61,017 nt of DNA, from the IMG/VR virus record IMGVR_UViG_3300047586_000114, positions 1 to 61,017 of that record; one strand, written 5' to 3'. Below the pieces are notes generated by a model. The model was not told the DNA's origin. It made no database searches and saw nothing but the letters and a program-made list of their open reading frames with translations. How positions within the stretch are numbered: the stretch's first letter is position 1; every line of letters starts with the position of its first letter. This document shows, piece after piece, positions 1 to 61,017 of this stretch. Origin of the DNA: a virus. The position numbers were made by a program, and so were the translations under genes.

Positions 1-488
1 CATGGAATAAAATCAGCTTCTAGGTTAGGTAACCTTATAAAATAACATTTGGGTATTTTATTGATAACTTTATCCATGACTTCATAATTCTTGTTTAAAA
101 TAGTATTAAATAGTTCCTGAGTAGCAACATCTAAATTAAAAAAATTATTTAAATGTCTTTTTGCTTTATATTCTTTATGTATATTAGTATGGTAATAAGA
201 TTCTCCTTGTTCAAGAAAAATGTAGAAATTAAATTCAACTTTTCTCTTTTTAGCATACAACATATGATAAGATATAAATTGAAGTAAAGAATAAAAATAG
301 GAACAATCTACTTGTCTACAACGCCTAGATTGTTCCAATAACATCATCACAGCCCACTCTTGAAATAAAGATTGAGCACAACCTTTTAAATCTACAAAAA
401 TATTAAATTTATTTTTACAACTAGTAGAAACAATGTAATCTAAATCTTCATACTTGGGGTAATAGTTAACTAACTGTTCGATAGACAT
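1..488 (-). CDS. FEN/RNase H-like 5'-3' nuclease, partial (3' end beyond window)
   Basis: The reading frame opens with ATG at 486-488 and runs off the left edge without a stop (about 162 residues visible). It shows FVDLKG near residue 32 (possible first metal-binding Asp), then ESYYHTNIHKEYKAKR about 65 residues later, and LEADFIP near the cut end. This order resembles phage PIN/FEN nucleases such as T4 RNase H, which have an N-terminal Asp, a Tyr/Lys/Arg helical-arch segment and then an EA-D motif. Such enzymes remove RNA primers and flaps at the fork, which fits the clamp, primase and clamp loader next to it. The next gene stops 1 nt upstream of this ATG. The family call rests on motif spacing only. 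Confidence 0.5.
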   Translation of the reverse strand, partial: MSIEQLVNYYPKYEDLDYIVSTSCKNKFNIFVDLKGCAQSLFQEWAVMMLLEQSRRCRQVDCSYFYSLLQFISYHMLYAKKRKVEFNFYIFLEQGESYYHTNIHKEYKAKRHLNNFFNLDVATQELFNTILNKNYEVMDKVINKIPKCYFIRLPNLEADFIP

Positions 489-489
489 T

Positions 490-978
490 TTAAATATTTA
501 CGAAATCTTTAAATAAAGAAAACATATCATAAGGATAATTTTTATATTCATTACTTACTTTTTTAATATGTGCATCCATTTCAGTTTTACTTTTCTTTTC
601 AAAATCAATTAGTGTTTCAAATAATTTTTTAGTATCATATCCAGAATTAAAATTTTTAGCTAAAGAAAGAGGTATAAGTTTTTTACATTTTTTACAATAA
701 AGAGATTTGTAACCATAAAAATGATTTAAAGATAAATACATTAATACTGTTAAATTATTTATCTGTATATTATAATTATTTAACCACATTTTAGCTTCTT
801 CCACCGGAATTAAATTTACAATATTTTCTGGTTTACATTTTACATAAGGTATTTTAATTTTTGGTTGTTTCTTTCTACCAAATAAAATATCATTAGTATC
901 ACCTATATCAGGACACAAACCTACTTTATATTTTGTATTTCCATTTTCATCAAATAGAGATTCTGTTTTCATTTTCAT
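490..978 (-). CDS. hypothetical protein with a CxxC pair
   Basis: 162 residues, not recognised. A single YCKKCKKL motif around residue 95 could be half of a zinc site; the rest is charged and Lys/Asn rich. It sits between the sliding clamp gene (11 nt away) and the FEN-like nuclease gene (1 nt away) in one minus-strand operon, so a role in replication or late transcription is plausible. An accessory that acts through the clamp is one guess, but nothing in the sequence shows it. Confidence 0.7.
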   Translation of the reverse strand: MKMKTESLFDENGNTKYKVGLCPDIGDTNDILFGRKKQPKIKIPYVKCKPENIVNLIPVEEAKMWLNNYNIQINNLTVLMYLSLNHFYGYKSLYCKKCKKLIPLSLAKNFNSGYDTKKLFETLIDFEKKSKTEMDAHIKKVSNEYKNYPYDMFSLFKDFVNI

Positions 979-989
979 TTTTCCTTTTG

Positions 990-1808
990 TTAAATATTCA
1001 AATTCATTGCTGTTTTCTTTTCTGGTTCTGAAACTGCTTCAACTTTTTTAATAGGTTGAACATCACTTCTTCCAGATATAATCACTGGAATATTAAAAAT
1101 AGTTTGATAGAACTTCCAAAGTAAAACTTTTCCTTTCCTATAAACTTTTAGTTTAATATCTCCACTTTCAAGAGTAAATGCAAACGATTGAATGTTAAAA
1201 TCATAATCATCAGATTCTACTTTATTTAAAACAATACCTTTAACAACATCTGAATATTGTTCATTATTGGTAGTTGCTATATAAAATCCAGCTTGACTAT
1301 TTCTAACTTTACAACAAATAACATCATTAAAAAATCCTTCACAAACATTCTTAATTCTCTTTCCTACATTGGCACTAATAGTATGTTCAAAAAGAAGATC
1401 TTCATCTGATGCATTTAATTTTTTAACTATTTCATTATCATCAATATATACATTATCAAGAAATTTCTTTAACGGTTTGCGGAAAGTAATTTCAGAAATA
1501 TTATCAGCAATGATATAAGTTGTATCATTATCCTTATACAAGACATTATCATCTTGTCCGCCTTGACCAGCTGCATCATCTTTTTCAAAAATTTTTAATA
1601 GATTAATTTTTTGTTTTAATTGAGAAATTGTAAAATTACAATTTGCTGTAAAAATATCATTTAAATCCATTTCAATAATACAGTGTCCTGAATTTGTTTT
1701 TTGTCTAACTTTACCATTAACTATATCACAATCAGTACATGCATTTTCCATAATTTTGATTGAACGTAAAAAGTTGTTAAATTTCTCTCTAGTGATTGTT
1801 AAGTCCAT
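990..1808 (-). CDS. putative DNA polymerase sliding clamp
   Basis: 272 residues, somewhat longer than T4 gp45 (228). The protein is acidic with alternating beta/helix character, including FTISQLKQKINLLKIF near residue 60 and a C-terminal beta-rich section (KLKVYRKGKVLLWKF). This fits a phage processivity clamp, a ring that tethers the polymerase and, in T4-like phages, activates late transcription. Context is the main support: a gp44-like clamp loader and a primase follow in the same strand block. It is the first gene after a GAACAAA promoter-like element 36 nt upstream. The residues after about 250 (EPEKKTAMNLNI) look like a flexible tail. Clamps are poorly conserved, so this call needs a structural comparison. 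Confidence 0.6.
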   Translation of the reverse strand: MDLTITREKFNNFLRSIKIMENACTDCDIVNGKVRQKTNSGHCIIEMDLNDIFTANCNFTISQLKQKINLLKIFEKDDAAGQGGQDDNVLYKDNDTTYIIADNISEITFRKPLKKFLDNVYIDDNEIVKKLNASDEDLLFEHTISANVGKRIKNVCEGFFNDVICCKVRNSQAGFYIATTNNEQYSDVVKGIVLNKVESDDYDFNIQSFAFTLESGDIKLKVYRKGKVLLWKFYQTIFNIPVIISGRSDVQPIKKVEAVSEPEKKTAMNLNI

Positions 1809-1843
1809 TTGTTTAATTCCTTCTATTTGTTTTATTTATACAT

Positions 1844-1850
1844 TTTGTTC
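1844..1850 (-). promoter_or_regulatory. GAACAAA promoter element before the clamp gene
   Basis: On the minus strand GAACAAAATG is followed directly by TATAAATA, which is identical to the T4 late promoter core. It lies 36 nt before the clamp start codon. Part of a family of at least 13 such sites in the window. Confidence 0.55.
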
Positions 1851-1872
1851 TTATATTTTAAAAACACTTCCA

Positions 1873-2286
1873 TTAACTCAATTCCTCATCCAAATCTCGA
1901 TATAAGTCCATATAATAGAAGTTATCTTCCGTGCTTATATGTCTTTTGTCTAAATAAAAATAAAGGTTTTCTACTTCTTGTAGAAAGTCTCTTATCACTT
2001 TAATTAACTTAGTTTTCTTTTTCTTTTTATACTTAAATAAGACAGCGATTCTTAAAGTATGATTTTGAACGAATGCACAAGCTATAGTTATATCTATATC
2101 ATGACAGAAGTTTTTTATTTGAACACAATCATCAAAAACTTCTGTTACAAATTTAGGAGTACTTAATTTATCATCTAAATAAACTGGATGACTAATGATC
2201 TTCTCTTTCATTTTAGCTAATTGTTTTCTAATCACATCTATTTCATTAACCTTTTTTAACTCCTTGTCGCATTCGATTATTTTCAT
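1873..2286 (-). CDS. hypothetical protein, basic/coiled
   Basis: 137 residues from ATG at 2284-2286 (MKIIECDKEL). The frame is open further upstream to 2346, but that part lies wholly inside the primase gene and the ATG at 2286 has the better AAAAAGG ribosome site. The protein has a helical N-terminus, a strongly basic KYKKKKKTKL stretch near residue 88 and an acidic C-terminus. It overlaps the end of the primase gene by 41 nt, which suggests translational coupling. I do not recognise the family. Confidence 0.65.
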   Translation of the reverse strand: MKIIECDKELKKVNEIDVIRKQLAKMKEKIISHPVYLDDKLSTPKFVTEVFDDCVQIKNFCHDIDITIACAFVQNHTLRIAVLFKYKKKKKTKLIKVIRDFLQEVENLYFYLDKRHISTEDNFYYMDLYRDLDEELS

Positions 2287-3307
2287 TGTAGTAAGCCTTT
2301 TTAATTTTATGATCGTATAATATCGGACAAATAGGAAATGTACCAAAATCTTTCTTGTTTTTGTTATAATACAATTTTAAATTTTCAACTATATGTTGAG
2401 TATTATTGATGAACTTATTATAACAATAAAACTCTTTATCTAAATCACTTAAAATTACAACATTTACTTTATATAAAGATTCATCAAAACAAATGGATTT
2501 TAATGCTGATTCATAAGAGAATGATTGACAAGATGCAAATAAATATGATTCATTATTTAAGTTTAATATATTATGAGTTATACAAGCAAGAATATTAAAT
2601 ATACCTTCAGATAAAACAATTGTGTTACTTTTTGTATTATTAGTTTTAAATGAAACATAATCTAATAGATTATAGTTATTATTTTGTATCTCATATTTAA
2701 AGAATTTAAAGTTATCGTTACGGTTTATATTTCTAAAAAATATCTTTGATTTATTGTGGCTGATAAAACCCACAAATTGTTCTTGTAGTTTGTTGATTAA
2801 TGATGTTTTTTCATTAAATAGTATTCCGGGATTGAGATTAATTAGTTCTCTAATATTGAAAATTAAATTATTTTTAAGTAGATTGAAAGTATAGTTATCT
2901 ATATTTTCTGTACATAACCTATTTTTAATATATTCTAGTTTTGAAGGAAACGAATCTAAATCTGGTTCTAATTCCGGAATTTTAATATCTTTAAATTTTA
3001 ATTGTTTTGATTTGATTATTTTGAGATTATCTGATAGTTGTTTTAACTCAGATTTAGGAAGAACTTGTTCTGCAATTTCATCAGAATGAGTTAAATAATA
3101 AATAAGTTCTCTGATAGAATTACTTTTATTACACAGGAAACAATGGTATATGGGGAGTTCTGGATTTTTTGAAATCCTAAGATGATCTTGCTTAGAAATT
3201 GTTTTGTGTTCCTGGCAAAAAACACATTTGCAAAATATATTCTTATCATTTTCCTTTACATAAATATCTTTTTCTTTAACTATTTCTCTGATAAGATCTA
3301 CATTCAT
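2246..3307 (-). CDS. DnaG-type DNA primase (zinc finger plus TOPRIM)
   Basis: 353 residues. An N-terminal zinc-binding domain is visible as CKCVFC near residue 27 and YHCFLC near residue 54. The TOPRIM core follows, with IVLSEGIFNILAC near residue 228 (catalytic Glu) and VVILSDLDKEF near residue 280 (Asp-x-Asp). This layout matches phage primases of the T4 gp61 and DnaG type, which make the RNA primers for lagging-strand synthesis. No helicase domain is attached. The start codon overlaps the stop of the J-domain gene (TAATG), so the two are probably translationally coupled. Confidence 0.85.
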   Translation of the reverse strand: MNVDLIREIVKEKDIYVKENDKNIFCKCVFCQEHKTISKQDHLRISKNPELPIYHCFLCNKSNSIRELIYYLTHSDEIAEQVLPKSELKQLSDNLKIIKSKQLKFKDIKIPELEPDLDSFPSKLEYIKNRLCTENIDNYTFNLLKNNLIFNIRELINLNPGILFNEKTSLINKLQEQFVGFISHNKSKIFFRNINRNDNFKFFKYEIQNNNYNLLDYVSFKTNNTKSNTIVLSEGIFNILACITHNILNLNNESYLFASCQSFSYESALKSICFDESLYKVNVVILSDLDKEFYCYNKFINNTQHIVENLKLYYNKNKKDFGTFPICPILYDHKIKKAYYNENNRMRQGVKKG

Positions 3308-3966
3308 TATGTAGTATAAGTATAACCAATTAAATTTTGTAAAGTTGGAGATGTATTATTCACTATATTCTCCATTTTATAATCTTTTAAAATTTCTTGA
3401 GCTTTATTTATAGTCTCAATTTTTAAATCACAAACATCTAAATCCTTTTTAACAGCATTAAGTTTTCCTTCAATAACTTTATCTAAAATGTTTCTATTGT
3501 CATCTTTTTTATATTTTATTTTTGGTCTCAATTTTTCTAAAGAATCAGAAACTTTAATTATGGTATTTTTATTCATTTTAGTTGTTTTAATTTCTGATGA
3601 AAAATTACTTACTAAACGACTTATAATATCATCCAATACTAATTTATTTATCATAAAATTTGAGCCACTTAAATTAATTTGGATATATTCATTTAACGAC
3701 TTATCAAACGCCACAACAATATATTCAATTGCTTTCAATTCCACATTATAAGGTATATGTTCATCATAAGATCCTGTTTCATCATATTTTTTTCTTTTTT
3801 CTAAATCTGATAAAACTTCATAAGCTAGTTGAATTTTAACGAATGTTTCTCGATTCCCATTTTTCATATCTGGATGGTAAAGTTTAGCTTTATCTCTATA
3901 TGCTTTTTTAATTTCATCATCAGAAGCATCTTTTGATATTCCTAATATTACATAAAGATTTTCCAT
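3307..3966 (-). CDS. J-domain (DnaJ-like) co-chaperone
   Basis: 219 residues with a complete J domain at about residues 3-66: [20 protein letters not shown], then the signature HPD tripeptide in LYHPDMKNG, then the final helix (AYEVLSD) and a KKYDETG terminus. The J domain stimulates the ATPase of Hsp70/DnaK. There is no Gly/Phe linker or zinc-finger domain; the remaining 150 residues are unique and end in helices. Inside a replication operon it may recruit host DnaK to remodel replication complexes, as lambda does with host DnaJ. That role is inferred from the neighbours. Confidence 0.88.
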
Positions 3967-3968
3967 TA

Positions 3969-4199
3969 TTATATATCCTTAATTTCTCTTTTACAAAATG
4001 GACAAATTTTTGTATCTGTTGTTAAACTGCTAACTCCACATCCTAATGATTTAAGTATAAAAGGAATTTTATAATAAGTTAATTGTTTAATAAGCCACTG
4101 AATACAGATTTTAAATTCACTAGTATATTCAATTTTTTGACTAGTTCTTATTTTTTCTTCCATTTCATTAATCCATTTTGGATTTAATTTCATGTTCAT
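3969..4199 (-). CDS. small protein with C-terminal CPFC motif
   Basis: 76 residues. The N-terminal two thirds is helical and the C-terminus ends in [12 protein letters not shown] lone Cys (GCG) about 14 residues earlier could complete a zinc site. It is 2 nt from the J-domain gene. Not recognised. Confidence 0.65.
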
Positions 4200-4325
4200 T
4201 TATTCATCCTCGTTATGGTGTTTATTTTTACTAAATAAAAGAAGATAAAGTACTATAGGAATAGACATTATAATAAGACATTTATGGATGAATTCTTTGT
4301 AGATATATTTTAATAACTTATTCAT
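4200..4325 (-). CDS. tiny single-pass membrane protein
   Basis: 41 residues from ATG at 4323-4325, overlapping the last 8 nt of the clamp-loader gene and ending in TAA at 4200-4202. One hydrophobic segment, CLIIMSIPIVLYLLLF (about residues 15-30), is flanked by basic residues on the N side and by KNKHHNEDE at the end, predicting a single transmembrane helix. The tight overlap with genes on both sides supports a real gene. Function unknown. Confidence 0.6.
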   Translation of the reverse strand: MNKLLKYIYKEFIHKCLIIMSIPIVLYLLLFSKNKHHNEDE

Positions 4326-5292
4326 TTTTCTTGAAGACTTTATTATAGTTTAAACCATTTTGTATGATAGAATAAACCATGCTACAAAAATGAATTGAAG
4401 GAATAGCGCACTGATTAAATTGATTACAATAACGATTCACTTCTATTTTTCCCCAGAGCGGGATTGAAGAATTAAATAATTGTTCAAATAAATTTAAATA
4501 ATCTATAACTTCTGAATTTTTAACCATTTCATCTTGTATATCAGCAACATTTCTATTGATTAAAGAATCACTATTTATATTTTCTGTAATCTGGATAATA
4601 AGACCAATTATCTTTTTTTCTATTCCAATAAGATCATTCATATCCAAATGCTTCAATTCACTATTAGAAACACTCTGATTTAAAATATTCACACATTTGC
4701 GTACATCAGGGCTTAAACTTTGAACTAATAATTTAACTTCATCAAGATTATATTTAATGTTTTCGGATCTTAAAATTTTTTCACAATATTGAATAATAAA
4801 TTCATCTGGTAAACGCTTAAATTCGAGAATCTGAAATCTTGACAACAAAGCATTGTCGATTTTAGACTTATGATTAGTACAACAAAGAAATCTTCCGTTT
4901 GAAGAATATTTTTCAAATATATCCTTTAAAGCAGATTGAGCTTGGGGGGAAACTCTTTCAAACTCTTCTATATAAATTATTTTTTTCACTTCTCCATAAC
5001 AAGGAGTCTTTAAGAAGCCTTCTACGTTTTCTCTTACTGTATTAATACTCGTTTCACTAGAACCATTATAACACATCAAATCTAGTTGATTAGTAATTAA
5101 TTTATCTACTAAAATTCTTGCAATTGTTGATTTTCCGGAACCCTGGACCCCACATAATAGCAACTGTGGGATCTCTTTTTTTTCTAAACACTTCTCTAGT
5201 AAGTCCTTGTGCTTATCAATCAAAACCACATCACTTAATTCTTTTGGACGATATTTTTCTACCCATAACATATCGAGAATATCATCAGACAT
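4318..5292 (-). CDS. clamp loader large subunit, AAA+ (T4 gp44-like)
   Basis: 324 residues, about the length of T4 gp44 (319). Visible motifs are WVEKYRPKELSDVV at residue 10 (typical RFC/gp44 opening), Walker A GVQGSGKST near 48, a Walker B-like IIYIEEFERV near 104 (EEFE instead of the usual DE-D), sensor 1 CCTNH, and the SRFQ arginine-finger motif. The complex loads the sliding clamp onto primer-template junctions using ATP. No gp62-like small subunit is obvious next to it. It has a strong ribosome site (AAAAGGAGAG) and faces a 1.5 kb non-coding stretch. Confidence 0.9.
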   Translation of the reverse strand: MSDDILDMLWVEKYRPKELSDVVLIDKHKDLLEKCLEKKEIPQLLLCGVQGSGKSTIARILVDKLITNQLDLMCYNGSSETSINTVRENVEGFLKTPCYGEVKKIIYIEEFERVSPQAQSALKDIFEKYSSNGRFLCCTNHKSKIDNALLSRFQILEFKRLPDEFIIQYCEKILRSENIKYNLDEVKLLVQSLSPDVRKCVNILNQSVSNSELKHLDMNDLIGIEKKIIGLIIQITENINSDSLINRNVADIQDEMVKNSEVIDYLNLFEQLFNSSIPLWGKIEVNRYCNQFNQCAIPSIHFCSMVYSIIQNGLNYNKVFKKNE

Positions 5293-5718
5293 TAATAACT
5301 CTCCTTTTAAAATGTTACATTTTTCAATTCTAAAAAGACCAAAGCTTATCTAGTTACTCAGAATACCGATTCGAATGTATATTTAAATACATTAAAATGA
5401 GCTCCTATACTGACAAGCAACTAATTGCCCCTACAAATATAAATACTTGTAAGCGGCTAATAAAGGGAAACATATAATTATATTTAATTTATTCCAAATA
5501 CATTTAAATCTCTTCTATTGTTTAAAAATTTTGTTAAATAATTTGTTCTTACAGTGCGGCGGAAAAGTTGTTCTTTCTCTAATTTAAATTTACACCTACA
5601 ATGTCTTTTAATTGTCTAAAGTGTTTCGAAAAGAATTTCTAATCTGTTACTAGAATAACATTAGACAAATAATCCGTAAGGATAATAGTGAGTAGGAAAT
5701 TAAAAGAATTATTAAGAA

Positions 5719-5787
5719 GGACTCTCCCGATGAATCGGAGAAGAGAGATGTCCCATTTAATCTGGGCGACGAAGGAGCCGCCTCTCT
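5719..5787 (+). ncRNA. possible structured RNA element
   Basis: A GC-richer island in an AT-rich region. GGAC (5719-5722) can pair with GTCC (5750-5753) around a CTCCCGATGAATCGGAG hairpin. Alternatively AGAGAG (5742-5747) pairs with CTCTCT (5782-5787) around GGCG/CGCC and CCC/GGG helices. The two folds compete for the same segment. The strand is uncertain and no RNA family was recognised. Confidence 0.3.
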
Positions 5788-6369
5788 TTAGGGAAGGTAT
5801 ATAGAAGATGTGAGGAAGTTAATTGACGGGAAAATAAATCCTTACTTATAAAAGTTCTTAAACCCATTTATGTACGGAACTAGTTTGTTATTCATCCCAA
5901 CAGGAAACGCTAATTAGTGGGAGTAGTAAACTAAACTGAAAAATTTCCGGTGTAGTATTAATTTGATTGATTGTTTGTTCCCCCCTTGTATTTGTTCCTT
6001 TTTATAATTGTATAATCTTTTTAATACTTAGTAGTACTTAATCTCATTCATTTTAATTGTTATTTTCATACAACTTTTAGTTGTACATACTAATCCTGTT
6101 AACTTCTAAATTCCTACTTAACCTTTATATAAGTAGATAATTATTGTTTTACTACCGTCTATATGATTTAAAGTTATCCAGTTCCTTCCTTACGGACCAC
6201 TTGATAACTTTTCTTAATAGTAGTGATTAAGTTCTTAGCTTTTGATGATGTTACTTAGTGAATACTTTCTATTAAATATCTTATTAATAGATTATATTGG
6301 ATTTATCTAATATTCATTAAATAAATTTATTCTACTTTACAAAGATTGTTTCTATTGTTAGGTTGTGTA

Positions 6370-6473
6370 CAGTTTCTTCTTGTTTTTATTTTTAAGAGTA
6401 GAAGAATGCTACAAAATCTTTTGTAGAAACTGGGACAGTCCTCCAAACCATAACTATCTATATTATGGTTCAG
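6370..6473 (+). ncRNA. possible three-way-junction RNA followed by a hairpin
   Basis: CAGTTTC (6370-6376) pairs with GAAACTG (6426-6432). It encloses a CTTCT/AGAAG arm and the perfect CTACAAAATCTTTTGTAG hairpin. A separate AACCATAA/TTATGGTT hairpin follows at about 6449-6473. Seen in the sequence only; whether it is transcribed is unknown. Confidence 0.3.
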
Positions 6474-6664
6474 TTTTTGGTATCTTTATTAATTACTGAT
6501 CGCTTCGCTCAGATAATCTTACCTACATGTTCCTGTTTTCCGCGAGCGGAACATACAGTAACACTATACTTTTCAACCTACCCACTTCCAACCCTTAACC
6601 TTCCCACTTCCTACCAGTTAATGAAGGTCTATATCTATAGCATAAAAATTAACTATCTATATTT

Positions 6665-6694
6665 AGAACAATACATATATTGTTCTCTTTTTGT
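6665..6694 (+). terminator. hairpin with T-run
   Basis: A 9-bp perfect inverted repeat AGAACAATA/TATTGTTCT (6665-6686, 4-nt loop) is followed by CTTTTTG on the plus strand. It looks like an intrinsic terminator for plus-strand transcripts of the non-coding stretch, but the stem is AT-rich. Confidence 0.4.
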
Positions 6695-6799
6695 AGATTT
6701 GTTTCTATTGTGTAAATAGTGGATAAATTTGCCGTTATTTTCCCATGTTATAAAAAAATTTCTAAAAAAAGAATAATCTCCTGTTACGAATCTAAAGTA

Positions 6800-7141
6800 T
6801 CACTCAATCTTAATCAAATTATGTTTAGATAAAGTTTCAGCTATTTCTCTTTTAATTTGTTTAGTTGTAATAGAACCTTCATGTCTATGTAACTCTTTAC
6901 CTTCATGAAATATAATCATAGTAGGAGTTGCATTAATATTAAGTTCTTCAGATAGTAAAGAATTAGCATCAGTATCTAAATCAACAAATTCAAGTACATC
7001 TTTTTGAATCAGTTTATTCTCTACATAATTAACTGCATTCTTCATCAATCCACAAGGAAAACAACCTTTAGCTGTAAAAAGGGCAACAACTGTCTTGTTA
7101 TTATAATCGTTTTCAAACTGTGATTCTGTAATAACTTTCAT
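6800..7141 (-). CDS. thioredoxin-like protein
   Basis: 113 residues, the usual thioredoxin length. The redox motif is CFPC near residue 27 (ALFTAKGCFPCG) in place of the classical CGPC, and the cis-proline segment is ATPTMIIF near residue 71. It has the expected beta-alpha fold, with a final helix after EGSITTKQI. It probably reduces disulphides, for example for a phage ribonucleotide reductase elsewhere in the genome. It is the last gene of the 8974-6800 operon, 3 nt after the RHH gene. Confidence 0.88.
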   Translation of the reverse strand: MKVITESQFENDYNNKTVVALFTAKGCFPCGLMKNAVNYVENKLIQKDVLEFVDLDTDANSLLSEELNINATPTMIIFHEGKELHRHEGSITTKQIKREIAETLSKHNLIKIE

Positions 7142-7144
7142 TAA

Positions 7145-7336
7145 CTACTTCCCTTTCTTTTCAAACTTTGACATATCTAAATCTTCTAACCATTCTTGCA
7201 TTATTTCATTAATTAATTTACTAGGAGTTATTTTTCTTTTGTTACATAACTTGTTTAATTCAAATTCTATATCTTCATTTATTTCAACTCTAATTGTTAA
7301 TCCGGGTTTGTAATTCTTTTTCTTTTGTTGATTCAT
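7145..7336 (-). CDS. small ribbon-helix-helix protein
   Basis: 63 residues. A basic N-terminus (MNQQKKKNYKPG) leads to a beta strand LTIRVEINED, followed by helices FELNKLCNKRKITPSKLINEIMQ, the strand-helix-helix pattern of MetJ/Arc DNA-binding proteins. It is probably a dimeric regulator. Its first 24 residues and upstream leader are repeated exactly in the next gene as part of an 85-bp direct repeat. Ribosome site AAAAAGGAAA. Confidence 0.65.
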   Translation of the reverse strand: MNQQKKKNYKPGLTIRVEINEDIEFELNKLCNKRKITPSKLINEIMQEWLEDLDMSKFEKKGK

Positions 7337-7349
7337 TTGATTTCCTTTT
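7265..7349. repeat. 85-bp direct repeat, copy 1
   Basis: Identical to 7792-7876 (offset 527 bp). It covers the ribosome site and first 24 codons of the RHH gene. The exact identity points to a recent duplication or recombination. Confidence 0.95.
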
Positions 7350-7353
7350 TCAA

Positions 7354-7863
7354 TTATTTATATATTAGTCCACCGGTATCTGGTTTGAAATTTTTAAGTA
7401 ATTTTTGATCTTCTGGATTCCCCGCTAAGAAAACTGGTTGATGTTCTGGTTGAAAACACCTTAACTCCTTGGCGGAGTTGTCAAGTTGTTTTTTTCTTAA
7501 AGCTAATTGTATTTGATCTTTAACACTTAATAATGGTTGTTCTTCTTGTGGAATTTGAATTGTTTCTTTTATATATGTTTGTATATTTTCAGGATTTATT
7601 TCATTTACTATTTTAACAATTGGTTTAATAGTTTTCGAAGGTTGTTCTAATATTTCTTTTATTTCAATAATTTCTTTAGGTTTAGTTCTAATAGTTGGTG
7701 TTATTGTAGATATATTTTGAATTGATTTATTTAATTCAACAATCGAATTTTTAATTTCTAAATTATCATTATGAATAGTTTCTAATACCTTTTCTATATC
7801 TTCATTTATTTCAACTCTAATTGTTAATCCGGGTTTGTAATTCTTTTTCTTTTGTTGATTCAT
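7354..7863 (-). CDS. chimeric protein: RHH N-terminus joined to a duplicated structural-type C-terminus
   Basis: 169 residues. The first 24 are identical to the RHH protein at 7145-7336. From KVLETIHNDNLEIKNSIVEL onward it matches the protein at 7888-8430, with IHNDNLEIKNSIVELNKSIQ shared exactly, then a diverged Pro/Ile/Lys linker, then a conserved end (KDQIQLALRKKQLDNS, ELRCFQP, LLKNFKPDTGGL). This looks like a gene made by recombination between two neighbours. Function unknown; the shared C-terminus may be an interaction domain. Confidence 0.7.
   Translation of the reverse strand: MNQQKKKNYKPGLTIRVEINEDIEKVLETIHNDNLEIKNSIVELNKSIQNISTITPTIRTKPKEIIEIKEILEQPSKTIKPIVKIVNEINPENIQTYIKETIQIPQEEQPLLSVKDQIQLALRKKQLDNSAKELRCFQPEHQPVFLAGNPEDQKLLKNFKPDTGGLIYK
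7724..7777. repeat. 54-bp direct repeat, copy 1
   Basis: Identical to 8276-8329 (offset 552 bp). It encodes the shared NDNLEIKNSIVEL segment of the two paralogous proteins. Confidence 0.93.
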
Positions 7864-7876
7864 TTGATTTCCTTTT
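7792..7876. repeat. 85-bp direct repeat, copy 2
   Basis: Identical to 7265-7349. It supplies the leader, start codon and first 24 codons of the chimeric gene. Confidence 0.95.
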
Positions 7877-7887
7877 CAATTATTATT

Positions 7888-8430
7888 TTAAACTAATCCA
7901 CTAGTATCTGGTTTTAAATTTTTCAAGATTTTATCTGAATCTGGATCAGTTCCTAACCAAGCTGGTTGATGTTGAGGTTGAAAACATCTTAACTCCTTGG
8001 TGGAGTTGTCTAGTTGTTTTTTTCTTAAAGCTAATTGTATTTGATCTTTAATACTTAATAATGGTTGTTCTTCTGGTAATTGTGTCGGTGGAGTTTGAAC
8101 AAGTGATTTTCCAGGTTGTGTTGTAATTTCATTAACTACTTGTGGTTCTTTATTTGGGGTAATATAAGGTTGGGTTATTATAGGAATAGGTATTATTTCT
8201 TCTTGTTCAACTTCTTTTGGTATATCTTTAGGTTTAGTTTTAATAGTTGATGTTATTGTAAATAAATTTTGAATCGATTTATTTAATTCAACAATCGAAT
8301 TTTTAATTTCTAAATTATCATTATGAATAACGTCTAACATCTTATATATAGAGACTGTATTTTTACATAACTTACTCAAGTAATCAGTTATAGTTTCAGC
8401 TGTAATTTCAACATTTTCTTTACCAATCAT
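7888..8430 (-). CDS. hypothetical protein, parent of the chimeric paralogue
   Basis: 180 residues. A helical N-terminus (ITAETITDYLSKLCKN) is followed by the NDNLEIKNSIVELNKSIQ helix, a long Pro/Thr/Gln-rich linker and the conserved end QPLLSIKDQIQLALRKKQ, ELRCFQPQHQP, ILKNLKPDTSGLV. The family is not recognised. The low-complexity middle suggests a flexible spacer between two interaction regions. It sits between the chimeric gene and a possible structural gene in one operon. Confidence 0.7.
   Translation of the reverse strand: MIGKENVEITAETITDYLSKLCKNTVSIYKMLDVIHNDNLEIKNSIVELNKSIQNLFTITSTIKTKPKDIPKEVEQEEIIPIPIITQPYITPNKEPQVVNEITTQPGKSLVQTPPTQLPEEQPLLSIKDQIQLALRKKQLDNSTKELRCFQPQHQPAWLGTDPDSDKILKNLKPDTSGLV
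8276..8329. repeat. 54-bp direct repeat, copy 2
   Basis: Identical to 7724-7777. Confidence 0.93.
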
Positions 8431-8443
8431 AAATTAAATCCCT

Positions 8444-8974
8444 TTATATGGAAGTAGTTTCCTTTTGTTCAGTTGATTTTTCCGGTTCTTTATCTGTAAG
8501 TTCTGTACTTTTTATTAATTTATTCTTGATTTTTGTTTTTGTTTCTTTATCTTCTTTAGCTACAGGAGGTACTTGTTCTTTTGTTGGTTTCCAATTGAAT
8601 TCTTTAAACAATGAACTAGCTGGTATAGTAACCAATACATACTTATCTACTATAAGATTCATTTCGAAAATATATTCATGGTGATTAAAGCTATCTTGCT
8701 TAACATCTTTTAAGGTAAAATGTTTAGTTCTAAGGTCCAAAGTAGGAAAATAATATCTCATATCTTCACAAAGAGAACTTCTAATATCACAATTTTTAAC
8801 TCTTTTTGCTATATAGGGAGTCCAATTTTCTTGTTGATCTTTAAAAATTAATTCTTCATCTTGGTTATTTTTAATAATGCACTTAATCTTATCTCCTGTT
8901 GGTAGAGAACGATTATAGAGGATTGGATTTGTCATTTTTGGTACACTAATTGATACTGTTCTGTCAGTTGTCAT
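8444..8974 (-). CDS. hypothetical protein, first gene of the 8974-6800 operon
   Basis: 176 residues. The first 125 look like a beta-rich globular domain (TVSISVPKM, KIKCIIKNNQDEELIF, YIFEMNLIVDKYVLVTIP). The rest is a charged Lys/Glu/Thr tail that is probably disordered. Not recognised. The ribosome site is good (GGAGCCC) and a GAACAAA promoter element lies 36 nt upstream, so it starts the transcription unit that ends with thioredoxin. Confidence 0.7.
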   Translation of the reverse strand: MTTDRTVSISVPKMTNPILYNRSLPTGDKIKCIIKNNQDEELIFKDQQENWTPYIAKRVKNCDIRSSLCEDMRYYFPTLDLRTKHFTLKDVKQDSFNHHEYIFEMNLIVDKYVLVTIPASSLFKEFNWKPTKEQVPPVAKEDKETKTKIKNKLIKSTELTDKEPEKSTEQKETTSI

Positions 8975-9009
8975 TGTTGGGCTCCAAATTATTAAAATTC
9001 ACTAGTTAT

Positions 9010-9016
9010 TTTGTTC
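9010..9016 (-). promoter_or_regulatory. GAACAAA promoter element (leftward)
   Basis: 36 nt before the start of the 8974-8444 gene. It is divergent from the plus-strand promoter at 9041-9077. Confidence 0.5.
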
Positions 9017-9040
9017 TCTTTTTAAATAGAGATAATGGTC

Positions 9041-9077
9041 AAATCACTTTGAATAGCTACATCATTCTATATATATT
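9041..9077 (+). promoter_or_regulatory. rightward promoter, type AAATCACTTTGAATAG
   Basis: AAATCACTTTGAATAG (9041-9056), 9 nt, then TCTATATA (9066-9073). The same two blocks with the same spacing recur at 45666-45698. Read as sigma-70-like, TTGAAT (9049-9054) and TATATT (9072-9077) are 17 nt apart. It drives the plus-strand block beginning at 9168. Confidence 0.6.
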
Positions 9078-9167
9078 AATACATGATTACGGAAGAATTG
9101 GTTCGAAAGAATTAATTCAGAAGTTTTCAAACGGTTGAAATAATAACTTAAATTAAAGGAGGTTGAT

Positions 9168-9356
9168 ATGAAAAAGACAATGTTTAAACACATGTGTTCT
9201 AATTGCAATTGTGCCCCTTGGTTATCAAAAGATGCAATTGATATGTGTCCAAAATGTGGAACAATTGATAACTGGCCTTACTGGGAACAACTTCAAGAAG
9301 AAGCAGAAAAGGAAATGGAATTAATCGATAGAATTCATGCGGAAATTTATGCTTAA
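9168..9356 (+). CDS. zinc-ribbon protein
   Basis: 62 residues with two cysteine pairs, CSNCNC near residue 10 and CPKCG near residue 28, forming a rubredoxin-like zinc ribbon, followed by an acidic helix (EEAEKEMELIDRI). It is preceded by an excellent ribosome site (AAAGGAGGTTGAT). As the first gene behind a host-like promoter it may be made early and could touch host transcription or translation. That role is a guess. Confidence 0.75.
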   Translation: MKKTMFKHMCSNCNCAPWLSKDAIDMCPKCGTIDNWPYWEQLQEEAEKEMELIDRIHAEIYA

Positions 9357-9417
9357 AACTAAAACAAGTTGGACGATCATGAGCTTATCGTGTGACTTTA
9401 GTTTCTTGTTTTAGTTT
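9356..9417 (+). terminator. long stem-loop after the zinc-ribbon gene
   Basis: A perfect 13-bp inverted repeat AAACTAAAACAAG/CTTGTTTTAGTTT (9356-9368 with 9405-9417) encloses a smaller ACGAT/ATCGT hairpin. It begins right at the stop codon of the 9168-9356 gene. No strong T-run follows, so it may be a processing or stability element rather than a true terminator. Confidence 0.4.
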
Positions 9418-9548
9418 GTGGGTTTGACATATCCATAAAATTAAAGATTGGCCTCCGCCAAAGTGTCATTGGGTGTTGACATGAATAACGATAAGAACAC
9501 CCATTTAGTTTAAAATTATTAGTAACTTAAAAATAAGGAATAAGTAAC

Positions 9549-10322
9549 ATGAATCGAGGATTTTACGGAAGTAAGTATTCGAGTGTTATCGTCGAAGTAC
9601 TCAAGAAACTTAACTGGTCACAACAACAATTAGCAGAAAGAAGTGGTGTTTCTTTACTGCGTGTTAATAGAATTATCAGTAAAAAAGTATTGAAGAAAGG
9701 CACAAAAAGTCATATTATTTCTTGCCTCCAAAAAATTCAAAATACGTTCGGGGGAATTGGTGTATTCATTCCTATCGAGGAAATGATACCAGAATTGTTT
9801 CCTGAATTGAAATCTTTTAAAGAAGTAGATTTCAATAATCAAACAATTATAAGGAGTAATTTTTATCTCTGTCCCAAACGTCAAGAAATGATAGAAGTGG
9901 TCTCTAATGTAGTAGAAAAGTTGGATCTTAAAGAAAGAGAAAACACTATCTTTAAGATGTGGTTCGAAGGGAAAAAACTCAGAGAAATTGGGAAGGAATT
10001 GAATTTAACACGTCAAAGAGTTCAACAACTTTTTGTTGATGTTTGTGAGAAAATAAGGGATGAAATTAAAAAGGAGGAACATCCTGAGATAGTAAGAGCT
10101 AAGACATTAATGGAATTGACACCGATTGAAAAACAATTTGCATCAATCCCAGGTGTCAAATATCCTGAAACTAGTAAAAGACAACAACGGTTAGAAAAAC
10201 AAGAAAGGAATCGGAAAAGAAAATTAGTAAAAAGGAATTCGTGGAAAAGTTTCAATCTCAAGTATAAAATAAATCAAAAAGGATTTATGGTACTGTTAAA
10301 GAAATTCTCCGAAACTATTTAA
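9549..10322 (+). CDS. transcription regulator: XRE-type HTH plus sigma-70 region 4-like HTH
   Basis: 257 residues with two DNA-binding parts. Residues about 8-35 (VEVLKKLNWSQQQLAERSGV) form a Cro/XRE helix-turn-helix. Residues about 125-170 (LDLKERENTIFKMWFEGKKL, then REIGKELNLTRQRVQQL) match the -35 recognition helices of sigma region 4. The C-terminus is very basic (KQERNRKRKLVKRN). No region 2 is present, so it is not a complete sigma factor; it could redirect host RNA polymerase or act as a repressor-like switch. About 190 nt with hairpins separate it from the previous gene. Confidence 0.75.
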   Translation: MNRGFYGSKYSSVIVEVLKKLNWSQQQLAERSGVSLLRVNRIISKKVLKKGTKSHIISCLQKIQNTFGGIGVFIPIEEMIPELFPELKSFKEVDFNNQTIIRSNFYLCPKRQEMIEVVSNVVEKLDLKERENTIFKMWFEGKKLREIGKELNLTRQRVQQLFVDVCEKIRDEIKKEEHPEIVRAKTLMELTPIEKQFASIPGVKYPETSKRQQRLEKQERNRKRKLVKRNSWKSFNLKYKINQKGFMVLLKKFSETI

Positions 10323-10337
10323 AGAAAGGAGATTAAA

Positions 10338-10406
10338 GTGACTATACTTAGTATAGTCGGTGCTGGGTTAGTAATCGGTATTGTTTTAAAAGAGTTTAAA
10401 CTTTAA
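10338..10406 (+). CDS. 22-residue membrane peptide
   Basis: GTG start with ribosome site AAAGGAGATTAAA. The peptide is almost entirely one hydrophobic segment (LSIVGAGLVIGIVLKEF) ending FKL. It sits between two transcription-factor genes. The good ribosome site supports translation; function unknown. The first codons also form an ACTATAC/GTATAGT hairpin. Confidence 0.4.
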   Translation: MTILSIVGAGLVIGIVLKEFKL

Positions 10407-10422
10407 CAAGAAAGGTGTCTAT

Positions 10423-10695
10423 ATGATCAACGGGTATGAGATGAGGTTCAATTCGGTATTGAATGGCAGAGACGAGAAACAACTAAAAATTCTTAACCGC
10501 GTGGAAACGGTTATGGATATACTGGATGTTTCAAAACGGTCTCGGATAATTTTGACCAAACGGAGCGAGGGTTTGACATATCGAGAGATTGGAGATATGT
10601 TAGGATTAACTACGGCTCGGATCTGTCAGATTTTTAACAGTGAATGTGAAAAAATAAGGAAAGGAGCAATGAGGGTCGGGTTAAGAAGTGCATAA
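10423..10695 (+). CDS. sigma region 4-like HTH protein
   Basis: 90 residues. SRIILTKRSEGLTYREIGDM followed by LGLTTARICQIFNSECEKIR is the standard sigma-70 region 4 helix-turn-helix. Only this part and a short N-terminal helix are present. Short region 4-only proteins occur as phage anti-sigma or appropriator factors and as halves of split sigma factors (T4 gp55/gp33-like division of labour). It follows the larger XRE/sigma-like gene, so the two probably act in one switch. Confidence 0.75.
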   Translation: MINGYEMRFNSVLNGRDEKQLKILNRVETVMDILDVSKRSRIILTKRSEGLTYREIGDMLGLTTARICQIFNSECEKIRKGAMRVGLRSA

Positions 10696-10705
10696 TTTTT
10701 CTTTT

Positions 10706-10832
10706 CAGGCGATGATAAGACGAGACTCTAACCCAGGGTTTTCTTATCATCGTCTGGATTGCCACTCATAAATACTATTTATTTGGGGTCTGTCTCCTGG
10801 GAAAATAAATAGTGTTTATTATAATCCAGACG
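10706..10832 (+). ncRNA. alternative-helix RNA element (possible attenuator)
   Basis: Helix A: CAGGCGATGATAAGA (10706-10720) with TCTTATCATCGTCTG (10742-10756), one G-U pair. Helix B: CGTCTGGATT (10751-10760) with AATCCAGACG (10823-10832), perfect. They share CGTCTG, so they exclude each other. Helix C (10768-10784 with 10803-10819, 17 bp with one G-U) lies inside helix B. No family recognised. It sits between the sigma-like gene and the gene at 10867. Confidence 0.5.
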
Positions 10833-10866
10833 GTGAATTTTTTAACTACTTAACTAAAAGGAAGAT

Positions 10867-11052
10867 ATGCAAACATTAATGCACGGACAAGAATCGGATG
10901 AACAAGCATTGATACAACATAAAATTAGAGAAGGGTACAACAAAAAAGTTCGAGTTATGAGATTGAAGAAAAGAGAAAAGTTTGATATAAAAACTATTTC
11001 TTCTTTTTTGAATATGTACAACCAACAATTAACTAGGAACACATCATCATGA
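10867..11052 (+). CDS. small basic hypothetical protein
   Basis: 61 residues, helical and basic (HKIREGYNKKVRVMRLKKRE). Ribosome site AAAAGGAAG. It begins 35 nt after the RNA element at 10706-10832 and its TGA overlaps the next ATG. Not recognised. Confidence 0.6.
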   Translation: MQTLMHGQESDEQALIQHKIREGYNKKVRVMRLKKREKFDIKTISSFLNMYNQQLTRNTSS

Positions 11053-11201
11053 AAATCAAATGGAAAGAAACAACAATTGAGATTATCATAATTATTTTTA
11101 TTATGGTAACTCTCTTTATTGCTTTCTTATACGGGACCTCAAAGAGCGTCTGGTATTCAGCGGATTCGAATTATTCAACTCTGATGAAGAAAGGGAATTA
11201 A
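11049..11201 (+). CDS. small single-pass membrane protein
   Basis: 50 residues starting at ATG 11049-11051, overlapping the previous stop (ATGA). A hydrophobic segment IEIIIIIFIMVTLFIAFLYG (about residues 10-29) follows a basic N-terminus, with a short polar tail. The overlap and operon position support it. It could be a superinfection-exclusion or spanin-like peptide; nothing distinguishes these. Confidence 0.6.
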   Translation: MKIKWKETTIEIIIIIFIMVTLFIAFLYGTSKSVWYSADSNYSTLMKKGN

Positions 11202-11203
11202 CA

Positions 11204-11404
11204 ATGAAGAAGATAACTGAGTATCAACGTGGATTTTTGGCTGGACAGAAATCAAAAAATGAATGGTGGAAAAAAAGAATTGAACACTTTACAAAGTATA
11301 TCTATGATTTAGACATTGAGGAAAAAGTACAATTAGCTGAAAAAATTGCAAACTCACCTTTTCAAAATGCGATTATGAAATTATTGACAGAGAAAGGAAA
11401 GTAA
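11204..11404 (+). CDS. hypothetical helical protein
   Basis: 66 residues. YQRGFLAGQKSKNEWWKKRI near the N-terminus resembles the start of many short phage proteins of unknown function. 2 nt after the membrane protein gene and 1 nt before the next gene. Not recognised. Confidence 0.65.
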   Translation: MKKITEYQRGFLAGQKSKNEWWKKRIEHFTKYIYDLDIEEKVQLAEKIANSPFQNAIMKLLTEKGK

Positions 11405-11405
11405 G

Positions 11406-12041
11406 ATGATTACGTGCTGTGGTGGTATTCGTGTAAGAAACGGTCATTGTCCCATTTGTGGGGAAAGGTGGGATGATGAGGAAGAACAATACATTAATAA
11501 AGTTCAAGATCTCAAAAACAAACAAAACAACTATCATCGAGAAGTAAAAAATAAAAGGAAAACATCTATGAAAACGTCAATGTCAATGGTTCTGATATTA
11601 ATTATTGCAATCAGTGGATCGATTTCTATGGCTCTTGAATATGAAATTCCAACTGTGTTTGAATGGAATGTTCAAATGGCTAATGAAAAAATCACCAGTG
11701 TTAAAACAAACCAGTTCGGTACTATCAATGTTATCGAAACAAAATGTGATAATATTGATGCTACAATCATGTATATTTTAACTCGCACTACAAAAGGAAA
11801 AAAGACCACGCAAAATGAAACTCGCATAATGGGATATGAGTGTTTCATAATTATTACAAATACAGTATTTGTAATATATCCTAATGGATCATTCGATCAA
11901 GTTATTAATGGGAGTTTAAATAGAGGATCGTTTTCTATTGATATGACCAATTTGTCAAATTATGAATTTACAGATTCTGGTGTCGTATTGATGGATAAAG
12001 AAAACGGATCGGTTAAATTTTATAAAATAGAAAGGAAATAG
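11406..12041 (+). CDS. secreted-protein paralogue with an N-terminal zinc-knuckle extension
   Basis: 211 residues from the first ATG. Residues 2-20 carry CC and CPIC motifs (possible zinc ribbon). An internal ATG at 11568 with its own ribosome site (AAAAGGAAAACAT) begins a signal-peptide-like sequence (SMVLILIIAISGSISMALE). From there the protein matches the next gene (signal peptide, then PTVFEWN versus PTVLEWN, similar beta-rich body). The main product may therefore be the 157-residue secreted form, with the first 54 codons a fused or separate soluble zinc peptide. Function unknown. Confidence 0.6.
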   Translation: MITCCGGIRVRNGHCPICGERWDDEEEQYINKVQDLKNKQNNYHREVKNKRKTSMKTSMSMVLILIIAISGSISMALEYEIPTVFEWNVQMANEKITSVKTNQFGTINVIETKCDNIDATIMYILTRTTKGKKTTQNETRIMGYECFIIITNTVFVIYPNGSFDQVINGSLNRGSFSIDMTNLSNYEFTDSGVVLMDKENGSVKFYKIERK

Positions 12042-12131
12042 ATTTCAAGATAAAAAAGAGACAGGTAAAATCGCAAAAATTTTTCGAAGTAAATTGTTAA
12101 AAAATAGAAAAAACACAAAGGAGATCTTTTT

Positions 12132-12590
12132 ATGAAAACGACGATAACAATGGTTCTAGTAGTGATCACCATGATTCTTGTGACGGGAATCAACAGTTTT
12201 GGGCAACAATCTAAAATGCCTACTGTCTTAGAGTGGAATCCGTCCCCGAATGAAACTATTACAAATGTAACGTACAATGATACCGGAACAATAATAGTAG
12301 TTGAATCTACTATTGACAACAAATCGATGTTAACAATATTAACTTATAATGAGAAAGGAAAAGCGAAGAATCAAATAGCAAGAATTAATAATCATGAACA
12401 ATTTAAATTGCTATCAAATTCCGTTTATGTTTTTTATGATGGTATCAAATCGTTTAGTAAAATAAACAAAGACGGTAAAATTTGGGCTAGTGGTGAATTT
12501 TCTCTTGATGGAAAAATCGACGATTATAAATTCACTGACAACGGATTCTTTAAAATAGATGGAGGAATTTCTTATTATTTAATCAGGTAA
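12132..12590 (+). CDS. secreted beta-rich protein, paralogue of the preceding gene
   Basis: 152 residues. An N-terminal signal sequence MKTTITMVLVVITMILVTG is followed by FGQQSK and the shared PTVLEWN motif, then repeated short beta segments (TIIVVESTID, SVYVFYDG, DYKFTDNGFF). Strong ribosome site AAAGGAG. The tandem pair suggests duplication. Exported phage proteins made this way may act at the host envelope; the target is unknown. A bidirectional terminator follows. Confidence 0.7.
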   Translation: MKTTITMVLVVITMILVTGINSFGQQSKMPTVLEWNPSPNETITNVTYNDTGTIIVVESTIDNKSMLTILTYNEKGKAKNQIARINNHEQFKLLSNSVYVFYDGIKSFSKINKDGKIWASGEFSLDGKIDDYKFTDNGFFKIDGGISYYLIR

Positions 12591-12595
12591 ATAAT

Positions 12596-12634
12596 AAAAG
12601 AGTTGTAACTATATATGTTACAACTCTTTTTTTT
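12596..12634. terminator. bidirectional intrinsic terminator
   Basis: AAGAGTTGTAAC/GTTACAACTCTT with a 7-nt loop, T8 after it on the plus strand and A-run on the other side. It separates the converging plus-strand block (ends 12590) and the tail fibre gene (ends 12645). Confidence 0.9.
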
Positions 12635-12644
12635 GTTTATTTTT

Positions 12645-15600
12645 TTAACTTAATTTTGTAAATTTAAATGTAACTTCCACTCCTATATCATTACCGGTAC
12701 CTTTGGCATATATTTCTAATAATTGATGAAGTTTGGTATCATAACAATCAGTATTTGTTATTTTTGAAGCACCACATAAAGAAACAAATCCATTTGTACC
12801 CCATAGAGGATCAATTATAGCAACTCCAAAATACGCATGATCTGTAGTTGTAAAAGAATTTAATCTAGCATATAAAGTATCAAAATTATTAGCGAGATTT
12901 TTAAAAAAATATACAAAAGTTTCCATTAAATATGTTCCAGTTGGCAAAGTAACTGTATCCGGACTTGATCCTATAGATATTCCACATTGATTTTTTAATG
13001 CTGTTAATGCAAAATTTAATGTATATGACCAATCCCCACCCCATGCAATACTATCATTTTTCCACCAAAAAACAGAAACCGGTAAAACAGAAGATACTGA
13101 TGCAAAATTACTAGCCAAATCACTAAACGCAACTTTTTTCTTACTATAACTTGTTAAACTATCTTCTATTAAAAATAAATCAGCATCACTTAATGTTGTT
13201 TTTGCTGACATTGAACCGTTCCATTCAGTAGCAACTTTTAAATAAGTTCCATCATGATTATGACTCACTGGAGCAAATCTTCCATCACAATCTCTAGTAG
13301 AAGCTATATTATATTGTCCATATGACCAACCACTCGTATAAAAGTTGATCATATTATTTGCTAATAATTTAGTTGTTGATGTTTCTCGCCATAATGGAAT
13401 TTTAAATGGATTAACAACTGAATCAAGAGCTGTATATGAAATATCTCCACCGCCTCCGCCACCTCCAGCTATCCAACCCACAGTACCATTAGTACTAGTT
13501 GCACCTAAAACATAACCCACTGTAGTACTAACAAAACCATAAGGTTGATATCTTATTGCTCTTTGAAATAAAGAAATATTTCCGCCTACTGTAGGACTTC
13601 CTTGTAGAGAAATATGACAAATTAAACCACCATTACCACCATCTCCTTCTGATACTGGCCAAATACCTTCCCAAGCATTTAAATTAAAAACATTAGTACC
13701 ATATACGGTACTGACATTAGCTGATGTTATACTTCCGTGTGGATAATATCCTTGATGAAGTGGAGCGGGATTATAAAACCAATTATTTAAACTTAAACTA
13801 CATGAATTAGTAGATTGTAATACTGTAGTACCATCTATTCTAAGTGCATCTCCTGTTGCTGGAACAAGAACCGCCACACCATTATATCCTCTAATGGATA
13901 ATTGACCACTATGATGATGCAAAATATAATTATCAGCATCGCAAAAATTAATTCCTCTTTCGCTGCCTGATGCCCATGTAGTACCTGTTGTTCTATAGGA
14001 TAATCCTGCTCCATTTTCATAAGCATCACTTATAGTTTGTCCACCATCAAACATTGCTAAATATGGACTACTTCCTGATCCAGTAATTAAACCGCTAAGT
14101 TGTGCAGATGTTAAATGGTAATAATCTGGACCAGATCCTTGTTTACTAGTTGTATCATTATGAGCATGAGTATGACCATCCATTGAAAATTTAGTCCATG
14201 TATTCCAAGTTGTTCCGTTTGATGAACGATAATAAATGTTACTACCATCATTATAATAAGCATATATTTGGGCGGAATAACCGGGTTGAGCTATATTATC
14301 GGAGTTTTGAAAATGAATAACATGTTTCCATGCTGCAATTGCATCAAGAGCTTGTATTGTTGTGTAAATACCGGTGTGTCCTGTATTAACATGCAATTCT
14401 GAACCTGAAGAAAGATAAGCATAAGCTAAATTACTATGTATATGATAACTACTTGCATCAGAACTTCCGCCACTTCTTAAAGCGGTCCATTCCGCAGATG
14501 TTAAATGATAATATTGTCCAGGAGTTCCTCCATCTAAACCAGTTAAACTGTTGTGATCTTTTGTATATAAACTACTATGATTATGATAAGCAGAAGCATC
14601 TTGAACAACAACTGTACAATCTGAACCTGTAACAACTTGCCAAGTCAATAACTTCATATGATAATATTGCGCAGGAGTTCCTCCATCTAATCCAAGTAAA
14701 TCATTGTGATAATATGAGAATAAAGATCCCATATCAACCCAATTAGCACCAGTATAAATATAAACTTTTCCGGGAGTTTCTACATAAACGCAAGCACCAT
14801 TAGTGGGAGGTTCAAATACCCATCCAGTTCCTGTGTATTGTGTGGTATTATTAGCATGACCAGTCCAATCTACTCCAGTAGGTGATGTTCCGATTAAATA
14901 TCTTTGACCGACAGAAGGACTTCCTGGTTGTGTATTTGTTATACTTAATACACTTTCTCTCCAGTCAATTTGTCTATTAACTAATAAACCACCAACTGTA
15001 ACTCCATCACCAATATAGAGTTGTTTAGTATCAGTTGAAAAAGCAAATTCTCCTTCTGCCAACACATAACTAACTCTAGCTGAATCTAATCCTCTTCTAG
15101 TTTCAAATAAACTAGTATCTGTTTGATATTTAGAAGCAAAAGATCCGCCACTAATTATTCTGTTTCTTGTTCTCCAAGGTAAGACATTTCCTATAGTAGC
15201 TGATTCAGCTTGAAAAATAATATTTTCATAATCATATGTAAAAGCAGTTACTCCACTAGCATCAATTAAAACACCAACTGTATTAGGAACATAAAATTTA
15301 CCAGGAGTTAAACCGGATAAATTTTCTATCTGACCGGCTAATGTAACCCAAAAATCATCAGAATCAACTACAGTACTTAAAATACCTATAGCTAATTTAG
15401 AAGAATTATTTCCATTTGCATATTCCCAACGACTATTTATAGAGCTATAAAATACAGCTTTACCCACATCACCAGGTACAAATCCCTCACTCGCTAATCC
15501 TCTTATAATAATAGCTTGAGCACCAGGTACACCATCATGAAATACACAAGAGATCCAATCAGTACCATTTGAAAATAGTACATCGCCGCCATCATGTGGA

Positions 15601-15701
15601 TCATAAACCAAACGACTAGTCCAACTAGATGCTGATTCTACTCCTGTATCAACTTGTTCAAGTAGGAGTTTCCCCAACATTTCTACTTTTGAATAAATCA
15701 T
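12645..15701 (-). CDS. long tail fibre protein
   Basis: 1018 residues. A repeated motif with HN-L-GLDGGTP-QYYHL and LTSAEW appears at least three times between about residues 330 and 540, the style of phage fibre shaft repeats. Many Gly/Ser/Asn/Tyr-rich beta segments and HSHDGTY-like pieces follow, and the C-terminal 150 residues look like a compact receptor-binding tip. There is no visible chaperone domain. The N-terminus probably attaches to the baseplate. It is third in an operon starting at 16877, and the glycosyltransferase next to that operon may be linked to surface or fibre modification. Confidence 0.85.
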   Translation of the reverse strand: MIYSKVEMLGKLLLEQVDTGVESASSWTSRLVYDPHDGGDVLFSNGTDWISCVFHDGVPGAQAIIIRGLASEGFVPGDVGKAVFYSSINSRWEYANGNNSSKLAIGILSTVVDSDDFWVTLAGQIENLSGLTPGKFYVPNTVGVLIDASGVTAFTYDYENIIFQAESATIGNVLPWRTRNRIISGGSFASKYQTDTSLFETRRGLDSARVSYVLAEGEFAFSTDTKQLYIGDGVTVGGLLVNRQIDWRESVLSITNTQPGSPSVGQRYLIGTSPTGVDWTGHANNTTQYTGTGWVFEPPTNGACVYVETPGKVYIYTGANWVDMGSLFSYYHNDLLGLDGGTPAQYYHMKLLTWQVVTGSDCTVVVQDASAYHNHSSLYTKDHNSLTGLDGGTPGQYYHLTSAEWTALRSGGSSDASSYHIHSNLAYAYLSSGSELHVNTGHTGIYTTIQALDAIAAWKHVIHFQNSDNIAQPGYSAQIYAYYNDGSNIYYRSSNGTTWNTWTKFSMDGHTHAHNDTTSKQGSGPDYYHLTSAQLSGLITGSGSSPYLAMFDGGQTISDAYENGAGLSYRTTGTTWASGSERGINFCDADNYILHHHSGQLSIRGYNGVAVLVPATGDALRIDGTTVLQSTNSCSLSLNNWFYNPAPLHQGYYPHGSITSANVSTVYGTNVFNLNAWEGIWPVSEGDGGNGGLICHISLQGSPTVGGNISLFQRAIRYQPYGFVSTTVGYVLGATSTNGTVGWIAGGGGGGGDISYTALDSVVNPFKIPLWRETSTTKLLANNMINFYTSGWSYGQYNIASTRDCDGRFAPVSHNHDGTYLKVATEWNGSMSAKTTLSDADLFLIEDSLTSYSKKKVAFSDLASNFASVSSVLPVSVFWWKNDSIAWGGDWSYTLNFALTALKNQCGISIGSSPDTVTLPTGTYLMETFVYFFKNLANNFDTLYARLNSFTTTDHAYFGVAIIDPLWGTNGFVSLCGASKITNTDCYDTKLHQLLEIYAKGTGNDIGVEVTFKFTKLS

Positions 15702-15720
15702 ATTGAAAAAGTTCCTTTAT

Positions 15721-15966
15721 TTACTTTCTTGACGCGATGACTTCTATTGTATAGCGTTTGTTAAATTTAAAACTAATGGTGTATACTATAGTCCTAATAG
15801 CTTGAATTACTTTTCCCATTTTTCCAATCATTTTTCCCTGATCTTCTTTTGCAACATGTATTTCAATGATAGAGGAAATATCTCCTTCAATTTCTTTAAC
15901 ATCAACTTCATCTGGTTTTTCACAAATTTCTTGTGCAATTGTTTTAATTAGTTGTGCGATTGTCAT
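15721..15966 (-). CDS. KH-domain RNA-binding protein (KhpA-like)
   Basis: 81 residues, nearly all one KH domain. The GxxG loop is GKMGK (about residue 46) in EDQGKMIGKMGKVIQAIRTI, followed by the helix and final strand (YTIEVIASRK). The length matches bacterial KhpA (about 75-80), which binds RNA and acts in cell division and translation control. Here it is wedged between two tail genes, which is odd. It may regulate phage mRNA. Ribosome site AAGGACTAAT. Confidence 0.82.
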   Translation of the reverse strand: MTIAQLIKTIAQEICEKPDEVDVKEIEGDISSIIEIHVAKEDQGKMIGKMGKVIQAIRTIVYTISFKFNKRYTIEVIASRK

Positions 15967-15983
15967 TTTAATTAGTCCTTGTG

Positions 15984-16877
15984 TTAGATATATAATACAT
16001 GTACATCAGGAGTTCCACCATCTACAGCTGCATCAAAAGCTAAATCAAATTGATTAATACTATTATGTTTAATTTTAACTGGTTCAATAACTTCACTAAT
16101 ATCATCCCAAATAACTTGAACCATAGGATAGTGACCCAAATTATGTGTTATCCTTAATATATTATAGGGGGAACCAGCAATATAATCAGAAGCTATTTTA
16201 GCTACATTATGATAAAATCCAGCATCAGCTTTTGAAACTAAAGTAGGAACTCCAGAAGAATTTAATGTAACCACTGTATCAGTATTAGATAAATCTGTTA
16301 AATGATTTGTAATGGGATTTATACTATCAGCGGCTCTTGCTTTTGTATCATTATATGTTTCGTAAAGATTTAAAATTTGACGTTCTATAACACCATCTGT
16401 TTGTTCTACAGTATCGATAACAAAAGTACTAGAAAAATTAATTTTAGCTAAAAACAAATGATACATTGGATCAAAATCATCAATATGTTTTAACAATTTA
16501 ATATATGCTTGAGGAGGATCAGGAAGTTTTTGATACTGATAAGTTAAAACTAAATAAGCAACAGTTAATAACTCCATGTTTTTAGGTTCACCAACTGTTC
16601 TAATAATATAATTATCCTCATCTGTAATATCAAAAGTAACATCATTAACTATTTGAATTACTACAGGACAATCATCAGAACTTGTAATATCTCTATCTTT
16701 AGCGCAAAAACCTTTAGTAACAAATAATTCTGTATCAGATAATTTTGAAACAAACAACATACTATCAGCAGCGATGGCTCCGGCTTTACTGCCCAGAATA
16801 AGTCTCATTAACTTGTTAACGTTATTTGAGTGGTAAGATGAAAATGGATCAACAGCCCGTATTTGTGTAGGAATCAT
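15984..16877 (-). CDS. virion-associated protein (tail fibre/baseplate type)
   Basis: 297 residues, beginning MIPTQIRAVDPFSSYHSNN. It has a mixed N-terminal domain and a C-terminal beta domain (RITHNLGHYPMVQVIWDDIS, DVHVLYI) of the kind seen at fibre or collar tips. It is the first gene of the tail fibre operon, 46 nt after a GAACAAA element, with the phage-typical AAGGAAC ribosome site. The exact role is not clear from the sequence. Confidence 0.6.
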   Translation of the reverse strand: MIPTQIRAVDPFSSYHSNNVNKLMRLILGSKAGAIAADSMLFVSKLSDTELFVTKGFCAKDRDITSSDDCPVVIQIVNDVTFDITDEDNYIIRTVGEPKNMELLTVAYLVLTYQYQKLPDPPQAYIKLLKHIDDFDPMYHLFLAKINFSSTFVIDTVEQTDGVIERQILNLYETYNDTKARAADSINPITNHLTDLSNTDTVVTLNSSGVPTLVSKADAGFYHNVAKIASDYIAGSPYNILRITHNLGHYPMVQVIWDDISEVIEPVKIKHNSINQFDLAFDAAVDGGTPDVHVLYI

Positions 16878-16922
16878 AGATAAAAAGTTCCTTGTAGATA
16901 TGAATTAATTTCCCATTATTAT

Positions 16923-16929
16923 TTTGTTC
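16923..16929 (-). promoter_or_regulatory. GAACAAA promoter element for the tail fibre operon
   Basis: 46 nt before the start codon at 16877; followed by AATAATAAT on the minus strand. Confidence 0.45.
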
Positions 16930-16940
16930 AAAGTTCGTCA

Positions 16941-17729
16941 CTAAATTATTTTGACAAAATTCGGATTCTTCCAAAACGGAAATTTAAAGTTGCATCTTGG
17001 TTGAAAAATATTATTACTGTCATACTTTTTATTTTTAAGATATTCAGAATCTATCTTAACTATTTCATTCCATTGGTCTTTACTATAACAATTAAATGTT
17101 CCAGTTTGATTATAATGATTAGTTAAGTTTCCCCCAATTAAACTTAAAGATTTATCTCCGAATACTAGTCTGATTCTATTATTAAATTCGCTATCTGTTC
17201 CATATTGTTTTAAATTCTCGTCATAGTACCCACACTTATCATATATTACCTTATTATATAAGGTGCAACCTGAGCCATGATCGCAAGTATCTATAATTTG
17301 AAATGTTTGTCTTCTATACTGAACTCTATTTTGACCGAAGTAACAAACTACTGTAGCACATGTTTTTTTATTTAAATGTTCCAAAGCATGTATCATATGA
17401 ACAAAAAATCTATCGTTGATAAATTCTATATCATCATCTATCATCCAAAAATAATCGTAATTTAATTCTTTAAAATAATCAATCAAATCATTAGTTCCTG
17501 TTGCTACTCCAATATTTTCTGAACAAAGAAATCCTGTAAAATTATCTCTTAATTGATTTTTTATTTTAATTAAATTATCTTCTTTAGCTCCTTTAGATCC
17601 TTGAGATAATACCACCCATTTCCATTGATACATACTTAATTGAGGTATAATACATTTTTGTATACTTTTATATAACCTTATTAAAGTATCATTTCCACCA
17701 CCGTTTAGAGTTCCGAGAAAGATTTTCAT
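16941..17729 (-). CDS. family 2-type glycosyltransferase
   Basis: 262 residues. A GT-A fold start is visible (FLGTLNGGGNDTLIRLYKSI), the donor-binding acidic motif is MIDDDIEF near residue 98, and a later ENLKQYGTDSEFNNR segment matches the acceptor-side acidic motif of GT2 enzymes. It likely transfers a sugar from a nucleotide donor to a phage or host surface target, or to phage DNA. It has its own GAACAAA element 29 nt upstream, divergent from the hub-terminase operon. Confidence 0.8.
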   Translation of the reverse strand: MKIFLGTLNGGGNDTLIRLYKSIQKCIIPQLSMYQWKWVVLSQGSKGAKEDNLIKIKNQLRDNFTGFLCSENIGVATGTNDLIDYFKELNYDYFWMIDDDIEFINDRFFVHMIHALEHLNKKTCATVVCYFGQNRVQYRRQTFQIIDTCDHGSGCTLYNKVIYDKCGYYDENLKQYGTDSEFNNRIRLVFGDKSLSLIGGNLTNHYNQTGTFNCYSKDQWNEIVKIDSEYLKNKKYDSNNIFQPRCNFKFPFWKNPNFVKII

Positions 17730-17757
17730 TTTATTTGCTCCAGTTATAAATTTAAAT

Positions 17758-17779
17758 TTTGTTCAGATTTTAGAACAAA
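17758..17779. promoter_or_regulatory. back-to-back GAACAAA elements (divergent promoter)
   Basis: TTTGTTC (17758-17764, leftward) and GAACAAA (17773-17779, rightward) form an inverted repeat with an 8-nt spacer. They serve the glycosyltransferase gene (29 nt away) and the 17819 gene (40 nt away). This is the clearest evidence that the element is orientation-specific. Confidence 0.6.
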
Positions 17780-17818
17780 TTAAATAATTTTTGTGTATTT
17801 AAACAGGAAATTTTTACT

Positions 17819-19114
17819 ATGCCAACAAATGTTCAAAGATATAGAATTACTTTTCGAATAGGTCAAAATGATCTATCTCCTTTTCTAAAAAGAATTAAAA
17901 TTAATAATAACATTAAAAACACATACTGTAATGTAATTTTTGCTTTCGATATGGGAATTAGAGAATATTATATAGATAATGATTTTTATGGCAAGAGTGA
18001 GATAATTTTTAAAATAGACCACTTGGATATAGAAAAAAAAGTCATTGATACATATGGTTTTGTATTAGGAATAGTTTCATCTAATTTATCTTTAGTTACA
18101 CAACAAATAGGATCATTTGCAGATACAGATGCGACATATGAAAATGCGACACAAGAAATTATAGTTGTTTGTATTCCGTTATTAGCTGTAAATAAATTAG
18201 GAACACTGGTAAATTATGTTTCTTCTGATGATACAAAATTAACAGCACTGGAAACAGTTAGAAATGTAGCTAAAAATTTAGCTAAAATAAATATTGAAAA
18301 AATAGATATGAGGAATCAAAACACTCAACAACTAAGACAAGTTTGTATTCCTCCAATGTCAATTAATAAATTAGTACCATTTATGAATAGTAATTATGGA
18401 CTTTATAATGGTCCATTGTTTTACTATTGTGATCATTATGGTAATTTAATGATGTGGAATTTAAAAACTATTTACAATGATAATCCGGCTTTTGTTATTC
18501 ATCAACAAGCAATGGATAGACCAAAATCAAGTCCACCATTAGATGAAAAAATTAATAATCTGATAGCTGATTTTTCTAGAAAAGAAGGCAACTTTATGTC
18601 TATGATGCCGATAGATACTTTAAAGTTAGCCAACGCAACTGTAATTAAAAATAGTTATAGACACATGTATGTATATCATCCACCATATGATTTATATGGA
18701 ACAGGAATGATGTCAGCAGAAGAATTAGTTAAGCAATCTTGTTTTGTTGATGATAAAGATAAAAATAAACCAACAATGGTAAACAATCATGAATTGTTAA
18801 AAGTTTTAAAAAGATATACAACTAACACTACTGGTGATACAGTTTACTCGGAAACTCAAGGTGATGTTTTAATAAAAGCAAATGAATCTTTAGAGTATGC
18901 AACTATATCTCCTTTAAGAGTAAAAGTTAATGGGGTAGTTAGATTTTCTTTTTTCTTAACTGTTGGTACATGTTGTGATTTAATTACTTACGCACAAATT
19001 TATAAACAGTTCGAAGGCAAATATATTTTAGGACAAAGTTCAGTAGACTTAACAAGAGATCATACAAACGAATGGACTACAAACTGTAGATTATTATTAT
19101 ATCGGAGTTTATGA
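17819..19114 (+). CDS. putative baseplate hub protein (gp27/gpD-like)
   Basis: 431 residues. It is beta-rich at the N-terminus (YRITFRIGQNDLSPFLKRIK). The C-terminal strand set is KYILGQSSVDLTRDHTNEWT followed by CRLLLYRS, the pattern that ends hub and late-control D proteins (a G-Y-V-H-W-T-L-R signature). It directly precedes the terminase gene with no gap. The hub forms the central trimer below the tail tube. The call is structural inference from one motif plus location. Confidence 0.5.
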   Translation: MPTNVQRYRITFRIGQNDLSPFLKRIKINNNIKNTYCNVIFAFDMGIREYYIDNDFYGKSEIIFKIDHLDIEKKVIDTYGFVLGIVSSNLSLVTQQIGSFADTDATYENATQEIIVVCIPLLAVNKLGTLVNYVSSDDTKLTALETVRNVAKNLAKINIEKIDMRNQNTQQLRQVCIPPMSINKLVPFMNSNYGLYNGPLFYYCDHYGNLMMWNLKTIYNDNPAFVIHQQAMDRPKSSPPLDEKINNLIADFSRKEGNFMSMMPIDTLKLANATVIKNSYRHMYVYHPPYDLYGTGMMSAEELVKQSCFVDDKDKNKPTMVNNHELLKVLKRYTTNTTGDTVYSETQGDVLIKANESLEYATISPLRVKVNGVVRFSFFLTVGTCCDLITYAQIYKQFEGKYILGQSSVDLTRDHTNEWTTNCRLLLYRSL

Positions 19115-20926
19115 TTGATGACTAAAGCGCAACAACTTCAAGAATTTTTAAAGTGTAAAAATAATCCAATTTATTTTATCGAAACTTATGTTCAATTAGA
19201 GTTAGCTGGTGCAAATGAATTGATGATATTATGTCAACCACAAAAAGATTTATTACTTTCAATTTTAAATGATCACCATACAATTGCATTAAAATCTAGA
19301 CAAATAGGAATTTCAACTATTGTTCAAGCATTTATTGCTTATACTTTCACTTTTTATGATAATATTGTTGCTGGTATAGTTAGTAAAGATCAAGCTGAAG
19401 CTACAGATTTTTGTAGAAAAGTAATGTCGATGATAGAATATTTACCCGAATGGATGAGACCTATATATATTAAACAAACAGAACAAACATTCATTTTAAA
19501 AAATGGGTGTAAATTTTATGCGCAAACTGTTAATCCAAAAAATCCTGGTAAATTATTTCGTGGTAAATCTATCACAATAGCTGTAATGGATGAAGCTGCA
19601 CATACTGATTATATTGAAAAAGCATGGGTAGGTTTTGGTCCAGCATTAATTAAATCTCAAACTGATGCGAAAAGACATAATGCCCCCTATGCAACTATTG
19701 TTTTAAGTACTCCAAATGGATGCACAGGAACTGGTAAATGGTATTATGAATCATGGAAAGAAGCAAACACAATTGGATCTATTTATAAACCCCATACAAT
19801 TCATTGGAAACAAGTTCCGTGGTGTTCAAATGATCCAAATTGGTATATTTTTCAATGTAAGTTACTTAAAAATAATCAACAATTAATTCGTCAAGAATTA
19901 GAATTGGAATTCATAGCTAAAGAAGGATCTTTCTTTCCAGCTGATACAGTTGAAAAACTCAATAAATGTAATATTACTCCAATTAAAATATTGACTATTG
20001 AAGGTTTTAGTTTAAAGATATGGGAAGATTATAACCCAACAAGATTTTATTTAATAGGAATTGATACTGCATCTTCCCACGGAGGAGATAATTCAACCAT
20101 TGAAGTATTTGATTATGAAACTATGAGACAAGTTTCTGAATATCAAGGAAAATTAAGAATAGATAATTTTTGTAAAGTGATAGAAAAAGTCAATGCACTT
20201 TATAAAAACAATATTATTGTACCAGAAAATAATTCATATGGAGAAGCAGTATGTGAACACTTGACCAAGAATGAATCTGCTTTTAAATACAATATATATT
20301 ACGACTATAAAAAGTTTAAATATGGGGACAATAAAAAGATAGTTTATGGTTTATCAACAACAGCAACAACGAGACCTTTATTGATTGATTCCTTATATAA
20401 TTACGTTACAGAAAATACAAGTATCATAAAATCAACTGGACTAGCACTTGAACTTATTGGATTAGAACAGAATATAAGAGGTCGGGTTGAAGCCGGTAAA
20501 GGAGAAAAAGATGACTTATGTTTAGCAACTTCTTTTTGTACTTATGTTAGATCTTATGAACCGGCTATTAAAAGTAGATTCGGATCTAAAACATTTGCAA
20601 ATGAAACAACATCTGAAGTATTATTATTAAATGAAGATTCTAATGAGGCTAATTTCAATTCAGAATTAGAGAAAATTACTCAATTTAATAAATATAAATT
20701 TGATACAGATGAAGAAGAAAGAAAAACTATATTAATGCAAAAAAACATAGCCTTAAAACGCAGTTTAAAAAAGGCAATAGATGAAAAAGATATTCATCTC
20801 AATTTATCAGAAATCATATATGGTAATTCAGAAGATCCTAAAGGTGATGGCGATTTTTTGTTTTTTGATGATGGTTCTGGGAACAAAAATAATAATGGTG
20901 ATATAGATCCAGACTTGGATATTTAG
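19115..20926 (+). CDS. terminase large subunit
   Basis: 603 residues, close to T4 gp17 (610). The ATPase half has a Walker A-like KSRQIGIST (residue about 64), Walker B IAVMDEAAH (about 160) and the coupling motif STPNG. The RuvC/RNase H-fold nuclease half has GIDTASSHGGDN (first Asp), VPENNSYG (Glu) and KDDLCLATSF (last Asp). It packages DNA into the prohead and cuts concatemers. No small terminase or portal gene lies in the window. A second ATG overlaps the hub-like gene stop region. Confidence 0.95.
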   Translation: MMTKAQQLQEFLKCKNNPIYFIETYVQLELAGANELMILCQPQKDLLLSILNDHHTIALKSRQIGISTIVQAFIAYTFTFYDNIVAGIVSKDQAEATDFCRKVMSMIEYLPEWMRPIYIKQTEQTFILKNGCKFYAQTVNPKNPGKLFRGKSITIAVMDEAAHTDYIEKAWVGFGPALIKSQTDAKRHNAPYATIVLSTPNGCTGTGKWYYESWKEANTIGSIYKPHTIHWKQVPWCSNDPNWYIFQCKLLKNNQQLIRQELELEFIAKEGSFFPADTVEKLNKCNITPIKILTIEGFSLKIWEDYNPTRFYLIGIDTASSHGGDNSTIEVFDYETMRQVSEYQGKLRIDNFCKVIEKVNALYKNNIIVPENNSYGEAVCEHLTKNESAFKYNIYYDYKKFKYGDNKKIVYGLSTTATTRPLLIDSLYNYVTENTSIIKSTGLALELIGLEQNIRGRVEAGKGEKDDLCLATSFCTYVRSYEPAIKSRFGSKTFANETTSEVLLLNEDSNEANFNSELEKITQFNKYKFDTDEEERKTILMQKNIALKRSLKKAIDEKDIHLNLSEIIYGNSEDPKGDGDFLFFDDGSGNKNNNGDIDPDLDI

Positions 20927-20961
20927 TTTTATTTTTTTGTAGACAAAAAGGAAATTTTTAC

Positions 20962-23900
20962 ATGGCGGCAAAAGAAAGACCTGTTCCGGCAAGAAATATA
21001 CTACAGGAAGATACTGCGTCCAAATTAAATTCCAATATTACTGGTTTAATGGCTAGTGTTAAAGAACTAACTAAAACTAGTTTAGGTGTTGTTAAGAGGG
21101 CAGGAGGTATGGCTCTCGCTCCAGCTAAAGCAGTTGGAGGTACTGTATATGGTGAAACTTTTGGTTCTATGGATAAATCAAAAATAATTGGTTTGGGTGT
21201 TGCTAGAGCTATAAATCCAATATTAGGTCATTTAACAGAAAAACTTATTGAGAATAATAAAGAAGCTCTTAAGCAACATATAATTGAAACAGCAGGTGCA
21301 ACTAAAGAATTTATAGGTAGAAAGTTTGTTGATGCTAAACATGGTATTGCTAACTTTATAGAAAGAAGAAATGAAAGAAAAGGAAAAGGTGCTGTTGCTC
21401 CTCGAGAAACTACCAGAAGTGTTGGTAAAATGGGACCTGGTCAAAATAGATTGCAGTTAACCTCATACACAAGAAGTCATAAATCTGCAGATACAACAGA
21501 AGCTGTAGATTTACTTCGTATATCTAATGCTGAATGGTTGAAAGCATTGGGCACTATGTCCCCCGAAAGATTAAAATCTAAACCATTACCAAAAGCTGAA
21601 AGAGGTGGTGTTGTTACTAAAACTGGTCAGGCTATAGTTCATAAAGGTGAGGTAATTACACCTACTAAAGTTTTAGGAAAACAATTAGATTATCTCGGTA
21701 GTATAGCTCATGTTCTATCAAGAGGTATTCTTAGAGTTAGAATGGCAAAAACTAGTGATGCTTTGGAGACAAAATTAAAATTAGAAGAAGCTGGGCAAAT
21801 TAATAAGTTAGCATCATTCGGTGGAATGATGAAAAAACAAATTGAAGAACAACAAGAATTAAATAAAACTATTAAAAGATTAGTAGCTACAACCACAACA
21901 GGTCAAAAAGCTGGAAAATTAACTGGTGCTACCATATTTAGAAAAGTTGGTGCATTTATAGCTGATCCGTTTAGAGAAGAACGTAATGAAACATTTCAAG
22001 CTAGAACAGTTACAGCACTTGAACGTTTAGTTTTCTTCTTTGGTGCTATGCCTAATTTAGTTGGTATTTCAAAAGATGTTCCATTTAGTTATCGTCTTGA
22101 TATGATGTTAGGAAAAATGTTTCGTAAACATCCATTTTTTCAAGAAATGTATACTTTTATGAAAGAGTGGGTTTATGTCGGATCTGTATTAAGAGACTTT
22201 TCTATAGGATGGCTTTTTAAATCTAGAAATCCATTATTAAAAGGTAAGAATCATCAAGCAAGAATAGAAGCCGGAATGACTCTTCAAATTACGGAGAGTA
22301 GAGATTTTTATGATAAAGCTTTAGATATTTGGGAAGATTTAAAAGGATCTTTATCTGGAGAAGAAAAAAAGAAAAAAACTAGACCGGGAGAACAATACAC
22401 TTTATTTAATAAGTATATATCTGGTCCTTTAGGTAAAGTAATGTTTTTCGAATTTAATAAACCAAAAACAATAACTGAAAAAGCTAAAACTATTCAAGGA
22501 CAAATATATGATGAGACTGTTACACAAACTGGTTTAATAGAAAAATTAGTAAATCATTTTGTACCAAAGAAAGAAGAAGCTAAAGCTGGAAAAATAAAAT
22601 TAAGTAGTCTTTCTTCTACTGAAAAATTTGATGCTATATTTAAAAATATGGTTGGTGGGGAATTAACAGATATAGAAAAAAGATATGTGAATGTTTTCCA
22701 AAGAAAATTAGCAAAGAGAAAAGAAAAAATTAAAAAACCTTTTTTAGAAGCAGCATCTAAGACATATGGAAAAGCATCTTCGATATATCAACAAGGTCAA
22801 CATTTGTGGGGTGCTACTCAACCATCATTTTTATCGCCAACTCAAAAATATCAGGGAATGGAAGTAAGTAGACATAATGCTAGTTTAGAAGCTAAAAAAA
22901 CATTACCAGCATTTTTAAATAGTCCTCTTATAAAATTACTTAAAAAAATTGAAATTAAAACAGGAACACAAACATTAGCTACTATAGTTGCAATGAGAGA
23001 AGAAAGAATTTACAGAAAAACTCACATGGAATGGTTAAGAAAAAATGATGAGAGTAAAAAAGTTCCGTTTTGGAAAAGAATACTTGGTTTTTTAAGCATG
23101 TTTCTTATGAAATTTGGATGGGTTCAAAAATTAGCTGCAGCATTTAAAGCTGGTGGATTAAAAGGTTTATTTCAACATCTTTTTGGTTTAGAAAAAACTG
23201 CTGGTTGGGGAAAAATTATTCTTCATACTATATTATCACCATTTAAAGTTTTATGGAAAGGTGTTAAAGGTATTTTTGAAGGAATTACTAGTTTAAAAGA
23301 TATATTTAAAGCAAAAGGTATATTCGGCGGACTAAAAGAAATATTTGCTGGTGAAGGAAAATTTGCTGCAGGTATGAAAGGCGTGATTGCTTTTGCAAGG
23401 ATGATAATAAAAGGTGCTAAACCATTATTATCTCTTTCTAAATTAATAATGAGTTCTGCTGCATTTGGTCTATCTCCGTTTACTGCTTTACTTGGTGTGA
23501 TAGAAGGTATTTTTTCTTGGTTTACAGCTGAAAAAATATTTGGTAAAAAATTAGTAACAATTAGAGAAAGATTTGCTGCTAGTATAGCTGGTTTTATTAA
23601 TGGGGTTATTGTTGATATTGTTCAAGAATTAACATATTGGGTAGGTCGGGGTGCTATTTGGTTAACTAATACATTGTTCGGAACTAAATTTGATACAAAT
23701 CCTGCTTGGTTAAAAGCTATTGGTGATTTTAATTTTACTAAATGGGCTGCACCTTTTATAGATAGTATTCTTGGTTGGACAATGGGTTTAGTACAGGGTA
23801 TATGGGAACCTTTAAAATATATAGTAGCTGGTACAGATCAACCGTGGTATATTCGTATTATTAAAGGTCTTGGTGAAATGACAAGTAGATTATTAATTGG

Positions 23901-25734
23901 TAAGGGCGGATTGAATATGATATTTTCCTTACTTGGTTCAGATAAATTTAAAGATGCTGATCCAAATGATATTGGACTTTTAGGTGCTGTTTTTCAAATT
24001 TTATTTATAATACCCGGTAAAATTGGTCAGATAATAAAAAATTCTGGTTTTCTTTCTTCTATTACTGGTTGGATTCAGGGATTGTTTGATGCAATCTGGG
24101 AACCAATTTCAGATATATTTCAATCTGAAAGTTTTCTAGGTGCAATAGGAAATATTTTAAAAGCTGTACCTGAAATGGTAACAAGATTATTAATAGGCAA
24201 AGGTGGATTAAATACATTATTTTCTTTGTTTGGATCTGATAAGTTCGGAGACGCTGATCCAAATGATATTGGACTTTTAGGTGCTGTTTTAAAAATTGTA
24301 TGGCTTCCAATTTATTATACTGGAAAAGCATTAGTATGGATAACAAAAGGCGCATGGAAACTTATAAAAGGCGCTTTGTGGGATATACCATATACTATAG
24401 GTAATTGGTTAATGGAGGGAACACAAGAAATTGGCACATGGTTAGGTGATAAAGTTGGAGATCTATATGCATATATTTATGATCCAGTTCAAAGTATTTT
24501 TTCTTGGATTGGAAAAATAATTCAAAAATGTGAAACTGGAATTACAGATTTAGTTTATAAAATACCAGGTATGAAATATTTACTTGGTGAAAGAAAAGAA
24601 GAAACTAAGCCAGCAGTAGGTGTAGCTGATCACGATAGAAATAAAATAATATTTGAAGAGAAAAAAAGAAGAGAAAAGGCAACTAGTACAACTGCAGCTC
24701 TTGGTGAATTAAAAACAATGATTGGAGAAAAAGGTTTAGAAAAAGCAAATGTATCAGAAAAAGAAAAAGATAAATCTAGAAATGATTTAAGAAAATTTTA
24801 CGAAGAGTCACCATTAAATAATACAGATTTAGGTGAAGCATTATGGAAAGACTTAGCTGGAAAATATAGAATTGCTAGTATATTTGACGATGCACCAGTA
24901 TCGTTTATTGCTACAAGATTGAAAAAAGGTTTAGAAGAATATAAACAATTATCTGATGTTATAGCACAAGGTGGTTTTACCACAGCTGATATTAATAGTA
25001 TAATTAAAGGTAAAGATGTAAGACCTAAAACTTTTGATTTTATTCAAAGTAAATACGCGAAACAATTAGCGGAAACTGAAAAAACTAAAAATCAATCTTG
25101 GATTGGTAAAGCAATTGAAAAAGTAAAGAGTGAAGTAAATGGTGCACCAAAAACAACTGAAGATATAACTAAACAAGCTAAAGAAATTTATGCGAATAAA
25201 GTAACACCAACAGTTGTTACTGCAATTGAAAAATCTAAAGATATAATGGGAGAAACTAAAGACAAAGCAGTTTTAGCTGCTAATATAGCAAAACAAAAAG
25301 CAGAACCATATATTCAATCGGCAGTTACAACCGCTGCTCCTTATGTTGAAAAAGCTAAAACTAGTACAAGTGAAGTTTTAGAATCTTTAGCTAAAGAATA
25401 TGAAGCTAAAAAAGCACAAGCAACTCCTTATGTTGAAAAAGCTAAACAAGCAGCTATGCCAGCAATAACATATGCGGCAGATAAATCAAAAGAAATAGCA
25501 AAAGAAGCTGTTAAAGAAGCTCAACCAATGATGGAAATGACTAAAAATTTCAAAGCTCATGCGGCAGAATCAGCTGAAGGTTTAAAACAAGGTGTAAGTA
25601 AATTTGCACAATCAACAAGTAGTGCTATTGATAATAGTTCAAAATATGTAACAACTACAATTAATGATATGAAACAAAAAGAACATCCATTTTTCTTTGC
25701 TTTAGATTCTATAATTAATGGGGCTACTGTTTAA
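20962..25734 (+). CDS. tape measure protein
   Basis: 1590 residues. It has a basic N-terminal coiled part, long helices, hydrophobic stretches around residues 710-1000 (for example LLSLSKLIMSSAAFGLSPFT, IIVHTILSP-like pieces) and an Ala/Lys-rich helical C-terminus. A repeat of about 45 residues (RLLIGKGGLN, SDKFKDADPNDIGLLGAV) occurs twice about 100 residues apart. Such proteins set tail length and exit into the host membrane. Ribosome site AAAGGAAATTTTT. It is the largest plus-strand gene between terminase and another structural gene. Confidence 0.75.
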   Translation: MAAKERPVPARNILQEDTASKLNSNITGLMASVKELTKTSLGVVKRAGGMALAPAKAVGGTVYGETFGSMDKSKIIGLGVARAINPILGHLTEKLIENNKEALKQHIIETAGATKEFIGRKFVDAKHGIANFIERRNERKGKGAVAPRETTRSVGKMGPGQNRLQLTSYTRSHKSADTTEAVDLLRISNAEWLKALGTMSPERLKSKPLPKAERGGVVTKTGQAIVHKGEVITPTKVLGKQLDYLGSIAHVLSRGILRVRMAKTSDALETKLKLEEAGQINKLASFGGMMKKQIEEQQELNKTIKRLVATTTTGQKAGKLTGATIFRKVGAFIADPFREERNETFQARTVTALERLVFFFGAMPNLVGISKDVPFSYRLDMMLGKMFRKHPFFQEMYTFMKEWVYVGSVLRDFSIGWLFKSRNPLLKGKNHQARIEAGMTLQITESRDFYDKALDIWEDLKGSLSGEEKKKKTRPGEQYTLFNKYISGPLGKVMFFEFNKPKTITEKAKTIQGQIYDETVTQTGLIEKLVNHFVPKKEEAKAGKIKLSSLSSTEKFDAIFKNMVGGELTDIEKRYVNVFQRKLAKRKEKIKKPFLEAASKTYGKASSIYQQGQHLWGATQPSFLSPTQKYQGMEVSRHNASLEAKKTLPAFLNSPLIKLLKKIEIKTGTQTLATIVAMREERIYRKTHMEWLRKNDESKKVPFWKRILGFLSMFLMKFGWVQKLAAAFKAGGLKGLFQHLFGLEKTAGWGKIILHTILSPFKVLWKGVKGIFEGITSLKDIFKAKGIFGGLKEIFAGEGKFAAGMKGVIAFARMIIKGAKPLLSLSKLIMSSAAFGLSPFTALLGVIEGIFSWFTAEKIFGKKLVTIRERFAASIAGFINGVIVDIVQELTYWVGRGAIWLTNTLFGTKFDTNPAWLKAIGDFNFTKWAAPFIDSILGWTMGLVQGIWEPLKYIVAGTDQPWYIRIIKGLGEMTSRLLIGKGGLNMIFSLLGSDKFKDADPNDIGLLGAVFQILFIIPGKIGQIIKNSGFLSSITGWIQGLFDAIWEPISDIFQSESFLGAIGNILKAVPEMVTRLLIGKGGLNTLFSLFGSDKFGDADPNDIGLLGAVLKIVWLPIYYTGKALVWITKGAWKLIKGALWDIPYTIGNWLMEGTQEIGTWLGDKVGDLYAYIYDPVQSIFSWIGKIIQKCETGITDLVYKIPGMKYLLGERKEETKPAVGVADHDRNKIIFEEKKRREKATSTTAALGELKTMIGEKGLEKANVSEKEKDKSRNDLRKFYEESPLNNTDLGEALWKDLAGKYRIASIFDDAPVSFIATRLKKGLEEYKQLSDVIAQGGFTTADINSIIKGKDVRPKTFDFIQSKYAKQLAETEKTKNQSWIGKAIEKVKSEVNGAPKTTEDITKQAKEIYANKVTPTVVTAIEKSKDIMGETKDKAVLAANIAKQKAEPYIQSAVTTAAPYVEKAKTSTSEVLESLAKEYEAKKAQATPYVEKAKQAAMPAITYAADKSKEIAKEAVKEAQPMMEMTKNFKAHAAESAEGLKQGVSKFAQSTSSAIDNSSKYVTTTINDMKQKEHPFFFALDSIINGATV

Positions 25735-25747
25735 TAAAAGGTAAAAT

Positions 25748-28519
25748 ATGGCAAATATAATAAATACACCAGATGCGCTAATAAATCAATTACCCCCCGG
25801 ACTTACAAGAGGATTTAATGTTGATCCAAGTAAGCCAATAGGAACTGGTCCGTTTACCCCTAATAGTATTCCATTTAATTTGGCTCAAGATGTAGTTAAA
25901 ATTTCTAGTGGTTCTGTTAATAATATTTTAACACAAGTTCCGGATGCTGCATTTTCTACAATAAATAATGTTATAGGCAGTACAGTAGGAACAGCTACAA
26001 ATTTAATTCAAACAGTACCTAATGCAGCTATAAGTACAATTTCAAATGCAGTTGGTGCAGCTACTGGATTAATTCAAGCTACTCCAGATATAATTAAAGG
26101 AACATTATCAGCAGTAGGAAATATAGGAGAAACTTTATTAAATACTGGTGAAGCTGTTGGTAAAGATTTATTAAATGCTGGAGAAGCTATTTATAATACT
26201 ATTGTACCAGAAGAACAGATACCAATTTATGGCCCACCTCTTCCTCCAGATTATGTACCGCCAGATAAAACAGCCGGTATAATATTTGATACAACTAAAG
26301 CACCATATACTTTAAAAGATAGAACAGTTAGTACATTACCTCCTGGTACACCACCAATACCAGTATCACCAAGCGGAAATCCCTTAACTAATATACAACA
26401 AATTATATCAACACTCGTTAATCCAGATAGTCAATTACAACCTTTTATACCATTAGTAGAAACAATAAGAGTTCCGGAAATTATTGGTTTGCCGCCATTA
26501 CCATCTTCTTTTTCAACAGATTCCCATAGCGGTACAATGGGTTCTAATTTTTTGGGTATGGAAAATGATATGATTATGGATACATTTCCTATACTTGAAA
26601 TTGAACCTTGCATATCTAGATTAGTAATAGGTTTAGATTTATATGAATTAGTTAATGCTTGGGATAGAACCAGAACAGTAGATTTAAGGGGAAGAATTCA
26701 GGAAATAGCACAAACAGATAGATCTTATATTGAAGATATGCTTCAATATTATGGTGTAGATCTTTCAGAATGTAAACGTAATAGATGTTTAAAAGCGGCT
26801 GTTATGGCAGAAGGACCAATTCAAGAATCATTTTCAAATGATTTTGGTGATAGTGTTTTTTCTGAAATATCTAAAGGAGTAGCAAGTAGTACAGTAGCAG
26901 ATATAGCATCAATATCTGGAATAACTAATAAAGAACAAATTGGAGATCTTGCTAAAAAAGGTATGGAGATGATGGGTTTAGGTAAAGAAGTAGAAAAAGG
27001 TAAAGAAGAAGCTGGTAAAGTTACATCTGGTATGTCTGAAAAAACTAAAAGTATTGCTGGTAATATATTAAATGCTGTAACTGAAGCAGCTCTTGGACAT
27101 GGTGTCGGTTATCCACAAGTTTGGAGATCAGCAGCATGGAATCCAAATTATAGTTTTACTATTAGACTCTATAATCCTTTACCCGGTAGTTATCCCCATA
27201 TCGAAAGATATATAATCGGACCATTAGCTTGTTTAATGTCGTTTGTTGTTCCAAGATCAAATGATGGTAAATTTTTCTTTGCGCCGTGGTATTGTAAATT
27301 TAGAGTTAGAGGTTTAATTCCCCAATATGCTGGTTATATAAAAAATATTTCAGTCATTAAAGGTGGAGATAATAACCAAATCGGATGGAATCAAAAAGCT
27401 AGTATTGTTGATGTTAAAATAGATTTTGGTATGCTTTATCAAACAATGGTTGGTGGAAAGTATGCTCCAAATTATAATACACCACAATTAGTTCCGTGGT
27501 TAAAAGAATTTGAAGAAAATAGAGGATATAATGATGGCGGACCAGATCAAATGATCCCCTCTTGGTATGTTACTTCTTATATGGATTATCAAAATAGAAA
27601 TCCATCTATATTTGATTTAGTAAAAAATGCTGCTAATGTTGTAGCTGGTGTTCTTAAAGTGAATGAAGGAAATGTTGCTCAAGCAAATGTAGCTAGAGAT
27701 ACTCAACCAAGAGAAGGCGGATTACTTAATCAATTAACTGGTATGGTTGTAGATCCACTTACTAAAGTTGTAAATGGCGTAGGAACTATCGCAAATGAAT
27801 TAGTTGGAGCAGCTGGAGATCTTACTAATTTTGCAGTTAATACAGCTGGCGGTATAGCTAATACTTTAGTTGGAACTGCTGGTCAAATATTAAATACAGC
27901 TGGTCAAATAATCGGACCATTAGCAAATACAGTGGCAGGAGTTGCTGGAAATGTTCTCGGAACCGCCAATGGATTAGTTAGTAATTTAACTAATGTTGCA
28001 GGAAATGTAACTGGTCAGGCTACTTCTTTAATTGGCGGTGTAACACAAAATGTAGCTGGAGGAATGGTTAAAGATCTAGGAAATTATTCTACTAGTCTTC
28101 TTAGTATCCCAGGAGGGTTATTAAATAATGCATCTACATTAACTGGAGTTGCTAATGATCCAACATGTCCAAGTGGAGTTGTTGGGCAGTTATTAGGTGA
28201 AGCAAGTTCTTTAACATCAACAGCTGGAACATTAACTAGTAGTTTGGGACCAATTGCAAATAATTTAGCAACAACAAGTATTAATATGGTAGGAAATATT
28301 GGATTACCAGCAACAGGAATATTACAAGGTGTGGCAACTGCATCCACAAACACTCTAACAAATGTAGCTGGATTTACCGCTGATACAGTTAAAACTATCA
28401 CTAATCATGTTCCAACTGGAGATCCAAAAAATCCAAATCCAAGACAAGTAAATCCTGTACTTCCTGTTACTAATTATAAAAGCACTAGCAATAAATCCGC
28501 TAAATATCAATATTCTTAA
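25748..28519 (+). CDS. large tail/baseplate structural protein with Gly/Ala/Asn repeats
   Basis: 923 residues. Both ends consist of amphipathic repeats with a T-x-x-G-x-A/V-x-N rhythm (AAISTISNAVGAATGLIQAT near residue 95; NVLGTANGLVSNLTNVAGNV near 740). The middle is a globular beta domain (WNPNYSFTIRLYNPLPGSYP, CLMSFVVPRSNDGKFFFAPW). A tail-tube cap or baseplate-tube connector (gp48/gp54 position) is possible. Its last 4 nt overlap the end of the converging gene on the other strand. Confidence 0.55.
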   Translation: MANIINTPDALINQLPPGLTRGFNVDPSKPIGTGPFTPNSIPFNLAQDVVKISSGSVNNILTQVPDAAFSTINNVIGSTVGTATNLIQTVPNAAISTISNAVGAATGLIQATPDIIKGTLSAVGNIGETLLNTGEAVGKDLLNAGEAIYNTIVPEEQIPIYGPPLPPDYVPPDKTAGIIFDTTKAPYTLKDRTVSTLPPGTPPIPVSPSGNPLTNIQQIISTLVNPDSQLQPFIPLVETIRVPEIIGLPPLPSSFSTDSHSGTMGSNFLGMENDMIMDTFPILEIEPCISRLVIGLDLYELVNAWDRTRTVDLRGRIQEIAQTDRSYIEDMLQYYGVDLSECKRNRCLKAAVMAEGPIQESFSNDFGDSVFSEISKGVASSTVADIASISGITNKEQIGDLAKKGMEMMGLGKEVEKGKEEAGKVTSGMSEKTKSIAGNILNAVTEAALGHGVGYPQVWRSAAWNPNYSFTIRLYNPLPGSYPHIERYIIGPLACLMSFVVPRSNDGKFFFAPWYCKFRVRGLIPQYAGYIKNISVIKGGDNNQIGWNQKASIVDVKIDFGMLYQTMVGGKYAPNYNTPQLVPWLKEFEENRGYNDGGPDQMIPSWYVTSYMDYQNRNPSIFDLVKNAANVVAGVLKVNEGNVAQANVARDTQPREGGLLNQLTGMVVDPLTKVVNGVGTIANELVGAAGDLTNFAVNTAGGIANTLVGTAGQILNTAGQIIGPLANTVAGVAGNVLGTANGLVSNLTNVAGNVTGQATSLIGGVTQNVAGGMVKDLGNYSTSLLSIPGGLLNNASTLTGVANDPTCPSGVVGQLLGEASSLTSTAGTLTSSLGPIANNLATTSINMVGNIGLPATGILQGVATASTNTLTNVAGFTADTVKTITNHVPTGDPKNPNPRQVNPVLPVTNYKSTSNKSAKYQYS

Positions 28520-29622
28520 ATCTTGAATGAGAAATAATCAGCACAAACTAGTGCAATATAATAAGCTAAAAAACTCCTGCATGTTGCTTTAGATTGAACA
28601 GATAATTGATTGAACCATTTTTCTTCATGAATGTCTCTTATAATATCATCATGTATTTGAACCACAATTCCTTTAAAATAAACTGGTTTCTTTGTAACTT
28701 TAATCCCCATCAAACGCTTTGTATGTTCGATGTAATTAATTCTTTGTGATGTATCTATATTATTCAATACTAAACTTCTCAATAAAAGATTAACAGCTAA
28801 AGTTAAATTATCTGTATATTTGTGATTATTTAAAGTTGTAGTATATACTTGAGATAGTTTTTTATTGAATCTAGTTATATTTCTTGCTTCGTCTAGAGCT
28901 TTATTATCTATCTTTTGATATAATGTTAAATCTTTAGAAATTTTATCTGCGGTTATTTTTATTTTCTGTTCGACAGATGGTTGTAAATCAGGAGTTATTT
29001 CAGATGATGTTTCACTTTCACCTTTTTCATAAGTATCATAATACTGTTCCGCAAATGATCTAGCTGATTGAAATATTCTGGTTCTTATTTCATAAATTAA
29101 TAAATAGATTCTATCATGATTATCATTTTTAAGATCATTTTGATATTTATCAAGTATAACTTTAGCTAAATATAACAAACTATTTCCAATTGAATCTTTT
29201 TGATTATATAGATGATTTTTGGATAATTTTCTTAAAGCTATTTTAAAATAATCAGGGTTACAATGCTTAACAAATATAATCATTACGTTAGTGTAATATC
29301 TCATAGTTAAAGCATTAAGAGCAGCTAAAGCGGCAGCATAATCATTCTTTTTTAAAAAGTATCTAGCTATTAAAATAAATAAAATAGTTTTTGGATCGTG
29401 TAATAATTTCCATTTTGGATTCTTATAATGTTCTTTCGAATATTTAGTTATTATATCATCATTAGTACTAACCATATTAAGTAGTTCGGAATGTATTTTT
29501 GCGATAGTTGGATAGTAGCAATCTTTAACTAATTCAGATAATTCATGACTAATTTTTTCCAATATGAATTGATGTAACCTTATTGGATCTTTAATATCGA
29601 GAATATCTAAATGTTCACTCAT
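28516..29622 (-). CDS. hypothetical helical protein of the baseplate operon
   Basis: 368 residues, mostly helical, with a tetratricopeptide-like helical middle (AAALAALNALTMRYYTNVMI) and a charged linker (KGESETSSEITPD). It starts within the stop of the gp6-like gene (4-nt overlap) and ends against the converging gene. Not recognised. A baseplate or assembly role is inferred from its operon. Confidence 0.6.
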   Translation of the reverse strand: MSEHLDILDIKDPIRLHQFILEKISHELSELVKDCYYPTIAKIHSELLNMVSTNDDIITKYSKEHYKNPKWKLLHDPKTILFILIARYFLKKNDYAAALAALNALTMRYYTNVMIIFVKHCNPDYFKIALRKLSKNHLYNQKDSIGNSLLYLAKVILDKYQNDLKNDNHDRIYLLIYEIRTRIFQSARSFAEQYYDTYEKGESETSSEITPDLQPSVEQKIKITADKISKDLTLYQKIDNKALDEARNITRFNKKLSQVYTTTLNNHKYTDNLTLAVNLLLRSLVLNNIDTSQRINYIEHTKRLMGIKVTKKPVYFKGIVVQIHDDIIRDIHEEKWFNQLSVQSKATCRSFLAYYIALVCADYFSFKI

Positions 29623-32462
29623 TGTTCGTATACTCTAATACTTATAGAGTTTCTTGTAAACATTACTAATTCTGGTGTATATTCAATTAATTGTTCATAT
29701 GCGAGTTTATAAATTTCATAATCAAATCTTAAATCAATTTCTGGTTTTATAACTTCTACATAAATACCACCAGAAACACCTCTAGCAACTTTAGAAATTT
29801 CAGATCTATCTATATTAACATCAAGTCCAAATTTATCTGTATAGTAAGAAATTAATGCATCTTTAATAGCTTCTATTAAAGCTTGAGATGTTTGAGTTAC
29901 AGTTTTATCTCTGACTACTTTTAATTCAATTTGTAATGGAATATTAAATATCGGTTCCATCCAATACTTACCATTAAAGGTTAAAGTTCTATTTTGATCA
30001 ATATCTAATGGATCATATTTATCATTAACTATAACAAGTTCTCCCATCTTTGGCTGAACAAATTCCCAATGATCATATGCCCAAATTGCAAATTTATGTA
30101 TCTGGTAGAGCCAGTTATTACCCTGTAAATCATACCCCTCACCACCGTTAACTATATAGGTATCATTAGGTTCTACATCCACAGGGAGGGGTGGATAAAC
30201 CAAGGAACGCGATATTATTGTTCTACTCTTACTATTATATTTCATGTTAATAAGGTAACCATATGTATCGCAAAATTTAATATTATTGAAATCTGTTAGC
30301 ATTCTTTGACTAGTTAAATTAATATTATTGATGTATTTTTGCAAAACATAAGTATCAAATTTAGCTCTATTAAAATAAGATTCATTTAAATAAGCAGAAA
30401 GAATAACCGGAGTATCATAAACTTTATAAATAGGTTCTCCATTTTCGGATGTTCCCAATGTAATATAACTATACATTAAATCTGACATATCTCTTCTTAT
30501 AATGGGTTGACAAGAATATTCTTTCAAAGAATAATATTGACTTGGATTTATTGCTTTAGCTGATTTACCTAATATGATAATATTAAAATCTACTTGGTCT
30601 AATGGTATTTGATTTACATATTCAAACGTTAAACCAAAACCTAAAATTTTATTATTTTGGTCTAATACTTTTTCTACAGTTATATGTGATCCGGAACTAT
30701 AATAAGTTTTATTGTCCCATCCTGTAGTTATTTCTATTTCATAATCTTGAATATCATCATTTTCATAAGCTACTTGACACAACATGTAAATTGATGGATA
30801 TTTGGGATCATCAGTAACAACTTTTGTAAAAACAACACTTATTATATTCATCGAAGCATAAAAATCATAATTATCTATAACACCAATATAACTAGCAGTT
30901 GAAGATAATTGTTTAGATATGTATTCATATTTTGCAGTTAATGTATCTGGATAAATTTGCATATTGAAAATAGTTTCAAATGTAGAATTTAAAGTATCAT
31001 CATATGAATTTGATCCAGAAGGAATATATAAATGTGTTTCCATATTAGCTGTACTATCTATAGTGTAAATTGCAGAAGAATCAACTGGCCATTGAAAAAT
31101 AATATTTCTGGTTGGGACAATTTCTTGTATTCCGTTTGGATCCTGATAAAATAATGCATTAAACATCATTATTTCATTTATCTTAAGATCACTTCTTTTT
31201 AAAATAGGTCTAGTATAAGATACTGGAAGATACGGTACTATTTCATTAATATCATCATAATCTACATCTGAAACTAAACGCTGTCTTGATCTTAGACCAG
31301 CAATAGCTTGTGATTTAATTTCTGCTAAAGTTGGTAGATCAGCACCGCCAGATGCCGCAGCTGGATTTGAAACAGAAAATGGTAAAGATTCATATTTTGT
31401 AGATGTTCCGGAAACAACAGGATATAATATTGGATCCCATTTAGAGATTGCATTTGGAACTATGATACCATTTGCACCTTTAGTTAAATATAATAAAGTT
31501 ACAACATGAGCTCCTCTATGTGGTTGTTGCCCAAAGATACCATTTCCAAAGAAAATATCTCCAGAACCATAAGTTGATGTCCAAATATATTTTTTATCAG
31601 TTTGAGATAGAGTATATAAACCAGATTCAGATGCTGTCCAATTTTCGTAAAAATATCTAGGAGGATTTGAACCAGGGGAAGCAGTTGGAGGATAATACCA
31701 TTCATCATATGTTCCTGGTAATGTTACTCCGACCGGAACTTCATCCCTTACATAAACTTCTAATCTGCTAACCTGGTTATCAGCAAATATTAAATTATTT
31801 GAATAAAATTGTAAAAATTCTAAATCATATGGTATACTAAAAGATTCATATAATAATTCTTCTTGTCTAAACGGCAAAATAAACATAACAGTATTATTTT
31901 GAGTATTTAATTCAACTGGATAATAATTTCCTTTTTGATCAGTAACTATAACTGATTCTTTATTGGCAATAGCAACAGTAACATTATAACTAGCCAATTG
32001 TTCAGCTTGTGATTTTAATTCTGAAACATTTAATTCAACTATTGTTTTTTCTGTTGAGTATAATGTAAAAGGAATATCTCCAGCATAAGCTTTAAATGTA
32101 CTTGGTATTGAAAGAGTTATATTGTTACTTAATAACTTATTTAAATAGACAGTAAACAATAAATCAACAGTAGCAGGAGTAGCATCTGGAGGATAATAAT
32201 CAATCCATTTACCGAGATTAATAACTGAATCTGGCATTTGGGCTTCAGTGAAGAAAAATTCTTTATATACATTTGCATTATAGAACATCATATTAGTTGT
32301 TAAAACAGAAAAGATATTAATGATGTAAGATACAAATGTAGTTTTATTTAAATCAACATCTTGTAAATCCAAATAATCTTGTGTCATCTCACATAAACTA
32401 TTTCTGATAGCTTCTCTTGAACCAAAAATGTTTGCTTGTTTATCTGTAAAAAGTGAAGGCAT
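29619..32462 (-). CDS. baseplate wedge protein (gp6/J-like)
   Basis: 947 residues. The N-terminus contains VINLGKWIDYYPPDATPATV, typical of gp6/J-like wedge proteins, followed by beta domains and LRSRQRLVSDVDYDDI near residue 395, the conserved segment of the J family (Arg-x-x-Val-x-x-x-Asp-Tyr). The C-terminus has further beta strands (VFTRNSISIRVYEQ-like end). It forms the inner wedge ring that transmits the contraction signal. First gene of its operon, 33 nt after a GAACAAA element. Confidence 0.85.
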   Translation of the reverse strand: MPSLFTDKQANIFGSREAIRNSLCEMTQDYLDLQDVDLNKTTFVSYIINIFSVLTTNMMFYNANVYKEFFFTEAQMPDSVINLGKWIDYYPPDATPATVDLLFTVYLNKLLSNNITLSIPSTFKAYAGDIPFTLYSTEKTIVELNVSELKSQAEQLASYNVTVAIANKESVIVTDQKGNYYPVELNTQNNTVMFILPFRQEELLYESFSIPYDLEFLQFYSNNLIFADNQVSRLEVYVRDEVPVGVTLPGTYDEWYYPPTASPGSNPPRYFYENWTASESGLYTLSQTDKKYIWTSTYGSGDIFFGNGIFGQQPHRGAHVVTLLYLTKGANGIIVPNAISKWDPILYPVVSGTSTKYESLPFSVSNPAAASGGADLPTLAEIKSQAIAGLRSRQRLVSDVDYDDINEIVPYLPVSYTRPILKRSDLKINEIMMFNALFYQDPNGIQEIVPTRNIIFQWPVDSSAIYTIDSTANMETHLYIPSGSNSYDDTLNSTFETIFNMQIYPDTLTAKYEYISKQLSSTASYIGVIDNYDFYASMNIISVVFTKVVTDDPKYPSIYMLCQVAYENDDIQDYEIEITTGWDNKTYYSSGSHITVEKVLDQNNKILGFGLTFEYVNQIPLDQVDFNIIILGKSAKAINPSQYYSLKEYSCQPIIRRDMSDLMYSYITLGTSENGEPIYKVYDTPVILSAYLNESYFNRAKFDTYVLQKYINNINLTSQRMLTDFNNIKFCDTYGYLINMKYNSKSRTIISRSLVYPPLPVDVEPNDTYIVNGGEGYDLQGNNWLYQIHKFAIWAYDHWEFVQPKMGELVIVNDKYDPLDIDQNRTLTFNGKYWMEPIFNIPLQIELKVVRDKTVTQTSQALIEAIKDALISYYTDKFGLDVNIDRSEISKVARGVSGGIYVEVIKPEIDLRFDYEIYKLAYEQLIEYTPELVMFTRNSISIRVYEQ

Positions 32463-32494
32463 GTATCTTAAACTCCTGATTATTTAATTAAATA

Positions 32495-32501
32495 TTTGTT
32501 C
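32495..32501 (-). promoter_or_regulatory. GAACAAA promoter element before the gp6-like gene
   Basis: GAACAAATATTTAATTAAAT on the minus strand, 33 nt before the start codon. Confidence 0.45.
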
Positions 32502-32515
32502 GGAGCTAACTGAAC

Positions 32516-33160
32516 TTAAACCCCCAAGTATAGACCGCTATTCTTACTGTAAAATTTGTTCAGAGTACTTTGATCATTTTCAAAAAGTAAATTGTATAAT
32601 AGTATAGCATCTTCAGCACTATAAATCTTTTTCTCATAATCAAAAAATGTATACGTTTCAATTGTTTGACTATCTAATCCACCTTTAGTTCTGTAAGATA
32701 CTTTCAATTGTTCTTTCCAAAATGAAATATCAGTATTGGTAGATTTTTCCATATTTGTAACTTGATAAGCTGTAAGTAAAGATTCGGTATTTTGTCTAAG
32801 AGGCAATGCATCAAATATAACATGATCCATCATTGTAGGAATTATGTTGTAAGATGTAGGAATATTAAAGGTTGTCATTTGATCCGATTTAGTCATACCT
32901 TTTTCATCTGCGGAAAATCTTGGTTGAATTCCTTCAAGATTATAGACTGGTAAAAAATTAATTTTTTGGAATTTAACACCAGTTAAATTTCCTATTAATT
33001 CATAATAACCAGCTTCTAATTTTGTATCTTCTAAAATACTATTATCGATATCTACATGATAATATGTACAAACAGAAGCCACACCATGAACAGCATAATA
33101 ATTATATACTAAATCTAAAAATTCGTTAGGGTAAAATTGATATCTTAACCAGTTTTGCAT
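32516..33160 (-). CDS. baseplate-associated protein
   Basis: 214 residues starting MQNWLRYQFYPNEFLDLVYN. It lies between the gp25-like and gp6-like genes, the position of gp53 or similar wedge components, but I cannot confirm the family. It is mixed alpha/beta with no signal sequence. The stop lies only 14 nt from the promoter element of the following gene. Confidence 0.55.
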   Translation of the reverse strand: MQNWLRYQFYPNEFLDLVYNYYAVHGVASVCTYYHVDIDNSILEDTKLEAGYYELIGNLTGVKFQKINFLPVYNLEGIQPRFSADEKGMTKSDQMTTFNIPTSYNIIPTMMDHVIFDALPLRQNTESLLTAYQVTNMEKSTNTDISFWKEQLKVSYRTKGGLDSQTIETYTFFDYEKKIYSAEDAILLYNLLFENDQSTLNKFYSKNSGLYLGV

Positions 33161-33163
33161 AGT

Positions 33164-33595
33164 TTATATGTCCTGTAGAGGCATAGTTAAATTATTATCT
33201 GTGAATACAACATCAATTTTTCCAGTTTGATCGTCGCGTTTTAAAGTAGCTGAAACATAAAATCCTTTTACATCTGAAAAGAAATTGACATTAATATTTT
33301 CAATAATAACTCTTGGATCATATAATTTAATTCTTTCTTTAACTTCATAAATAATATCTTCTTTTGTTATATCATCACATATTTCAAATATTTTTTTATA
33401 AAGAAGAGAACCATAAGTAGGATCGAAAATATAAGTTCCTAGTGGAGTCATTAACATATTTCTGTAGGATTTAACATAAACGTTAATTCCTGTTAATTTT
33501 TTAAAATCTCCTATTTTATCGATTAACTCGATAAAGTCAACAGCCGTATTACTTTTACCAGCAATTCTTTTATCTACTAAAGATATATTAGGCAT
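33164..33595 (-). CDS. baseplate wedge protein gp25-like
   Basis: 143 residues. The family signature is present: NMLMTPLGTYIFDPTYGSLL near residue 46, matching the L-TP-G-R/T--P-YGS-L core of T4 gp25/P2 W proteins. The fold resembles lysozyme but acts structurally, nucleating the sheath onto the baseplate. It is 3 nt from the 32516 gene and 14 nt from the 33610 gene. Confidence 0.9.
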   Translation of the reverse strand: MPNISLVDKRIAGKSNTAVDFIELIDKIGDFKKLTGINVYVKSYRNMLMTPLGTYIFDPTYGSLLYKKIFEICDDITKEDIIYEVKERIKLYDPRVIIENINVNFFSDVKGFYVSATLKRDDQTGKIDVVFTDNNLTMPLQDI

Positions 33596-33609
33596 GGCCG
33601 CATCCTTTG

Positions 33610-33861
33610 CTATTTTTTATTATGGGCGTCTTTGAGCGCGGCCTCTCTTTGTTTAGCAACTTCTTCGTCGAATTTTTGTTTCCACTGAAAATATTTTTTT
33701 AATCTATCAACAGGCATATTTAAAATATCTAAATATGATTGTTTGCTTGTTTCCATAGCTAAAAAAATATTCTCTTGAATTTGTATTCTAAAGCGCTCTA
33801 CTGACTCTTCATTCGTATAATGCCCGAAAAAGATTCTGGATAATATCCATAGCATTTTCAT
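33610..33861 (-). CDS. +1 frame extension of the hub-chaperone gene (or small separate gene)
   Basis: 83 codons open from 33861, overlapping the end of the 33809-34624 gene by 53 nt in the +1 frame. The useful part begins after the overlap: ESVERFRIQIQENIFLAMET, then SYLDILNMPVDRLKKYF, which reads like the usual C-terminal half of gp26-type hub proteins (Y-DL--MP motif). The nominal start MKMLW lacks a ribosome site. A +1 shift on CTTTTTC at about 33825-33831 would join both parts. Confidence 0.55.
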   Translation of the reverse strand: MKMLWILSRIFFGHYTNEESVERFRIQIQENIFLAMETSKQSYLDILNMPVDRLKKYFQWKQKFDEEVAKQREAALKDAHNKK

Positions 33862-34624
33862 TATTATGTTTACATTTAGGACATACAGATAACATAGTTA
33901 ATTTTACTCTATAATTACCAAACTCTTCCATATACTTTTTATTTATAAGTTTTCTATCAGCAGCAGGTAATGATTTATAACCTACAAATATATTATCTCT
34001 TTCAGATATAGAAACAGATTTATCTGTATTTGGTTCGTATTGAATAAATTTAATTACTGGTAACATTTCAGAACCTATAGACATATTTTCTTGACTTTGA
34101 AATAATGCATCTGTTATAAATTGATCTTCAGTTTTTAAAGTGGGTTGTGTAATTTCCACCGATGTATTCTTAACAATTTTAAGTTCTATTTTAATAACTT
34201 TTTTAAGAATTTCTTCTGGTTTACCTTTATATGCTTGCATATTAAAAGCTTTAGAAATATCAAGAACCACCGAATATTTATTTCCACAATTTTCCCCGGC
34301 GCAAGGAACATCGAAATTCTGCATATCTTTATACGTTACATGATAAAGACCATAGAGTAAAGCGTCTCTATCTAATATTGTAACATTATTTAGAAAATCT
34401 TCATATGTTTTTATTGATGCTGGTTTCTTAACTAAACATGTCCATATAATTTTACTTATATGAGTTGGAACTGATTTTGGACTTATAAAACTACCTTTAA
34501 GAGTTTCTTCTTCCGCGACCGACATAGATCTAATTGTAAATTTGTTAAGTGTTTGTGGTGTGATGATTTCATACTCTGGATAAGAGATTTCGAACCCTTT
34601 GAAGACTTCTAATTTTTCTGACAT
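33809..34624 (-). CDS. baseplate hub assembly protein (gp26-like)
   Basis: 271 residues. ALLYGLYHVTYKDMQNFDVP followed by CAGENCGNKY is the zinc-finger core of gp26-type hub proteins, and CPKCKHNNEN near the end gives a second cysteine pair. It ends in TGA shortly after entering an overlap with the +1 frame at 33610-33861. The family usually continues past this point, so either ribosomes shift frame or the gene is split. The upstream 95 nt contain the terminator of the tube operon. Confidence 0.65.
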   Translation of the reverse strand: MSEKLEVFKGFEISYPEYEIITPQTLNKFTIRSMSVAEEETLKGSFISPKSVPTHISKIIWTCLVKKPASIKTYEDFLNNVTILDRDALLYGLYHVTYKDMQNFDVPCAGENCGNKYSVVLDISKAFNMQAYKGKPEEILKKVIKIELKIVKNTSVEITQPTLKTEDQFITDALFQSQENMSIGSEMLPVIKFIQYEPNTDKSVSISERDNIFVGYKSLPAADRKLINKKYMEEFGNYRVKLTMLSVCPKCKHNNENAMDIIQNLFRALYE

Positions 34625-34719
34625 TTTTGTGATTTCCTTTTTGTTGAGTTATAAATTTTCTTAATACTTGAAATTTAGTTGTAGTTAAAAAATGAATTCA
34701 ATTTCAGATATTAAAAAAC

Positions 34720-34751
34720 AAAGGGGTAATATTTCATACCCCTTTATTAAT
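34720..34751 (-). terminator. intrinsic terminator after the tail tube gene
   Basis: On the minus strand AAAGGGGTA/TACCCCTTT with an 8-nt loop is followed by GTTTTTTAA. It ends the sheath-tube transcript. Confidence 0.88.
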
Positions 34752-34763
34752 TAAAATAAATAC

Positions 34764-35522
34764 TTATGAAGGACTATCAGCACCCGCTGGAGCAGATTGC
34801 AATGCACCAGATTGAGCACCTCTAAATGCAAGACTATTATCATGAAGAATCTTAGCTTGTTCAGTAGCTTTAACTCTAACCCAATCTTCGTGCCAGATAA
34901 AATCAAGTGCGAATTCTACATCTGGTTCGAGTTTATCTACAGTAGCAACATCACTTGAAAAAAGATCTTGCGGATCTTTTGTAGGATAAATACCACTATA
35001 CATAGCAAAATATTCAACACTTAAACCATCTGGTTTGGTTGTCCAATAAAGAAGATTACAAGCATAAAGATTCTTTGTCTTATAATCTGATGGACCTTTA
35101 GCTTGAATACGGGAAATACCATTACGATATTCGCGAATCATTCTAACCCAACCATGCATAATAGCTAAAACAGGAAGTGCACTAAATTCAACAAACTTTA
35201 CAGTAATAGTATTACCATAATCTACGTTTGTCGGTACTCCCCATTTAATTCCACCAAGTCCAGTAAATTCAGCTCTACCAAGTGTTCCACCTGGAGGAGT
35301 TACTGATAAACAAGATGCTTGGAGAAATTGTGATATTTCAGCATTACTGCCAAAATTTGCATTACCTTGACCAGTTTTTACTGAATCAATTAAACCGGAA
35401 GGGAGATCATAAAATTTAATGAAATGTGTCCCGCTAAGATAAGGGTCAGCAGTACCTTTTAAGGTACCACCGAAGTTCCTATCATATAGGTTTTGTGCAA
35501 CTACATTGAAACTTGTGTTCAT
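34764..35522 (-). CDS. tail tube protein (gp19-like)
   Basis: 252 residues, longer than T4 gp19 (163) but of the same type. A beta-rich domain contains GTHFIKFYDLPSGLIDSVKT, TITVKFVEFSALPVLAIMHG and VEFALDFIWHEDW. The Ala/Ser/Gly-rich C-terminus is probably flexible. It stacks in hexameric rings inside the sheath. It directly follows the sheath gene (30 nt) and precedes a terminator, the standard sheath-tube order, giving high expression from one promoter. Confidence 0.85.
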   Translation of the reverse strand: MNTSFNVVAQNLYDRNFGGTLKGTADPYLSGTHFIKFYDLPSGLIDSVKTGQGNANFGSNAEISQFLQASCLSVTPPGGTLGRAEFTGLGGIKWGVPTNVDYGNTITVKFVEFSALPVLAIMHGWVRMIREYRNGISRIQAKGPSDYKTKNLYACNLLYWTTKPDGLSVEYFAMYSGIYPTKDPQDLFSSDVATVDKLEPDVEFALDFIWHEDWVRVKATEQAKILHDNSLAFRGAQSGALQSAPAGADSPS

Positions 35523-35552
35523 ATTATATAGTTTCCTTTATATTAATATTAA

Positions 35553-37262
35553 TTATTGAACAAACAAGTTCAAGTAAATTCTCTCTATAATTCCAACAGG
35601 AACAAGAGTTACATTTACATGACATATTTTTTGTTTCTTTTCATATTCAGTTGCCCCAACTTCCACAGAATAACCTTCAAGTGCTCTAGCATCTTGTAGA
35701 GTTTGTAAGAATCCAGCAATTTCAGATGCAATTGCGGAATGAGTTTCGGAATCATTAAATTCAAATATATACCATTTACAGAACTGTTCAAGAGCTCTTT
35801 TAATATACAATACAGTTCTTACTGTAGAGATATTAGATAGCTTTGAAGGTCTTTTCTGAGTTGTAAGATTTCCCCAAACAGTATATCCAACACTAAATCT
35901 AACAATAGGATTAATCTGTGCAAGATACAACTGATCTCTTTGAGATAACTTGGGATTGAATCTCATTTCTTTAATAGTAGATAAGGTAGCTCTATTATAA
36001 CCAGCATTTGGCCACCAAACTTGATAAAGAGCATCATTCATCGGAACTATATGAGACATATGATAAATTGGAGATAACCATAAATTCTTACCAGTATGTA
36101 CATCATATACTTTATTAAATGGTTCGAAGATACCACAATAGAAAGTATTCATATCATTGTCATTATTTCTGGCATTGATAGAATCTTGAACTGTGGCATT
36201 ATCTCCATTATCAAGGAATGCAAAACAATCTCTACGAACATCTTGTGATAAGTACCTAATGGATTCTTTAATATCTGGTGTGTAACCAGCATCATAAACG
36301 ATATTAAAATAAATCCAATCAAGATCTATTGTATCTTCATCAAGAAGACCCATATAGGCACTGACAAGAAGCTGGTTAGCTACAACTGGATCAACAGTTC
36401 TGCGGCCAGTTGTTGAATCTATTGTAACTAATGATCCTTCAGATCCACCAGTAAAGTGAACAGCACTTGATTCAATTATAATACCACTACCCGGAGGATA
36501 TTCTTGAGTTTCAGAAGGAAGTTCAACGATAATAGGAAGATTTGTTTTCTTCCATTCATTAATACTTAACTCATTAACATAACAATCAATGAACTTAGAA
36601 AATCTATTAACAACTTCAGTGATAAAAATAGAATCCCCAGATTCATCAACTGCTTGTTCATCAAATGAAACTTCAAAAGATTCAATTAAATTATCAATAG
36701 GAGTACTAGCAGAAGTTTCAAAAATATTTAAAGTATAAATGCCTTGATCAGCAAGAGCTGGATTAGTATGAGGAACTAATGTGATGCCGAAATCATTATA
36801 ACTGTCTCCTCTACCAAGTGGGTAGAAAAGAACAATAGGCCAAATATTAGGATTATGTAACGGATTGTGTTCAACTTGTAAATCTTTTTCTGCAGTTGTT
36901 TTTAAAGCATAAATATTTGATTTACTTGATACAACAATTGATCCGGTACCATCCGAATTAAAATCTATTCTTAAATTGGCAAAGGTAGCATCATCTGGTA
37001 ATGCTCTGATACAATAAAGAGAACCAGACATTCCTAAATGGTTCCAAGCCATATAAGGACCTTGACCCCAAGCCTTACCATAATCATTGATATTGGGAGT
37101 ACCAAACATATCTTTAAAATCAGGTTGTCCCGCAGATAATGTTAGAGTATTATCTGGACCCCTACGAGAGAAAAATGAAACAAATCCAGTTGTGCCGGGG
37201 ACTTCTTGTAGATAATAGCTCAAATCAATGATCTTCGAATATACACCAGGTGATATAGGCAT
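35553..37262 (-). CDS. contractile tail sheath protein
   Basis: 569 residues (T4 gp18 has 659). The start MPISPGVYSKIIDLSYYLQE is the classic sheath opening. The C-terminal conserved domain contains VRFSVGYTVWGNLTTQKRPS, STVRTVLYIKRALEQFCKWY and the final beta strand VNVTLVPVGIIERIYL that interlocks neighbouring subunits. It contracts to drive the tube through the envelope. A GAACAAA element lies 47 nt upstream. Confidence 0.93.
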   Translation of the reverse strand: MPISPGVYSKIIDLSYYLQEVPGTTGFVSFFSRRGPDNTLTLSAGQPDFKDMFGTPNINDYGKAWGQGPYMAWNHLGMSGSLYCIRALPDDATFANLRIDFNSDGTGSIVVSSKSNIYALKTTAEKDLQVEHNPLHNPNIWPIVLFYPLGRGDSYNDFGITLVPHTNPALADQGIYTLNIFETSASTPIDNLIESFEVSFDEQAVDESGDSIFITEVVNRFSKFIDCYVNELSINEWKKTNLPIIVELPSETQEYPPGSGIIIESSAVHFTGGSEGSLVTIDSTTGRRTVDPVVANQLLVSAYMGLLDEDTIDLDWIYFNIVYDAGYTPDIKESIRYLSQDVRRDCFAFLDNGDNATVQDSINARNNDNDMNTFYCGIFEPFNKVYDVHTGKNLWLSPIYHMSHIVPMNDALYQVWWPNAGYNRATLSTIKEMRFNPKLSQRDQLYLAQINPIVRFSVGYTVWGNLTTQKRPSKLSNISTVRTVLYIKRALEQFCKWYIFEFNDSETHSAIASEIAGFLQTLQDARALEGYSVEVGATEYEKKQKICHVNVTLVPVGIIERIYLNLFVQ

Positions 37263-37308
37263 GATCGTCTTTCCTTATTTAATATTGATCTACACTATAT
37301 AATATATT

Positions 37309-37315
37309 TTTGTTC
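37309..37315 (-). promoter_or_regulatory. GAACAAA promoter element before the sheath gene
   Basis: GAACAAAAATATATTATATA on the minus strand, 47 nt before the start codon. As the likely source of very abundant sheath and tube mRNA it is a good reference copy of the motif. Confidence 0.55.
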
Positions 37316-37338
37316 CAAAAACGAATTCTAAGATTTTG

Positions 37339-38010
37339 TTAAAAATAGATATTCCACAGGAAGACTAGTTCTCGTCCACTGTCTTTTCGTATTGTACTAA
37401 ATGTGCATCTAGCAAAAATAGAAACAGGTATAGTAGATGTTTCGTCTTCTCCCCCCACATATAAACCGGCTTCATTTAAATCATAATATGTTTCCCCATT
37501 TGGACCATTTGCATCAGTTGAAACAATAGTTGTTTGACATTGAACTATTAAATATCTATTTTGGTTAACAATATCATTAATATATGTTTTTAATGCTATT
37601 GGTTTTACTTGATAATCATTTCCACTTACTGTTAAATCTTTATATGTTGATTCTGATGCATCTAATACAATAGGTGATAAAAGGTTAGTATCAGGTAAAG
37701 TAGGAGCTAAGGGGGTCAATATATCCCCAGGAGAAGCACCATTCACACCAACACCAAACCAATTAATATAGCCATCTTTAGCTTGAGAATCCCAAGCAGA
37801 CATTGTTTGATAAACAGCTCTTTGTGCTAACCATTCTCTTCCTTTGTAAAGAATAAGATTTGGTTTGGCAACTAATAATTTTTCTGTGGCTGAAATTTTA
37901 TCATATATTTCAACATATCCACCAATTAATTTATTTCCAATTTTAAGACGTAAATCATCATTAGTTTGATCTCTGTAAGAATCATTTAAAAATACTTTTC
38001 TCGATTCCAT
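37339..38010 (-). CDS. virion structural protein
   Basis: 223 residues beginning MESRKVFLNDSYRDQTNDDL. It is beta-rich, with YINWFGVGVNGASPGDILTP and YYDLNEAGLYVGG, a pattern seen in tail-associated proteins of large myoviruses. It lies between the sheath gene and the PKD/LRR gene. The precise role is not recognised. Confidence 0.6.
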   Translation of the reverse strand: MESRKVFLNDSYRDQTNDDLRLKIGNKLIGGYVEIYDKISATEKLLVAKPNLILYKGREWLAQRAVYQTMSAWDSQAKDGYINWFGVGVNGASPGDILTPLAPTLPDTNLLSPIVLDASESTYKDLTVSGNDYQVKPIALKTYINDIVNQNRYLIVQCQTTIVSTDANGPNGETYYDLNEAGLYVGGEDETSTIPVSIFARCTFSTIRKDSGRELVFLWNIYF

Positions 38011-38038
38011 GTTAGTTAATCCTTATATTATATAATAT

Positions 38039-38045
38039 GTTGTTC
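38039..38045 (-). promoter_or_regulatory. variant GAACAAC promoter element
   Basis: GAACAACATATTATATAATA on the minus strand, 29 nt before the start at 38010. One base differs from the common motif. Confidence 0.35.
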
Positions 38046-38047
38046 TT

Positions 38048-41000
38048 TTAATACGTTACAGTACATCCAAAATCTTTTAAACCTTGACCTAGAAATTCTG
38101 ATAAACCTTCTATTTGACGAATAGCAATCGAAGTTAATCCATTGTTATTAGATACGTTAATAGCACAACTATTTGTTCCAAGATGATATCTCATTAACCA
38201 CATTTCATCAATATAAATTGACATTTGTGTTTGAGAAATATTATTATAGCTTAAATCGATATAATTTAAATTCAACAAATATAAAAAACTACCGATATCA
38301 GTTATCTGATTGTGATTTATATCTAAATGAACCAGACTATTACAATATGAAATATCTCCGATTGTCGTTAAACTATTATTTGAAACAACATATCTTTGAA
38401 TATAAGGAAAATAATCAATTGTTGTAGTTACTATTGCATTAATATTATCTGAGTCTAATGAAATTAATTTATTTTGTTTATCTAAAAAGTTAGCATATAT
38501 AAAATTACAACCACTAATATTTAAAGTTTCTAACAATGTTAATAATTCTATATGATATATTTGCTTGATTTTTGTGTTATTTGAAATATTTAAATTTGTA
38601 AGTTTTGGATAATATTTAACATCAATAAAATATTCATGTAAAGAACTATTATTGTCTGATAAATCAAGAACTTGTAATTCATTTAAATAAAATTCTGAAA
38701 GAGATTTGATTTTATTATTTGATAGATGAAGTTCAGTTAAAGTATCAAAATCATCACATAAAAGTTTAACTGTTTTTTCTCCACTTGTTGCATAAGTATG
38801 AGAAACATAATCGTTTGGTTCTAAAGTTCCATCTCCTAAATTCCACAAAACATTAGAAGTATGAACCGTTAATGGACTAAATACATCAGGTATCGTAGAT
38901 AAAGTTATGAAAGAAAATACGTTAGTACTAAAATCATAACTAATGGTACAACCTCCGCCCTTTATTGGTGTAGCAGAATAAGCTCCTAAACCTTCAATTT
39001 TTTCTACAGCTGTTGCAGATGATAACCCACAATTACCTTCTAATTTAATATCACAGGAGTTAGCTTTTAAATAAACTTCATTTGACCATAATTGATCTAC
39101 AAAGTTTGATAAAGTAGATTCATTGAATTCATTATTTTCTAAATAACAATTTGTTAAATTCGTTAAATTAATTAAACTTCCGACATCTGTTAAATTATTA
39201 TAAGAAATATCTAAAAATAATAAATCGGTAAGATTATCAATTTGACCGATATTTGTTAACTCATTATTTTTAAGATATAATCTTTGAAGATTAGTTAAGG
39301 ATGTAACTATCCCAATATTTAAAAATCCATTGTTTAACAATTCTAAACTTTGTAATTGTGTTAAATTAGTAACTAAACCGATATCTGTTAACGCATTATT
39401 ATTTAGATTTAGTGTTACAAGATTTATCATATTAGCGACATTACCTAATTGAACAAGATCATTATCTTCTAAATTTAAATATATTAAATCAGTAAGTCCA
39501 GAAATTATACCAATATATGTTATGGTATTATTGCTCAAATTTAAATAAGTTAAATCACTTAATCTTGCTATTTCTGAATACGGACCAGTTAATTGATTTG
39601 AACTTAAATCAAGATGTGTTAAATTTGTAAGAAGTTCTAAATGTCTCATTTCAGTTAATTGATCATTAGAAGCATTTAATTCAGTAATATATGTGTAATC
39701 ATCTATAACACTAAACATAACTGCTTTTTGAACAGTTGAAGTATATCCCGCATAATCAATGTTATTTACATTAGATATAATAGTTCCGTTTCCCATATCC
39801 CAAGAAACATTAGTTCCAGATTTTACAACAGAAGCTATAAAATGAGGAGTGCCGTTATTAATTGTAATAAATTGCAAATCAGTATGAATAGTTATGATAA
39901 AATCTCCATCATATACATCTCCTACATCAAATTTATTTGGTTCAACTAAAGATGTATAATGATAGGGATTAACTGTATCATAATTTCTTTGATCACTATC
40001 TCTAATATTCTCTCTTCTATCCCATTCTGCTTTTTGAAAAAATTTACCATTTAAGATATCTTGACCATTTAAAGAATCTTGCAATTTATCATCTAATCCA
40101 TAAATAGTTTCATAAGATAATAATCTAGCTCTTTTTGGTTTAATATCACCAATCAATAATTTAATTTTTTCAAATGATCCCAACAAAAGTTCTCTAAAAT
40201 TAGGAGCTGTAGTTTGAATATAAGTATGAATAAATACATTTAGATATGTAACAAGTGTTTCCGCTAAATTAAAATATACTTCATCGTTACCATTGGTATA
40301 TTCTATCATTAATGGAACTAAAGTATTATTAACGGCATAATTTAATTTCCATAAACCATTTTCATCATATTCCCATTGTTCATCTATAGTTCCAGTTATA
40401 GCTATACATTTATAAACTACGGGTAAATAACCTCTAGTTGAATCATTATTAACTAATTTTAAACTATCTAAAGTATTACCTATTGTAGGTAAATTATAAT
40501 AATCTTCAACCGACACCGGCATTGCTGTTCCATTTAATATTCTTTCTGGATCTTTTCTATTTCTTGCATAGTTTTTAGCAAATTTCCAAGTCCACATCTG
40601 CATATATTTATTATGTAAAAGTTTTTGATACAATCTGTGCCATTCTTCATAAATATCATTATCTACTTGTAATTCCCATTGTTCATCTATAGTTCCTGTT
40701 GTCGCAATGCATTTATAAATTCTTGGATTATATTGGGTTCTATCCACCCAATTAAATCTAACATCTGCAATAAAATCTGTTTCATCTTTAATAATTAAAG
40801 CAAGATCACCTATTTTATAATTAACACCATCTAAAGGTAAATGTGCTTTACTTTTTTTAATAGTGTAAATATCAGTTAGTATTTTAAATCTTTTAAATAA
40901 AACATCCCATTCTTGTTTAATTATAGATTCATACGTATCAGTATTATATTGATCAAAAACATTTTGTATAGTACATTCTCCGCTTATATTTCCGACATCT

Positions 41001-43009
41001 ATACAATTAACAGTAAAAGAAGTATCATCCACAACAGCTAATACAATATATCTTCCACTTGGTAATGTATCTAAATCTGTACTATCAGAAATAATTATTT
41101 CTTGACCTTTAACATATCCATGATTTTCAAAAAAGACTGTTATTAGTGCTATATTTTCATTTCTCGTCCAATAAGATAATGCATAAGTTGGACCACAAAA
41201 ATGACATTGATCTAAATAATAAGACCCCTGTGTGGGTATAATATAAGGATAATAATCTATGTCATGTATAGTTCCGTTTAAAACATATTTCCAGGATACA
41301 GTATTGTCTGTTGTTACATCATCAATATGAGAATGTATCCAACTTGGTTCTGTTGAATTTGAAGTTCCAGTTACTGTACATTTAAAATAACATGTAGCAT
41401 GATCTTCCGATGTTGGTTTTACTAAATCTCCAATACTATAACTATGATTAGGTAACCAATTACTTGGTATAGAATAGGGACCAGTTATATTATCATAATC
41501 AATATTTAACAATTCCCCTTGTCCAATATACTCTAAATCATAAAAAATTTCTACATCTTTTGGATAAAATTTAAATGATGGATGATGATGTTCTGAATCA
41601 CCAAACATTAAACTGACAAATAAATTAAGACCATGACTAGTAGTTTGAAATTTTGTCCAGTTGACTAATTTTTCATATCTAAATGGATAAACACCAATAA
41701 AAGGTGCTGTACTGTATGAATCTGAAATTATACCATATTCTGTAGATAAAAAATTATTAAGTTCTGTAAACTTTACATAATCATTATATCTATTGTATGC
41801 ATAATTTAAACATAAATATAATTCAAAAACTGACATTTTTTGGTTAAGTTCTTCAACGTAAATAATTCTATCGTTATTAATATACTCTGTATTTTGCTGA
41901 ATATATTTAACAAAAAGATCATTACACAATCTATTTAAAAACATAGCAGATTGAAGAACAGATGAAAAATGCAAATAATATGCAATGGAAAAATAAGGCA
42001 TTATTGATGGTAGAGATAAATTAGTTAATGTATCATCAACTGCTTTTATTTGTGCTTCTCTATAATACCAATGAGGTCCTGCCATTTTTTCAAATTCTGC
42101 ATAACTTAAATATCTATTAGTCCTTAACATTGATTCTAAATTAGCATTTTCTGATTTAGTAACTCTTTGACCTTGGAGATATAAATCTCCATCAACGGTA
42201 CCTCTTTGTCTATATAACCACCATTCGTATATTGAAATATCATCCAAACCTAAAAATTTTAAAATTTCAACTATTGAATCAGGAGATCCTTTTTTCTTAT
42301 ATATGTCTACTAAAGATAAAAGCAATCCAGCTTTTAAATCTTTTTCATTTATTGCATATATTTTACTAAAACCAAAACTTTTATTGGCAGTATCTAAAAG
42401 TTCTTTTGTCATTAAAAATGGATTTGTAGTTTGTTTTTGAAGTTTCAATAATGTTCTAAATGTTGAATACCAATCAATAATCATTCTTCTTAACTTATTA
42501 TAATCATCAGTATTGAATGCTGGTTGATCCATTACATTTTTGAAAAAACCAGTGACTTCATTTCTTGTTGTAATAGCTAAATTAATTATTGAAATATCTA
42601 TATCAGATACATAATCCGCCATTGTATTATCTTGTACAATGTAAACTGGGGGACTTGTCCATGTAATTATCGGTTTACTTGCTTCTAGTTCAGCTATATA
42701 TAAAGTCATTTCATTTGCAATAGATGGAATATCATAAAGATCTTTTATTCGATTATAAAGAATTTCTGAAGATTGTTCAACGAAATATTTTAATCTCTCT
42801 AATGTATAAAGTTGTTGGTTTAAAATATTTAAATATGACTGAACCATTTCTATACTATTATTAATGACATCTATTTGACGCTGTAATATGGTATTTCTTT
42901 CCATTTCATCAGAATTTAAATTATCATTTTGAACTTGATACAGAGATGTTTTATTTGGATGCTCGTTTAAATACTGAAAAATTTTGAAAAAATCTTGTTG
43001 TGAGTACAT
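38048..43009 (-). CDS. giant baseplate-linked adhesin-like protein with CBM-like, PKD and LRR modules
   Basis: 1653 residues. The N-terminal 350 residues are helical and probably dock on the baseplate. Around residues 500-870 there are several W-x-Y-x-G-D-V and Y-K/F-C modules (YSIGDLVKPTSEDHATCYFK; two copies of GTIDEQWE) that resemble carbohydrate-binding CBM5/12 folds. A PKD-like domain near 1050 precedes about ten leucine-rich repeats (L-LNLSNN, L-LDLSSN) at roughly 1110-1330. A second PKD (WNLGDGT, near 1388) precedes a second LRR block to the end. Both LRR blocks end with a similar GLxx-GCT-Y motif. It likely binds host surface structures; this is inferred from the modules. Confidence 0.7.
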   Translation of the reverse strand: MYSQQDFFKIFQYLNEHPNKTSLYQVQNDNLNSDEMERNTILQRQIDVINNSIEMVQSYLNILNQQLYTLERLKYFVEQSSEILYNRIKDLYDIPSIANEMTLYIAELEASKPIITWTSPPVYIVQDNTMADYVSDIDISIINLAITTRNEVTGFFKNVMDQPAFNTDDYNKLRRMIIDWYSTFRTLLKLQKQTTNPFLMTKELLDTANKSFGFSKIYAINEKDLKAGLLLSLVDIYKKKGSPDSIVEILKFLGLDDISIYEWWLYRQRGTVDGDLYLQGQRVTKSENANLESMLRTNRYLSYAEFEKMAGPHWYYREAQIKAVDDTLTNLSLPSIMPYFSIAYYLHFSSVLQSAMFLNRLCNDLFVKYIQQNTEYINNDRIIYVEELNQKMSVFELYLCLNYAYNRYNDYVKFTELNNFLSTEYGIISDSYSTAPFIGVYPFRYEKLVNWTKFQTTSHGLNLFVSLMFGDSEHHHPSFKFYPKDVEIFYDLEYIGQGELLNIDYDNITGPYSIPSNWLPNHSYSIGDLVKPTSEDHATCYFKCTVTGTSNSTEPSWIHSHIDDVTTDNTVSWKYVLNGTIHDIDYYPYIIPTQGSYYLDQCHFCGPTYALSYWTRNENIALITVFFENHGYVKGQEIIISDSTDLDTLPSGRYIVLAVVDDTSFTVNCIDVGNISGECTIQNVFDQYNTDTYESIIKQEWDVLFKRFKILTDIYTIKKSKAHLPLDGVNYKIGDLALIIKDETDFIADVRFNWVDRTQYNPRIYKCIATTGTIDEQWELQVDNDIYEEWHRLYQKLLHNKYMQMWTWKFAKNYARNRKDPERILNGTAMPVSVEDYYNLPTIGNTLDSLKLVNNDSTRGYLPVVYKCIAITGTIDEQWEYDENGLWKLNYAVNNTLVPLMIEYTNGNDEVYFNLAETLVTYLNVFIHTYIQTTAPNFRELLLGSFEKIKLLIGDIKPKRARLLSYETIYGLDDKLQDSLNGQDILNGKFFQKAEWDRRENIRDSDQRNYDTVNPYHYTSLVEPNKFDVGDVYDGDFIITIHTDLQFITINNGTPHFIASVVKSGTNVSWDMGNGTIISNVNNIDYAGYTSTVQKAVMFSVIDDYTYITELNASNDQLTEMRHLELLTNLTHLDLSSNQLTGPYSEIARLSDLTYLNLSNNTITYIGIISGLTDLIYLNLEDNDLVQLGNVANMINLVTLNLNNNALTDIGLVTNLTQLQSLELLNNGFLNIGIVTSLTNLQRLYLKNNELTNIGQIDNLTDLLFLDISYNNLTDVGSLINLTNLTNCYLENNEFNESTLSNFVDQLWSNEVYLKANSCDIKLEGNCGLSSATAVEKIEGLGAYSATPIKGGGCTISYDFSTNVFSFITLSTIPDVFSPLTVHTSNVLWNLGDGTLEPNDYVSHTYATSGEKTVKLLCDDFDTLTELHLSNNKIKSLSEFYLNELQVLDLSDNNSSLHEYFIDVKYYPKLTNLNISNNTKIKQIYHIELLTLLETLNISGCNFIYANFLDKQNKLISLDSDNINAIVTTTIDYFPYIQRYVVSNNSLTTIGDISYCNSLVHLDINHNQITDIGSFLYLLNLNYIDLSYNNISQTQMSIYIDEMWLMRYHLGTNSCAINVSNNNGLTSIAIRQIEGLSEFLGQGLKDFGCTVTY

Positions 43010-43010
43010 A

Positions 43011-43982
43011 TTAAATATTAACCTCTAATGGATATTGTATAAATGACCACGCTAAATACACTCTTTCTTCATTTTTCATTTCTTGAGTTAAAGCAGAATT
43101 CCAATAAAATCTAACCACATTATCCTCGGTCATTATATGATTACCAACAATAAGTGTATTTTTATAAAAGAATTTAGTATGTTCAACATTAATTGGTTCT
43201 TCTGGTAATTCTAAATATCCTCTAGAGATTATTTCATTAGTTAAAATAAAAATTTTGGAATTTGTATTTGGTATATAAAAATGAGTTTTTGCATTTAATT
43301 TTTGAACTTCCGTTAATTGTTTTTTTACATAAAAATAATTAACTAACCATTGTTGAAATAACCTATCTAAAATTCTATTATTATCTGGTGAAAGAGTAAA
43401 GATACTATTTGGATATTTATTTAAACATTCACATTCTAAATACTGATATATCATCTTAGATAAGTCACATCTTGGTTTAACTTCAAAATCTAAGAATCCG
43501 GTTGTATCATATCCTGATTTAATTTCTTTCATTCTTTCAAGAAAATAATATTCATCAAATGTAATATTAAATACATTAAATCCCATTTCATAAAATTCAT
43601 AAGATCTCGGATGTTGATAATTAAGAGGTATAATATCGATAGAAACTTCAGATGAAGAATCATATTTAATAGGTATATTTCTGTTTGCATCTTTATCTAA
43701 AAGATAGACTTTTATTGCATTTCCATAAATATTCATTCTGGTATATAGTGCCGGATCAGCATTAACTAAAGGATCTAAAATTTCGTAATAAATTCCAAAA
43801 TCGCTATAATCATAACTCCAACCAAAAAGAACTTTTTGAAATGAAATAGTGGACATAAAATCTTTATATTTGATTTCATCAAGTGGAGCATAATTTAGAT
43901 ATTTTTTATTGATATTAAACGATTCACGAAGAACTTTATTGGTATAAACGTTTAATTCAGGTACTAGAGTTGGGGGAATCAT
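43011..43982 (-). CDS. virion/baseplate-associated protein
   Basis: 323 residues, 1 nt upstream of the giant adhesin-like gene and cotranscribed with it. It is mixed alpha/beta (SFQKVLFGWSYDYSDFGIYY; FILTNEIISRGYLELPEEPI). No recognised motif. Position suggests a docking partner of the giant protein. A GAACAAA element lies 46 nt before its start. Confidence 0.6.
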   Translation of the reverse strand: MIPPTLVPELNVYTNKVLRESFNINKKYLNYAPLDEIKYKDFMSTISFQKVLFGWSYDYSDFGIYYEILDPLVNADPALYTRMNIYGNAIKVYLLDKDANRNIPIKYDSSSEVSIDIIPLNYQHPRSYEFYEMGFNVFNITFDEYYFLERMKEIKSGYDTTGFLDFEVKPRCDLSKMIYQYLECECLNKYPNSIFTLSPDNNRILDRLFQQWLVNYFYVKKQLTEVQKLNAKTHFYIPNTNSKIFILTNEIISRGYLELPEEPINVEHTKFFYKNTLIVGNHIMTEDNVVRFYWNSALTQEMKNEERVYLAWSFIQYPLEVNI

Positions 43983-44027
43983 TTATAGTAAAAATCTCCT
44001 TGAAAAGCAATAAAAACTACTTTTTAA

Positions 44028-44034
44028 TTTGTTC
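44028..44034 (-). promoter_or_regulatory. GAACAAA promoter element
   Basis: 46 nt before the start at 43982, between it and the tnpB-like gene. It gives the structural genes their own promoter independent of the tnpB-like unit. Confidence 0.45.
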
Positions 44035-44086
44035 TCTTAGTGGTGTTTATTTTAAAAAGAGTTATCAGTGGTTAAAATAATTTTAT

Positions 44087-45457
44087 TTATATAAAACTGT
44101 ATTTTTGAATACAAGATTTGTATGAATAAAATCTTAAGAACTTTAGATTTTCATCTAAAGAGAACCTATATTTCAATTTAGATTCTTTTGACAAATTGAA
44201 TAATTCTTTCCAACTTAAAGAACTCCAATCTAAGTCTTTCTTCCATAGATTCTTTAGATTATTAACGTTCTTTTCAATTGAATAAAACCATCCTTTGTCG
44301 TACTTTTTAAAACCTCTTCTTGCTATTTCAATTGATGATGCAACTGGATCTGGTGTACTTTCATTTCCATATTGAATATTTCCTATAAAACTTGAATAAG
44401 CTGTATTAACTTTAACTAATTCAATACCATAAATATTACACCTTTTTGTTAAATTATTGATTAATAATGTTTTATTCCATATATTGTTACAAATATAATT
44501 TATTCTTTTTCCTATCTTTAGATCTGTATCAAAATTATTAAGATCTTCAACTATTATTTTTGAACATTTAAAGTGTTTAGCTTTTTCTGTAATATATTTT
44601 ACAATCTCTATTGTTTCAAATTTCTTTTTATTATTTATTATTCCTGTTTTATTTTTATAGTTATTGAACGATTTAAAATCGATTAATTCTTTATGAATAA
44701 TTTCAAAATTATTCTCTTTATTAAAATCTAAAATACTAAAACCAATATTCAACGGGTTTAAATCAATACCTAAAATTCTATTTTCTTTTAAATTTTTAAT
44801 TTTATATTCATCTATTTTATTTTCATCAAATATAAGAGTTATATTTGTTTTTGTTAATTTGACTGAATAAGATAATTCTTTTTCATCAGATAAACTTTCT
44901 AACTTATATAATTGTTTTTTAATATTATTTCTGAGTTTTGGAAGTTGAATTAGTATAGGTTTTTGGTTATATCTACCAGTTTTAAAAATTATACAGTTGT
45001 TTTGAATAATATCTAAATCAAATAATCTATTTTTAAATTTTTTTGCTTCACAATGAATTGTTATTGGTATTAATTTGTTTTCTTTATACTGTTGTTTATT
45101 AATTTTATTTTGAATATATCGCTTATAATTTTTTCTATTTCCAAAAATAATATGTTTTAGATGTATTAGATGTATTTTTAGTTTAGATATTTTATCTGGT
45201 TTATCACATTTTAATATCTCATCTTCTTTCTTTTTTATTTTAGTTTTATTTATTTTATATATTGTTTCTGCTTCTTTAACGCACGATACCATTATCCATG
45301 ATTTTAGTTTAAATTTATTTTTTGCTAGATTAAAAACTTGAGGAAATATTTTATTTTCTTTAAATCTATTAAAACAAAATCTAAAACAAGAAGAGTAAAT
45401 ACGTTGAATGTCATCTATATTTATTTCATTTTGGATTGGTAATTTAATTGAGATCAT
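44087..45457 (-). CDS. TnpB-like RNA-guided nuclease relative without zinc finger
   Basis: 456 residues. The split RuvC domain is visible: GIDLNPLNIGFSILD near residue 229 (catalytic Asp), IIVEDLNNF near 314 (Glu), and STPDPVASSIEIARRGF near 383 (last Asp). Between the second and third motifs the usual CxxC...CxxC zinc finger of TnpB is absent; the segment reads NTAYSSFIGNIQYGN instead, as in TnpB-related proteins that also lack it. The N-terminus is Lys-rich. No TnpA lies nearby and no transposon ends are obvious. It may be a domesticated nuclease or a homing-type element in a structural gene block. Its start overlaps the small RHH gene (ATGA). Confidence 0.72.
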   Translation of the reverse strand: MISIKLPIQNEINIDDIQRIYSSCFRFCFNRFKENKIFPQVFNLAKNKFKLKSWIMVSCVKEAETIYKINKTKIKKKEDEILKCDKPDKISKLKIHLIHLKHIIFGNRKNYKRYIQNKINKQQYKENKLIPITIHCEAKKFKNRLFDLDIIQNNCIIFKTGRYNQKPILIQLPKLRNNIKKQLYKLESLSDEKELSYSVKLTKTNITLIFDENKIDEYKIKNLKENRILGIDLNPLNIGFSILDFNKENNFEIIHKELIDFKSFNNYKNKTGIINNKKKFETIEIVKYITEKAKHFKCSKIIVEDLNNFDTDLKIGKRINYICNNIWNKTLLINNLTKRCNIYGIELVKVNTAYSSFIGNIQYGNESTPDPVASSIEIARRGFKKYDKGWFYSIEKNVNNLKNLWKKDLDWSSLSWKELFNLSKESKLKYRFSLDENLKFLRFYSYKSCIQKYSFI

Positions 45458-45606
45458 TTTATTTCAATATTTTCTTTTTTATATTTCTTAAAAAGATCAT
45501 TTAAAGCTTCAATTAAAAGGTCTTTAATTGATTTTTCAGTTTCAGCAGACAATTTTTTAATTTCTTTATGAGATCCATTTTCAAGTAATGCAATTAACTG
45601 TTTCAT
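45454..45606 (-). CDS. small ribbon-helix-helix-like protein preceding tnpB
   Basis: 50 residues from ATG 45604-45606, ending in TGA that overlaps the tnpB-like ATG. The helical core KEIKKLSAETEKSIKDLLIE followed by ALNDLF resembles the helix pair of antitoxin-type RHH proteins. The overlap means the two are coupled. It may repress the tnpB unit, since a GAACAAA element lies 33 nt upstream. Confidence 0.6.
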   Translation of the reverse strand: MKQLIALLENGSHKEIKKLSAETEKSIKDLLIEALNDLFKKYKKENIEIK

Positions 45607-45638
45607 CTATATTTTTCCTTTTTTATAGTTTTATTTTA

Positions 45639-45645
45639 TTTGTTC
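45639..45645 (-). promoter_or_regulatory. GAACAAA promoter element for the RHH-tnpB unit
   Basis: 33 nt before the start at 45606 and divergent from the rightward promoter at 45666, copying the arrangement at 9010-9077. Confidence 0.5.
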
Positions 45646-45665
45646 TATTTAAATAAATAGTTAAT

Positions 45666-45702
45666 AAATCACTTTGAATAGATAGTAAAGTCTATATACA
45701 TA
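45666..45702 (+). promoter_or_regulatory. rightward promoter, type AAATCACTTTGAATAG
   Basis: AAATCACTTTGAATAG (45666-45681), 9 nt, TCTATATA (45691-45698), identical in sequence and spacing to the site at 9041-9073. TTGAAT is at 45674-45679. A start site near 45709 would begin the transcript at the first hairpin of the structured leader. Confidence 0.6.
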
Positions 45703-45709
45703 TATATTT

Positions 45710-45855
45710 GATAACATCTATCTACTTCGGTAGGAAGAAGTTATCAAAACACACATATAAGTATGACAAAGGAATTTAGGTAGGTCTAAATTCTACAAAT
45801 CATACGCTCAACCTACTGAGAAACCGGATGGATTAAGCTATCTATCGAGTGTGTT
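45710..45855 (+). ncRNA. structured leader RNA with a kissing loop
   Basis: GATAAC/GTTATC (45710-45715, 45740-45745) encloses a CTAC-TTCG-GTAG hairpin with a UUCG tetraloop. A second domain is closed by AACACAC/GTGTGTT (45748-45754, 45849-45855). It holds GTATGA/TCATAC stacked on GAATTTAG/CTAAATTC with loop GTAGGT (45780-45785), and a CTCA/TGAG hairpin whose loop ACCTAC (45811-45816) is the exact complement. No T-run ends it. Family unknown. Confidence 0.6.
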
Positions 45856-45948
45856 ATTTTTATTATTATTTTTAAAGTAACTCTAAACTAACAGGAGGTT
45901 TTGATTTAATTGGACTAATAATCCATATGTGTAGGCTTAATTGAATTT

Positions 45949-46058
45949 CCACATCTCTCTTCTGAGCACAGATGTGGGGACTCAATATTTGGCAATTGTC
46001 AGTGAGGGTAAAAGCCACCCTGCTCAGACGCTGGCAAAGTTAAGTCCCCAATTTTTTA
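45949..46058 (+). ncRNA. pseudoknotted leader RNA ending in a terminator-like stem
   Basis: Hairpin CCACATCT/AGATGTGG (45949-45956, 45970-45977) has a loop containing CTGAGCA (45962-45968), exactly complementary to TGCTCAG (46021-46027). GGACT (45978-45982) pairs with AGTCC (46043-46047) and is followed by AATTTTTTAAC. An inner GGGT/ACCC hairpin (46006-46020) lies between. It ends 35 nt before the 46084 gene. The form suggests a riboswitch-like or attenuator element; the ligand is unknown. Confidence 0.55.
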
Positions 46059-46083
46059 ACAAAAAAAAAGAAAGATAATAACA

Positions 46084-46839
46084 ATGAATTTTCAGGATCA
46101 TGTTAGTGTCGGCGTTGCACAATTGCAAGCGGGTCGTCAGATATCAGAAAATATCATATCAACGGTCAATAATGTGGTTGATTCAATAATCAAACCTCCT
46201 GAATTTCTTCCTTTCTTTTTCGAACCTCGTTTATATCTCGAAGGAAATCAAATGGTGAAGAGTAAGTATATTGATAGCGGAGCAAAAATGGCTATTAATA
46301 TTTCCGATCCATTTGATGATTCAATTGAATTTCGAAGTGGGCATCCTGAAATTCTTTTCTTCGAGAAGAAAAAAGGAGAAGAAACAGCTACTATGTTTCA
46401 TGCCGATAAAAGAATCGGAAATGTTATACTAGGTTACAGTTCATGTGCGGCGGTAAAGGAAAGACAGTTGTCGCAACTTGTCAGAGAGTACAGTAAAAGT
46501 CAACAAAGAAACAAAGAAAAGTTTCTCAAAAATGGGTGGAATTGGGAAGACCGCCCACGAGATATGAAGTTTTACGATGATCCGAAAATGGATCCGGGTT
46601 TTGCAAGTTTCTTGACCAATTGTGAATCTGGATACAGTTATGAAAAAATTACCGGAGTAAAGACCAAAAATGGTTTACCGTGTGATTTTCAGCGATTGGC
46701 AAATATCGTAAAATTTTTCGTCTCAAGAGTTCTCGCCGAGAAGAAGTACATCGGATGTTCTTTCTCAGATATGATTTCATACACGAAGAAGGATCTTGAA
46801 TCACCTCGTGTATTTGAAAAAGGTTTTGTAGTTTCATAA
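46084..46839 (+). CDS. hypothetical protein behind a structured leader
   Basis: 251 residues, not recognised. It has a helical N-terminus (VGVAQLQAGRQISENIISTV), a central beta part (FFFEPRLYLEGNQMV) and a C-terminal helical region with a lone NCESGY motif. No signal peptide or membrane helix. Its codon use is less AT-biased than that of the neighbouring structural genes. A 17-bp inverted repeat terminator follows. The 380-nt leader suggests tight regulation. Confidence 0.65.
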   Translation: MNFQDHVSVGVAQLQAGRQISENIISTVNNVVDSIIKPPEFLPFFFEPRLYLEGNQMVKSKYIDSGAKMAINISDPFDDSIEFRSGHPEILFFEKKKGEETATMFHADKRIGNVILGYSSCAAVKERQLSQLVREYSKSQQRNKEKFLKNGWNWEDRPRDMKFYDDPKMDPGFASFLTNCESGYSYEKITGVKTKNGLPCDFQRLANIVKFFVSRVLAEKKYIGCSFSDMISYTKKDLESPRVFEKGFVVS

Positions 46840-46847
46840 TTCATTTT

Positions 46848-46906
46848 ATCTACTAAGTAGGAATTGTAATTTAAATATTATTGATTCCTACTTAGTAGAT
46901 TTGTTT
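46848..46906 (+). terminator. 17-bp inverted repeat terminator
   Basis: ATCTACTAAGTAGGAAT (46848-46864) and its exact complement (46884-46900) with a 19-nt loop, followed by TTGTTTT. It ends the 46084 transcript just before the GAACAAA promoter of the next gene. Confidence 0.75.
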
Positions 46907-46911
46907 TATCA

Positions 46912-46918
46912 GAACAAA
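46912..46918 (+). promoter_or_regulatory. GAACAAA promoter element (rightward)
   Basis: 25 nt before the start at 46943, right after a terminator; the second plus-strand copy of the motif. Confidence 0.5.
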
Positions 46919-46942
46919 TGTTAAAATTATTGGAGGTATTTT

Positions 46943-47650
46943 ATGGTTAAGAAAAAGTTAGTTATTATTTTGGTTGCCGCTATTATTTGTGTTTCTCCTT
47001 CTTATGCTGGTGGTGGGGGAGGTAATCGTGGAGGAGGTGGAGGTGGTTATGGATGTCACGGTGGAGGAGGTGGATATCGAGGAGGCGGGTGGGGTGGGCA
47101 TGGATGGTATGGATCGAGTGCTTGGGGCTGGACCAACTTTGGTCTGGCTTGCGGAGCATTGGCTCTTGGATCATATGCAGCAGCATTACCATATCCAGTA
47201 GCACCCATCTATTATGGTGGGATTCCCTACTATGGTTATGGTGGTTCTTATTACACTCCTTATGGCAACGGTTATGTTGTTGCTCAGCCACCAGTTGTAT
47301 ATCAACAGCCAGCTCCTGTTATGTATCAAGCACCAGTTGGAGGAATAGTTGGAGCTGTAACTAATACAGTAACTGGAGTATCCTCTAATGCGTTGGGTAC
47401 AGCAAATAACATTCTGACCGGTTATTCGCCTCAACCCCAGTCCATACAGCAACAATCTCAATCACAATCTCAACCAGTTTCAGATCAACAATCACAACCA
47501 TCAAATAATTTTAATGTTCATCTTCCAAATGACAACGGTACTTATACAGTTGTCCCACTCATTAAAACTAACAATGGTTTTATGGGTCCTCAAGGTGAAT
47601 TCTATCAAGATTATCCGACAGCTACTCAGTTGAGGAATCGTTACAAGTAA
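46943..47650 (+). CDS. secreted Gly/Tyr/Gln-rich protein of bacterial type
   Basis: 235 residues. A signal peptide (KKKLVIILVAAIICVSPSYA, probable cleavage after SYA) leads to a Gly-rich stretch with GGGGG runs, a Tyr/Pro-rich region (YYGGIPYYGYGGSYYTPYGN), a Gln/Ser linker and a conserved-looking C-terminus (YTVVPLIKTNNGFMGPQGEF, then YPTATQLRNRYK). Such proteins are common in bacterial genomes and rare in phages, and its base composition is richer in GC than its neighbours, so transfer from a host is likely. Ribosome site GGAGG. Confidence 0.7.
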   Translation: MVKKKLVIILVAAIICVSPSYAGGGGGNRGGGGGGYGCHGGGGGYRGGGWGGHGWYGSSAWGWTNFGLACGALALGSYAAALPYPVAPIYYGGIPYYGYGGSYYTPYGNGYVVAQPPVVYQQPAPVMYQAPVGGIVGAVTNTVTGVSSNALGTANNILTGYSPQPQSIQQQSQSQSQPVSDQQSQPSNNFNVHLPNDNGTYTVVPLIKTNNGFMGPQGEFYQDYPTATQLRNRYK

Positions 47651-47659
47651 GTTTTTAAG

Positions 47660-47692
47660 GGGAACCTTAAATAAGTTCCCTCTATCTTTTTA
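47660..47692 (+). terminator. intrinsic terminator
   Basis: GGGAAC/GTTCCC (47660-47665, 47675-47680) with a 9-nt loop, followed by TCTATCTTTTT; lies 10 nt after the secreted protein gene. Confidence 0.65.
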
Positions 47693-47785
47693 GTTAATCA
47701 TCATTTGTTAATTTATTATTTTAATTTTTCTAATACAAAAATTATATGATATTTTTAATAAAATGGTGGTTAATTAAAAAGATAG
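47682..47785 (+). ncRNA. long imperfect stem in the leader of the VWA gene
   Basis: A 25-nt segment at 47682-47706 pairs with 47761-47785. All three non-Watson-Crick positions are G-U on the plus strand, so the helix is intact as plus-strand RNA. The 54-nt loop is AT-rich. It lies between a terminator and the GTG start at 47887. Confidence 0.4.
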
Positions 47786-47886
47786 AAACAGTTCAGGAGA
47801 TAATTTAATTTTTATTCTTTATTTTTAACAAAATATTTTTTATTTCTTTATTTTGTTTTTTCAAAAAATAATTAATGGAGGTTAGT

Positions 47887-49254
47887 GTGGATCCAAAAAC
47901 AAAATATAAAGATTGGTATGATAAATATGATAAGATAGAAGCGCATCTATTTCGAGATCCCATATTCAAACCTTTTGGTATTGCCTTAATGGGTTTTGAA
48001 GTTGAATTTGATAATTTTAGTGGGGTTCCAGATGCAGTTAATTTATTGAAAGAAAATAGGATATTAATCAATGTTAATTCTATTTTATTAAAAGAAAGAA
48101 CTGGATTAAATTTTATTGTTCTTCATGAAATTTGGCATCATATCAATATGTATATGGAAAGAGCTAATCATCGAGATCCAGAACTCTGGAATATATCTGA
48201 TGATTATTGTGGTAATCTTTTTATTCATGAATTAGAAAAATTATCTAAAGTAAAAAGTAATGGTCAAAAATTTGATCTTGATGTTATGGAAATAAAACAT
48301 AAATGCGGAGCACTTCTCCGTGATGAATTTCAAAATATGATTACTGAAGAAATATATGATAAACTGAAAAGTAAAGGACAATACTCTAAAAAAGAGTATA
48401 CAAAAAAATTAAAGGAAATTATTCCTTCTACAAACGGAACTCCTGATGGGGAAATTGATGCATTAATTAAAGAAATTCATTTTAAATATAAAGAGGATAG
48501 AATAGACAAAAAAGAAATTATTTTACCACAACCCACAAATGGTAAAGATGGTGAAAAAACTCCAGCTCAAAAATTAATTGAAAAAGCAATTAAAACATTC
48601 AGACATATGATGCTAGATATTGGAAAGCAATTATCTGATATCAATCATTTAATTGAAAGATTATTTGCAACTCAAATTCCTTGGAATGAAATTCTTAGAG
48701 ATTTAACTACATTATATATAAAGATAGAAAATGAAACTACTTGGTCAAGAGAACGTTTAAGTAGTTTTATAAATCCAGAACTTCCTATTTTACCAGGTTA
48801 TGATGATGAAGAAATCAGAAGTATTGTTTTCTTTGTTATAGACCAATCCGGATCGGTTAGTGATGAAGATATGGGTAAAGTTCTTAATATTATTTTACAA
48901 TCTAGAGAATTCTTTGAATTCATTTGGGTTATAAAACATGATATGACTTGTACTAATTTAGAAATTTATGAAGCAAAAAATATTGGTGAAAATGAGAAAA
49001 AAGAAATTTGTACAAGAAAAAAATGTGGAGGAACTTCTCATAAAGATGCATTTAAAATAATAAAAGAAAAATATGAAAAACAAGATATAAATCAACCCAT
49101 AAGTTGTGTAATATTTTGTACTGATCTTTGTTCTGATATTAATGAACATATTGATATTCTTCCAAAAGAACTTCCCTATATTTGGATAGTTCCGAAACAA
49201 CATCAACCGAATGTTAAATTAAAAGGAAAGAAAATTATTATCAACGATAATTAA
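47887..49254 (+). CDS. metallopeptidase-like/VWA-like domain protein
   Basis: 455 residues from GTG at 47887, preferred over the ATG 12 nt upstream because GGAGG (47877-47881) lies within those codons at ideal spacing. Residues about 75-110 hold HEIWHHINMY (HExxH zinc-protease motif) as in the DUF2201 N-terminal domain. The C-terminal half has FFVIDQSGSVSDEDMGKVLN, a MIDAS DxSxS motif of the VWA-like fold. It pairs with the MoxR-type ATPase just downstream. In bacteria such pairs act as chaperone-like remodelling machines. Confidence 0.8.
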   Translation: MDPKTKYKDWYDKYDKIEAHLFRDPIFKPFGIALMGFEVEFDNFSGVPDAVNLLKENRILINVNSILLKERTGLNFIVLHEIWHHINMYMERANHRDPELWNISDDYCGNLFIHELEKLSKVKSNGQKFDLDVMEIKHKCGALLRDEFQNMITEEIYDKLKSKGQYSKKEYTKKLKEIIPSTNGTPDGEIDALIKEIHFKYKEDRIDKKEIILPQPTNGKDGEKTPAQKLIEKAIKTFRHMMLDIGKQLSDINHLIERLFATQIPWNEILRDLTTLYIKIENETTWSRERLSSFINPELPILPGYDDEEIRSIVFFVIDQSGSVSDEDMGKVLNIILQSREFFEFIWVIKHDMTCTNLEIYEAKNIGENEKKEICTRKKCGGTSHKDAFKIIKEKYEKQDINQPISCVIFCTDLCSDINEHIDILPKELPYIWIVPKQHQPNVKLKGKKIIINDN

Positions 49255-49269
49255 GAAAGGAAAACGCAA

Positions 49270-50502
49270 ATGGGGAAAAAACAATTTGAGGTAACATTTA
49301 AGGAGTTAGATAAACTTCTATTTACCTCTTTAACTTTACAATATAACAGTATCAAAAATAAACAATTCACTGCTATTCCATATATACAAGGCAGTCCCGG
49401 TATTGGTAAATCTGAATATATGAAAGAAGCCATTAAAACAATATTTCCTTCTTTTAAAATTCAAGGTAAAGAACTTAAATTTCTTTCTCTTGAAAATGTT
49501 ACTAAAATGGGAGCTAGTGAATGGGGTTCTGTTATTCAATATTTAGCTACATTTCCATTAGAGAAAATGACAGGACTTCCGTGTAAAACAAATGATGATA
49601 CAATATTTGCTAAATGGACTTGTCCCGATTTGTTTGATTTTACTTCTGCACAAATTAAACCAATAAATCTAGATAATTCAATTATTGTTCTTTTTCTTGA
49701 TGATTGTCATCTTGTGAAAAGCAATATGTCTCCTTATCTCTTTCAATTATTTTCTTATCGTTCTATTCATGGATATACTTTACCGGATAATGTTTTAATT
49801 ATTTGTGCCGGTAATGGTCCAGATGATAATGCTGGATATAATAAAATACCAACACCAATAATTAATCGTCATCTGTTTTTCTATGTCTATCCAGAAATAG
49901 ATGTCTGGATTGAGAGATATGCAATTAAGAAAAATATTCGTCCTGAAATTATTTCTTTCTTAAAACATGATGAAAGTTTCTTTTTTACAAAACCAATTAA
50001 TGAAGAACCATTTTGCACCCCTCGTTCTTGGGTTTCATTATCCAATCACATGTCATCATATTATGATCTTTTCCCCCAGGAAAAGGATACAGATTTTATT
50101 TATCAATTCGCAACCGGACTTCTTTCAACAGAAGCGGTTGGAAGATTTTCTGAATACATAGAACTTATTTATAAATGGGATGCAAAATCTTTATTAGATG
50201 GAAGTAAAAAATTAGATTCATCTCAACTAGATAAAATCAATGCTTATGCTTTATTATCTGGATGTTCTGGGGTTATGATTGATATAATCAAGAATATGAA
50301 AAATATGAAAAAAAATGATATTGAATTTTATGTAAGAAATTTCAAATCAATATTGGGAGTTATTACAAAATCATATAGAACTGTAGTGCCGATAGCTATT
50401 GCTTTGGTTGTTAGATATGAATTTAAAGAGACAGGTAAAATGGATTTTACTAAATCTTTAATATCTGATGAAGTATCTAACTTTGTTTATGAGTTAACAT
50501 AA
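49270..50502 (+). CDS. MoxR-like AAA+ ATPase
   Basis: 410 residues. Walker A is GSPGIGKS (about residue 40), Walker B IIVLFLDDCHLV (about residue 138), followed by a sensor region (VLIICAGNGPDDN) and a typical arginine-containing HLF-Y segment. It resembles MoxR/RavA ATPases that team with VWA proteins. It follows the VWA-like gene by 15 nt and precedes a third gene by 1 nt, giving a three-gene module. Confidence 0.85.
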   Translation: MGKKQFEVTFKELDKLLFTSLTLQYNSIKNKQFTAIPYIQGSPGIGKSEYMKEAIKTIFPSFKIQGKELKFLSLENVTKMGASEWGSVIQYLATFPLEKMTGLPCKTNDDTIFAKWTCPDLFDFTSAQIKPINLDNSIIVLFLDDCHLVKSNMSPYLFQLFSYRSIHGYTLPDNVLIICAGNGPDDNAGYNKIPTPIINRHLFFYVYPEIDVWIERYAIKKNIRPEIISFLKHDESFFFTKPINEEPFCTPRSWVSLSNHMSSYYDLFPQEKDTDFIYQFATGLLSTEAVGRFSEYIELIYKWDAKSLLDGSKKLDSSQLDKINAYALLSGCSGVMIDIIKNMKNMKKNDIEFYVRNFKSILGVITKSYRTVVPIAIALVVRYEFKETGKMDFTKSLISDEVSNFVYELT

Positions 50503-50503
50503 T

Positions 50504-51544
50504 ATGAATACTAATATATTATATGGAATTGCAACAGTAAGAGATAAACAAGTTAAATTACAATGCGGTACTAAATTTATAAGATTTGCAAAAAATGCTC
50601 CATATTTATGGACTGATAATAAAATTATTAAATATAAAGAGAAAACATTTTATCCTCTCTTTGATTCTGATTTAAGAAAAACTCAAATATTTATTTCATT
50701 TACTGAAAAAGATATAGTATTTGAAACAATGAAAATTATTGAAATAAAAAATTGTAAGATATTGAATAAGAAGCATATAAATAATATTAATGATCAAAAG
50801 TTTTATTTTGATAAATATATGAATCCTTTTCCTTATCTAAAACAAACAGATGAAGGTTCTGAAATAATTGGTGAAGATGAATATATATGTTTCAATAGAA
50901 TAAATGAAAGATCATCAGGATTTCCATTTAAAGAAGATTTTAATGTAGAAATAAAATGTGAATCAAATTTAAGTAAAGATGAAATCTGGTCAAAATTTTT
51001 AGATTATAGTAACATCAATTATAAAAATTCCATATTACAAATTTCTGAATTTTTTCCAGTATTTAGAAATTTTTATCTGAATAGAATCTTGTATAGTAGA
51101 TTTGCAGATAAGTATAAATTAGAAAAACCAAAACCTACTCCATCTGCATTTAATAATTTTGTTATGAATGAAGTAAATACAGAATTAGAAGTTATTGATT
51201 TAAATGAATTGGTTGATATTCAAATTATAGATAAAAATGGAGAAATAAATATCTTTAATAATTGTAAATTGTGGGATATTAAAAGAAATAATATCCTTAC
51301 ATATGAAATTGATGATATAAGAAATTTTAATTTCGTTACATATGATAAAATTTATTATTTGGTTCTTCCATTAACTGTATCTTATGAATGGAAACAAAAG
51401 AGATTAAAAGGTCATTATTACAGTTGTGAGGAGTATTATAAATATTTAATTTTAATTCAAGTAAATAAGCAGTCATTGGAAACGTTTAAAAGAAATAATA
51501 TAGTGGAGAAACTATCTGGGAGGGAGAGAATAAATAATATTTAA
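50504..51544 (+). CDS. hypothetical third member of the MoxR/VWA module
   Basis: 346 residues, not recognised. It is AT-rich and Asn/Lys/Ile-rich, with several beta strands (YYLVLPLTVSYEWKQKRLKG) and no motif I can name. It starts 1 nt after the ATPase stop with no ribosome site of its own, so translation is coupled. It could be the substrate adaptor or target of the ATPase. Confidence 0.65.
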   Translation: MNTNILYGIATVRDKQVKLQCGTKFIRFAKNAPYLWTDNKIIKYKEKTFYPLFDSDLRKTQIFISFTEKDIVFETMKIIEIKNCKILNKKHINNINDQKFYFDKYMNPFPYLKQTDEGSEIIGEDEYICFNRINERSSGFPFKEDFNVEIKCESNLSKDEIWSKFLDYSNINYKNSILQISEFFPVFRNFYLNRILYSRFADKYKLEKPKPTPSAFNNFVMNEVNTELEVIDLNELVDIQIIDKNGEINIFNNCKLWDIKRNNILTYEIDDIRNFNFVTYDKIYYLVLPLTVSYEWKQKRLKGHYYSCEEYYKYLILIQVNKQSLETFKRNNIVEKLSGRERINNI

Positions 51545-51587
51545 AGGAAATAATTTTCATGCCCGGATGGCGTAATGGCAGCCGCAT

Positions 51588-51800
51588 CAAATTTTTTCTG
51601 GTGCGAGTATATGGTAACATATACAAAGATCGAGGCTAAATCGGTGAATCTCCTAACAGGTAAAGCTGAGGACAACGCCGTGCTAAGTGGGAAAATAAAT
51701 ATTCCCTAAATGTGTAGAGAAGCATATACCTCGCTCCTAACAGGTAAAGCTGAGGATGAAGACGTGCTCCATGCCATATAGTAATATATGGAAATAAGTG
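51588..51800 (+). other. group I intron 1 of tRNA-Leu (anticodon stem, after position 27)
   Basis: 213 nt, ending in G. P1 pairs exon GCAT (51584-51587) with GTGC (51601-51604), giving the required U-G at the 5' splice site. P10 pairs exon 2 CAGA with TCTG (51597-51600), directly next to P1. P2 GTATAT/ATATAC; P3 CGAGG (51631-51635) with CCTCG (51729-51733); P6 GGGAA/TTCCC; P7 AGCA (51721-51724) with TGCT (51765-51768); P9 CCATATA/TATATGG. The core GACAACGCCGTGCTAAG is Q-like. No ORF inside. Confidence 0.8.
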
Positions 51801-51807
51801 CAGACTT

Positions 51808-52024
51808 AATTAATTTGAGTGCTCTAAGGGAAACCTTAGAAGTAGAAGTTCCCAAACTCGGTGAACGGTTTTAAATCCCAACGCCGAGCCAACCTCAATT
51901 AAAATTGAGAAGTGTGTAGAGAGCAGACGGGAACTACCTAAGTATCAAGAAATGATATATGGTAATGGCGTGCTCCAGACCACGAACATCTTTCTTAGAT
52001 GGCGTTGAAAAACGAAGTGGTAAG
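51808..52024 (+). other. group I intron 2 of tRNA-Leu (within the UAA anticodon)
   Basis: 217 nt, ending in G, between U34 and A35, the same site as the cyanobacterial/plastid tRNA-Leu intron. P1 pairs ACTT (51804-51807) with GAGT (51817-51820), U-G at the splice site; P10 AAA with TTT (51814-51816). P2 CTAAGG/CCTTAG; P3 AGTTCCC (51847-51853) with GGGAACT (51929-51935); P6 CTCAATT/AATTGAG; P7 GAGCA (51921-51925) with TGCTC (51971-51975); P9 CCAC/GTGG. Core CAACGCCGAGCCAA matches Azoarcus-type IC3 introns. No ORF inside. Confidence 0.88.
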
Positions 52025-52110
52025 AAAATCTGATATCCGCAAGGGTGTGGGGGTTCAAGTCCCCCTCCGGGCATATCCTTTTTATCTAACAGGAAATTTT
52101 TTATTTTAAT

Positions 52111-52185
52111 GGGACAGTAATTCAACGGTCAGAATAGGTGACTCATAATCACTCAACGATGTTTCGACTACATCCTGTCCCACCA
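52111..52185 (+). tRNA. tRNA with CAU anticodon (Met or lysidine-type Ile)
   Basis: 75 nt including encoded CCA (52183-52185). Acceptor GGGACAG/CTGTCCC, D stem ATTC/GAAT, anticodon stem GGTGA/TCACT with loop CTCATAA (CAT), T stem GATGT/ACATC with TTCGACT loop. Unlike the tRNA-Leu 37 nt upstream, its CCA is encoded. Sequence alone does not tell elongator Met from Ile2. Confidence 0.93.
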
Positions 52186-52259
52186 TTTTTATCTATTAGG
52201 AATTTTTTTAATCCACAAAACTAACTCAACAAAAAACACCACAAAAGGAGTACGTTAAA

Positions 52260-52736
52260 ATGAATAGAAGCAAATTGATTTTCGGAGTTGATTTCAACAA
52301 ATGTTTCAAAAACTTGAAGAAAGGTGATTTTATTCCCGCAGAAATATGTGAAAAGCATATTTCTTGCAGAAGAGATGATCCTAAATATACTAATTTTTTA
52401 ACAAGAATGAAAAAGAAAATTGAAAAAGAAATTCTTCCAAATACAGCAATTAAAGTTGAAGATAAAGGATTAAGAATTTTAACAGATCGAGAAGCAGTTA
52501 TTTATTACGATACAAGAATCAAAAGAGATGTGAAAAATGTCGTTAAAAATACTATCAAATCTCAAAATAATATAGACATTAAAAAATTAAATAAATCAGA
52601 AAAACAAGAATACACAAAATTATTAATGAAACAAAAGATGATAGCTTCTACCCTTCTTGCTACATCTCTTTCTCAAAAATATATTACTTCTGATGATATT
52701 ACATTTAAACCATTAATTAGAGAATTGAACGCATAA
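52260..52736 (+). CDS. hypothetical protein
   Basis: 158 residues, basic and helical (KKKIEKEILPNTAIK; KNVVKNTIKSQNNIDIKKLN). No known motif. First of three genes after the tRNAs, 2 nt before the next, with ribosome site AAAGGAG. Function unknown. Confidence 0.65.
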   Translation: MNRSKLIFGVDFNKCFKNLKKGDFIPAEICEKHISCRRDDPKYTNFLTRMKKKIEKEILPNTAIKVEDKGLRILTDREAVIYYDTRIKRDVKNVVKNTIKSQNNIDIKKLNKSEKQEYTKLLMKQKMIASTLLATSLSQKYITSDDITFKPLIRELNA

Positions 52737-52738
52737 AA

Positions 52739-53404
52739 ATGAGACCTGCGGTTGGTCTAAAAGAATGGATATTTATACATGGTCAAAAAATTAATAGTAT
52801 GTTTCTTCATGGTATAACTCATCAATCTTTAAAATCACTTCTTTCAAGTTTATATCTTCTCAATGATTCTGATGATGAAAAAAATTACAATTATAAAATC
52901 AGTCCTGAAAGAATAGAAAAACTAAAAAATCTTACTGGTTTAACATTTGAAGAATTTTTTAAACCATTATCGGATGAAAAATTAAAATCTTACCTAACAA
53001 TAGATAATATTAAAAGTGTCGAATATTATAATAAAAATTCAAGATGTTGGAATAATCCAACTATTGATTTTTTATATAAAAGATGTGTATCTTTAAATTT
53101 AAAGGAAGAATTTGATTTTATAACAGAAAAAATAAAAATGTCTCCTATTAAATTAATACCAATATCATCAAAAAGTCGTAAATTAATGAGTTTTCAAATC
53201 GAAGAAGATCAAGATAAAAAATCAGTATATTTAGAAGAAATAGATCAACCAAAAAATAGTTCTCAAAGAGAAACTATAATTTTTATGTTAAATAGAATAA
53301 ATGATATTAATGAATTTAGACAAACATTTTTAGAAATTTATGATAGTTCTGATGATGTTGGAAAAATTAATATATTTACAACAGTTGGAAGTAAAATGAT
53401 ATGA
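52739..53404 (+). CDS. hypothetical protein
   Basis: 221 residues. An N-terminal helical part (SLKSLLSSLYLLNDSDDEKN) is followed by LTGLTFEEFFKPLSDEKL, which reads like a helix-turn-helix tail but is not convincing. It is cotranscribed with its neighbours. Not recognised. Confidence 0.65.
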   Translation: MRPAVGLKEWIFIHGQKINSMFLHGITHQSLKSLLSSLYLLNDSDDEKNYNYKISPERIEKLKNLTGLTFEEFFKPLSDEKLKSYLTIDNIKSVEYYNKNSRCWNNPTIDFLYKRCVSLNLKEEFDFITEKIKMSPIKLIPISSKSRKLMSFQIEEDQDKKSVYLEEIDQPKNSSQRETIIFMLNRINDINEFRQTFLEIYDSSDDVGKINIFTTVGSKMI

Positions 53405-53458
53405 AATATTTTAATCTTGTTTTTGAAAAATCAAAAACTTTAAAAGGAGATATTATCT

Positions 53459-54391
53459 ATGATTCTTGAAGAGTTCTTAAATGATATAGAAAAATTTAAA
53501 ATAGGAGATTTACAAAATCTTTTAAAGTTAAGTTCTGAAATATATAAAGATATTTTTATTGATAAAAAGGGAAATAGTCATTTATTAATAAAACAATTTA
53601 TTTTACATATTTTAAAATGTTTAAAAACTAAACCAGAAATTCCTCAAGAATTTTTTATTAAATATATTGATTTCAATGAAAAATATAAAGATGAAATAAT
53701 TGAAATTTTAATTAACAAAAATAATGATTTAGATACTTTTATAAGTGAAATACAAAATCATCCTATAACTAAATTTCATTTTTCAATTCTTTTTAGTGTC
53801 GGTAAAACCGGAAATGAAAAGAAAATAGAAAAAATAGCAAATGTTTTAAATATAAAACCTTCAAAATTACAAAAATATTTGAGACCAGACATAATTAAAA
53901 AAGATAACTATCCAGACAAAGAGATAGTTGAATATTTTAAATCATTGTTATTAGAAAAAGAAAACATTGCAGATGCAATTAATGAAACAATAGAAACAAC
54001 TAATTGTGGAATTTCAAAACTTTCAAAATTAACAGAAATATATCCTCATTGGATAAATCGTAATAATCATATTAGGATTAGTTCTCTTAATAAAGTTGCA
54101 CAAAAGTTAAATATGAATATTGAAGTTCTTTTAAAATTCAAGAGAAATAAACCAGAAAAAATAACCAATGAAACTTCTTTGAAAAATTTTACCTCGACTC
54201 CTGATGGGTCAATGATATTGGAAAAAGAAAACATTGTAAATGTCATTGAAAAAATTATTAATATAAATGATGAAGAATTACTTCTCGATTGTTATAGAAA
54301 TTTAAGTGAGAAACATAAATCGGAAGTTCTTTCAGTAGCACAAGGATTAAAAGTTCTTTCAGAATTACAAGAGAATAATAAAGATGCATAA
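53459..54391 (+). CDS. hypothetical protein with HTH-like helices
   Basis: 310 residues, all-helical by composition. Two segments look like Cro-type helix-turn-helices: KKIEKIANVLNIKPSKLQKY (about residue 120) and ISSLNKVAQKLNMNIEVLLK (about residue 205). Neither is decisive. Ribosome site AAAAGGAG. The preceding gene shares the Lys/Asn-rich style. Confidence 0.6.
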   Translation: MILEEFLNDIEKFKIGDLQNLLKLSSEIYKDIFIDKKGNSHLLIKQFILHILKCLKTKPEIPQEFFIKYIDFNEKYKDEIIEILINKNNDLDTFISEIQNHPITKFHFSILFSVGKTGNEKKIEKIANVLNIKPSKLQKYLRPDIIKKDNYPDKEIVEYFKSLLLEKENIADAINETIETTNCGISKLSKLTEIYPHWINRNNHIRISSLNKVAQKLNMNIEVLLKFKRNKPEKITNETSLKNFTSTPDGSMILEKENIVNVIEKIININDEELLLDCYRNLSEKHKSEVLSVAQGLKVLSELQENNKDA

Positions 54392-54515
54392 CCATCCCTA
54401 TACCCTTACAGAATTAATTATGTTAATTGTCGTTATAGGTATCATTTTATCTAGTCTCACAACATTTTGTTTTGGAATTTACGTAATAATTCATTTTCTT
54501 TTAAAGGTTTGGTAA
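54384..54515 (+). CDS. small single-pass membrane protein
   Basis: 43 residues from ATG 54384-54386, overlapping the end of the preceding gene by 8 nt. A long hydrophobic stretch (LIMLIVVIGIILSSLTTFCF) predicts one or two transmembrane helices. No ribosome site of its own, so it is probably coupled. Function unknown; holin-like or envelope-acting peptides have this form. Confidence 0.5.
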   Translation: MHNHPYTLTELIMLIVVIGIILSSLTTFCFGIYVIIHFLLKVW

Positions 54516-54524
54516 TCAACAAAA

Positions 54525-54734
54525 AAACTACTACCATTATTTCGGTGGTAGTTTAGAACTTAGTACATTTGGGAAACAAGACCTTTAGGTATTAATATTT
54601 GGGGGATATTAATACTGCGAACCAAAAAGCAATCATAGGAGTGCTCCCGTAAGTCGTGCCTTTTCTTTACGAAGATTCTTTTTGTGCTTTTCGACTTTCC
54701 TAGCCTTATATGTACTGGGTTCTAAACTGCTACC
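54525..54734 (+). ncRNA. large structured RNA closed by a 25-bp helix
   Basis: Bases 54544-54568 pair with 54710-54734 over 25 bp (21 Watson-Crick, 4 G-U). Inside are GTATTAATAT/ATATTAATAC (54590-54599 and 54606-54615), AAAAGCA/TGCTTTT and AAGTCG/CGACTT. The first part of the long helix can pair alternatively with AAACTACTACC (54525-54535) to form a hairpin. It sits 20 nt before the 54754 gene and includes its ribosome-site approach. No known family. Confidence 0.6.
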
Positions 54735-54753
54735 GAAAAGAAAGGAAACTTAA

Positions 54754-55002
54754 ATGGAAACAATTAAATTCCCAAGTGAAGAAATAATAGAGAAAAAAAG
54801 AATTGATTTTAATGAAGCAAATAAATTTGAAGTAAAATGTGAGAAATGTCAGTATTGGGTCAAAGTTAAAATAAATGAATTTGGTTGGGCTCCATGTGCA
54901 AATAAATTAAATATTTCAATTAATGAATATCATAGTACAGAATATGAAACTTTAACTTCTCAAGATTTTGGTTGTAATCAATTTAAAAGGAGATTAAATT
55001 GA
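54754..55002 (+). CDS. small Cys-containing protein
   Basis: 82 residues. CEKC near residue 29, then GWAPC near 45 and DFGCNQFK near 73 give four cysteines in a C-x2-C-x-C-x-C arrangement, a likely zinc or iron site in a short phage protein. Ribosome site AAAGGAAAC lies at the end of the structured RNA. Overlaps the next gene by 4 nt. Confidence 0.65.
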   Translation: METIKFPSEEIIEKKRIDFNEANKFEVKCEKCQYWVKVKINEFGWAPCANKLNISINEYHSTEYETLTSQDFGCNQFKRRLN

Positions 55003-55217
55003 AAACGCATAAAGGGTTAATAGAAAAAGTTTCTAAAGTTTTGGGAAATGGTAACGTTATACACCATGAACCAACAGAAGAAAATCAAATTGGACAATCA
55101 GGAGTTCATACATTTGTTTCTGATATTATGGATGTTATAGAAGATATAAATGGTCCTTTAAAAGAACCATCTAGTACATGGAAGGAATTGATGAAATTTC
55201 TAATAACTAAAAATTAA
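54999..55217 (+). CDS. hypothetical protein
   Basis: 72 residues, overlapping the previous gene by 4 nt (its TTG/ATG region is in the shared sequence). Helical and acidic (VSDIMDVIEDINGPLKEPSS). Not recognised. Confidence 0.55.
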   Translation: MKTHKGLIEKVSKVLGNGNVIHHEPTEENQIGQSGVHTFVSDIMDVIEDINGPLKEPSSTWKELMKFLITKN

Positions 55218-55242
55218 CTAAAACAGAAAGGAGAAATATCAT

Positions 55243-55701
55243 ATGTCAGCAGACAACGGAATCTACATTTTAAAAACTTTAGCCCCCACCGGAAGAGGTT
55301 TTGAATTTAGAATAATTCATGCTCAAGCAATTGAAAATTTAACATATCAACACCCAACAGGTAATCCTTGTGAAATAATAAATTATTACTTAGATACTAA
55401 AGTTATGACGAATCAAAATAAAGCTTTAAAATCAGCTCATAATTTATATGAAGAATATACAAAAGATGGTGGGTATGTTGAATATGGAGTTAGTATTATT
55501 GAATTCGAAAAAACATTTGAAGAATTTATAATTTTAGCTATTCCTCAATTAAGACAAATGATTAAAGACACTATCAACGGAAAAATAAATACTAATTATG
55601 ATGAAGGTTCTAAATTATATGAAATTCAAAGTTGTTGTGAATTGTTAAGAAAATTATTACATATTCATCCTGAATTAAGAAAGGATAAATTTAATAAGTA
55701 A
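55243..55701 (+). CDS. conserved phage protein of the MSADNGIYI type
   Basis: 152 residues. It begins MSADNGIYILKT, an N-terminus shared by many phage and plasmid proteins of unknown function, followed by the usual beta strands (FEFRIIHAQAIENL) and a helical middle. Ribosome site AAAGGAGAA. The function has not been established in the relatives I know. Confidence 0.75.
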   Translation: MSADNGIYILKTLAPTGRGFEFRIIHAQAIENLTYQHPTGNPCEIINYYLDTKVMTNQNKALKSAHNLYEEYTKDGGYVEYGVSIIEFEKTFEEFIILAIPQLRQMIKDTINGKINTNYDEGSKLYEIQSCCELLRKLLHIHPELRKDKFNK

Positions 55702-55749
55702 GTAGTATTTATAAACTAAAAAACAACAACGAAAAAAGGAAAAAAGAAA

Positions 55750-55971
55750 ATGAAGACTGTGAAGCTCACGGTGGGTGGAGTCGTTAGAAGACTAGATGAT
55801 GAAATGTCTCGAAAGTTAGTAAAGGAAGGAAAAGCGACTTTTTGTCAGAAAAGTGAGTGGAAGAAGTTACAACCTAAGAAGAAAACCTTTTTAGAAGAAG
55901 CTCAAGAAAATAAAAAGAAATTAAATGGTCAAATAATTCCAATAAAAGAATTTCCAGATGGTGAAATATGA
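55750..55971 (+). CDS. small basic protein
   Basis: 73 residues. KLTVGGVVRRLDDEMSRKLV at the N-terminus and a Lys-rich middle (KSEWKKLQPKKKTF). It overlaps the ParB-fold gene by 4 nt, so it may be its partner. Not recognised. Confidence 0.6.
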   Translation: MKTVKLTVGGVVRRLDDEMSRKLVKEGKATFCQKSEWKKLQPKKKTFLEEAQENKKKLNGQIIPIKEFPDGEI

Positions 55972-56732
55972 ATGATACAATCGGTGTATCTTGGCTTCAT
56001 ACTGATATAATTAATATAGATGAATCTTATCAAAGACCAATTACAAAATCTTCTTCATGTCATGAAATAATTAAAAATGGGTGGCATGACGAATCAGCTG
56101 GTATTTGCACTGTATCTTGTAGAATAACTGATAAATTATATTACATGATAGATGGAAGAAATAGATTATATGCAGCTGTTAGATTAGGAATACAAAAGTT
56201 GCGTTGTAAAATAATTCATTCGGATGGACCACATCATGAAGCATCTATATTTTATAACATGAATGCTATTAGACATAATCCATCAGTTCTTGAAAGATTT
56301 AATGCTAAAGTTATTTCTGGTGATGAATTTTGTATTGAATTAAATATTGCAATTAAAAATCTTAATATAATACTCGGTGGTAGAAATAAAAACGGTGCTG
56401 CTTATGCATCTGATATAATTAGTTCATATAAACAAAATAAAGAAGCAACAATAAATGCATTATCTTTAGCTAGAGACATTATTAGTGATGAAGATGTTAA
56501 TATGCATAATTATGTTTTTATTGGAATTTTTAATTGTTTGATTGAGGATATTAATAGATATCAATTAATACGAAAAGAGTTAAATAGTATAAAAAATAAA
56601 GGTGGTCAAGGGGCAATAATTCGTCGAGTAAAAACTTTACAGCAAATAGACAAAAGTCATAGAGTAGGTCCTCTTGCAACTCAAGCGTTTAAAGATATTT
56701 ATAATAAGAAGAAAACAATTAACAGAATTTAA
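55968..56732 (+). CDS. ParB/sulfiredoxin-fold protein
   Basis: 254 residues. An N-terminal ParB-N-like domain: IINIDESYQRPITKSSS (recognition segment), then YMIDGRNRLYAAVRLG near residue 64, which matches the DG-R-R box II of ParB and related DNA-binding or nuclease proteins. The rest is helical. Phage ParB-fold proteins bind DNA or act as nucleases or CTPases. There is no ParA next to it. It ends at a structured RNA. Confidence 0.72.
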   Translation: MNDTIGVSWLHTDIINIDESYQRPITKSSSCHEIIKNGWHDESAGICTVSCRITDKLYYMIDGRNRLYAAVRLGIQKLRCKIIHSDGPHHEASIFYNMNAIRHNPSVLERFNAKVISGDEFCIELNIAIKNLNIILGGRNKNGAAYASDIISSYKQNKEATINALSLARDIISDEDVNMHNYVFIGIFNCLIEDINRYQLIRKELNSIKNKGGQGAIIRRVKTLQQIDKSHRVGPLATQAFKDIYNKKKTINRI

Positions 56733-56752
56733 AAAAAATTTGAGAGGTAAAA

Positions 56753-56840
56753 AGGGGGTGTCAGAAAAGCTGGTTTAAATAACTTTATGAGGTTAGATAT
56801 AACCTTGTAATGCTTATAGTTAGACAGCTTCTGCACCCCT
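56753..56840 (+). ncRNA. structured RNA between convergent genes
   Basis: AGGGGGTG (56753-56760) pairs with CACCCCT (56834-56840); CAGAA-AA-GCTG (56762-56772) pairs with CAGC-TTCTG (56825-56833). An AGGTTA/TAACCT hairpin lies inside. No T-run on the plus strand follows directly. It may end both converging transcripts. Confidence 0.45.
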
Positions 56841-56846
56841 AAAATT

Positions 56847-57368
56847 TTACAAACTTCCTTGATTATTTTTTTTGTCTGTTTTTTCTATAAATGAATTAAT
56901 TTTCTTTTTCAACATATCATTATCTTTTTCAGACTTACTTAAATCTTCTCTAAGTTTTTTATTTTCTGTTCTTAACTCTTCTATTTGTTCTCTTAAACAA
57001 TCTAACTCTAAATTAAAATCGTATCGTATTCTTTTATTTTCTGATTGTAATTGTTCTATTTGTATTTTAAAATTAGCCATTAATGTTGAATACCCTTCTG
57101 ATATTTCTTTTATTGTGGGTTCTTTAATTGTATCTAATATTACATTTCTTGATTCTTCTTGAATTTTATCAGTTTGTTTTTCTGTTAACTTAACTTGTGC
57201 TTCTGTTAGTTTGACTTCTGCTTCTTCTTTTTTTCTTTGATTTTTTCTCACAAAAACAACCCCCATTATAGCTAAAATAATTGGCACGAGCAAACCGCCA
57301 ATTGCTGCAAATATTAAAGCAACTTTATATGCTAATTGAACTTTTGTAGTGATGTCCATAGTGTGCAT
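56847..57368 (-). CDS. membrane-anchored coiled-coil protein
   Basis: 173 residues. One transmembrane helix (IFAAIGGLLVPIILAIMGVV, about residues 18-37) is followed by a charged stretch and about 110 residues of heptad-like coiled coil (LREQIEELRTENKKLREDLS). Its start overlaps the 7-TM gene upstream by 44 nt, so the two are made together. The fold suggests a partner or output arm for the multi-pass protein. Confidence 0.7.
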   Translation of the reverse strand: MHTMDITTKVQLAYKVALIFAAIGGLLVPIILAIMGVVFVRKNQRKKEEAEVKLTEAQVKLTEKQTDKIQEESRNVILDTIKEPTIKEISEGYSTLMANFKIQIEQLQSENKRIRYDFNLELDCLREQIEELRTENKKLREDLSKSEKDNDMLKKKINSFIEKTDKKNNQGSL

Positions 57369-58047
57369 TAATTATTTGACTTAAAGTACTACCATTAAAA
57401 ATACTAATTTTATACCAAACATATGATATACTAAATAAAACAAACCCATAAGAGATTATTTTAAAAACATGTCCTGTATAAAAAAATGGATCATATAAAT
57501 TAGTAGATAATGCAGAACAAACAGAATTTAATAAAACTCCTGCTATAGCCCATCTTAATATTTTTGCCCATTTAGAAACTATATCAACCAACCTACCAAA
57601 TACAATTCCAATAATAAGTAACTGAATAATTACAATATAGTTTTCTATTGGTCCATAAATAAAAGAATCAAATATTGTTTTTGGTAATAATGCAAATAAA
57701 AAAATAGAGTATATTGAAATGGCTATTAATAAATAAATCCAATTCTTTTTTTTCAAAAAGAGAAACTTCTCTTCTTTACTTGTTCCCGGATATACGCATA
57801 ACATTACTAAAAGTGTAAAAAGTATGCGTTCAAAAATTCCTGTTTTTGTAATAAAAATATCTGGCGATGTACAAAAAATACTAATGGTCGAATGTAGTAA
57901 TGATAAAACAGCCATCCATATTCCCCAACACACCATCCAAAATAAAGCATGAATATCTTTATTTTTTAAATATAATGGATAACTAAAAATAAGTGTAGTA
58001 ATAGCTAAACTAACACATATCATTTCTAAAAATAAATGAAGTTCCAT
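57325..58047 (-). CDS. multi-pass membrane protein (about seven helices)
   Basis: 240 residues from ATG at 58047; a TTG one codon upstream is also in frame, but the ATG has correct spacing from the GGGGGAG ribosome site. About seven hydrophobic segments are visible, for example ICVSLAITTLIFSYPLYL, ILFTLLVMLCVYP and IYLLIAISIYSIFLFALLP. It resembles sensory membrane domains of bacterial signalling proteins without any output domain. With the next gene it may make an envelope complex that blocks superinfection or senses the cell state; this is a guess. Confidence 0.65.
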   Translation of the reverse strand: MELHLFLEMICVSLAITTLIFSYPLYLKNKDIHALFWMVCWGIWMAVLSLLHSTISIFCTSPDIFITKTGIFERILFTLLVMLCVYPGTSKEEKFLFLKKKNWIYLLIAISIYSIFLFALLPKTIFDSFIYGPIENYIVIIQLLIIGIVFGRLVDIVSKWAKILRWAIAGVLLNSVCSALSTNLYDPFFYTGHVFKIISYGFVLFSISYVWYKISIFNGSTLSQIINAHYGHHYKSSISI

Positions 58048-58053
58048 CAAATA

Positions 58054-58110
58054 ACTCCCCCCCCAATTTGTAAAACTACTTATATATTTTTGTTCCGCAA
58101 TTGGGGGAGT
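58054..58110 (-). promoter_or_regulatory. RBS-hiding hairpin with an internal GAACAAA promoter
   Basis: AATTGGGGGAGT (58099-58110) pairs with ACTCCCCCCCCAATT (58054-58068) with three extra C. The ribosome site of the 58047 gene is inside the stem. The GAACAAA element (58089-58095) is in the loop, 42 nt before the start. Read-through mRNA would be folded; mRNA started from the element would lack the upstream arm. Confidence 0.6.
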
Positions 58111-58117
58111 AATTTAA

Positions 58118-58510
58118 TTATTTCTTTTTAATTACTTTCCTAACTGGCAACCAAAACATTTGACATTTTTTTCTACCAATAATATCACAATGAAGATTGA
58201 AATCTTTTCCATCTTGATCCATAGTTCCGGACATTCTAGATGTGATCATAGGTATCCCGGGCATAAAAGGTCTGTTAGTTTGAACAGCTTCCAACGTTAC
58301 TGGTTTGACCGGTTTAAACATATAACAAGCACCAGAACTATGACCAGTTATTATTTTTCCTTTTAAACCATCTGGACGATCTTTTTCTGTTTGATAAACC
58401 GATCCACATTCGCATCTTGGTTGATGTTTACCTTCTGTTTCAAACCACAAAGCTCTATGTTCACATCTCCAACATAAACCAATTTGTTTTAAAGTTTTTG
58501 ATTTACCCAT
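58118..58510 (-). CDS. hypothetical protein with Cys-rich N-terminus
   Basis: 130 residues. CWRCEHRALWFETEGKHQ followed by RCECG (about residues 12-36) gives a zinc-ribbon-like set, with further Cys (ACYM, HCD, KCQMF) later. It resembles small conserved proteins of phages and bacteria of unknown function. It is cotranscribed with the phosphoesterase gene 10 nt upstream. Confidence 0.65.
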   Translation of the reverse strand: MGKSKTLKQIGLCWRCEHRALWFETEGKHQPRCECGSVYQTEKDRPDGLKGKIITGHSSGACYMFKPVKPVTLEAVQTNRPFMPGIPMITSRMSGTMDQDGKDFNLHCDIIGRKKCQMFWLPVRKVIKKK

Positions 58511-58519
58511 TCTAATTCC

Positions 58520-59395
58520 TTATTTATAATAGAACGATACGAATTCAGTCTTAAATATGTTATATTCATCAAGTATTTCTGCTTCTACAATCCAACCGCC
58601 CATCATAGCAGATAAACCTTTTCTTTTCATAAATGGAGTTTGTGATTGAAAAGTACCAGCTTGAAGACATGCCACATTACGATAATTAGGTAAAAATTCT
58701 GCTTTATGAAAATGACCAATTACTAACAGATGTGGTTTGGATCCACCTTCTAATTGTTCAATAATTTTTTGGGGTTTATAAGAAAGAGCATAAGCAGTTC
58801 CGCCATCAGGATGAATTAATGTAACTTTACATTGTTTGTCAGATCCCGGTACTTGAAAATAAACATCTCCAATATCTTCTCCTATAAATTCTAAATCTTC
58901 TCTAGCTGCTGCTAATTCTTTACCCACTTCAATATCAACTGTTTTGGTGAAAGATGAATCATGATTTCCTGTAATGAATTTTGTTTTAATATTTTGTCTA
59001 ACTGGAAATTGTTCAACAAACCAACTTTTTTGTTCTTTCCAACCTCTTTTATGTTGTTCAAATAATTGACCCTTATAAATATTCCAACCATCAATTAAAT
59101 CACCAGCACATAAAACTGTAGTGATTCCTCTTTCTTCTAACTCATTATAGTATATATTGAGGTAATCTATTTTTTCACATAAGGAACCAAGATGAGTATC
59201 TCCTATAACACCAAACTTTATTTTATCTGTTTTACTTTTTGATTTAATAATAATTTTCTTTTGATCTTGAACATGCTTTTTAACGATAGTTTTTAATTGT
59301 TTGTTTTCCTGTTCAAGTTGTGCAATCTTTTTCTGTCCATCTTTAGACTGTTCAAACAACTTTTTAAACTCACTCAATGGTTCTTTTTCTTTCAT
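58520..59395 (-). CDS. calcineurin-like metallophosphoesterase
   Basis: 291 residues. A coiled N-terminal 55 residues (KKIAQLEQENKQLKTIVKKH) leads into the enzyme core with all motifs: GDTHLG near 67, GDLIDG near 96, GNHD near 140, HPDGG near 193 and GHFHK near 226. It binds two metals and cleaves phosphoesters. Phage relatives include nucleases (SbcD-like) and phosphodiesterases; the substrate cannot be read here. Confidence 0.85.
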   Translation of the reverse strand: MKEKEPLSEFKKLFEQSKDGQKKIAQLEQENKQLKTIVKKHVQDQKKIIIKSKSKTDKIKFGVIGDTHLGSLCEKIDYLNIYYNELEERGITTVLCAGDLIDGWNIYKGQLFEQHKRGWKEQKSWFVEQFPVRQNIKTKFITGNHDSSFTKTVDIEVGKELAAAREDLEFIGEDIGDVYFQVPGSDKQCKVTLIHPDGGTAYALSYKPQKIIEQLEGGSKPHLLVIGHFHKAEFLPNYRNVACLQAGTFQSQTPFMKRKGLSAMMGGWIVEAEILDEYNIFKTEFVSFYYK

Positions 59396-59414
59396 ACATT
59401 AAAATCCTTTTTAA

Positions 59415-59969
59415 TTAATAAAGAGATGCATTACTCTCTATTATTTTTTTCATGTCTTTTATGATACTTCTATGACCCCAAATAGTTTGGTTATCAACTT
59501 TAATTTGCATATCCGGATATTGTTCTTTTATATATCTCCAATCAATTGAAGTAATACCACATAGTTGTTTAAATTCTGTATCAGGAATCCAACCTCTAAC
59601 CTTTAAATATTTATCAATACCATTTTTAACTTTTTCCAAATTAATAGTCTTTTTATGATATTGTTTTTTGAACATATCTAGTGCTTCTTTTTTGTTAAAT
59701 TCTTCTTTACTTTCTTCTATTTTTTCATGTTTAATATTATTTTTATCAATAACAATTTTTTTAGTATTTTTATTCTTCATCAAATTATTCATATCGTTAG
59801 TAAATGTCTTACCTCTAATATGATTCTCATTTAATCTTTTTACTAAAGATCGTTTACAATTATAAAGTTTCAATATTTCTTTGTTTGTTAATACATCTTT
59901 AAAAGTTAAATTCTTATTAACTTTAAACATGTCTATAACTAATTTTTTAAGTAGATCTGTCTTATTCAT
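59415..59969 (-). CDS. hypothetical basic protein
   Basis: 184 residues. Two parts: a Lys-rich N-terminal half, and a C-terminal segment TEFKQLCGITSIDWRYIKEQ followed by YPDMQIKV, which looks like a small helix-turn-helix. The gene starts 34 nt from a GAACAAA element and leads the operon with the phosphoesterase. Not recognised. Confidence 0.6.
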   Translation of the reverse strand: MNKTDLLKKLVIDMFKVNKNLTFKDVLTNKEILKLYNCKRSLVKRLNENHIRGKTFTNDMNNLMKNKNTKKIVIDKNNIKHEKIEESKEEFNKKEALDMFKKQYHKKTINLEKVKNGIDKYLKVRGWIPDTEFKQLCGITSIDWRYIKEQYPDMQIKVDNQTIWGHRSIIKDMKKIIESNASLY

Positions 59970-60002
59970 TTTTCATCTCCTTACATTTTTTTAATTTATA
60001 AT

Positions 60003-60009
60003 TTTGTTC
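60003..60009 (-). promoter_or_regulatory. GAACAAA promoter element
   Basis: GAGAACAAAATTATAAATTA on the minus strand, 34 nt before the start at 59969. Confidence 0.5.
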
Positions 60010-60061
60010 TCGAGTACATTTATAATATCATAATTATCAAGTATTAAAAGAAATTTAACCA

Positions 60062-61017
60062 TCATAATAGTTCATAAAACTTCCTCCACAAATTATATTG
60101 ATCCATTCGTTCATAAATATTATTTACACTATTTTTATAAGTATTATAGTTATCTAATAAATACTTTTTAAGGTTATCATTGTACGGGTAACTAATATTA
60201 CCCAATCCCATACCCCAATAAGCATTTACTTCTAATATTATAGGTTTATCATCCTCTATAAGGAAATCAATACAACCGACTTGAATTCCTAAACATCTAA
60301 CACTATCTATTAGAAGTTGTTTATAATTATTTTCTATTATTTGAACTTTTCTATGTGATTCTATAAAATCTTCAAATGTTGCAATAGATCCGGTTAATTG
60401 ATCATAGTTATGCATCTTATGAACAAATGCATGAGTATTCAATATAGTATCATTTACAACATAACATCTACCAACATTAAGTATTAAATTCTCTTTATAC
60501 TTGATAGGCAGTATTTTTCTTGATATTATTATATCAGTATAATTAAAATTTGATTCAATTTGATTTTTATATTTCACTAGTGAGTCATAAAATGATTTTA
60601 TATCAGAATTTTTGTTAACTGAAAAAGTATTTTTTCCGCACCATCCATTATTAATTCTTAAAATACATCTTTCATATTTATCTATAAAATTGTAAATATC
60701 ATTTATATTGTTAACTATTTGATACTCTGAACATGGTATCTTATTTTTAGTCCAAATATCAAATGCAAAATTTTTTATTTTGTGGTTATATAGATAGTCT
60801 ATATTATTTATTATTTTAGCTTTTGAATGAAGTTTGATACTATTCAATTGAACTTGTATTCTTTTAAAAATATCTTTAGTAACTAATTCATCAACTGGTC
60901 TAACATAAACAATAGTATCATCGCTTACATTATCTACTATCTCTAAATAATCCAAAACATTTTTTTCACCTTTTCTCAAATAACCAAATTCTTTATAATT
61001 GGGTTCTGATATAAATA
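60062..61017 (-). CDS. ATP-grasp-like ligase, 5' end beyond window
   Basis: The frame stays open to the right edge (about 318 residues visible, upstream residues FISEPNYKEFGYLRKG), so the start lies outside. CILRINNGWCGKNTFSV near visible residue 125 fits the glycine-rich ATP lid. GCIDFLIEDDKPIILEVNAY near 260 gives the Asp-x-x-x and Glu-x-Asn metal residues of ATP-grasp enzymes. These join an acid to an amine using ATP. A phage gene of this kind may modify a protein or peptide. The substrate is unknown. Confidence 0.65.
   Translation of the reverse strand, partial: FISEPNYKEFGYLRKGEKNVLDYLEIVDNVSDDTIVYVRPVDELVTKDIFKRIQVQLNSIKLHSKAKIINNIDYLYNHKIKNFAFDIWTKNKIPCSEYQIVNNINDIYNFIDKYERCILRINNGWCGKNTFSVNKNSDIKSFYDSLVKYKNQIESNFNYTDIIISRKILPIKYKENLILNVGRCYVVNDTILNTHAFVHKMHNYDQLTGSIATFEDFIESHRKVQIIENNYKQLLIDSVRCLGIQVGCIDFLIEDDKPIILEVNAYWGMGLGNISYPYNDNLKKYLLDNYNTYKNSVNNIYERMDQYNLWRKFYELL

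Follow-up and report, generated by a model that had tools for sequence, protein, structure and literature searches.

The cyanobacterial tRNA-Leu(UAA) intron is comparable to the second of the two introns described here, a comparison that rests in part on PMC4033280. Bacterial tRNA group I introns have been described as lying in the anticodon region, and tRNAs with several introns as archaeal and spliced by an enzyme (PMC4033280). Archaeal tRNAs with two or three introns resemble the present gene in having several introns per tRNA (PMC4033280), but they are cut by a protein splicing endonuclease whereas the introns considered here belong to the group I ribozymes. A review from 2014 places all phage introns then known in protein genes (PMC3984707). 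The phage genes phiNIT1 rNDPL, SIOphi and Twort orf142 are similar in layout, with at least two group I introns flanking an exon that is small or skipped (PMC11878797), and for SIOphi and Twort the skipping of an exon between such introns is documented (PMC11878797). Those genes encode proteins and skipping leaves an mRNA; at the present gene, we infer, it would delete the anticodon from the RNA.

In the Azoarcus group I structure 1U6B the receptor of the GAAA loop at 24-27 is 146-151/160-164 and that of the loop at 189-192 is 60-65/80-84 (tabulated in PMC3494683), contacts which we take to be L2-P8 and L9-P5. In the Twort structure 1Y0Q the loops are 22-25 and 205-208 (PMC3494683).

The window, by which we mean the whole stretch of DNA analysed (61,017 nucleotides), is a 61-kb linear virus record of 28.6% G+C. 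It carries a phage tRNA-Leu(UAA) gene that is very likely interrupted by two autonomous group I introns free of endonuclease genes; there are no transcript data, and splicing, its order and the function of the product are inferred. The gene and its neighbour are laid out as follows.

51561 to 51587, plus strand: exon 1 of tRNA-Leu(UAA), comprising the acceptor 5′ strand, D arm, nt 26 and U27, the first anticodon-stem nucleotide
51588 to 51800, plus strand: intron 1, assigned to group I, 213 nt, in the anticodon stem between tRNA nt 27 and 28
51801 to 51807, plus strand: micro-exon CAGACTT, tRNA nt 28-34, comprising the anticodon stem 5′ strand, C32, U33 and U34
51808 to 52024, plus strand: intron 2, assigned to the tRNA-Leu(UAA) type of group I (IC3-like), 217 nt, between nt 34 and 35
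52025 to 52073, plus strand: exon 3, comprising A35, A36, the rest of the loop, the anticodon-stem 3′ strand TCTGA (52029-52033), long variable arm, T arm, acceptor 3′ strand and discriminator A
52111 to 52185, plus strand: neighbouring intact tRNA-Met(cat), on the same strand as the tRNA-Leu gene

The joined exons (27+7+49 = 83 nt) are recognized by ARAGORN as a perfect tRNA-Leu(taa) with a 7-bp acceptor stem, 5-bp anticodon stem, UAA anticodon and long variable arm. The unedited sequence, with introns allowed, gives solely an implausible 'tRNA-Stop(tta)' with a mismatched stem. Taking out intron 1 alone leaves a tRNA-Leu(taa) with a 217-nt intron at gactt/aaaat, and fusing exon 1 directly to exon 3 leaves nothing that ARAGORN identifies as tRNA-Leu. 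The micro-exon was sought under tRNA and group I rules. The anticodon stem had to form Watson-Crick pairs with the fixed TCTGA, position 33 had to be U and position 37 a purine, the exon upstream of each intron had to close with U, and every intron had to finish with G and span at least about 100 nt. A single solution remains, CAGACTT at 51801. Any solution at all appears in only 9 of 2000 dinucleotide-preserving shuffles (0.45%) of the intervening DNA, and the figure is conservative since both ribozyme cores are left out of account. The dinucleotide CA occurs twice, at 51588-51589 and 51801-51802, so that by sequence alone the boundary of intron 1 is ambiguous by up to 2 nt; the U/G rules of group I introns select 51588/51800.

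A preliminary description of the locus had proposed the same exon, intron and micro-exon coordinates, which hold exactly apart from this ambiguity. It had also claimed that a complete tRNA-Leu needs removal of both introns and that the perfect anticodon stem exists only with both gone. The first claim is borne out by ARAGORN on the joined exons, the second by the single solution that tRNA and group I rules together permit.

The product is inferred to read UUA, which accounts for 606 of 981 leucine codons (62%) in the sampled open reading frames of the window and is the commonest leucine codon there. Encoded CCA is absent from both tRNA genes, tRNA-Leu and tRNA-Met (window 51561-52185), and the phage therefore depends on a CCA-adding enzyme.

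The elements of intron 2 are listed first.

51804 to 51820, plus strand: P1, exon ACUU (51804-51807) with GAGU (51817-51820)
51814 to 51816 with 52025 to 52027, plus strand: P10, in which UUU can pair with AAA, only three pairs
51824 to 51839, plus strand: P2 hairpin with a GAAA loop
51847 to 51935, plus strand: P3, AGUUCCC with GGGAACU, six of the seven pairs covarying across relatives
51857 to 51888, plus strand: P4, CUCGGUG with CGCCGAG, enclosing P5
51919 to 51976, plus strand: P7, GAGAGCA (51919-51925) with UGCUCC (51971-51976)
51937 to 51962, plus strand: P8, CCUAAG with UAUGG, the classical 11-nt GAAA-loop receptor sequence
51980 to 52020, plus strand: P9, CCAC with GUGG, with side hairpins

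Intron 2 is inserted at CTT/AAAA, between nucleotides 34 and 35, which is the standard tRNA-Leu(UAA) intron site. It shares with the IC3 introns of tRNA-Leu(UAA) the gene, the anticodon site, the P1-P9 plan, and the combination of a GAAA L2 with an 11-nt receptor in P8. Covariation was assessed in an alignment with seven relatives against the structure given above, with P7 treated as a pseudoknot. Ninety percent of cells are paired and 29 of 54 pairs have changed on both sides, values reached by none of 500 shuffles; when the partner strand is slid as a control the pairing falls to 29-45%. P7 is paired in every relative counted (100%), with three pairs changed on both sides, and the window's own P7 carries GAGCA/UGCUC in place of GACUA/UAGUC, a change in both strands. 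An unconstrained fold (z = -4.65) recovers most helices of P1-P6, P8 and P9. No open reading frame of at least 50 amino acids is listed on the plus strand of intron 2, and so there is no endonuclease reading frame. The architecture and homology, and for intron 2 also the covariation, are shown, and there is little doubt that intron 2 represents the standard tRNA-Leu(UAA) group I intron at its standard site.

Intron 1, which starts after U27 and ends with G51800, comprises these elements.

51583 to 51605, plus strand: P1, exon CGCAU (51583-51587) with GUGCG (51601-51605), with a U-G pair at the 5′ splice site
51597 to 51600 with 51801 to 51804, plus strand: P10, UCUG with CAGA
51607 to 51624, plus strand: P2 hairpin with a GUAA (GNRA) loop
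51631 to 51733, plus strand: P3, CGAGG (51631-51635) with CCUCG (51729-51733)
51642 to 51680, plus strand: P4, CGGUG (51642-51646) with CGCCG (51676-51680), enclosing P5
51651 to 51672, plus strand: P5 hairpin, UCCUAAC...GAGGA, with a receptor-like internal loop, identical to the P8 hairpin
51717 to 51770, plus strand: P7, GAGAAGCA (51717-51724) with UGCUCC (51765-51770), with one extra bulged A
51735 to 51756, plus strand: P8 hairpin, the same 22 nt as P5
51774 to 51791, plus strand: P9 hairpin with a GUAA loop

P2, P3, P4, P6a, P7, P8 and P9 are present in each of the two introns, and both meet the group I rules: the U before the 5′ splice site is paired with G, the last base is G and P10 forms with the 3′ exon. 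The helices, U-G pairs, terminal G and P10 claimed earlier for each intron hold, the one refinement being the extra bulged A in P7 of intron 1. An unconstrained fold of intron 1 (z = -2.94) recovers P1, P2, P3, P4, P5, P6a, P8 and P9. As in intron 2, the list of open reading frames holds none of at least 50 amino acids on the plus strand, hence no endonuclease reading frame.

Intron 1 has two GNRA loops, on P2 and P9, and two receptor-like hairpins, P5 and P8, in a layout like that of the Twort structure. The hairpins are identical and for that reason the intron contains a 22-nt direct repeat. The L2-P8 and L9-P5 plan of Azoarcus and Twort is matched here by the GNRA loops with P5 and P8, and in intron 2 by the GAAA loop with the 11-nt receptor. 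Which loop of intron 1 would dock on which hairpin can be assigned only tentatively, by analogy. The closest DNA matches to intron 1 lie in or beside introns of phage genes for terminase (Twort), DNA polymerase III (EF1) and nrdD (phiKSUM), with the caution that the BLAST E-values are weak. Such Twort-type introns in terminase, DNA polymerase and nrdD genes share with intron 1 the P4/P5 region and its CCUAAC...GAGG-type P5. They interrupt protein genes, some beside endonuclease genes, whereas intron 1 is in a tRNA and contains no reading frame. Its site, in the anticodon stem outside the anticodon loop, also differs from that of the tRNA-Leu(UAA) IC3 introns, to which it is at most 59% identical over 152 core columns.

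Could intron 1 be a recent copy of intron 2? We rejected this, as the two are 55% identical over the same 152 core columns, no higher than the values of up to 59% with other introns. A pattern search on the P4 region of intron 1 was likewise discarded, the sole match being an unrelated coding sequence. The covariation analysis supports intron 2 alone, intron 1 having no aligned family of its own. By its helices and by the covariance models described below intron 1 is a group I intron, very probably a distant relative of intron 2; that it splices is inferred.

We note that the 3′ strand of P7, CGTGCTCCA, is common to both introns (51763-51771 and 51969-51977), where the aligned tRNA-Leu relatives have AGTCC (most phage ones TATAGTCCA). 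AACGCCG in P4 is likewise common to both. As the introns are otherwise too dissimilar for recent copying, these shared segments may stem from gene conversion or co-adaptation.

The presence of two cores was addressed with covariance models. Rfam RF00028, in a search restricted to the tRNA-Leu region, matches the two stretches separately, scoring 29.1 bits over 51798-52017 and 16.6 bits over 51579-51791. Neither score reaches the curated gathering cut-off of 50 bits, which is a library cut-off and no biological feature; the single-intron tRNA-Leu relatives L003 and L006 likewise give no RF00028 match at E ≤ 0.1. The outcome that would have spoken against two introns, a match to only one core, was not seen. 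A second model, R1, was built from 26 aligned single-intron phage tRNA-Leu(UAA) loci with the window left out. Its score is 129 bits for intron 2 (51817-52024; E = 6.2e-28) and 27.3 bits for intron 1 (51601-51795; E = 1.4e-4 over 98.7 kb), and the rest of the 61-kb window gives nothing at E ≤ 1. An unfiltered search of 801 bases around the locus returns E-values of 5e-30 for intron 2 and 1.1e-6 for intron 1, and the next score is -0.2 bits. We caution that R1 also splits the long single intron of L176 into two matches; these were checked as a candidate pair of introns and belong to one. Two matches alone are therefore no proof, and we note that each R1 match at the window locus contains the full helix set.

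That behaviour bears on the simplest alternative, in which 51588-52024 is one long group I intron with a different exon boundary. In its favour, tRNA-Leu introns of 500-600 nt are known in relatives and R1 can split one of them in two. Against it, no tRNA-Leu results when the whole block is removed, and a matched anticodon stem can be built only with the micro-exon; moreover each half has its own P1-P9 set, including both strands of P7. This alternative, which the preliminary description had named as a possible refutation, fails and is very unlikely. A nested twintron, with one intron inside the other and the 7 nt being intron sequence, can be all but dismissed. The introns are close together and have the 3′ strand of P7 in common, but tRNA sequence flanks each of them, the 7 nt correspond exactly to nt 28-34 of the tRNA, and each intron is complete without the other.

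Decay of the gene deserves more attention. The extra bulged A in P7 and a 4-nt J7/3 are oddities of intron 1, on account of which it could be slow or inactive. On the decay hypothesis intron 1 is a defective insertion and production of the tRNA has ceased. In its support the bulged A, the low Rfam score of 16.6 bits and the absence of expression data may be cited. Against this, intron 1 retains all its other helices, obeys the U/G splice-site rules and has kept P10, its GNRA loops and its receptor hairpins; the exons still have each base that a perfect cloverleaf requires; and the tRNA would serve the leucine codon most used in the sampled reading frames. We consider decay unlikely. Two tandem introns, the interpretation put forward in the preliminary description, is supported as the only reading that fits.

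How exceptional is the arrangement? In 43 distinct tRNA-Leu loci of this type from viruses and phages, the window included, the 5′ half lies directly upstream of GACTT or is cut by a contig end, the window being the exception; 17 distinct bacterial loci show the same picture as the other viral ones. The relatives, bacterial ones included, therefore have an uninterrupted 5′ half where that of the window is cut again. These collections are samples and the counts lower bounds. Of 59 candidates, ARAGORN completed 49 as single-intron tRNA-Leu(taa). Most of those left over, the window aside, are complete tRNAs in which the program misplaces the intron by 1-2 bases; the others are a contig end, a chance match to the pattern and a tRNA-Leu(UAG). 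A looser tRNA-Leu pattern had returned mostly chance matches and was tightened, and a pattern aimed at other two-intron genes found none.

The survey provided several minor observations. At L176:4073-4680 a tRNA-Leu with anticodon UAG is interrupted at the same position, apparently by an intron of this type, about 540 nt in length. Five loci (L020, L023, L200, L202 and L252) give a spliced tRNA(UAA) of about 74 nt that seems to lack the long variable arm a tRNA-Leu should have. On the reverse strand of L071, within a tRNA-Leu intron, the peripheral part contains a tRNA-like T-arm sequence (GTTGGGTTCGATTCCCAAC), at which ARAGORN calls no tRNA. In L002, at about 1422-2207 (595-kb phage LR756511), the tRNA-Leu(UAA) intron contains an inserted reading frame resembling an HNH homing endonuclease, which is absent from most relatives.

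An independent two-intron version occurs in the Lak megaphages B1-B9 and C1 (ten GenBank genomes), where tRNA-Leu(UAA) carries two group I introns. Prevotella phage Lak-B1 surfaced in a BLAST search, with the gene at L004:1161-1903 in the order TGGTCCATTGGTGGAATTGGT / 309 nt / AGACACGAGGGACTT / 348 nt / AAAATCCC..., and the joined exons are a perfect tRNA-Leu(taa) by ARAGORN. RF00028 matches the first Lak intron at 40.5 bits and R1 matches the two at 40 and 27 bits, the second over part of its length only. Within the gene B1-B9 hardly differ from one another, and C1 shows 95% identity. Since IMG/VR does not contain the exact Lak micro-exon pattern, the case rests on the ten GenBank genomes. 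The two genes are alike in having two tandem group I introns in one tRNA-Leu(UAA), the second at the same anticodon site. They differ in that the first Lak intron is in the D-loop, with a middle exon of 15 nt and introns of 309 and 348 nt, whereas the window has its first intron at nt 27/28, a 7-nt exon and introns of 213 and 217 nt. Because the first Lak intron lies in the D-loop, separate origins of the two doubles are most likely. Devoto et al. 2019 mention 'enigmatic' tRNA introns in Lak phages and for the baboon genomes list one, in tRNA-Tyr (PMC6784885); tRNA-Leu is not named in the text of that paper, nor do the Lak records carry any annotation of the gene. The two-intron tRNA-Leu(UAA) is probably unreported as such in the Lak literature searched.

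The Lak genes also bear on the suggestion that the window's gene is an assembly chimera, an unrelated intron having been joined to a one-intron tRNA gene. The window is a single metagenomic record with no second copy found, and intron 1 has its 22-nt internal repeat. A chimeric join would not, however, end at the very base that restores the anticodon stem and provides P1 and P10 pairing with the exons, and a gene of the same kind is present in ten Lak genomes. An artefact of this sort is all but excluded.

In the open PMC literature searched we found no tRNA with two group I introns and no group I intron in a tRNA anticodon stem, with the caveat that absence is no proof. The earlier supposition that a tRNA with two such introns is unique holds only in part, Lak B1-B9 and C1 being a second case. 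The number of introns and the intron site are likely new; the intron class and the host gene are known. Two ribozymes per tRNA in two distant phages indicate that a tRNA can take up more than one group I intron, and the different sites of the first introns indicate that such introns can use positions outside the anticodon loop. The 7-nt exon lends itself to testing how exon bases are shared between two ribozymes and how the skipping known from other phage genes is avoided. With default settings ARAGORN and Rfam both overlook the window's tRNA-Leu gene, and tRNA inventories of large phages are as a consequence probably incomplete.

We now consider how the transcript might mature. From family membership, each intron would fold its own core and remove itself by two guanosine-initiated transesterifications. 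The CAGA of the micro-exon may pair in turn with UCUG of the intron 1 guide, as P10, and with UCUG of exon 3 in the anticodon stem, while ACUU would pair with the intron 2 guide, as P1. This double role, with a one-base overlap, had been proposed before and holds, the overlap being A51804. In the usual order intron 1 would leave first and then intron 2, joining 27+7+49 nt into a UUA-reading tRNA. The order is inferred because intron 1 is transcribed first and because its loss completes the anticodon stem, which is reportedly needed for splicing: Anabaena pre-tRNA splicing requires exon pairing in the anticodon stem, according to the title of a study cited in PMC3984707. The P10 partner would be used while intron 1 leaves and the others afterwards, and so the intron-1-first order would avoid conflict. 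Four of the five anticodon-stem pairs can already form before intron 1 leaves, for which reason the order may be preferred rather than strict. The earlier proposal that splicing order matters remains plausible, by inference. A bolder reading is a two-ribozyme relay, in which CAGA switches partner, intron 1 must leave before intron 2 splices well, and splicing order or exon skipping sets the amount of UUA-reading tRNA; taken as a whole this is no more than a possibility.

No close relatives were identified through the neighbouring ATPase or the terminase, the 5′ end of intron 1 has no exact match in IMG/VR, and no relative of the phage with or without intron 1 was found. In the absence of such a relative the insertion of intron 1 cannot be demonstrated by an empty site of the same gene. 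The window encodes a tail sheath, a clamp loader and a terminase that distantly resembles T4-type phage terminases, being about 27% identical to its matches in named phages, and the host of the gene is likely a tailed phage with a T4-like terminase. We also observe, at 38048-43009, a 1653-aa protein to which Pfam assigns a tail protein I domain, PKD-like domains and leucine-rich repeats, a mixture unusual for a phage tail protein.
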